Below, one piece after another: positions 1-64,000 of a stretch of DNA of 64,000 nt. The first letter of the stretch is position 1. Every line of letters starts with the position of its first letter. The notes beneath the pieces are model-generated. The model was not told the origin of the DNA. It did no database searches and worked only from the letters and a program-made list of their open reading frames with translations. A program made the position numbers and the translations under genes. This DNA comes from Periplaneta americana (lineage: Eukaryota; Arthropoda; Insecta; Blattodea; Blattidae), in NCBI RefSeq assembly GCF_040183065.1, contig NC_091131.1, positions 10,758,800 to 10,822,799 on the forward strand. Direction: 5' to 3'.

Positions 1-229
1 CTATGCATGTTCCAATTTCTTGTCGATTCCCCTAGCAAATACCACAACAGAAGCCCCCTCACTTTTTTTTTTGTTTTCTTCATATTCTTTCACTATATTG
101 TAGTCTATATACAAATAGAATCCACCTGTTTCCTTTCTACAAAAAGCAACAAAACAGCAAAACATTCACTTGTTTTCCTAGTCACCGCCCACTTGATGCA
201 TTCCTTTCGCGACTTTTAAAGAGCATCAA

Positions 230-413
230 ATTGGCTGTGGTTGCTAAATAGCGCTGTTGTCAAATGTATTTCTTTCTTAAATCACCAATTAGTAAATTGA
301 GACAAGTTGATTGGAGATTCATGTTTGTGCAACGCAATGAACAATCAAATAAATCAGACATCAACTGATTGGCGATCAGGGACTGATTTGATTTGGGTTT
401 CTGCAACCGGGCC
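230..413. mobile_element. Right end of a Harbinger-like MITE inserted in a LINE
   Basis: Read on the minus strand the end is GGCCCGGTTGCAGAAACC, close to the terminal repeat of the element starting at 49558 (GGCCCGAGTGTATAAACC). The base after it is exactly where coding of the neighbouring LINE resumes with TAAGGGTG, so TAA fits a 3-bp target site. The other end was not found and may lie outside the window. Family assignment is inference from terminus and target site. Confidence 0.4.
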
Positions 414-800
414 TAAGGGTGTTTGAGAATAAGGCGCATAGGAAAATATTTGGGGCTAAGAGGGATGAAGTTGCAGGAGAATGGAGAAAGTTACACAACA
501 CAGAACTGCACGCATTGTATTCTTCACCTGACATAATTAGGAGCATTAAATCCAGACGTTTGAGATGGGCAGGGCATGTAGCACGTATGGGCGAATCCAG
601 AAATGCATATAGAGTGTTAGTTGGGAGGCCGGAGGAAAAAAGACCTTTAGGGAGGCCGAGACGTAGATGGGAGGATAATATTAAAATGGATTTGAGGGAA
701 GTGGGATATGATGGTAGAGAATGGATTAATCTTGCTCAAGATAGGGACCGATGGCGGGCTTATGTGAGGGCGGCAATGAACCTCCGGGCCTTTGGCGTGA
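414..800 (+). mobile_element. LINE ORF2 C-terminal fragment (same family as 21 and 36 kb)
   Basis: The reading frame gives the C-terminal part of a non-LTR retrotransposon polyprotein ([49 protein letters not shown]). It is nearly identical to the copies at 21059-22264 and 35723-36658. The 5' side is cut by the MITE ending at 413. The normal 3' end with its TAAG tail is missing and a tRNA-like repeat follows. RTE-type affiliation is likely but not proven. Confidence 0.8.
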
Positions 801-807
801 GACGAAC

Positions 808-880
808 TCGATAGCTCAGTGGTAGAGCGCCTGACCGGAGGCCAGGAAGTCGCAGGTTCGATTCCCGCTCGAGGTTGTGA
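808..880 (+). mobile_element. tRNA-derived SINE head or tRNA pseudogene
   Basis: There is a full box A (TAGCTCAGTGGTAGAGC) and box B (GGTTCGATTCC), with an acceptor-like pairing between AACTCGA and TCGAGGT (6 of 7). The anticodon stem has a mismatch and the T stem is imperfect, so a functional tRNA is unlikely. It sits directly after the truncated LINE and is followed by a T-run that could act as a Pol III terminator. Confidence 0.5.
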
Positions 881-1516
881 AATTTTTCTTTCATACCATG
901 GCATGATTGTGACTGTAATAGTATTTAATACATTTTTGACCTAATAAAATTAAAAAAAAAATGGACTTGAACATATAAATTAAAATATAAGAATATTTCT
1001 ACTAAAGATATTTCAAAGATTGTATGTGATATGTTCATACAAAATTCAGGAATAGATAGAAAAAAGAATCACACATAAATATTGGCATTTGTGGAAATTA
1101 TCAGGGAAATGGCATTTCAATGCACAAAATGCAGCTCCCATTTTGAATTGCTAATTATCCGTAACTGCAATAGTTTTGATAAATCTGGGAATAATATACA
1201 ATTGCAGAAATAATGTGTACTGAGTATATAAAATTTCAAGGTTACCGTACAGAGTTTTCATTGCTGAGAAAATAAATGATTGAATTTGACCAGTTTTTCA
1301 GTACTCAAAACTTTGTCTCCACATAAGAAAACACTGAATCTAAAGAGAGAGACAGAAGTTGGATTGGATTTCCACTGACAAGAAACGTCAAAAGCAAGAA
1401 GACATCATTACCATAATTACAGATTTAAATGAGACATATGTAGAGATAGAGAATGCTAGGGACTGAAAAGAGAACATTATAACTAACACATACACACAGG
1501 ATCAGAGGTACTTATA
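881..1516. other. No gene seen
   Basis: AT-rich sequence without a convincing coding frame, RNA or terminal repeat. It probably belongs to an upstream intron or flank of the ionotropic receptor gene. Confidence 0.4.
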
Positions 1517-2836
1517 CTAAGGTTGGATAAAAAGTAATGGCAACAGTTCGATATTTCTGACATGGCTTTATTCACAGGGGTACAACATTTACGTACCTTC
1601 TATATAGTCACCCCCCTTATTTATTATCTTTTGCCAAATGATTGGAAGGCGTCGTACACCATCAGCGCGTCCATCTTTGTTGATGTTCCTTATTGACTGC
1701 CCTATAGCACGGATAAGTTTATCTCTGGTATTGTACCAGGTCCCTCACAGTGGTTCTTTCACTTTGGTGAAAAGATCGTAATCACATGGACTCATGTTGG
1801 GTGAGTACGGTAGATGTTCCAGAATCTCCCATTGCCAGTGGTGCAAGAGGTCCTTGACAGCAGCAGCGGTGTGACTCCTTGCATTATCATGAAGAATGAT
1901 GGGGTTCTGTACCAGCAAGTGTCGTCGTTTTCTCTTGAGGGCTGGACGAAGGTGGTGCTGCGGGAACCTGCAGTAGTAGTCCACGTTTGCCATCTGCCTT
2001 GGAGGTACAGTGTGGTGCAGTATTACCCCATTAATGTCATACGCCACAATGAACATCACCTTCACAGCACTTTGTGTAGGGCGCACTTTCTTCGGACGAG
2101 AAGAACCGGGATGCTTCCTTTCATTTGATTCATGTTTCAAGTTTGGTTGGTTCATATGAGCGAGCCCAGGTTTCGTCCATAGCAACGATTCATCCAAGAA
2201 AGTCGTCATCTTTCCTTTCATACCGGTCCAAAAAGGCCTGTGTGACTGCATAGCGGTGCCATTGTTAAACCTCGGAAATTTCATGGAGTATCCAACGCCC
2301 TGTAATTTTGCGGTAACCCAGAATGTCTTGCAGAATGTGGAGCACAGTTTTGTGACATACTCCGACTTCCGCTGCTAACTCACGCGCAATCCATCGACGA
2401 TCAGCATCCAACAGGGAAGCAAGGAGTTGAACTGTGTTGTCCTCACGCGGGGTCGTCCTGTACAGAGGTTGTCCTGAACAGCATCCCTGCCTTCCCAGAA
2501 CGCTTTAGCCCATCATGCCACTGTGCGATGTGGCAGCGCAGCATCGGCACATGCTTCACGCAGTCCCTGAAAACATTCTTGTGCACTACGACCTCGTGTC
2601 ACTTCAATTTTGATCCAGGAACGTTTCTCTAGTTTTGTAAACGTGGTCTTAGGGCGCTCGCACTATCCCTATGAAAGTGAACGTTCTACACACTGCAGTA
2701 GATTGACAGAGTACTGTCGCTGCTGGCTGCACTAACTCATCTAACAATCCTTGTTCATGTCCACATAGCTGGCAGCTCTCGAACGCACCATCGTCACGTG
2801 ACAGCAGTGTTGCCATAACTTTTTATCCAACCCATG
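1517..2836 (-). mobile_element. mariner-family DNA transposon, 1.32 kb, decayed
   Basis: Terminal inverted repeats match: GGTTGGATAAAAAGTAATGG on the left and GGTTGGATAAAAAGTTATGG read inward from the right. TA dinucleotides flank at 1515-1516 and 2837-2838. The transposase is on the minus strand. The frame at 2284-1745 shows the C-terminal catalytic half with DESLLWTKPG, KHPGSSRPKKV and ILHDNARSHTA, then PYSPNMSPCDYDLF, which is the mariner DD34D core. The N-terminal HTH region is recognisable upstream on the same strand (RSWIKIEV-type start near 2620) but not in the same open frame. The size equals a full-length mariner, so decay is by point changes rather than deletion. Confidence 0.9.
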
Positions 2837-3656
2837 TAGTACAATTTTATTAATACAAAATAGACAAACGAAAATTCAATGTCACTTTAGAAAATAATAA
2901 ACATATAAATCATCTGATTAGGAAGGCAACTAATGTATTAATTAAAATATTACTAGAATGAAACGTGTACTATATTATCGCCGCACTCTCATGGTTAACA
3001 TTTGGCAGGTCTTTGAGCGGCCTCTTACATAATATTCGGCAGGTCTTTGCAATTTAATTGCATTATTGTTTTCAATTTCTTATGTCGCTGCTCCAATCAC
3101 TCGCCTCAATTTCAATATTGCAACCAGTAAGCTGCTTCCATTATTAAATGACACCTACTTGTCTAATCCACGTGGACTAAAACCGAGGTTGCAATGTCTT
3201 GTGCTGAGGACGAACATTAAGGTATGTGATTAAAAATATTATTATTAAAGAGTTATTATTAAGAGTTAAGAATGTCAACGTACTCGTATATGAAATAATA
3301 ATAATAATAATAGTAATAATAATAATAATAATAGCCATTTAACAATATAACAAACTAGTGCTTATTCTTATCGAGGAAGTAGACGTGACAACGTGACGCT
3401 TAGAGTGAAACCTACAGAGCAACAATCGGTCGGCAAAATTATGTTTTAAAAGCATACCGCACGTTATTGTATGATGCCGACATGTTAAGCATGAGGCCAC
3501 GGCGATAATATGTAATAACCAGATGTAATGGAAATTGCTGTAAAAATGCACACACGCACAAATTACAAAATTTCTTTATTGTAAACATTGACGAAGTGAA
3601 AAAGTTATCTTTCCCTCACTCCATTTTCTCTTTTGGCACATGGCTATTATTTCCAG
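2837..3656. other. Probable intron of the ionotropic receptor; short AAT repeat
   Basis: No coding exon is seen. A trinucleotide (AAT)n tract lies at 3296-3335. The interval ends in a pyrimidine-rich splice acceptor, TTATTTCCAG, at 3656. Confidence 0.4.
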
Positions 3657-3928
3657 GAAAGAACGGACCCAGCTGTTGAAAAAGTTTTCCAGGAAAAACT
3701 GTTGACACAACCTTTCCAAGAGGCATTTGTCCCTGAGCAAGTAGGGCTGGAGAAGATCAGAAGAGGCCTGTACGCTTTCCATGGGTTCTTTGAGGCATAC
3801 AAGATCATAAGTGACACATACGAGGATCACGAGAAGTGCAGGTTCAAGGAGATCAATATGTTCCTCTCTAACCACGTTGGGTTCCCAATCAGGAAGGGAT
3901 CTCCGTACAGCGAACACCTCAGACAAAG
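3657..3928 (+). CDS. Ionotropic receptor, penultimate exon
   Basis: Acceptor TTATTTCCAG precedes the exon and donor AAAG|GTATGA follows it. It is 272 bases with the frame open throughout: it encodes ERTDPAVEKVFQEKLL to EHLRQ, then two bases of a split codon. Phase fits the exon at 6812 exactly. Confidence 0.85.
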
Positions 3929-4410
3929 GTATGATATGAGTAAGTCTGTGATCATGTTTAAATCTGCTGTTGCATTCAGTACCGTATTTATTGTGAAGGA
4001 TAGGTACTCAACCTGATCAAAATCAATCTTCTTAATGTATCCAGCTGTTTGCTGACAACATAAAGTCCACTATAGTCCACTGTAGTCTATTCAGTTTTTG
4101 TTTTTCACAAGAAATGAGGGGTATTTTGATCGGTGTTCATTATAGATGCCTGTTGCTAGTAGCCAGAGTTGGGGTGTAGTCAATATATACTGCAGGGCAG
4201 TGTCTTCTGCAACTGGTACTGATGATTTTATTAATTGATTAACTAATGGACTTACTCATGTTAATTATGTAAGATTTGTGCGGCTTACAGCTGTTTCAGT
4301 GCTTCACGCACCATCCTCAGAGTCTACTAGATCACAGTGTCATCTCGAATTTCTCTGCCTGTTATGTGGGTGTGTTTGATTGTTGAAAGGTGTTGAAGAG
4401 TGGAGTCAAA

Positions 4411-4453
<43 letters not shown>

Positions 4454-7037
4454 GAATTAATTATATTCAAGTGTTAAAAGTAGTGTACGCAAGATTCAAA
4501 ATGGATGATGATTTTAATTTACTTCTCTTGTGGTTTATGGATGGACAGTATAGAAGAATGTGTTCCAGATCTTCATCATGATTATTACATCACAGACAAG
4601 TTGGATTATCAGAAATGTAAAATCGGTGTAGGTGCAATTGAGTGACAATGTGACCTGTTCTGGCTCTTGTTAAAAAATGTTGTTGTTGTTGTTTTCTAAT
4701 GCCAGGCGTTTGACAATAAAGTCATTTGTTAAAAATGTTTGAACATATCTGGGCAAGTTTTTGTACATTTCCAGGTCATTTGGTTTCTTTTGTACAGACT
4801 GTAAAATTTTTCCTTTGTCAGAAGAGAGCCAATTGTTGATCCATAGGTTTGTAAAATGAGACTTTACTTTATATTCAAGTGTTAAAAGAAGTGTACGAAA
4901 GATTCAACATGGAGCTATATTTAACTTATTTTCATAGCATATTAAAGTATAGAATCCTGGTGTGGGTAAACAATAATAAACTGAAGTTCTACATATTCAG
5001 AAAAAATCAATAAGAATAATCACAGAGGTACCAAGCACATCAGTTGTTAATGAAAAATATTCTTCAACTCCTGTACATAAAGAAAAATCTTTATAATTAC
5101 ACCAGTGGGATGATAAACATGAGTATAATACTCGTAGTAAAGGAAAACTAGACATACTCGTACTGTATTGCAGACTAGCTAAAGTTAGAAGTAGTCCTTA
5201 TACTTGGGCTGTAGAATGTTCAACATGTTACCACAAGAAGCTCAGGAAGTGTCGTAGACAGATTCAAAGTAAAAGTGAAAACGTGGCTTCTTAGAAACTC
5301 GTTCTATTCTGTGCAAAAATATTTTGAGTTAGAAAATCAAGCTGTAGAGATTTTTAAGGTTTCTTTCTCTCCGTTTTATTATTATTTTTGTTACATATGA
5401 GGAATTTCTCATAAATTGTGACTGGTTAATTCTTGTCTTACTGTATGTACATGGTCTCTCACTGCCAAACTTGGTACCGTAAAGTGGGGTGACTTTGAAC
5501 GCTGAGGTGACTTTGAACGCTGAGGTGACTTTGAACAGTAATGTAGCGCCTTTCTAAATTAAATGCTGTACCCAATTGCGAAAAAACTGAACTAATTTAT
5601 TGACAACTTAAACAGTTTTTTCGCAATTGGGTACAGCATTTAATTTAGAAAGGCACTACATTACTGTTCAAAGTCACCTCAGCGTTCAAAGTCACCCCAC
5701 TTTACGGTAACAATCTCCAAATATGCCGAAGGAAAATGCTGAGAAGGATACAAATGCAAATGACCTGAAGGGGAGGATATTATGGAATATGAATGGGAGG
5801 ATGTAATTGAGAGACTAAATCCACTCAAGAAAGTATCAAGAAAGGGCTTGCTTATATTCCATTCTAGAACTTGAAACAAAATAATATGTACAGTATAATT
5901 TTTTACAGTTATTCACATGCTGTTGCTTCGACTTGTCATTCAAAAGAACTGAAAATATTTTTGAAATAACATTTTAGAAGAATATGACCACTTATATTGA
6001 AATTTTGTATAGTTTTTTCAAAAAAGTTTTGTCCGTGTTACTATTTATAGCAGTTTTTGAATCTGTGTTTCCATTTTTTTCTGTTTCTGACACAGTAATA
6101 TTTCATTGTTTAACACGTGTATGGTGCAATGCAACACCAGCAGTGGCAAACTTTGCACCACCCCTCTTAAAACTCTGGCGGTGCAAAGTAACCCCCAACT
6201 ATGGGTAACTTTGCACCAATTTTTGGCAGATTATAAATTTCAAAAGACATTTATTTTAGAAGATATGACTGGCTAAATATATTCTCGCATACCCCTAGAA
6301 CGTATAAAATAAATGCCCATCTCAAAATTAGACATTTAAAGACTAGATACAGACTGAAAACAAATTTTTAACTAGAAAATGTTGCAAAGTTACCCCATTT
6401 TATGGTACCGTATCAGGTTCTTGATATTGAACACTGTCTCTTCGCAAGTTCGCATTCCAGTGCTTGTTTCGTATCATAATTGGAATGGTATTTACGTGTA
6501 AACTTGTTGGGACCGGGCCCTTGTGTTATAAAAAAGAATTTACAGGGCCGCGATCTCTGAAAGGTTGAGAACTGCTGAGATAGAGTACTACGATTCTTTT
6601 GTAAAATTCTTACTTCGTGAATAAACCCAAAATGTGTCTGTTGTATTGGTCGTAACTCTTCCAGTAGGTCTACATTTCTCTTATGATAAAAAATAAACTC
6701 CTAGCAACAATCACAGAGAAGAATAAGTAGCTACTGTAATTAAAATAATTTGTTTAAAACAAAGCAAATATTCAAATTTATAACTTTCAGTAATACGAAA
6801 TTGTGTTTCAGGATTCTCTGGATGCGAGAAGTCGGGATCTTGGGTCGAGAAGAGAAGCGATGGTACTACCAGAAACCAAAATGTGAAAGTGGTGGACAGA
6901 ATTTTGTGAGTGTTGGCATTCAGGATTTTTATCCAACACTGGTGATTCTAGCATATGGTATTCTGCTGTCCGTGGGCTTTTTGGTAGTAGAAGCTATCCA
7001 CAACAGATACAAATACAAGAAAAAGGCACAAAATTGA
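3657..7037 (+). CDS. Ionotropic receptor (IR75-like), last two exons, 5' part outside the window
   Basis: Two exons encode the C-terminal part of an ionotropic receptor, the insect chemosensory branch of the ionotropic glutamate receptors. These act as ligand-gated channels in sensory dendrites. Exon 3657-3928 encodes the second half of the ligand-binding domain (AYKIISDTYEDHEKC, then GFPIRKGSPYSEHLRQ). It ends AG|GTATGA. Exon 6812-7037 follows TTGTGTTTCAG and completes a split Arg codon. It encodes ILWMREVGILGREEKRWYY and the last membrane helix, YPTLVILAYGILLSVGFLVV, then a short basic tail and a stop. GFPIRKGSPY followed by an LRQ-type helix is typical of the IR75 group. The subgroup call is from memory of the family and is moderate. 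Earlier exons must lie upstream of base 1 or be undetected. Confidence 0.85.
4226..4460 (-). mobile_element. Penelope-like element terminal repeat, fragment
   Basis: The segment is a diverged reverse-strand copy of the repeats at 61850-62000 and 63406-63525 (CTTACAGCTGTTTC, CCATCCTCAGAG, ctactagatc). A (GT)n tract lies at 4413-4450. It lies in an intron of the receptor gene and carries a hammerhead-like motif described separately. Confidence 0.65.
4281..4326 (-). ncRNA. Hammerhead ribozyme motif in PLE repeat (copy 1)
   Basis: On the minus strand: core CTGAGGA, stem II GGTGC/GCACT with loop GTGAA, core GAAA, palindromic stem III ACAGCTGT, then a UA cleavage dinucleotide. Stem I pairs ACT with AGC and has one mismatch. 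Order and core match a minimal type I hammerhead of the kind reported from Penelope-like elements. Confidence 0.6.
4905..5345 (+). mobile_element. Jockey/CR1-like LINE ORF2 C-terminus, decayed
   Basis: Across interrupted frames one reads a typical non-LTR tail: QKKSIRIITEVPSTS, HEYNTRSKGKLDI, YCRLAKVRSSPYT, then a WLLRNSFYSVQKYFEL-like end. It is the region after the reverse transcriptase of Jockey/CR1-type LINEs. Several stops and frameshifts are present. A 40-bp sequence at 4464-4504 recurs with a few differences at 4871-4911. Confidence 0.6.
5475..5709. mobile_element. Foldback MITE, near-perfect palindrome
   Basis: The left arm starts ACCGTAAAGTGGGGTGACTT and the right arm is its reverse complement ending at 5708. 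TA stands at both ends. The left arm has one extra copy of an 18-bp unit (GCTGAGGTGACTTTGAAC). The loop is about 20 bases. Confidence 0.8.
6175..6412. mobile_element. Second copy of GTAAARTGGGGT-type inverted terminus
   Basis: The right end read inward is GGTACCATAAAATGGGGTAA, similar to the left terminus at 5475. Internal copies of GTGCAAAGTAACCCCC occur near 6180-6220. It is either the far end of one larger element beginning at 5475 or a separate degraded relative. Confidence 0.45.
6812..7037 (+). CDS. Ionotropic receptor, last exon with stop
   Basis: The acceptor is TTGTGTTTCAG. The first base completes the Arg codon begun in the preceding exon. It contains one predicted transmembrane helix and ends YKYKKKAQN then TGA at 7035-7037. 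An AATAAA lies at about 7362, a possible polyadenylation signal. Confidence 0.85.
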
Positions 7038-7844
7038 AAGAAATATTGACTACAGGAAGAAATAAGTAGAGATAGAAAGGTAAGACTCTCAATGAAATGG
7101 TAGTCATTTCTAATTTCATTTATTGTAGTCCATAGATCTTACTTCAGAATTGTAGCTTTCAGACGTGGAACAAGTAAAAAATCACGCAAAAATATATAAA
7201 CTCATAGTAAGTAGATTATGTACAAACGTGTATCCATGATGATATTCTAGTCGAGAGAATGTGGCTTACTTTATGCTTTGTTTTCTAGATAATATGACAT
7301 TTAAAATCTCTTATCATAGTAGGCGTTGTGGGAAAACTGTGGTCCACAAGTTTATATACAAGAATAAATTGTAGGAAATAATTTGTCTGAAACATAGAAT
7401 AGATTATTGAAAGATCCTCTACAGACGTCACTATATAGTTGGGTATACACTGCGAGCATGGTCAACTTGAGAATCTTAACCTGCTGAGTAATGTGCACTG
7501 TGCTTTTAGAAAAGTCCGAGGTAGAAAACACCACTAAAAGGGATTGCAAGTTTTCAAAAATGGATAAGATATTAGATCTGTTTAAATCTACATTTTGATA
7601 TATGTCCACATTGCAGCCAGGATTTTCAGACGTTCCAAATCTTAAGGGGCAGTACTGTATTTAAAATAAATGTATTTTCTTCCTTGTAATTCGTTCGTGG
7701 GATGCCGATTGTTCTGTATTTCCACAACACTGACGTTAGCTAACATGCACAGCACATTTAGAAATAATTTAATCTTTGTGAATAAAATCAATTTCCAAAA
7801 ATTATATTAGATTATGATCATAAGCAGCAATCGACTTTTAATAA

Positions 7845-8210
7845 TGCACGCTATTTCGCCATTGTCCCGCGCCATGGGTCATGGTCTAAGGCATCCCGCC
7901 TAGGACTCGCGTTAAGGAATGCGGCGCTGGTTCGAGTCCTCATGGGGGAAGAAATTTTCTCATGAAATTTCGGCCAGTGTATGGGACCGGTGCCCACCCA
8001 GTATCGTGATGCACTTGGGGAGCTACGATAGGTAGCGAAATCCAGTTGCAAATGCCAGCTATAATGGCTGGGAGGATCATCGTGCTAACCACACGATACC
8101 TCCATTCTGGTTGGATGATCGTCCACCTCTGCTTCGGCATGTGGGCGTGAGGCTAGCAGCCGGCTGGTTGGTCTAGGCCCTTCACGGGCTGTAGCGCCAC
8201 GGATATTATT
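7845..8210 (+). mobile_element. tRNA-derived SINE
   Basis: Box A (GGTCTAAGGC) and a perfect box B (GGTTCGAGTCC) lie 60 bases apart, followed by about 280 bases of non-tRNA body. No clear target duplication was found. Confidence 0.6.
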
Positions 8211-8215
8211 ATTTC

Positions 8216-9834
8216 ACCACTAACTTTCAAATGTGTCATATATAGTACTTGTATTAACCTGGGGAACTCTGTGTATTGTGAAAGATTCTTTGCAATTTCT
8301 AAACACTACTAATAAAAATGGTGATACTTATTATTGTTGTACTCGTATCATATGTATATGCGCCTGGTTGATACAACTTGTATTTCTAAGGGTAGACCAT
8401 TTCATTACTAGTTTTAAAGTTAAAAACTACAGTACATAAAAAATAGTTTAGGGTGTATAGTTTATGTTATTACACAGTTTTTGAAGTAGAGAGATGCTTT
8501 CCTGTATAGAAAACCACGATTGTTAGGCTCGTCTATATATGACTGAAAATATGACATTCATTAATTTTAATTCGACGTCTTTTTAGTCAAATAACACCAC
8601 AAATAACTTTAATGACAAATAGTTCAGGCACACATTAGCTTGTAAACAAGTGTTAACATAATTTAATTAAGGTGGAGTTGTAGGTTTAAATAACATGTTC
8701 TTTGTTTCAAAATAATACATTATGCAACAAGCCTATGATGGTAGTAATTAAGACGCGAGTATGTTTGTTTATGAAACGAGCGCAAGCGAGTTTCATAATT
8801 TTCATACAAGCGTCTTAATTACCATTATAGGCAAGTTTCATACGACTTTTTATGCTCGACCACATATCTAACTTGAAATAATTCATAAGTATTCATGTTA
8901 TGGTTATGTAAGTGAGGAGCAGAACTGACCTGAATTGTGAGATGTGCGCAGACGCGAAAGTATTGATTTTTTCCGAGGCACGAATGCCATTGCCCTTGAT
9001 ATAATCTAGAGAATAACATGAACATTAGGCTTGATATAACCTGGAAATTGATTTAGAATTGAAAAACGAGATGACAAATTGAATTTATTTGAATATTATT
9101 TACAATTAACGCTAATTATTATAGTAACAGAATATAACCTTCTGCGACAGTATTGGATTTCCAGCCTCCGTGACTTTTCGCTAATTGTCTTTCGATTGCA
9201 TATCCGAGAATAATCGATACTTGTGGTTTCATAATGGTACAATGGTGATTTCTCATTGGCTAAACAACTGAATTATAATGAATAGGTGTATTTTAATGAG
9301 GTGCATTAAAGGGCTACTACCAGGTGTATAATTACTACATTTTGGCATGGTCGAGCATAAACATCTTTTTCAATCATTTTGGATCATCATCATCAGCCAA
9401 ACATGGATTAAATCCAATAGACTTGTTCCATTCTCATGAAGGAATAAACTGTTCAATCATTTTGATAAGTTGTTAAAAAAGAAAAAGAGCATCTGAAAGT
9501 GAAAAATACAAAAGTTAAATTTTATTTTGCAAGTGAACATATAAAATGCACATGCATTTTAAACTTACTTACAAATAATATTCATTGATTTTTTTTTATT
9601 AATGGTATAGTTATTTACGAATTCAAAGAATATGCTTCTTTCTGTTTCTTATTCTGATCTATCTGGCAACTCTGAATAGAATTTTAGAGTTCTCAAGTCA
9701 AATCTAATCCATATCCACTTCTATAGTGAGGATCACATAAGTGTAGTTCCTAAAAATCTAATTTGGCCATCTCTTCAGTGTCGCCAACTAATACCAGATA
9801 TCACCAAAGAGGGTAAAATCACAATGCTGCCTAC

Positions 9835-9893
<59 letters not shown>

Positions 9894-12750
9894 TAATAAT
9901 AATAATACAGTACTGTCAACAATAACAATGTCTTGCTTATTTACCACATCTCATCTTTATGTTGCGAGGTGTTTCCTAAATGGTTCAATAATTTATGATA
10001 TAGTATATTTTCCTCCTGGACTTCTCGCATATTATGTTGGTAATTAGGTTTAGTATGATCTAATACTAAAATTTATTTTGTCTGGCAACATGAAATTCAT
10101 TACTTTAACTAAACAGTTTACGATTAATGAGACCTAACCTAAAAATATATTTACTTGTTTGCATTTTCATCAATTTCCTTTACTGCAAACCGAAATTGTT
10201 GCTGCCAACATACCAGATAGAAAATAACTGTCATTTGTAGTATTTGTCAGTACCCAAAATTCGAAACGAAGTTGGTAAAAGAAAATTCAACCTGAGAGCT
10301 AGAAAATCACTATAATCACTAGCACATGTAGTAATAGGGGAAGAATGGTTAGGTTTCACCCTTACGGTATTAAGTAAAATGATCCGGACTATAATTCATT
10401 CCTATATGAATAAAACAGAGTACCTCTGTTTACTTACGATTCTTACTCACTTACTAGCTCTGTCTTAAAAAAAAATAATAATAATAAATAAAAATTAAAA
10501 AAAAAAAAGTTTGCATCGAATTTTCCAGTTATGAAAGTTCTTAGTCATCCTACAGTGCAAAATATTGTTAAAAAATTGAAAGAGACTGAAGTGTATAAGA
10601 CAAAAATTGTAGGAGACGGCGACGTCATGTGTTGATCCAGGAAACCTTAAACGATGTAACACTTGGTGCAAGTAAAGTTAAGCTATGCATTCTGTTTTCA
10701 TTTTTAAAGTAGTAACTATGCACTATGTAAAACAAGGTGTCTATCTTTGGGACATAATAATAGTAATAACAACAATAACTATGTTATATTATAGATTTTA
10801 CTATTGTTGAGTATTTGATGACAGGTATATAGTTTGTAACCATAAGTAATTTTGTTTTTATTTTTTTTACTATCGCAAACCAACTATATAATAGGTGTTT
10901 TATTTGTAACTACGCCAATTCTGTGCATTATCTCATTAATATTGCTTAAAATTATGTATAAAATCACAAATTAATGTAATAATCTTGCACTTTCTCTACA
11001 CCTTCGATTATAATTTCTAATTTTATTTCATTTTGTTTTAACTGAAAGTAATTATTGCATAACGTATTTAGTATTGTTTACTGTCTCTTAATTAGTGTGT
11101 TTATACTGTAACTATGATTCACACCTACTATTAATTCTTTAAAATTGTGTATTATCACTACATAATGTATTTCACATGTAACAAACTACAACCCTAATAT
11201 ACCAAAGGTAAAATAGGGTTTCAATATTTGGATAACAATAATAAAGTAGTAACTGTTAGTGGCAATGAGGAGTGACTGTCCAAGAAAATTTTTGCGAGTA
11301 CCTTGTGGGCCACATGACAGAAGCTGGTGAAAGGTGCACTGTACTGCATAAAGAAAGCTTTGGCAATAAATAAAATACAAAATGACATTATTTAATACTT
11401 TATTCAAATGTTCATTTTAATACTGTTCTAACGAACATGTTCTCATTATCACAAAAGCACACAGCCTGTATCTTCGTAAAACCTTACAGACATTTAAAGA
11501 AATTACAATAACAATAATACATTCATATCTTCGTTAATACTTTACACACATTTAAAGAAATTACAATATCAATAATATATTCATATTATAAATATCTGTG
11601 TGTGTTTAGTTGATTTCTGGTGATCTGTATTTTTATTTTTTGGTTTAAATACTTGATGTACAACAAATCCACCTGAAAGACACTGTATTTCAATGACTAA
11701 CATAATATACAAATAAATCACATAAAACATGTATGCCTCAAAGGGAAACTTACTTGTAAACGGACTTTAAATACATGATTTAAGGAATATAATAGGTAAA
11801 TATATTTTTTTTGTTTAAATTCCTGATGTACATTAAATCCAACTGAAAGACCCTGTATTTCAATGACTAACATAATATACAAATAAATCACATAAAATGT
11901 GTATGCCTCAAAGAAAAACTTACTTGTAAACAACTTTAAATACATAATGTAAGAAATATAAAATATTGTAGTATATTTTATTAGTTACTTTTCGTCTGAT
12001 GCTTATACAGAATCATTTATTCACTGCACAATTTCAAGGTTACGTTCCCAACAGATAACACCAGATTTTGATTGAGAAAGTAACGAGTTCTCAAATCTTT
12101 TCTATTTATACTGTCATTACCAATTATCTTTTTCTCCCTTATAGTCATTTGTTCTTTTAATCCCCTCTATATTATAACTTCTTGTAGTTTTAAAGGGATG
12201 ACAGAATTGCGTAGAGATTGGATTACTCTGCAGATTTATATTTTTACAATATTTAGACAATAATTGAATGTTTCCAAAAGCTGCTATTTCGCTCAAAAAC
12301 AGATTTTGACCCAATAACATAATAAACATATTTCTTACATTCTGAATCCAATTCTGAAGTTTTTTTTGCCAATTCCTGCTATTTGGCATTGAAAAATGAT
12401 ATTTAAAAATAAGATTTCTTTTCCAAAACCTTCTAATTTTTGTTTTCAAGCCAAAACCTATTATCATATATTTTAATTTAGATATTGTTGGTAAACTATG
12501 AAGTATTCTAGTACATTTAGTATACAGAATGTATAAAATATTTGTAAAATAAGAATAAACATACATTTTAAAAATTGGTTCATATATTTCAAAGCCAGCA
12601 ATTTTTCTCTTTCCTGTAAAAATAACTGAAAGTGAAATAGCAGTTGGTGTAGTTCATACTAGTAATTACATTTAATTCTAGTGCTCCTATCAAATCATTG
12701 TTAAGCAATGAAGCAGATTTATTTAAACTTATATGCAGAACTAAAATTAT
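8216..12750. other. AT-rich intergenic region with simple and short tandem repeats
   Basis: No gene is seen. A possible TIR pair TTTATGCTCGACCA / TGGTCGAGCATAAA bounds 8848-9361. An imperfect inverted repeat with GTAATTAAGACGC arms lies at 8733-8822. An (AAT)n tract is at 9837-9908. A block at about 11640-11780 is repeated at about 11812-11960 (period about 172). A shorter duplication lies at 11466-11580. Confidence 0.5.
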
Positions 12751-13674
12751 ATTACTTTTAAAATGAAACGCTTTAAATATTAACTATAAGTAAGTTTATA
12801 TTTCAATCAGATAAAACAATAAGCACCGTAATATATCGATATTTTATACTTGTCTTAACATAATATAAGTGTTAAGAAAAATGCAAGCAGTTGCTGCTTG
12901 TAGGAACGATTTCTTAAAATAAAGTGTCACTTTTGATTTAGTCTTATTAAGAGTTATACAGAGAAACACAGGAATGCTCTTATAACATCTAAACTGAATC
13001 ACAACCTTAAATCAAATGTAATGATTACAAAAATGGATTCAGGAGAAGAAAAAAAGGGATGGATAAGCATCATTGTTAAAAAAAAAAATTCGAAATTAGA
13101 GAAAACCCGTACACAGTTCCAAACGGAAGAAAAATGTACTCTCAGCACACACTAACACACCCTAAACCTTCTTCATAATGCTGCACTCATTAATACAATA
13201 ATCTAAAATTTCATTACTTTTAAAATGAAACGCTTTAAATATTAACTATAAGTAAGTTTATATTTCAATCAGATAAAACAATAAGCACCGTAATATATCG
13301 ATATTTTATACTTGTCTTAACATAATATAAGTGTTAAGAAAAATGCAAGCAGTTGCTGCTTGTAGGAACGATTTCTTAAAATAAAGTGTCACTTTTGATT
13401 TAGTCTTATTAAGAGTTATACAGAGAAACACAGGAATGCTCTTATAACATCTAAACTGAATCACAACCTTAAATCAAATGTAATGATTACAAAAATGGAT
13501 TCAGGAGAAGAAAAAAAGGGATGGATAAGCATCATTGTTAAAAAAAAAATTCGAAATTAGAGAAAACCCGTACACAGTTCCAAACGGAAGAAAAATGTAC
13601 TCTCAGCACACACTAACACACCCTAAACCTTCTTCATAATGCTGCACTCATTAATACAATAATCTAAAATTTCA
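12751..13674. repeat. Tandem duplication, two nearly identical 462-bp units
   Basis: Unit 12751-13212 is repeated at 13213-13674. The only difference seen is one base in an A-run. No coding content is evident. Confidence 0.9.
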
Positions 13675-13845
13675 TTACATTGTACAACAGATCTAATACT
13701 ACAACATGGGCAGTACACAAGCTGCAAGTTTATAAGATCTGGCTAGGCTAAGGTGTAGTGATCCATTGTAGTACTATAAATCAGTGAATAACAAGCGAAT
13801 GTTTTCGTAAAAGACGAGTATTTTACTGGACCAAAAATTAGTAGA

Positions 13846-14393
13846 AACGGAGCTTCCGGGCTAAGATGCTGTGGTCTACTGGTGCAGATGTTCCCAGACG
13901 TTTCGTCTACTACTGCGGCAGATATCTTCAGTCGAAGTCTTCTGCTAGTGGTACCTGTAGCAACTGATAACCTGACTGGTTGCCTGTCATTTATAGAGCC
14001 AGGGATTGGCCTTAGTGTTCCATTATTGTGGCGGACTGCAATCGCTGGATTTCGGTTTCCATCTGTCGTACCGTCGCTGCGCACAGGTTTAGTACGAGTC
14101 TGTTTCAGCGAGTGCAGTCCGCCACAACAATGGAACACAACAACCAGTCCAAGGCCACCAAGATCCAACACTATGGAACACTAAGGCCAATCCCCGGCTC
14201 TATAAATAAGGACAAGCAACCAGTCAGGTTATCAGTTGCTACAGGTACCCCTAGCAGAAGACTTCGACCTAAGATAACCACTGAAGATGTCTGCCGCAGT
14301 AGTAGACGAAATGTTTGGGAACATTTGCACCAGTAGACCACGACATCTTAGCGTGGAAGCTCCGTTTGAACTAGACACCGGCCGTGAAAGCCT
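13846..14393. mobile_element. Penelope-like terminal repeats in inverted arrangement
   Basis: The left arm (minus sense) and the right arm (plus sense, to about 14390) carry the same sequence: CCAGTCAGGTTATCAGTTGC, a CTGAAGAT motif, AGACGAAA, and ACATCTGCACCAG or near variants. The same tail recurs at 33170-33400. The centre (about 14010-14190) contains a further inverted pair around CGGACTGCA. Assignment to PLEs rests on repeat style and is inference. Confidence 0.5.
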
Positions 14394-14587
14394 ACATGCT
14401 AAGATAAAAAATTAGTATTTTATCATGGACTAAATTTGTGGTAAAATGGTTTAAATACACATTACCATGGATCCATACAGTATATATGTTTTCAAATCAC
14501 ATATAAGACAGCATTAGTATTTAAAATTGTAATGCTTCATTGTTCTGTATGCACTTTTAACACTTACATAATGGCTGATTAACTTCG

Positions 14588-14777
14588 TAACTTCTTTACT
14601 GTGTCAGTATGAGGAATTTACCTAGCTGACTAGTTTCGAAGTGATATTCTTCATTGTCTGAAGCCTAGTGAAGGTCCTGCGCTATTTTCTGGTTTCTTCA
14701 CTCTTCAGCAGAAAATAGTGTGGGACTTTCACTAGGCTTCAGGTAAATCCCTCATATTGACACAGTAAAGAAGTTAC
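14588..14777. mobile_element. Short inverted repeat, PLE family A end
   Basis: The arms AACTTCTTTACTGTGTCA and TGACACAGTAAAGAAGTT face each other around GAAGCCTAGTGAA-type sequence. The same termini bound the PLE at 62633-63555. Confidence 0.5.
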
Positions 14778-15239
14778 AAAGTTATTTAGTAATTATAATG
14801 CTTAAAAAAAAACATTTTCTAAATTTCTTGTTAATAAAAATATTTTCATGCAGTGCTTTTACCATAATATTTTACAGCTGGAAATTTAACAGCATTTTGC
14901 ACACTATAAAATTACATTATAATTAATTCCTTTGTCTTTGCTGTTCATTTTAACACTTATATAAAAAAAAATATAAAACTTTCTTAAAATTGAAACTTTA
15001 AAAGTGTTAAAAATGTTTAAAAAAAAGGTAATATAACTTTTTATAACATTTTTTAAATTTTAATTTCACGAAGAATTTTTTCGTGTAGTGCAGTAGTGTC
15101 AGAGTTGTAAGCTCCAATACCGGTTGTGCAGCTAGATCGGAGCTTGAACTTGCTTATGTCTGTGGAAACACCGGAGCACGCAACCAGTCTAGTGGAGCGC
15201 TCCGCTCCGTTTAGTCCCTGTCTGACATCGCTGGTTTAG
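14778..15239. other. No gene seen
   Basis: AT-rich with many T- and A-runs; no coding or repeat signature recognised. Confidence 0.4.
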
Positions 15240-15708
15240 TGTTCTGCCCAAGGGCAGATCTTTCACTGCAAACCCAGCTTTCTCCAATCTTTCCTATTTT
15301 CTGCCTTCCTCTTTGTTTCTTCATATGATCCATATATCTTAAGCCCGGTTCAGACGGTGCGTGTTTCTGTGATGGATTCCAAGGTGGCTACGCAGATGGG
15401 TCACCTGCGTGGTCACTCGCCGGAAGTAATGCGCTCTGGTGGCTCCGTGGATGGCTAGCTTGCTGGATTTCGAGGGTAGGTTCCTTGCTATTTTTCGTGA
15501 TGGTTTGCAGGCTGGAAAGCAAAGATGATCATATAATATCACCACTGAAACCATGTCGCCATGTTCGTTGTTTTCCAACTAAACCTGTTTTTTTCTATAT
15601 TCTTTAGTTTCTAAGAAACAACAATTAAATATCGGACTTTAGCTGTTTTGCACTTATGGCTTAATTACTTTATTACGACATTTACTACTGTAAATGTAGG
15701 ACTTTAGT

Positions 15709-16034
15709 TGCAAATCAAGATTTCAGGTATAACTCCCTGTAAAGTTGATTTGAATAATTTCGAGGGAAAAATTGTTCCGGAGCCGGGTATCGAACCCGGG
15801 ACCTTTGGTTTAACGTACCAACGCTCTACCACTGAGCTACCCGGGAACTCTAACCGACACCGATCCAATTTTTCCCTCTATATCCACAGACCTCAAAGTG
15901 GGCTGACAATCGTCAAGCAACCAACTTCGAGCGCACACTAACTCCGTGTGACTTAAATTGTGGCTTTCTGTTAACGAACAGTGACGTGTATTATGCAAAT
16001 CAAGATTTCAGGTATAACTCCCTGTAAAGTTGAT
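15709..16034. repeat. 41-bp direct repeats around the tRNA-like insert
   Basis: The block 15709-15749 is repeated exactly at 15994-16034. Between them lies the tRNA-like unit. This could be an unusually long target duplication or a local duplication of the host MITE. Confidence 0.75.
15774..15848 (-). tRNA. tRNA-Asn(GTT)-like sequence, probably pseudogene or SINE head
   Basis: The minus strand folds as a cloverleaf: D arm GCTCAGTGGTAGAGC, perfect anticodon stem TTGGT/ACCAA with loop ACGTTAA (anticodon GTT), and perfect T stem CCGGG/CCCGG. The acceptor has one mismatch. Position 33 is C instead of the invariant T, which argues against a working tRNA. It lies inside the MITE at 15342-16265 and is flanked by 41-bp direct repeats. 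Confidence 0.5.
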
Positions 16035-16475
16035 AGGACTTTAGTTATTTTCCACTCACGGTTTAGTTTCTTTTTGACCATGAGTGTTGGCAACAGATGA
16101 AGCAGCAGATGATATTCCAATTTGAACTGTGAAAAGAGCCAGCTCTGTGTGAACAACTACCATCACCATAGCCAACACGGGAGCCAGTCAGTGACCACGC
16201 AGGTGACCCATCCACGCAGGCACCTTGGAATCCATCACAGAAACTAGCACCGTCTGAACCAGGCTTTAATGTCGTCTATCATTGATATCTTCTTTTACCA
16301 CAAATTCTTCTCCCGTTCACTATTCCTTCCAGTGCATCCTTCAGTAGGCAGTCTCTTCTCAGCCAGTGAACCAGCCAATTTCTTTTTCTCTTCCTGATCA
16401 GTTTCAGCATCATTCTTTCTTCACGCACTCTTTCCAACACAACTTCATTTCTTATTCTGTCTGTCCACTTATATA

Positions 16476-16887
16476 TAATTAATTAATATGTATTTATCCA
16501 GGGTTGCAAGGAGTAGTGAAGTGCATTCCATAACCTCTCCTACTCAAATCCCATCCTCACCTTCCCGTGGTGCAACCTGTTTTAACAAACGAGGCTCTGG
16601 GGACCGAGTACAGCGGTATAACTGTGCCACCAAAAATGAAGCATGCTGACCTGCCATGGCATGCATAAGCGTCCCCTAAGTGGTGAATAGGGGATATGGT
16701 CGGTGGAGTTGTCCGACAATCCTCCTGGCTAGGTCATATGGACCTGCTAACAATGGTAGGTGTGGTGCTCAAAACAGTTTGGGGTTGTGAGTAGGTGATA
16801 TAACCATTATAATATAAAAATATGGTGCTTACATTCAAATGGTTATATTTTTTGCTACATCACTCATATATATTGGAGAGAAATAGC
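16476..16887. other. No gene seen
   Basis: Non-coding sequence with a GC-richer block at 16550-16780, possibly an unclassified repeat. No defining boundaries were seen. Confidence 0.35.
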
Positions 16888-18103
16888 AACAGATGCATTA
16901 TAGAACCCACCCCGAGTATTCCATAGTATCGATTATATATTGTACAGTTTCGATTATTATATCAAGTATGCCATCTTAGCAAAACTAAAGTATACTACAA
17001 ACATTTATCACTTAATGAAACCAACAACAATGAAATTAAGCGCATATTAGTCACCTTTGTTATACAATATATTATATTTTACTCAAAATTAAGTTAAAGA
17101 AACAAACCAAAGCTAAACTTAAAACTTAAAATATTTTACCACAAATTTAATATGGTCCACGTAAAATACTAATTTTACTCCATTTATGCTGCATTTTTAG
17201 TCCTGGGAAAATACTAGTCTTTCCAAAACGACACTTTTACTAATATTTTCCCTGGACCAAAAAATGTAAATAAAAATTGAAGGGTACACGGGAAAAACGA
17301 TCAAGGTCCATCAAAAATCGAAATTGAGTTAATAATGCTATCTTATAGTGGAAAGAAAGTACTAGCATGTGGTCTAGCTAGTAATAAGAAATCATCATTC
17401 TCGACATTCCACTACGTCAATTTCTATTAAATATACACATAACAAAGTATTAAATGCTTAAACTTTAAAATTCGTTTTTCTCGAAACTTTCTAAAATGGA
17501 CCTTGATCGTTATTCCCGTGTACCCTTCAATTGTTGTAAAAATGATCATTTTACCATCGACCTCAGTGGAGATGTTCCATTTAATTTTCTCCATTATCCA
17601 AGTGGTTTCACAAAGTACTACGATACGGCGTTCCTGTGTTTATCATTTAATGCCTTGTAATTTCCGATGATATCTCCACATGAGTGCATCTCGTTTACTT
17701 TTACATTTCTTAAACTCATCCCGGAATTACATGTTTTGCAGAATATTTCACTCTTAAATAAACCACAATCACATAAAAAAAAAAATAGAACATATCTGTA
17801 TTCATTGGTAAGGCAAGTAAAAAGGTTCTCATTATAATTCCATAATTTCAAATTCTAGGCTTACATTTTAAGCCAACAGGAAGAATTTGATCCACTTCTT
17901 TTTTATTTTTAACTATAGCATTCGAAATTGCCACCATGATTAAAATCAAACTAATTTTACACAATATTCGTTGGTTGGCAACATAATAAAAACGATATAT
18001 ATCGATAATTTAATTGATCGAAACGCTATTTCCGTTGACCTTTTTTTTTTTTTGTGGCTTTGCATATTCTTATATTTAGGGTTGGTCCTATAATGCATCT
18101 GTT
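16888..18103. mobile_element. TIR element, non-autonomous
   Basis: Inward-facing termini are AACAGATGCATTATAGAACC and AACAGATGCATTATAGGACC, followed by CACCC and AACCC. There is no transposase frame. It contains another MITE at 17277-17530. Confidence 0.6.
17277..17530. mobile_element. MITE nested in the 16888-18103 element
   Basis: Inverted termini are TTGAAGGGTACACGGGAAAA and TTGAAGGGTACACGGGAATA, both continuing CGATCAAGGTCCAT. It is 254 bp with no coding content. Confidence 0.7.
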
Positions 18104-18451
18104 CCGAGAAAGAGTTAATGGCTTTATTGCCTAGAACTCAACATTAGTTAACAACAAGAATTATTTTGAAATCATAACATAATACCGTACACTTATCAAG
18201 ATTACTGTATTGCTCAACTTGTAAATGAATTCGAGGCACTATTAAGACACACAAGTCACATATTTTAGGCAAAGTCTTAAGTTTAACTATCATTCAGCTA
18301 GTTATTGATCACTTCTCACTGTAAACTTCAGGGTTCAATTCCTGATGGTCCTGTAATATGTAAAGCATTTGTGAGATAAATCTGCTCTGAGTTCTTTGGT
18401 TCTGCTGTCATTACACCACTGCTCCATTATCGCTTTATCATATCACAGATG

Positions 18452-18707
18452 TCCACCACTGTGGAGTAACGGTTAACCTGCCTGACTGTGAAACAAGCGG
18501 GCCCGGGTTCAAATCCTGATTGGAACAAGATACCTGGATGAGGTTTTTCTGGGGTTTTCCCTCAACCCATTTAGAGCAAATGCTGGGTAACTTTCGGTGC
18601 TGGACCACTGATTCATTTTGCTGGCATTATCACCTTCATATCATTTAGATGCTAGATAACCACAGCAGTTGATAAAGCATGGTAAAATAAACCATTAAAA
18701 AATATAT
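18452..18707 (+). mobile_element. tRNA-derived SINE (family B), intact with target duplication
   Basis: It has a tRNA-like head with box A (GAGTAACGGTTAACC) and box B (GGGTTCAAATCC), then body TTTCTGGGGTTTTCCCTCAA. The target duplication ATATCACAGATG is exact at 18440-18451 and 18708-18719, indicating a young insertion. Confidence 0.85.
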
Positions 18708-18719
18708 ATATCACAGATG

Positions 18720-19204
18720 CTGGCTTTTGCCAGACTGTTAAATTAGGAATTACGTTACCTTACGCCCAGCCCATAATGCAGAGTAAAATTAGGAGGAATA
18801 GAAAGATGCTCTATAATCACAATCAAACACTGAAGAATGCTGTTTGCTGAAAATGAGTAATACTGTACATCATTTACAGAATACCTGAAAGAGAATGCTC
18901 TGGGCAAATTCGACCGTTTGTCTTTGGAGGGCCGGCATCATGCTGACCTAACATCGTGGGGATCCGGTCATGTGAAATGAAACATGAACATCAAAGATAT
19001 CATAAAGTTATTCAGTAATGGCTTACTGCCAAGAACTCAGCAGTAGTTAACAACATATTTTAAGCATGTTGATGATGAGGGGACGAGTTTATTGAACTGA
19101 CATGTTGTGAAACAGAATGAATGAAACCTATAGGCCTAATGGGAAATTATTTGTCATCTTCGTGATACTGATAAAAAAATACATGTAATATATGGAGACA
19201 GGTA
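18720..19204. other. No gene seen
   Basis: Intergenic AT-rich sequence downstream of adenosine kinase; no recognisable element. Confidence 0.35.
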
Positions 19205-20191
19205 CAGTAAAACCCCGATAAGACGCTGTTCAAGGGACCGGGTGTAAACCACATATTAACCGGGACTGCGTATTAGGCGGGTATACTAATTTTGACTTAT
19301 ATTACAGCATCTATTAGCATTTTTCTTTATTGAAATACATGATTCATGAAAGGTAATACAGTATTACTCCATTATGTAATTACTGTACTCTACGTCAAAG
19401 ACATTTACAATATATACTGTGCTTAATTCTTTCGAAAAAAAGCCATTTATAGTTGTTTGCCGTGTGCGTGTCCTCCAAGTCCTCATGTTTACCACACTTC
19501 AGTTTCCTGCGATTACATCCTCCCGACGTCGCAGCTGTAGTGATTGAGTCGCGATTTTTTATTATCGTTCTTAATGTCGATGTTGGGACTCCTAATGCAT
19601 CAGGGAGTTGTTTCTGAGTAAGAGCACTGTTCTCGTCGTACTTTCGTAAGATTTCCAATTTTTCCGACACAGAAAGCGCTTTTCGTTTAACACTCATTGT
19701 AATCACACTCACAGACACTTCAATACACAAAAGGACAACAAACTGCCCAGCAAAAATTTCCAGAATTTTATTACGGCCGAGTGAGGAATGCTGTTTGAGA
19801 GAGAGGGTTAGCAAGAGGGTGAGGTATTGTAACTGTATGTAGGTTTTAACCACGGAGGTAAAGGATCGAATAAGAGAGCATAACAAGAGGGTGGGGTATA
19901 CTAAGGTATGAAGTATGAAGGTTTAAATCGCAGGTAAAGGGTCGAATACCAATACTTTTCAGGTTAATGGCACTAGTGAGTTCAATGACCAAGATGTTTC
20001 AATGCTGTTACAGTACATTGCTGAAAATTACATCGAAAATATTCCACAAAAACAGCGTTTTATGCGGGACTTGAGTGCAACAAATGGGGTATTTTATAAA
20101 GGCGTTATATATGAAATGTGCAGGACCGGACAAAAAAGCGTATTACACGGGATAGCGTAATAAGCAGGCGCATCTTTTCGAGGTTTTACTG
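19205..20191 (-). mobile_element. Tigger/pogo DNA transposon, internally deleted
   Basis: The termini CAGTAAAACCCCGATAAGACG and CAGTAAAACCTCGAAAAGAT (inward) are of Tigger/pogo type and TA flanks both ends. On the minus strand from 19696, MSVKRKALSVSEKLEILRKY continues to GVPTSTLRTIIKNRDSI, the CENP-B-like N-terminal HTH of Tigger transposases. The DDE catalytic region is absent, so the copy cannot move by itself. It ends 63 bp from the adenosine kinase stop codon. Confidence 0.85.
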
Positions 20192-20254
20192 TACTTCTAT
20201 TCTAGAATTATCAGCCATGCTTGCAGGAACAAATAAAACAGAAAACAGAACTGA

Positions 20255-21023
20255 CTAAATTTTGAGCTTGTAAATCGCATCTGGGGGATAGGAAGGAACT
20301 TGACACCCCATGAGTTGAATTATTTGCCGTGCTGACCAGCATCCCCACGCTGTGCACATCTGTGGACTGTGTTTCAGAAATACCCCCGCCAAAAACCCCG
20401 CCACAAAGGAGTCGCCAGCCCCTGTCGTGTCCCTGATCAACTTATCATCTAGAACTGGCACAGGGTACTCTGAGACTGAGGGACCGCTGCCAGCCCTGCC
20501 ATGAACACAAAGCACGGGGTCTCTGCCATCCGTCACAACCAGCACCTTGCCCAGAGCATCGAAGTACTGTCCAAGCTCATGAGTTCTCAAAACGTGTGTT
20601 TGGTGCTCACTCATTTCATGAAGGGTTACTGCAATCTGCTTAATGCTTTGACAATCTAAATCCATCACTTTGCTTAGAGCTTTGTACTCTTCCTTGTTTC
20701 CAAATAAAATGTTGGCAGACTTGGCCAGGTGAGACACCTCCTTGCCGTAACCCTCGCACATGTACGTGGCACCGATGTTGAAAACCAGGGGAATCCCTCT
20801 GTCATAGCACACCTCCAACAATGCCAGAGCGGCGTCATAGCTGTGACTGATAAAGAAGCTCTCTATGTAGATGATGTTTACTTGGTGCAATGTCTGCATG
20901 TGGTGTGTTAGGTCGGACGGCTTGTAAATGTTGGCAGCTCCCAGGTGACCAATCAGAGATCTGTTTTCACCGCTGATAAGTGCGAGACAACTGCCAGTTG
21001 GAACTCCTTCATGATATGCATAC
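20255..21023 (-). CDS. Adk: Adenosine kinase exon 3 with stop
   Basis: The acceptor is CTGTTTGCCAG. A single 769-base exon covers [30 protein letters not shown], and the DTTGAGDSF signature to YKLKI and the stop. Exon GC content is clearly above that of the surrounding intron. Confidence 0.93.
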
Positions 21024-24000
21024 CTGGCAAACAGCAAATAACATAGTATACAATTTATTTCATATATTTTGTATTCGACAGATAATGCAGAAAAAATGGG
21101 AGTATAAGGGTACAGTGCATCAGTTATTCATAGATTTCAAAACGGCATATGACTTGGTTAAGAGAGAAGTTTTATAGGATATTCTTATTGAATTTGGTAT
21201 TCCCAAGAAACTAGTTCGATTAATTAAAATGTGTCTCAGTGAAACGTATAGCAGGGTTAATATAGTTCAGTTTCTGTCAGATGAGTTTCCAATTCACTGT
21301 GGGCTAAAGCAAGGAGATGCACTATCACCTTTACTTTTTAACTTTGCTATAGAGTATGCCATTAGGAAAGTCCAGGAGGACTTGGAATTGAACGGGTTAC
21401 ATCAGCTGCTTGTCTATGCGGATGACATGAATATGTTAGGAGAAAATCCACAAACGATTAGGGAAAACACGGGAATTTTACTGGAAGCAAGTAAAGAGAT
21501 AGGTTTGGAAGTAAATCTTGAAAAGACAAAGTATATGATTATGACTCGTGACGGGAATATTGTACGAAATGGAAATATAAAAATTCGAAATTTATCTTTT
21601 GAAGAGGTGGAGAAGTTCAAATATCTTGGAGCAACAGTAACAAATATAAATGATACTCGGGAGGAAATTAAACACAGAATAAATATGGGAAATGCCTGTT
21701 ATTATTCGGTTGAGAAGCTTTTATCATCTAGTCTACTGTCAAAAAATCTGAAAGTTAGAATTTATAAAACAGTTATATTACCGGTTGTTCTGTATGGTTG
21801 TGAAACTTGGACTCTCACTTTGAGAGAGGAACATAGGTTAAGGGTGTTTGAGAATAAGGTGCTTAGGAAAATATTTGGGGCTAAGAGGGATGAAGTTACA
21901 GGATGGAGAAAGTTGCACAACACAGAACTGCACGCATTGTATTCTTCACTTGACATAATTAGGACCATTAAATCAAGACGTTTGAGATGGGCAGGGCATG
22001 TAGCACGTATGGGCGAATCCAGAAATGCATATAGAGTGTTAGTTGGGAGGCCGGAGGGAAAAAGACCTTTAGGGAGGCCGGAGGGAAAAAGACCTTTAGG
22101 GAGGCCGAGACGTAGATGGGAAAATAATATTAAAATGTATTTGAGGGAGGTGGGATATGATGATAGAGAATGGATTAATCTTGCTCAGGATAGGGACCGA
22201 TGGCGGGCTTATGTGAGGGTGGCAATGAACCTCGGGGTTCCTTAAAAGCCAGTAAGTAAGTAAGTAAGTATATAATTTATGCTTCTAGAAATAAATTTTC
22301 GGCACTTCTAATCACAGTTCCGAAATATTCAAAGTGCGAAATATTAAATCATAGATATAATAAGTTACTTGTTTTATTCAAATATATTAGTGTTAGGCCT
22401 ATTACAGACAAAACAAAAATAGTATCAGGCCTGGGCGCTAATTGAGTCACTGCAGATTACCTCTTAACTCCTCATTCCACCTTCCTCGGCAGACACATGT
22501 TTCGGACTGATACGAGTAAACAGGAATGCAAGCATTGCTAAGTGGTGGATTGTGTAAGGCCGGTATCATAACTTTCGACTCTCACTGGTCACCTAAACTC
22601 CACTACTGATGCACAGTAGCCTTACTGTGTGTTTGTTTCTAAAGCAGTGTAAGCGAAAAGGACATAGGCCCTTCTCCCTTATGCCCCAGGCTGCTGTATA
22701 TTATAATCTCAGTAAGAAAATTTAAGTTCAATCTTTTCAATTTTAAGAAAATATGAGAGATCTATTCAAATAAAATGTTTAATGTAGACCTGCGATTATT
22801 TTCGTGAAATATTTACGATTTTTTGTAATTGGGTTATTTTATGATGCTTTATTAACAGCTATGATTATCTAGGTCTGGGTGAGATGAAGGTGGTAATGCC
22901 AGTGAAATGGGTCTGGCACTGATTTTTTGTTCTAGTTGATTATTTAACGACGCTGTATCAACTACTAGGTTATTTAGCGTCGATGAGATTGGTGATAGAG
23001 AGATGGTATTTGGCGAGATGAGGCCGAGGATTCGCCATAGATTACCTGGCATTCACCTTACAGTTGGGAAAAACCTCGGAAAAAGCCCAACCAGGTAATC
23101 AGCCCAAGCGGGGATCGAACCTGCGCCCGAGCGCAACTTCAGACCGGCAGACAAGTGCCTTAACCGACTGAGCCACGCCGGTAGCTCTGGCACCGAAAGT
23201 TACCCAGCATTTGTTCTTAATGGATTGAGGGAAAACCCCAGAGAAACCTAAATCAGGTAACTTGTACCAACCAGGATTTGAAACAGGGCCGCGTGCTAAC
23301 AAACTTACGATTAAATAGTATATTTTACGTTAATGTCAGTGCATAAAATAAAGTCCATGTTAGTAGAATTATACAAATTTTTATCACTGCTCATATTCGT
23401 AAAATTTCGTAATGAGTAAAGAAGAATATTGCCAGAAAATAATCAAATTGTTTTGTATATAATTACATCAGGGAGGGGTAATGCAGTGAAATATGTCACG
23501 TTTCAGTTTTTACTTTTTCTTTATGTGAAGAACAAGTACTGTAAAGAAAACAAAAATTTACGTTTTTTGCATTCTTGATACTGAAAAAAAACTGTTTTTG
23601 GCATGCTATATAAATTTCTCCTAGGCTCTATCAGACAGGTCTTGTTCATATTCAGCATCTATGCGTCAATTTATTTGGGAATGATGCATATGAATGAAGT
23701 AATTTTAATGAAAGAAGTAATGGGTCTTTATTTTATAAAATGATGGTTTACTCAAAATCAGCTCTTAACGAATATTTTTTAAATTATTTTTCTTACATAA
23801 AATGAAGAGAGAAAGGATATCATGCAGGCATATTCTGTGTGCTGATCTGTCCCTGATATAGGAAAGAATGTTTTTTTATATTCAGATGTGTAAATTTAGT
23901 GATAAAATGAAAATATATATTTTCTTACAATATCATTTTGACTAGTATACTGGTATCCTTTTGTTAATTTATGTGACTATTTGGAATAAATTCAGATACA

Positions 24001-26920
24001 TAAGACGATGATGATAAATAAGAAAGTAGATGGTATAACACGAAATAACACCGAAATCTTGCATTTTCTTTTATCATAAAATAATATCTATAAGTTTAAT
24101 GCTGAAATTTTTTTTTCTCTTTCAATCTAATTAGTTGATAATGGCTGGTCAGATAAGACTGTATTATGTGTCAAGAGATCATGTTACTTTAAGAGTGCAG
24201 AGATAATAAGGTCATGATGGGGAAATGAGTAGTGATTTTGGTTAATTTTCAAGAAAAGGTCACTCTCCCTTCTTTATCTAATCTAACCAGAAGGAACGAG
24301 ACTAGGATAAGAGGGCTCACTGAGTATAGAACAGTGTTAGAGAAAAGACAGTGACTGTGTCTTGGGAATAACTGTGATTCCATCTAAAGTACACGGTCAG
24401 AGTCTTATTCATAACTAGGGCCCGGATTTTTCGAAAATGCAAATGCTTATTTTGAGGGTTAGTGCATGTTTCAGCATTTATTTAGTTTATGTATTATCAA
24501 TTATCTGAAATTTCTGAACGAACTGTAAATCTATAGTCCCGTCACTCTAAATTTCCGGCAATCAATCGCGTTGCAGGTCAGCTACATTTATAAACGAGTG
24601 CGTCTTGTGATTCACTTATGAAGACATTATTCATTTCTTAAGGCTCGATAAATACTTAATATAATCGCCCGCCATTTTGGCTCTTTCGTTGGCGTTCGCA
24701 GAAAGCACACGAAGACGTTATTTGCCACTCAATTATTTGCTGAATTACAGTGCGTTTGATTATCATCATAGGAGCTACGACATGATAATGTTTAACGGTG
24801 TGGCAAATAGATTCCTCGTATGGTAGCTCGGCAACGAAAGAACAAAAATGGCGAACGATACTACCTACCTAGACTTTATAGAGCCTTCACTTCCTAAGAC
24901 GTAAGCAAAGAGGAGGAGTCACGCCGGGAATAACAGCATCGCGACTATAGTAATGAATTTATATGTTGGACATCCCTTGGCATCACAATAACCTTACTAT
25001 TTCAAGTGAAATGTTAACAGGATCATACTTCCTTTCTCAATGCAGTATCCTCTCAAAGTTTGTGTCGACAGGACCGCAGGTGTTCATCTGTTGACTTGTT
25101 TTTCATCTACTAATAGTTTATGCGGTGTTCTGTCAGATTAAACTAAAAATGCCTAAAGATAAGTCCACTAAATCCTTTTTAATTAAACAGTGGATTTCAG
25201 GCAATAGTGACTATTCAAGTGACGGCAATGTAGTGTATTGTCAAGAATACCATGAAATGCGAGAAAAAGTTTTAACTAGAACAGCATTCGAAAACAACTG
25301 AACATCTCTGGTCAAAACAAAAGGGTAAGAACACGCAACAGGTACTTTTAACTCAGGCGAAATCACAGTCTGAAGTTAGTACATTTTCCGCTGACCTTTG
25401 TAAAGCTTTTGTATGCAGAACATTCCGCTGCATAAATTAAATAATCCACATCTACGATCATTTCTTAAAAAATATTGTCTCAATGAGAGGACACGGGATG
25501 AATCCAACGATCTGACATACGAGGGAACTGCGCATGGATTTTGGTTGATGAATCAACAGATTCGTGTGGCAGATACATAGTGGGTAATTTATGTCCAAAA
25601 GTACCCAGCAAACCAAATTTACTTTCATGTAAAGTGTTGGAAAAAACCAACCACAGTACAGTTGCAAGATTTGGTCAGTGCATACTGTTTTGTTTTTAGT
25701 GCATATTTTCAACATTTTCAGTGCATATTTGCATGCATATTTTAGGTATTTTCAGTGCATATATATCCAGGCCCTATTCATAACACAACATAAATCTCTT
25801 ACATGTTTAGAATACCTTGTCTCGACTCCAGAGGCCTTCACAAGTTTCTCAAGCAATTTCCCTTCTCCATCATTTCCTATTCCTCCGAAATAGACTGAAT
25901 AAAACGGACACTGGATCAACCACTGAAATATCCTCAGCGTATTTTGAGCAGCGCCCCCAGGGTGGTACTCCACATCGAAACTAAAAGCACAGAAAATATG
26001 CATGTTTAAGTAAATATTTTAGTACCAATATTTGTTGTTTTCATATTCAACTCCAGTATAAGAATTTCTCATGGCTGCTCCTGTCGTAGATCACCAGACT
26101 CATGAGCACATCACAAGGGCAGGAAGACTTTAGCTACCAGTATGTATCTATTTTTTTTTTATGAATTACAATGAATGGTGTCAAATTTATGTAATTGTGT
26201 GAGAGAAAACAGGACTGCCCCCAGAAAATCTGCTCTAACACAGTTTTTGTTTACCAGAAATTGTCTCAATCACCTGAATTTGAGGCTTAATCTGCAGGGT
26301 AAAATGTAGACTGTAATGGTGCTTCTGAAATTTTTAGCAGACCTGGGAATATCAAGAACTTACAAGACAAATTTATATGCAAGCATCAATTAAAGCGTAA
26401 CGAGTAAATAATACTGTCTAATTGCCTAACAATATGTTTCATGCATTTACACTTACATTCGGTAAAATCCAGCAATGATAAAAAAAGTTACAGGCATGCA
26501 TGCTGTTTTTTTTTATCAAATAGTAAATGGCTAAATGACAAACAAAGCTTGTACATGAATATGTAACTGTTGCACTATCTTCATAATCATTTTTGTATAA
26601 TAAAATAAATGGTTTTGTGGACTCCAATATAGTGTTACACTTATGATTTGTAATATCCGTATATAAAATACAGGAATGCCCAAAAATAAAAAAAACACAA
26701 TTGGCCCAAACTAGCAAGTAAAATCGGCTTACACTTCATACCTTTTACGAACTTCTCTGAAGATTTCCAGATCACCATCTGCAACTTCTTTTTGACCATT
26801 TTCTACTAATCCATATTTTTTCAAAATATCAAAGTCACTAATTTTAGTACACATGTCTAACAATGGATTGCCAAACGCAGCCAAAATAGGAGGTTTATAC
26901 ATTTCCAATATCCGTTTCAT
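20255..26920 (-). CDS. Adk: Adenosine kinase, three exons, 370 aa
   Basis: It phosphorylates adenosine to AMP with ATP in the cytosol and nucleus, a purine-salvage enzyme of the PfkB (ribokinase) family. Coding exons on the minus strand are 26920-26742, 25980-25816 and 21023-20255. They sum to 1113 bases, 371 codons with stop, in phase. Residues near 20 read [10 protein letters not shown]. Exon 2 has [11 protein letters not shown] and [11 protein letters not shown]. Residues 313-325 are [13 protein letters not shown], the PfkB signature with the catalytic Asp at 319. Human ADK is about 345 residues, so length fits. The start chosen is the ATG at 26920 ([11 protein letters not shown]). Intron 2 (4.8 kb) holds a LINE, two SINEs and a hAT element. 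No intact polyadenylation signal was identified before the downstream Tigger. Confidence 0.92.
21059..22264 (+). mobile_element. LINE, 5'-truncated, with target duplication, in ADK intron 2
   Basis: It encodes the second half of a reverse transcriptase: [36 protein letters not shown], and the active-site box [13 protein letters not shown]. The C-terminus [15 protein letters not shown] follows, then a (TAAG)n 3' tail. A target duplication TATAYAATTTAT is at 21047-21058 and 22265-22276 with one mismatch. There is one in-frame stop after KREVL, and a 27-bp tandem duplication doubles GRPEGKRPL. It runs antisense to adenosine kinase. RTE-type is likely. Confidence 0.88.
22277..22854. other. ADK intron 2, no element recognised
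   Basis: Non-coding; no terminal repeats or RNA promoter boxes seen. Confidence 0.35.
22855..23300 (-). mobile_element. SINE family B, interrupted by SINE family A
   Basis: The head (23186-23300) and tail (22855-22920) match the intact copy at 18452-18707 in reverse orientation. Between them lies the family A SINE. The copy is more diverged than the one at 18.5 kb, so it is older. Confidence 0.8.
22921..23184 (-). mobile_element. SINE family A (tRNA-derived) inserted in SINE B
   Basis: The minus-strand head is CGGCGTGGCTCAGTCGGTTA (box A) with a GGTTCGATCC-type box B. The tail is TCGTTAAATAATCAAC. A target duplication TCTGGCAC is present on both sides (22912-22919 and about 23185-23192). 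Confidence 0.85.
23301..24406. other. ADK intron 2, no element recognised
   Basis: AT-rich, non-coding; some T-runs and poly-A tracts only. Confidence 0.35.
24415..25775 (+). mobile_element. hAT DNA transposon, decayed, with 8-bp target duplication
   Basis: The ends are AGGGCCCGGAT and, inward from the right, AGGGCCTGGAT. ATTCATAA is duplicated exactly at 24407-24414 and 25776-25783. Inside, [18 protein letters not shown] at about 25149, and broken frames downstream ([29 protein letters not shown]), resemble CGGBP1-like hAT transposases. Several stops and frame changes are present and the catalytic C-terminal half is missing, so it is non-autonomous. Confidence 0.8.
25816..25980 (-). CDS. 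Adk: Adenosine kinase exon 2
   Basis: The acceptor is TTCTGTGCTTTTAG and the donor ACAAG|GTATTC. It encodes [20 protein letters not shown] to GVETR, matching the conserved EYHAGGSTQN and FGGIG motifs of ADK. Confidence 0.9.
25981..26741. other. Adk: Adenosine kinase intron 1
   Basis: GT-AG bounded, 761 bp, no mobile element recognised. Confidence 0.6.
26742..26920 (-). CDS. Adk: Adenosine kinase exon 1
   Basis: It starts at ATG 26920 and ends CGTAAAAG|GTATGA. It encodes FGNPLLDM, the substrate-site start of the fold. An open frame continues a short way upstream without an ATG; a non-coding or additional 5' exon cannot be excluded. Confidence 0.85.
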
Positions 26921-27493
26921 TGTATATGTGAGGGTTTCTGTCTTTCGGTGAACAGACACTACTTACGTAAGGCAAGGTTAGGTAACAGGTAAATCAATGT
27001 TGAGGACGGATTTAACCTCAAATATTATGCTTTCATTATATAACAATGAAAATGTACATTTTCATTTGCCAAGGGGGGGGGGGAGAATGTGACCTTCGTA
27101 CGATCACATAAGCCCTTTAAAACCTCCCATTGTCTAACCACTTCCATAAACATCAAGACTGTTCTCATTAATCACTCGAGCATTCACCTCGGCAACAGAC
27201 GACAGAATGTCCTACTTGCGCCCTTGCGCGCGCAGATTTGAAAGATCAGCTGACGAGTGGATGTTGATTGCGCGCGCACCTACAATATTGCCTGAGCGAT
27301 TTCGGGCCGTGATCGTACTGATTAGGTTTTCTAATTTTTACATAGAATTTAAAAGCAACGTTGTAGTGTAAATCAAAATGATGATGTAAATAAATAATCT
27401 TGGAGAACCATCTACGGTTTCACCAGTAAAAATGAGTATAATTTGATTATGGTGTGGTGTAATCACAGTCTACTGTGGTGTAAATATTGTAAA
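26921..27493. other. Upstream region of adenosine kinase
   Basis: It holds a run of ten G at 27065-27074 and a GC-richer stretch with GCGCGC at 27210-27300, which may include the promoter or 5' UTR. No TATA box or initiator was assigned with confidence. Confidence 0.35.
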
Positions 27494-27867
27494 GGGCCCC
27501 CATACACGCTCAGTTAAACTGTGCAGTTTATCATATGTGACGTCATAACTGCATAAACTGTGCAGTCCGTACCGGTAATAACGTAGGCCTCAGACCTATG
27601 CTATGCTATATAGTTTACATGTTTTAATTTTAAACAGTGAGCTCTATACTAGTATAGAATTCGCTGCTAGCGACAAACACATCGATACAATACCAACGAG
27701 CTCGTTGTACAATACGAACCGAGCTCTGTGCCATGGATAAATATATATTGCTCTGTTGTTGGGCGGGTCTATGTTGCCAGACTTACAGCGCCAGCCACGT
27801 TTGCGTCGATAAACTGTGCAGTTCACACAGTTAACCTGTACGTTTCCTCAGTCGTTTCGCCGTGACC

Positions 27868-30325
27868 ATGACTACAACTACTACCAAGAAAGAAGCAATA
27901 CTTGCTTTTATTGAAACATACCGATCGTTACCTGAACTTTGGAATTTAGAACATCCACACTACAGTAACCGAAGAAAAAAGGCAGCCGCATATGACTCCT
28001 TAATCGAGAAGTTAAAAGTGATTGAGCCTGATGCCTCACGCGAAACTGTAGTGAAAAAAATTAACAACCTTCGCTCAGCGTTCCGGAAGGAGCTCAAAAA
28101 AGTTAATGACTCCAAAAAATCGGGGGCTTCGGGTGATGATGTTTACATCCCTGTTCTTTGGTATTTCAACGAATTGTTGTTCCTGGTCGATCAAGAAATG
28201 CCTGAACCGAGTGTGTCGACGTTGGATGAAGGGGACGAGGACGACGATCCTCACCGCTCAGTAAGTATTCATCAATACACAAATCAGCCAAATACTATCC
28301 ATCTTGATTACACAACTTTTAACACTGTATCACTTCGGAATATGTATGGTAACGATCTGCAACAACTTCTACATAGGACAGACAGACAGATCGTTTCAAA
28401 CATGTTACAAAGAACACATCACAGCCATAACAAAATTACAAAACAGCTCCAAATATGCAGCACACGTCACAAATGCTAACCACACCCACAGAGACATCAA
28501 CACAGACATGGAAATACTACACATCCAACCAAAAAGCCAGAAACTAAACACACTAGAACAATATGAAATATACAGACACACAAAAACACACCCCAACGAA
28601 ATTCTTAACACGCAACTCAACTTCAAAATACACACACTCTTTGACTCTACACTATACCACAGGAACACACCCTCACAGGAAACAGAACAAGTAGCGCCAA
28701 GACCAACAACGACCAGTTTTGAAGATGACCCATAAATAGGTCGAAACGTGTAAACGAGGTACGTTGAAATTTAACACAGGAAAGTCTTACCATACATATT
28801 CCAAATACCGGTACTATCCTACAGATAAATATGAACTTACAGCATGTAGCAATTATGTTAAAATAGGATAGATTAGCTTACGTTATATAGGTGACTCCAA
28901 CAATTGAAAGTATATCTGTCATTTTTACAATGTAAAATACGGTGAGAATGAAAGTTTCACATAGAAATGTCAACCAACTTGTTGATTGAGGTTCATGGCG
29001 TTGAGAAAAAATTCATTTGCTCAAATGTCGTAAAGTAGAATCTATTATACAGAAATTTAAAAGTGTGTTTGAAAATAATTATGGATTTCGCACTATGTGT
29101 AAAGCAGCCAAAGTTTTGGAATGGCAAGGAGACGTTGATGGAATTGAGAGTTAGTGACATTCCTTTGATGAAATATGCAAAATTAACTTCTTGCGACATT
29201 GAACAGTCCTTCTCCCAGTATTGTGCATTGTTTGGAGACAACTAACATCAGTTTGTGCTGGAAAACTTGAAGAAAGTCTCTATTCTTCACTGCAAGAGTC
29301 AGTTATTTGAATCCACCACTGTCTCAACATGATTGGTGAGTGATTTCTTTTTTATAATGCTTAAAATTTTGTAATATTGAAACAAAATATTTTTACAATT
29401 TTTATTCATGTTTTCAATTTTATACATATTTTACATAATTTTACTATATAAAAAAATAAATATTTTCAAGTTTTTAGCACATAAAAATCTGTTTCCACGT
29501 ATAACTATATGAAAATTGTGAGGAAGCTGATATGTTGAGCACATTCTTGTCAAGAAGACCATAAAATATAGTGTTTCTAATCTTGCTGCCATCAGAAATC
29601 CTTCCATTCGTGCCAATATCAGCTAGCAGAATTTCATAATTCGCATCAACAACTGTCAGTAAGATAAGGCTAAACATCTTCTTGTAGTTGTAATACCATG
29701 ACCCAGATCCTTGAGGTTTTTTTTTATTTGGACGTGCTTGCCATCTACGGCACCTAGACAATGTGGAAATTGCCATTTCATGTCAAAATGCTCAGCTATC
29801 TGTTCCCATTGTCCTTCGTCATGTGGAATCTGAAATGAATAATGATGTAATGGAAATTAAAGGAATCTTTAAGATTTACCGGTATTTATTTGTTTACAGA
29901 AATGTCTTAACAAATATAGGTAATTAAAAAAATATAATATTTTATTTATCTTTATATTATTATTTGTAATTGTTTTTTCGACGAAATATTAGGCCCGTCA
30001 TTTTCTTTATTTTCAGGTTAGTGCTATCCACACCAACTCTTTGCTTCCTACATACAGGAAAAAAAGAAAGATAATTCCTAACCCAACCTCAGCACAAGAT
30101 TTCCTTCGTGCAGCTACGAGTTATCTGGAGAAAGAAGATGACGAATTTTTGATAATGGCGAAAGGATATGCGGCTAAATTGAAGAAATTGACAAAGGACC
30201 AGCTTATTTTTGCCGATAGGGTGATAACTGAAGCATTGGTGGATGCACAAATGGGCGTGTTGACCAGGTGGAGCTATGTGGCCAACTCAGCTCATTCGTC
30301 GAATCCGCCCTCAACCCATGAATGA
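27868..30325 (+). CDS. MADF-BESS domain protein, two exons, 233 aa
   Basis: Exon 1 (27868-28260) encodes a MADF DNA-binding domain: AILAFIETYRSLPELWNLEH, then YDSLIEKLKVIEPDA and VVKKINNLRSAFRKELKKV, ending in YIPVLWYFNELLFL. An acidic stretch (DEGDEDDDPH) follows. The donor is TCA|GTAAGT and the acceptor TTTTCAG at 30016. Exon 2 (30017-30325) is in phase. It carries a C-terminal BESS-like segment (DDEFLIMAKGYAAKLKKLTK, QLIFADRVITEALVDAQMG) and a stop. The start is the ATG after GTGACC. MADF proteins are the second gene of some Harbinger elements and are thought to help transposase bind DNA. It may equally be a host MADF-BESS gene caught by the transposon. Both exons are open. Confidence 0.75.
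28300..28800 (+). mobile_element. Penelope-like element fragment with GIY-YIG endonuclease
   Basis: It starts with an inverted piece of its own end (28302-28351), then codes NNFYIGQTDRSFQTCYKEHI and HTHRDINTDMEILHIQP. This is the GIY-YIG endonuclease domain of Penelope-like retroelements. It ends in a tail like the one at 32140-32218. The flanks CCAAATACTATCC (28287-28299) and CCAAATACCGGTACTATCC (from about 28798) suggest a target duplication. It sits in the intron of the MADF gene. The copy is partial and looks broken. Confidence 0.8.
28713..28757 (+). ncRNA. Degenerate hammerhead-like motif in PLE tail
   Basis: The order is stem I GTT/AAC, core TTGAAGA (first C replaced by T), stem II TGACC/GGTCG with loop CATAAATA, GAAA, short stem III, then TA. 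It is likely a weak or dead hammerhead; the core substitution lowers confidence. Confidence 0.4.
29000..29330 (+). mobile_element. hAT transposase C-terminal fragment
   Basis: The frame reads KQPKFWNGKETLMELRVSD and MKYAKLTSCDIEQSFSQYCA. The KYAxLTSCDxExSFS motif is the C-terminal dimerisation region of CGGBP1-like hAT transposases. It likely belongs to the family of the element at 24415. No termini were found. Confidence 0.6.
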
Positions 30326-31555
30326 AATGATTAGGGTACTCAGTGTCTTCTGACATTTCTGAAGACTCCAATCTCGAAATCTATCTGCTAGAAATTTGTT
30401 GGAAACGTTTTTTTATGATGAACCACTCGAATAACTTAACTTGATTGTATTACTTTTCATGTTGTAACAGATTTCAATTTTTTTTCCTTCATGTTTTCAT
30501 GTTTATTTTTTAAGTTTGTTTTTTATACAGCTAAATACGGAAATATGTTTTCTGATTTAAAATAAATGTATGCTTACCTGAATATAGTTCAGTGGCTGGG
30601 AGGAAAAAGATCTTAAGTAAAAATTTTGTATTTTTCAGGAGAGCAGTAGAAAGATTGAAATTTGTGTCAATTATAGAGTTTTTTTTAACTAAGACTTTTT
30701 TCTTGATATTTGTTTATATTTCTTCTAAAATAGGTAATGTTGCTCATTTAACAATTTTCTTGATTATTTCCAAAAATAGCCGCACTTAAGCCCTTTTAAG
30801 ATTAGAAGCCAAACTGAGTAGAAGGGACTATGTAAACATAAGACCTCTTTCATGTCAAAATAAATGGGAAATGTAAATTATTAGGAATGCAAAATGGGTC
30901 TTAAACAATATAGGACTGTTTACCTGGTGCTTAAAGTTTTAAAAGGAAAGGGCATCAGTATGTGATAAAATGGCTAAAATACAAGTTAGACCTTTTTAAT
31001 AGGGAAGCATGGAAAGTAAACGTGTGATGGTTTGTAAGGAATAAAGTATTAAATATTCTTACGACATTTGGTAACACTCTATAAATCCAGTCAGGAGTCT
31101 TATTTGACTTTAGCCGTTTTAGCAGATTGTAGAGAATTGTTTCCACTTTCAGAATTATAAAAATCTCATTTTCACAAAAAATTGACTTAAGACCTTTTTC
31201 CTCCTTGCCACAGAGTTATTCAATCCCTTCCTCCCTGTTGGTTGAGGGGATTTTCTCATTGAAAATTTCATGTCTTCAAAGGTTCTACCAATTGCTAGGT
31301 ACCTGAGTGTAGCAATGAGTCTTAGTTTGGTGATGTTGGTTCTCTCATGCTGTTTCTTTCTTTCCAATATAAGGCACAACTTTAGCCAGTAACAGATTAA
31401 ATGCATCTTCGTCATTCTTTGGTAGTTCTTATAATCATCAATTACTATTTCTCGTAACTTGTTCAGCAGATGGTAATCACATGAAACACTTCTGTTTAAG
31501 TGCCACATTTTACTGCATATTTTTCACTTTTTTTCTTCTGCTTGTCAGATGGCAT
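29431..31555 (-). pseudogene. Harbinger transposase remnant
   Basis: Minus strand. The N-terminal exon (about 31555-30578) shows MPSDKQKKKS, TKLRLIATLRYLAIGRTFED and MKFSMRKSPQ; a MITE lies inside it. The donor is TATTCAG|GTAAGC at 30578 and the acceptor ATTCATTTCAG before 29829. The second exon reads FPHCLGAVDGKHVQI, then after a frameshift in an A-run KPQGSGSWYYNYKKMFSLIL and ADIGTNGRISDGSKIRNT. These are the first Asp (AVDGKH) and second Asp (GTNGRISD) regions of the DDE_4 fold. The C-terminal third is missing, so it cannot be active. Confidence 0.75.
30589..31218. mobile_element. MITE inserted in the Harbinger transposase
   Basis: The inverted ends are CAGTGGCTGGGAGGAAAAAG on the left and TGTGGCAAGGAGGAAAAAGG inward from the right. 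Both continue TCTTAAGT. TA is a plausible target site. No transposase is encoded. Confidence 0.6.
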
Positions 31556-31635
31556 AGATGAAGCGGTGAGCAAACAACTAATATGGCATTGTCGTTTGGG
31601 GTAGTGTTTCTAAATCCGCTGGATTTACTACAGAA

Positions 31636-32218
31636 GAGAATAATAAAATCATTCAAGAAATTAAATTACAACATCGCATACAGAACAAATAACACTCTAC
31701 AAAAACATCTCAACACACAAACAAACAAATACAACCACACAGGCGTATACAAACTCAAATGTAACACGTGCAACAACTTCTACATAGGACAGACAGGCAG
31801 ATCGTTTCAAACACGTTACAAAGAACACATCACAGCCATAACAAAATTACAAAACACCTCCACATATGCAGAACACATCACAAATGCTAACCACACCCAC
31901 AGAGACATCAACACAGACATGGAAATACTACACATCCAACCAAAAAGCCAGAAACTAAAACACTAGAACAATATGAAATATACAGACACTCAAAAACACA
32001 CCCCAACGAAATTCTCAACACACAACTCAACTTCAAAACACACACACACTCTTTGACTCTACACTATACCACACGAACGCACCCTCACAGGAAACAGAAC
32101 AAGAGGCGCCAAGACCAACAACGAAACATGTAAACGAGATACGTTGAAGTTTAACACAGGAAAGTCTTATCATACATATTCCGAAGCGATACAGTGTTAA
32201 AAGTTGTGTAATCAAGAT
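31636..32218 (+). mobile_element. Penelope-like element fragment with GIY-YIG domain
   Basis: It codes LNYNIAYRTNNTLQKHLNTQ, then TGVYKLKCNTCNNFYIGQTG and RSFQTRYKEHI. This is the end of the reverse transcriptase and the GIY-YIG endonuclease of a PLE, the same family as the copy at 28300. The tail at 32120-32218 includes CGAAACATGTAAACG. It is 5'-truncated and looks broken, and it probably replaced the right end of the Harbinger element. Confidence 0.8.
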
Positions 32219-32224
32219 GTATAG

Positions 32225-33150
32225 ATGAATAAAAATTTGTCTGTAAAAATGTCTATTGATTACCCTACTAAACTTCTTTATTTGGATTTTAACGTTTTGA
32301 AATTGGAGCATATGTATAAATATACATTATTAACTTTCTTTTATAAGAACAAGAAAAATTTCAATACATATTGGCATAATTATAATACGAGAAGAAACAT
32401 ATTTCATTTCACAGAATCCAAAAGTTCAAGGACTGCTGGTATGAAACATGGCTTCAACTATGGCTTAAAACTTTACAACAAATTAATTTCTCAGTAGCCT
32501 GTTTTAGCTAATATAAGTACGGTGAATTTTAAATTGAAAGTTTTCAATTGAGGCAATCAGAAGCAAAGAGTGTAAGTGCATTTATGTTATTTTCCATAAA
32601 ATGTGATTAAAAGTTACTAAGCTTTCGTAAATTCGTGAAGTTTTAATTTTAAATGTTAATATATGATGTACTTAAAAGATGTATCTCTTTACCACTGAAA
32701 TTTTAAATGCTTTAGTTTACCGTGAATCTACGGTACTTAAATAATTTTTTTTAGAAATATTACTTAATCCATTTGTTTGTAACCACCTGAATTGTGATTG
32801 CTTTTTATCATATAAGCTCTTGTTTTTGTAATCTGTGCTATTTTATTGCTTACCGGTATGTTAGGTAATTATTTATTTTGTCTTCTTCTTTTTTCTGCTT
32901 ATCTACAGTGTGATTTTGATCTCCTGACCACGAGCATTTGCTCATACAGGGGTAAATTCTTTAATTGAATTTCTGTTTTTATTTAAATATTTGACATGTT
33001 CATTCTTGTTTTATGTATATAATAGTTTTTTAATGTATTTTTGTTTCTATTATATTTAATATGTATTTTTGTACTTTCTTGATTGTAATAATTGTAATAA
33101 ATGTGTATTTAAATTTGATTATAAATAAATAAATTATAAAAATAAAAAAA
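32225..33150 (+). mobile_element. Jockey/CR1-like LINE 3' end
   Basis: The frame at 32225-32497 reads LLYLDFNVLKLEHMYKYTLL and HNYNTRRNIFHFTESKSSR, then NYGLKLYNKLISQ and a stop. This is the typical C-terminal tail of Jockey/CR1-type ORF2. The 3' UTR is AT-rich and ends in an ATAAATAAATAAAT-like tail. Confidence 0.6.
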
Positions 33151-33169
33151 TATATATTTACACGAGAAA

Positions 33170-33400
33170 ACATCCTGGGTCTATAAATAAGGACAAGCAA
33201 CCAGTCAGGTTATCAGTTGCTACAGGTACCCCTAGCACGATACTTCGACCTAGGATACCTAACCACTGAAGATGTCTGCCGCAGGAATAGACGAAACGTC
33301 TGGTAACATCTGCACCAGTAGACCATGGCATCTTAGCCCGGAAGCTCTGTTTCAACTAGACACCGGCCGTGAAAGCCTACATGCTAAGATTAAACAATAA
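33170..33400 (+). mobile_element. PLE-type tail repeat
   Basis: It is a close copy of the right arm at 14200-14393 (AGTCAGGTTATCAGTTGCTA, CACTGAAGATGTCTGCCGCA, AGACGAAACGTCTGG). The CTGAAGA, AGAC/GTCT and GAAA order is hammerhead-like, but no stem I is evident. Confidence 0.5.
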
Positions 33401-33914
33401 ACAATCTCCTAACATCGCAGCGTTGTGATGACGAACAAAAACGCTACGAACTTATGCATCCACCTAATAAATTCCTAAAATTAAAATTTCATTCATTTAT
33501 TTTGTTTTATGGTCAAGTAGATGCTATTGGTTAACGACAGCAGTCAACTTTGGTCCAATTTACGGTATGAAAATCAGTTAATTTAAGAGGAAATACGTTT
33601 CGCGATAAACTCTATAAGGTCTTTCTAAAAAAAAATCTTGATTCCCCTCCCCTCAAACAAAACTGACATGATACGCATGTTAGGATAGATTTCGAGTTGA
33701 ATCGCCATTTTGTGTTTTTGACTTTAAGTAGAAAATTGTCAATTTTTTTTTTATAAAATAATATTGTGTTTCTGTAATGAAAAAGTATAAAATATTGTTC
33801 ATGATATTGTTGCAACCAAATTTTGACTTTTAATTTTTAGAAAATTATAAAAAAAATGTAAGAAATAAAAATTCAGGAAAGGATTTGTTTTCAAATCCCG
33901 GGCTACGTAAGTTA

Positions 33915-34430
33915 AAAGAAAAGAAATAGTAGAACATAAACCCCAACGACAATATGAATTGACTATTATCTCAGTCAGAACTCTCCCAGGCAGAAGATTT
34001 GGTGCTGCCCATTGCAGAAGATGCGATGAGCAAGAAACCTTAGCCCATGTACTGGGTTTTTGCCGGAAGGGAGAATTACTGAGAATTGAACGTCATAATA
34101 AAATTCGCTCCATGATTGCCAATGAACTTCGCCGGGCTGATAAGTATGAGGTGTACGAGGAAATTGGGTGCCTTTCTGCTGACAGTTCAACTAAAAGAGC
34201 AGATATCATTATTATAGACCGAAAAAAAATTGTGGACTCATTCTCGATTCCACAGTCCGTTTTGAGAACAGAGAGGAACAACCTAGAGAAGTCTGCAAAG
34301 AAAAACTAGCAATTTATCTGCCATGCTGCAGCGATTTGGGGATCAAATATAACATCAAGACATGGGACGTTATAGGAATTATGATTGGGGCTAGAGGCAC
34401 AATCCCACGGGAGTCCTTAGAAGTCTTCCG
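33915..34430 (+). mobile_element. R2-clade-like LINE C-terminus (zinc knuckle and restriction-like endonuclease)
   Basis: The frame gives RQYELTIISVRTLPGRRFG, then the zinc knuckle CRRCDEQETLAHVLGFC and RIERHNKIRSMI. RADIIIIDRKKIVDS follows, the catalytic Asp region of the restriction-like endonuclease. One frame change later comes YNIKTWDVIGIMIGARGTIP. This order is diagnostic for R2/NeSL-type LINEs. It is strongly 5'-truncated. No ribosomal DNA is seen on either side. Confidence 0.75.
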
Positions 34431-34449
34431 AAATTAAAAGTTCCTGACA

Positions 34450-35020
34450 GCACCCTGGACATGATATCCTTCACTGCACTGAAGTCATCGATTTGCATAA
34501 TTAATCATCACTTATATTCTTTATAAAATGTAATTTGTCTTGTAATCTAAATCGTTTGTTGCATTTCCAATAAATTTCTCAATGATAGCCTACCTAACTA
34601 GGGTTTCTATTAAGGAAAAAATTGAATTAAATATAAAAATTCATTTAGAATTGATTAGGAGGCCGATTATTAAACCCTGGTTGGGACGGCTATCAAATAT
34701 CTACAGGGACATCACTTTATTTTTACCAACATTTTTAACATTAACCTGGCTATACTCGGAAACACTGTTACCCCCTTCCATTACAGGAGTTTGATGTTAC
34801 TAGTGCAATATGTAAACAAATCATTTTACTAGCTATAGGAGGAAAGAAAAGTAGTGTATCCATTTATGTTACAGGGAAATACAGTATTACGATTTTCAAC
34901 TTGATCATTACTTTTACGGTATTTTATCAAAAAATAGTGGAGTAATAACTTTTTTTTTTCCACAAACTCAACTCTTCAGGCGGTTATATTCATTACGTAA
35001 TGTCTACTTTATTCATCATA
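34450..35020. other. No gene seen
   Basis: Presumably the R2-like 3' UTR to about 34580, then AT-rich DNA without a recognised feature. Confidence 0.3.
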
Positions 35021-35023
35021 TTA

Positions 35024-35350
35024 CTAACCTAATTTATTTCTGAGAATTTTGTGAGCACTTCCGTAAGAAACCCCAATTTCTACAGCTAGCTTCTTGACCG
35101 ACTTATTAGGACTTCGCTGCATCCTTTCTCTGGCATCTTCTACAGCATCTTCTGTCACCTTTGTTGGCCATCTTACACTTTTCTTCCTTTCTGTACACCC
35201 TGTTGCTCTAAATTTATCTACCAGATTAATGACGCTTCTACGAAAATATTCCGTAATGGTATAATCAGGAAAGCGTAAAAAAAACTGTTGTTCACATTCG
35301 GTTATATTGTAATTCCAGTTTCCATCATTGTCCTTCATACCTACAAACAC
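35024..35350 (-). pseudogene. DUF4817/mariner-like HTH fragment
   Basis: The minus-strand frame reads CEQQFFLRFPDYTITEYFRR, then WPTKVTEDAVEDARERMQRS and PNKSVKKLAVEIGVSYGSAH. This is a bipartite HTH as in DUF4817 or Tc1/mariner-like transposases. It ends right after the HTH (KILRNKLG), with no catalytic domain. It is best seen as a transposon remnant; a domesticated HTH gene is a less likely alternative. Confidence 0.6.
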
Positions 35351-35722
35351 TTATTTAAATAATCCTGTTAAGTACCGCACCATATTGTAGGGTACCGTAC
35401 TTTTGGTAACTCTAACCTTCACTTCTGCTCAGCCCACACAGATAAATTCAGTTATGCTACACACCATACCTGTGTGAAAATAAACTTCAATAATATAAGG
35501 TCTTTCTTTTATAGAAGATGCAACATATTTCTGAAACACACTGTACTCTGTACTGTTTACTTCACTGCTAGCAACAGCGGCCGTAAGTTTGTGTGGCGAC
35601 GTTAGCAAGGAAATTAGTGAAAGGGATGGGAGTCAAGTATACATTCAGAAACGCAGGTACAATAAAAATGCAAGGAAAAATAAAGTGATGTCCCGGTACA
35701 AAACTGTTAATTACGTAATATA

Positions 35723-36658
35723 CTTACTTACTGGCTTTTAAGGAACCCGAAGGTTCATTACCGCCCTCACATAAGCCCGCCATTGGTCCCTATCCTGAGC
35801 AAGATTAATCCAGTCCCTACAATCATATCCTACCTCCCTCAAATCCATTTAATATTATCTTCCCATCTACGTCTCGGCCTCCCCAAAGGTCTTTTGCCCT
35901 CCGGCCTCCCAACTAACACTCTATATGCATTTCTGGATTCGCCCATACGTGCTACATGCCCTGCCCATCTCAAACGTCTGGATTTAATGTTCCTAACTAT
36001 GTCAAGTGAAGAATACAATGCGTGCAGCTCTGTGTTGTGTAACTTTCTCCATTCTCCTGTAACTTCATCCCTCTTAGCCCCAAATATTTTCCTAAGAACC
36101 TTATTCTCAAACACCCTTAATCTCTGTTCCTCTCTCAAAGTGAGAGTCCAAGTTTCACAACCATACAGAACAACCGGTAATATAACTGTTTTATAAATTC
36201 TAATTTTAAGATTTTTTGACAGAAGACTAGATGACAAAAGCTTCACAACCGAATAATAACAGGCATTTCCCATATTTATTCTGTGTTTAATTTCCTCCCG
36301 AGTGTCATTTATATTTGTTACTGTTGCTCCAAGATATTTGAATTTTTCCACCTCTTCGAAGGATAAATCTCCAATTTTTATATTTCCATTTCGTACAATA
36401 TTCTGGTCACGAGACATAATCATATACTTTGTCTTTTCGGGATTTACTTCCAAACCGATCGCTTTACTTGCTTCAAGTAAAATTTCCGTGTTTTCCCTAA
36501 TCGTTTGTGTATTTTCTCCCAACATATTCACGTCATCCGCATAGACAAGAAGCTGATGTAACCCGTTCAATTCCAAACCCTGCCTGTTATCCTGAACTTT
36601 CCTATTGGCATATTCTAGAGCGAAGTTAAAAAGTAAGGTGATAGTGCATCTCCCTGCT
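35723..36658 (-). mobile_element. LINE fragment, same family as 21059-22264
   Basis: Minus strand: [36 protein letters not shown] and [18 protein letters not shown], with [12 protein letters not shown] at the end. The 3' end retains CCTTAAAAGCCAGTAAGTAA. One break separates DNIK from the last segment. Its 5' end lies 220 bp upstream of the mutarotase start codon. Confidence 0.88.
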
Positions 36659-36659
36659 T

Positions 36660-36877
36660 AAATATAGACTAATATTTTAACGATTTGTTTATGTATTAAG
36701 TAATTTTAGCACGTAATAGAAATTGTTTGGCAACAGACACTAGTTGCAGTTATCAGCTCTCTTGCAGTTATCACTTCTAGTTACGCAATAATCTGCGTGT
36801 CTCCATTGCCTAGCAACGTCGCTTCACAGTTGTCTCTTAGCTTCGTCCCCGTTTAGTTTTAATCAAAATCTGCAGGC
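36660..36877 (+). promoter_or_regulatory. Probable 5' UTR/proximal promoter of galactose mutarotase
   Basis: Only 218 bp separate the LINE at 36658 from the ATG. The segment is GC-richer near the start (CCATTGCCTAGCAACGTCGC), which resembles the X-box or NRF-like elements of some promoters, but no TATA box was seen. The role is inferred from position only. Confidence 0.35.
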
Positions 36878-61317
<24,440 letters not shown>

Positions 61318-61565
61318 CGAGTGTATTCAGACTGATAACGTTCTGGAAATGTATTGTTGCGAGCCAGACCCGTCATATTTCGAGGCTACATTCAATCCTC
61401 ATGCATGAATTGATTTAGTTCTGTGTAAATATGTGAAATATACCTACATCAATATGCAATTAATGGCATTTAAACTATTATCACGTGACCTCATTATTTC
61501 GTTTTTATCACTTGCTGAAATTTCTTAAAGCTCATACTTAAGAATGTATGAAACTAAAACAAAAA

Positions 61566-61810
61566 TTGAAGGGTTCAGAGCCATAGTGGGCCAAGCGCCA
61601 TTTATTAAAAACGGAGAAAGCAAGGGTTAAAGTTAAGTGAATACCATAGTTTAATGAAGATTGATATATCATTTAGTTTTAATGTGTGTACTTTATATTA
61701 CTTCCTATATTATGTTTCCATTGAATTATGGTAATAACTTCATTTTAACTCTTGTTTTCTACAGTTCTAGTAAATGGCGCTTGGCCCACTATGGTTCTAA
61801 ATCTTTCAAT
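61566..61810. mobile_element. MITE with long inverted termini
   Basis: The arms TTGAAGGGTTCAGAGCCATA and, inward from the right, TTGAAAGATTTAGAACCATA continue GTGGGCCAAGCGCCATTTA. A related partial copy is at 45070-45259. Confidence 0.75.
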
Positions 61811-61902
61811 TTATGTTGAATCTTTCGTTCACTACTTTTAACACTTGAATATAAATAATTGATTAAATGGCGATCTTACTCGTGTTAATTATGTAAGCAT
61901 GT

Positions 61903-61950
61903 GTGGCTTACAGCTGTTTCGGTGCTAATTGACACCATCCTCAGAGCCTA
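61903..61950 (-). ncRNA. Hammerhead ribozyme motif in PLE repeat (copy 2, best preserved)
   Basis: Minus strand: stem I GGCT/AGCC (perfect), core CTGAGGA, stem II GGTG/CACC with loop TCAATTAG, GAAA, stem III ACAGCTGT, and UA before stem I. All core positions of a minimal type I hammerhead are present. Confidence 0.75.
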
Positions 61951-62311
61951 CTAGATCTCAGCGCTATCTCAACTTCGCTGCCTGTTGTGTGGGTGCGTTC
62001 GTGTGATGAAGAGTTGTGTCAAATAGTGTGTGTGTTCTGAAATTGATCTGTGTATTGAGAATTTGATTAGGGTGTGTTTTAGTGTGTCATATTTCATATT
62101 GGTCTAGTGTGTTGAGTTTTTGGTTTTTGGGTTGTATGTGTAGGATTTCCATGTCTGTATTTATGTTATTGTATGTGTGGTTAGCATTAGTTATGTGTTC
62201 GGCATATGTAGATGTATTGTGTCCTCTGGTTATTGCTTTATGTGTTCTTTGTATCGAGTTTGGAATGATCTGCCTGTCTGTCCAATGTAGAGATAACGCT
62301 GAGATCTAGTA

Positions 62312-62357
62312 GTCTCTGAGGATGGTGTCAAGTAACACCGAAACAGCTGTAAGCCAC
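62312..62357 (+). ncRNA. Hammerhead ribozyme motif in PLE repeat (copy 3)
   Basis: Core CTGAGGA, stem II GGTG...CACC, GAAA, ACAGCTGT, UA. Stem I is GTCT against AGCC, with wobble or mismatch pairing, so it is weaker than copy 2. Confidence 0.65.
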
Positions 62358-62712
62358 ACATGCTTACATAATTAACACGAGTAAGATCGCCATTTAATCA
62401 ATTATTTACTTTCAATTTCATTTCAAATTTTTCACATTTATCTTTAGTTAACAATAGGTTGGAAAATATTACTTTTGCTGGCAATAAATAAAGAATTGGT
62501 ATATGAAAACAATTAAATAAAAATTAAATTGCATTTTAAACTTCCAAAATCTGCATATCTATACTATCAAAGACATAAGAGATGGTTGTCCCCTATCACC
62601 AATATTGTTTAACATTTATGTTAATAAAATTACTGATTAACTTTGTAGCTTCCTTACTGTGTTAATATGAGGAATTTACCTGGCTGACTAGTTTCGAAGT
62701 GATATTCTTCCA

Positions 62713-63527
62713 TGTTGAATCTTTCAACATACCCATGAGCCAACAACACTACAATGAAGAAGTGAACACAATCAAATACATAGCACAAGAAAATGGTTAC
62801 AACCCAAACATAATAGACAACATCATAAGGAACACAAAACAAAAACTCAACAAACACAAAAACACACAAAACACAACACAAACACAAGAACACAAGAAAT
62901 ACATCACACTAACATACGAAAACAAAAACACACACAAGATCGCATCCTCATTCAGAAAACAGAAATACAACATAGCATACAGAACAGAAAACACACTACA
63001 AAGACATCTCAACACACAAACAACACAAACAAATAAATACAACCACACAGGCATATACAAACTCACATGCAATAGTTGCGACAGTTTCTACATTGGACAG
63101 ACAGGCAGATCATTCCAAACTCGATACAAAGAACACATTAAAGCAATAACCAGAGGACACAATACATCTACATATGTCGAACACATAACTAATGCTAACC
63201 ACACATACAATAACATAAATACAGACATGGAAATTCTACACATACAACTCAAAAACTAAAAACTCAACACACTAGAACAATATGAAATATACAGACACAC
63301 TAAAACACATCCTAATCAAATTCTCAACACACAGATCAATTTCAGAACACACACACCATTTGACACACCTCTTCATCACACGAACGCACACACACAACAG
63401 GCAGAGAAGTTGAGATAGCGCCGAGATCCAGAAGGCTCTGAGGATGGTGTCAAGTAGCACCGAAACAGCTGTAAGTCGCACATGCTTACATAATTAACAC
63501 GAGTAAGATCGCCATTTAATCAATTAC
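62713..63527 (+). mobile_element. PLE family B copy nested in family A
   Basis: It codes IKYIAQENGYNPNIIDNIIR, YNIAYRTENTLQRHLNTQ, then NSCDSFYIGQTGRSFQTRYK, the late reverse-transcriptase and GIY-YIG endonuclease regions of a Penelope-like element. The flanks TGATATTCTTCCAT and TGATATTCTCCAT suggest the target duplication. The terminal repeat at 63406-63525 carries a hammerhead motif. It is 5'-truncated. Confidence 0.8.
63433..63480 (+). ncRNA. Hammerhead ribozyme motif in PLE repeat (copy 4)
   Basis: Stem I GGCT/AGTC (one wobble), CTGAGGA, stem II GGTG/CACC with loop TCAAGTAG, GAAA, ACAGCTGT, UA. A complete minimal hammerhead layout. Confidence 0.72.
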
Positions 63528-63640
63528 TGATATTCTCCATTGTCCGAAGCCTAGTTTAATAAAATTATCTCCGAATGGAATGACAAAGAAAAGGAAATAA
63601 TAATACTCCCACAAATTGTGATATTAAATAATATTTTTTT

Positions 63641-64000
63641 GTTATTTTTTTTTCTGATTGTCAAATGTTGACAGCAAATCCAGAATACTAATTAATTACA
63701 ATAGTTCATACATAAATTAGAAAAAATGTCTTTAAAATATAGTTTAACAGAATGGCATCTAGTTACAGATTAAGGTCAAAATTATGCCATATAGAGGATT
63801 AGATCCAAAAAGGTCCAAGGTAGTTATAAAAAACATCAGGCAACAAAAGAAAAACAGAGAGAGAGAGAAAGAGAGAACACTATAAACCATGCTCAATAAA
63901 AAAAATACTAATATTATTATAGCTGTTTTCACACTTCTTGGAATCAGTTCCCCAACATGATTTATATGTTCTTCACCTTTAACTTTAGTATTTCTTATTT
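63641..64000. other. No gene seen
   Basis: AT-rich sequence with a GAGAGA tract at 63856-63876; it may continue the LINE fragment but no frame is convincing. Confidence 0.3.

Follow-up and report, generated by a model that had tools for sequence, protein, structure and literature searches.

Hammerhead motifs in truncated Penelope-like elements

The window, a stretch of 64,000 nucleotides of the Periplaneta americana genome (3.23 Gb, 91 contigs), carries close to its end a cluster of truncated copies of a putative Penelope-like element (PLE) with three hammerhead motifs, and close to its beginning a fourth motif of the same family:

4280..4326, minus strand: hammerhead motif of subfamily A2 with a single mismatch (A.C) in stem I, recognized by anatomy; first C of the core at 4320
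61845..62305, minus strand: inverted, 5'-truncated PLE copy with the 61903 motif, recognized by inverted repeats; open frame at 62087-62305
61903..61950, minus strand: hammerhead motif of subfamily A1 with a stem I of four pairs and a predicted cleavage site after GUA, recognized by anatomy and descriptor; first C of the core at 61944
62287..62415, plus strand: short PLE 3' end that carries the 62310 motif and faces the copy at 61845..62305 head to head
62310..62357, plus strand: A1 hammerhead motif with a single mismatch (T.C) in stem I, recognized by anatomy; first C of the core at 62316
62666..63259, plus strand: 3' portion of a truncated PLE copy, with an open frame that has a GIY-YIG-like stretch (GIYKL..FYIGQTGRSFQTRYKEH) at its end
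63432..63479, plus strand: A1 hammerhead motif whose stem I includes one G.U pair, recognized by anatomy and descriptor; first C of the core at 63438

An earlier note on this DNA reported four motif copies, at 4281 and 61903 (both on the minus strand), 62312 and 63433, which is confirmed: all are present in the sequence, and the order CTGAGGA, stem II, GAAA, ACAGCTGT, UA is seen in each of them. In the RNA of each copy, stem I is followed by CUGAGGA, an extra U, stem II, GAAA, ACAGCUGU, A17 and stem I again, the last U of ACAGCUGU being U16.1. In the numbering of the hammerhead consensus, the palindrome opens with A15.1 and closes with U16.1. The A1 copies have GGTGT/RCACC as stem II, the A2 copy GGTGC/GCACT. 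Stem I is fully paired over 4 bp in two of the four copies, 61903 on the minus strand (GGCT/AGCC, core at 61944) and 63433 on the plus strand (GGCT/AGTC, core at 63438), and its third pair is mismatched in 62316 (T.C) and 4320 (A.C), so that only the former two pass the descriptor described below. The palindrome ACAGCTGT, a short stem III able to pair between two motifs, occurs in all four. The features of a type I hammerhead (CUGANGA and GAAA in order, stems II and III, UH and stem I) are found strictly in two copies and with one stem I mismatch in the other two. All four depart from the type I consensus by one extra nucleotide after A9, an unpaired T before stem II that the earlier reading did not include.

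Two longer copies (L063 and L064) contain the stretches FDITNLYTNIPI, GLSMGSPISS and RYVDDIL upstream of the motif; together with GIYKL..FYIGQTGRSFQTRYKEH, these presumably represent PLE reverse transcriptase and GIY-YIG endonuclease, judged by eye from the motifs of these enzymes. Pfam gave neither a reverse transcriptase nor a GIY-YIG match in the putative PLE frames. The best solved-structure match of the putative endonuclease by phmmer was I-TevI (E 0.13), a profile search of solved structures with it returned no match, and its structure model (mean pLDDT 42) was too poor for use. The copies have varied 5' start points and a common 3' end, usually 87-100 nt past the core start, and truncated, inverted and tandem copies all share this end past the ribozyme, as was looked for in a PLE. 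Head-to-head inverted repeats link 61845-61973 with 62287-62415 (95%) and 61847-62088 with 63294-63535. The A1 query yielded 41 matches with 40 of 1409 candidates scored, and the A2 query 42 with 40 of 2311 scored, so the true copy numbers are higher.

The three clustered motifs of the window are inverted or far apart. L063 has three tandem motifs, 576 and 574 bases apart, each tandem unit (574-576 bp) consisting of a PLE 3' end and a hammerhead, a layout that resembles the retrozymes described in PMC7229834. Another PLE copy with a GIY-YIG-like stretch lies at 31562-32200 of the window; its hammerhead, inspected by eye, seems to have lost the 5' half, leaving GAAACATGTAA. About ten 162-bp units (58934-60645) are located directly upstream of the PLE cluster.

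Excess over chance and Rfam searches

The loose pattern CTGANGA..GAAA has 14 matches in the window (shuffle mean 3.15, largest 9) and, taken alone, is weak evidence. A strict descriptor (at least 4 pairs each in stems I and II, H at position 17 and a palindrome 4, 6 or 8 bases long) finds four sites in the window (33266+, 40228+, 63438+ and 61944-) versus one match over 1000 dinucleotide shuffles; a loose descriptor (stems of at least 3 pairs) finds five versus four matches over 1000 such shuffles, and an earlier descriptor run gave no matches in 60 shuffles. In the window and 63 loci (269,032 bases, overlapping loci counted twice), the true core is found in 104 rows comprising 20 distinct strings, and eight altered core words produce one match in total on the same bases. 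Since many rows are close copies of one family, the eight families described below are a better measure than the row count. Unpaired core matches (L035-1772, L038+201, L051-2972, L058-2750 and window 9396-) were not taken as families.

Confirmation by an Rfam hammerhead covariance model, which the earlier note proposed, failed: the window and its segment 61800-63550 gave no hammerhead match, either with gathering scores or with E values up to 10, nor did four loci at E up to 10, a negative that stands without a positive control on published PLE hammerheads. An Rfam Histone3 match (62299-62344, 17.2 bits against a gathering score of 34) overlaps one hammerhead copy and was taken as chance. Two tRNA-model matches above the gathering score lie at 805-876 and 15775-15846 of the window.

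Further families and cross-family covariation

Eight families were recognized: A1, A2, A3 (L004), B (40228), C (33266), D (L023), E (L029) and F (L053). Two of them, of the same design as family A and missed earlier, are in the window (B at 39538- and 40228+, C at 33266+ and 14281+), which also has a decayed A3-like copy:

14275..14322, plus strand: hammerhead-like motif, family C copy, three-pair stem I; found in the search of the window and 63 loci, R1 E 0.21
28713..28758, plus strand: decayed hammerhead (C3 read as T) in an A3-like PLE copy; R1 E 8.1e-7
33260..33306, plus strand: hammerhead motif, family C, palindrome ACGT; descriptor, R1 E 0.002, not in training
39422..40344, no strand: near-perfect inverted repeat of two family B ends, with 445-nt arms (98%) and a 33-nt spacer
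39497..39544, minus strand: hammerhead motif, family B twin; R1 training member
40222..40269, plus strand: hammerhead motif, family B, palindrome AACGTT; descriptor, R1 training member

Each arm of the family B inverted repeat (39422-40344) is ended by a hammerhead, and several Rfam microRNA models match its centre below their gathering scores. Family C ends (33160-33400, 14150-14415 and 13800-13960) have a TATAAATA box upstream of the hammerhead, as seen by eye.

Because Rfam gave no hammerhead match, a covariance model, R1, was built from other families, using six sequences drawn from families B, D, E and A3, with A1, A2, C and F left out. In its alignment, both members change in seven of the eight pairs, pairing is kept in 95.8% of cells (shuffled mean 69.2; slid controls 20.8-38.9%) and covariation is 0.867 vs 0.279; this is support and not a blind test, because the rows were picked from core matches after the pairing had been seen. 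When ten representatives covering all families were aligned with MAFFT, GAAA was misaligned, and this alignment was excluded from counting. Searched against the window, R1 recovers the untrained family C motif and the A3-like copy at the E values given above. It gives only weak matches to three of the four copies first reported (61903 at E 0.025, 63432 at E 0.091 and 62310 at E 0.61), among other matches at E 0.19-0.58 that have no further support; stem III of the 63432 copy is not aligned as proposed, and the copy at 4281 is absent from the window matches up to E 10. In 65 of the 69 loci (L005, L006, L030 and L061, which overlap others, were omitted), the score of most A1 copies is 17 bits (E 0.12). 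The families are clearly linked in structure, but the A copies by themselves would not carry this link. The earlier interpretation is partly supported as a whole. Its reading of the motifs as hammerheads in Penelope-like copies is backed by anatomy, shuffle control and cross-family covariation, although the Rfam test failed and R1 is weak for three copies and misses the fourth.

Variation within family A

The family A sample, picked as best matches, comprises 41 A1 and 47 A2 copies, 7 of 95 copies having been dropped with the motif missing or too damaged. Stem substitutions keep pairing in 12 of 16 cases in A1 and 6 of 13 in A2 and break it in the remainder (4 of 16 and 7 of 13, respectively); none alters both sides of a pair in the 88 copies. 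The nine core positions change at a rate of 0.008 (A1) and 0.007 (A2) per cell, and the loop and other positions at 0.014 (A1) and 0.039 (A2). N7, which is free in the consensus, varies in none of the 41 A1 copies and in 7 of the 47 A2 copies. Between A1 and A2, the stem II loop is replaced and the distal pair T-A (T-G in 7 of 41) becomes C-G, a difference that fits pairing. Structural constraint inside family A, which the earlier note drew from the differing stem II loops, is not clearly shown; the evidence from this sample is weak, and in A2 no clear protection of the stems is seen.

Predicted folding of dimers

With this palindrome, a single hammerhead has only a two-pair stem III, whereas two copies could share an eight-pair one, which points to cutting as dimers. 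The minimum free energy structure predicted for 61944 alone is not a hammerhead (-11.4 kcal/mol, vs -7.4 kcal/mol for the hammerhead). Two copies of 61944, cofolded without constraint, are predicted to form a double hammerhead (-30.7 kcal/mol) in which they share an eight-pair stem III and both stems I are present, a result also obtained at another length. The cofold of 63438 is a double hammerhead at one of two lengths; those of 62316 and 4320 have the shared stem III and stem II without stem I, and those of families B and C gave no double hammerhead. An 8-bp inter-strand stem III is predicted in the cofolds of all four A copies, and a full double hammerhead in those of 61944 and, at one length, 63438. 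The dimer model is thus predicted to hold for intact A1 copies.

The nucleotide after A9

The descriptor allowed zero, one or two bases between A9 and stem II, and exactly one is found in all 20 distinct strings (T in 18, C in 2). An AUG laid over the core, as in the Poseidon PLE of Anolis, would explain a T in this position. The frame from the core ATG runs for 17 codons before a stop in A1, 9 in A2, 11 in B, 2 in D and 12 in E, lengths that come from copies without full-length 5' ends; the ATG position reads ATA in A3 and ACG in F. Two of the three family C copies (33266 and 14281) have a 42-codon frame from the core ATG, and the third reads ATA. Since only family C reads on, a coding role does not account for the nucleotide in most families here, unless their 5' copies differ.

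Some core insertions weaken other hammerheads, according to PMC3088659, and one in a viroid hammerhead is mentioned in PMC11014351. No description of an extra nucleotide in PLE hammerheads was found in the portions of the literature available outside Lunse 2017 and Cervera 2014; because this scope omits those two papers, no novelty is claimed for it. It is doubtful that PLE hammerheads constitute a structural subclass marked by exactly one unpaired nucleotide between A9 and stem II, which would serve as a functional element of a dimeric ribozyme and explain the silence of Rfam. Such a reading draws on the retention of the nucleotide across eight families that have no sequence in common in stems, loops or palindromes, with or without a usable ATG.

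Comparison with known systems

The earlier note held that a self-complementary stem III favouring dimers may be new. This claim fails because dimeric PLE hammerheads and palindromic stem III sequences are already in print: cleavage of RNA as dimers by PLE hammerheads is in the title of Lunse, Weinberg and Breaker (2017), a table of 2011 (PMC3088659) lists palindromic sequences in stem III through which dimers would pair, and reviews raise dimer cleavage as a possibility for the minimal type I hammerheads of PLE pseudo-LTRs (PMC7761336; PMC6155905) and describe a palindromic stem III loop and tandem arrangement as necessary for it (PMC6466107). The small dimeric variants of Lunse 2017 are similar to the present motifs in their PLE setting, very short stem III and, by the title of that paper, dimer cleavage, which is proposed here; the palindromic stem III loop and tandem arrangement that PMC6466107 describes for them also resemble the present motifs, the tandem layout being that of L063. 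Those of Cervera and De la Pena 2014, as summarized in PMC7761336, are likewise minimal type I hammerheads in PLE terminal repeats, with little or no stem III and no clear loop-loop contact; host and families differ here, and the summary gives no other known difference. In the double hammerheads of newt and avocado sunblotch viroid, weak stem III is rescued by pairing of two motifs, as is proposed here, according to PMC6155905 and PMC6466107, but these reside in satellite DNA or a viroid, in contrast to the PLE setting here.

The Anolis Poseidon PLE has a similar core beside an ATG at the base of stem II, and its genomic copies end downstream of the ribozyme (PMC11167929). Its ORF starts at stem II with that ATG, whereas only family C reads on for long here. 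The Anolis hammerhead cleaved only with protein added, and insertion in vitro took place without need for cleavage (PMC11167929); by analogy, both behaviours may apply here.

Proposed function and alternatives

The motifs are very probably minimal type I PLE hammerheads that would cut as dimers; they lie in the 3' ends of truncated copies, roughly 90 nt short of the usual copy end. The RNA is composed of stem I (GGCU/AGCC), CUGAGGA, the extra U, stem II, GAAA and the palindromic stem III ACAGCUGU, with the predicted cleavage site behind the A of GUA. PLE RNA would be trimmed into units by pairs of motifs, both in a single tandem transcript or one in each of two. The analysis establishes the anatomy, the excess over chance, the cross-family covariation and a predicted dimer fold of the best copy; catalysis, use of dimers in the cell and a role in RNA processing are inferred from these. 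Many copies, being truncated or mismatched, are probably dead.

There is some chance, though a minor one, that the motifs descend from PLE hammerheads that have lost cleavage, the conserved sequence being merely common to recent copies. Such a loss agrees with the stem I mismatches in two of the four copies, the frequent breaking of stems by substitutions within family A and the truncation of most copies; against it, intact A1 and A2 versions are common among the copies fetched (45 and 31 rows in the window and 63 loci, overlaps included), and A1 and A2 both pair despite differing in the stem II loop and distal pair. Less probable still, and on balance improbable, is that the stretch is kept as the start of the PLE frame, as in Anolis Poseidon, with the ribozyme secondary; A9, the U and the base that opens stem II would make up the ATG: the family C copies at 33266 and 14281 could be so explained by their 42 codons, but not the frames that stop early in A1, A2, B, D and E, nor ATA in A3 and ACG in F. 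The silence of Rfam and the many matches to the core pattern alone are what a chance match or some other hammerhead-like hairpin would give, an explanation rendered highly implausible by the shuffle controls, the altered-core controls and the covariation between families.

Thus, the motifs of P. americana are real, more than chance, and of an already known kind, the dimer-type hammerheads of Penelope-like elements, of which several families are added here in one genome. Ribozyme counts in animal genomes that derive from Rfam alone would be too low, as current Rfam models miss these families. The constant extra nucleotide offers a cheap test of weak hammerheads, in terms of tuned activity, protein dependence or a start codon laid over the core.
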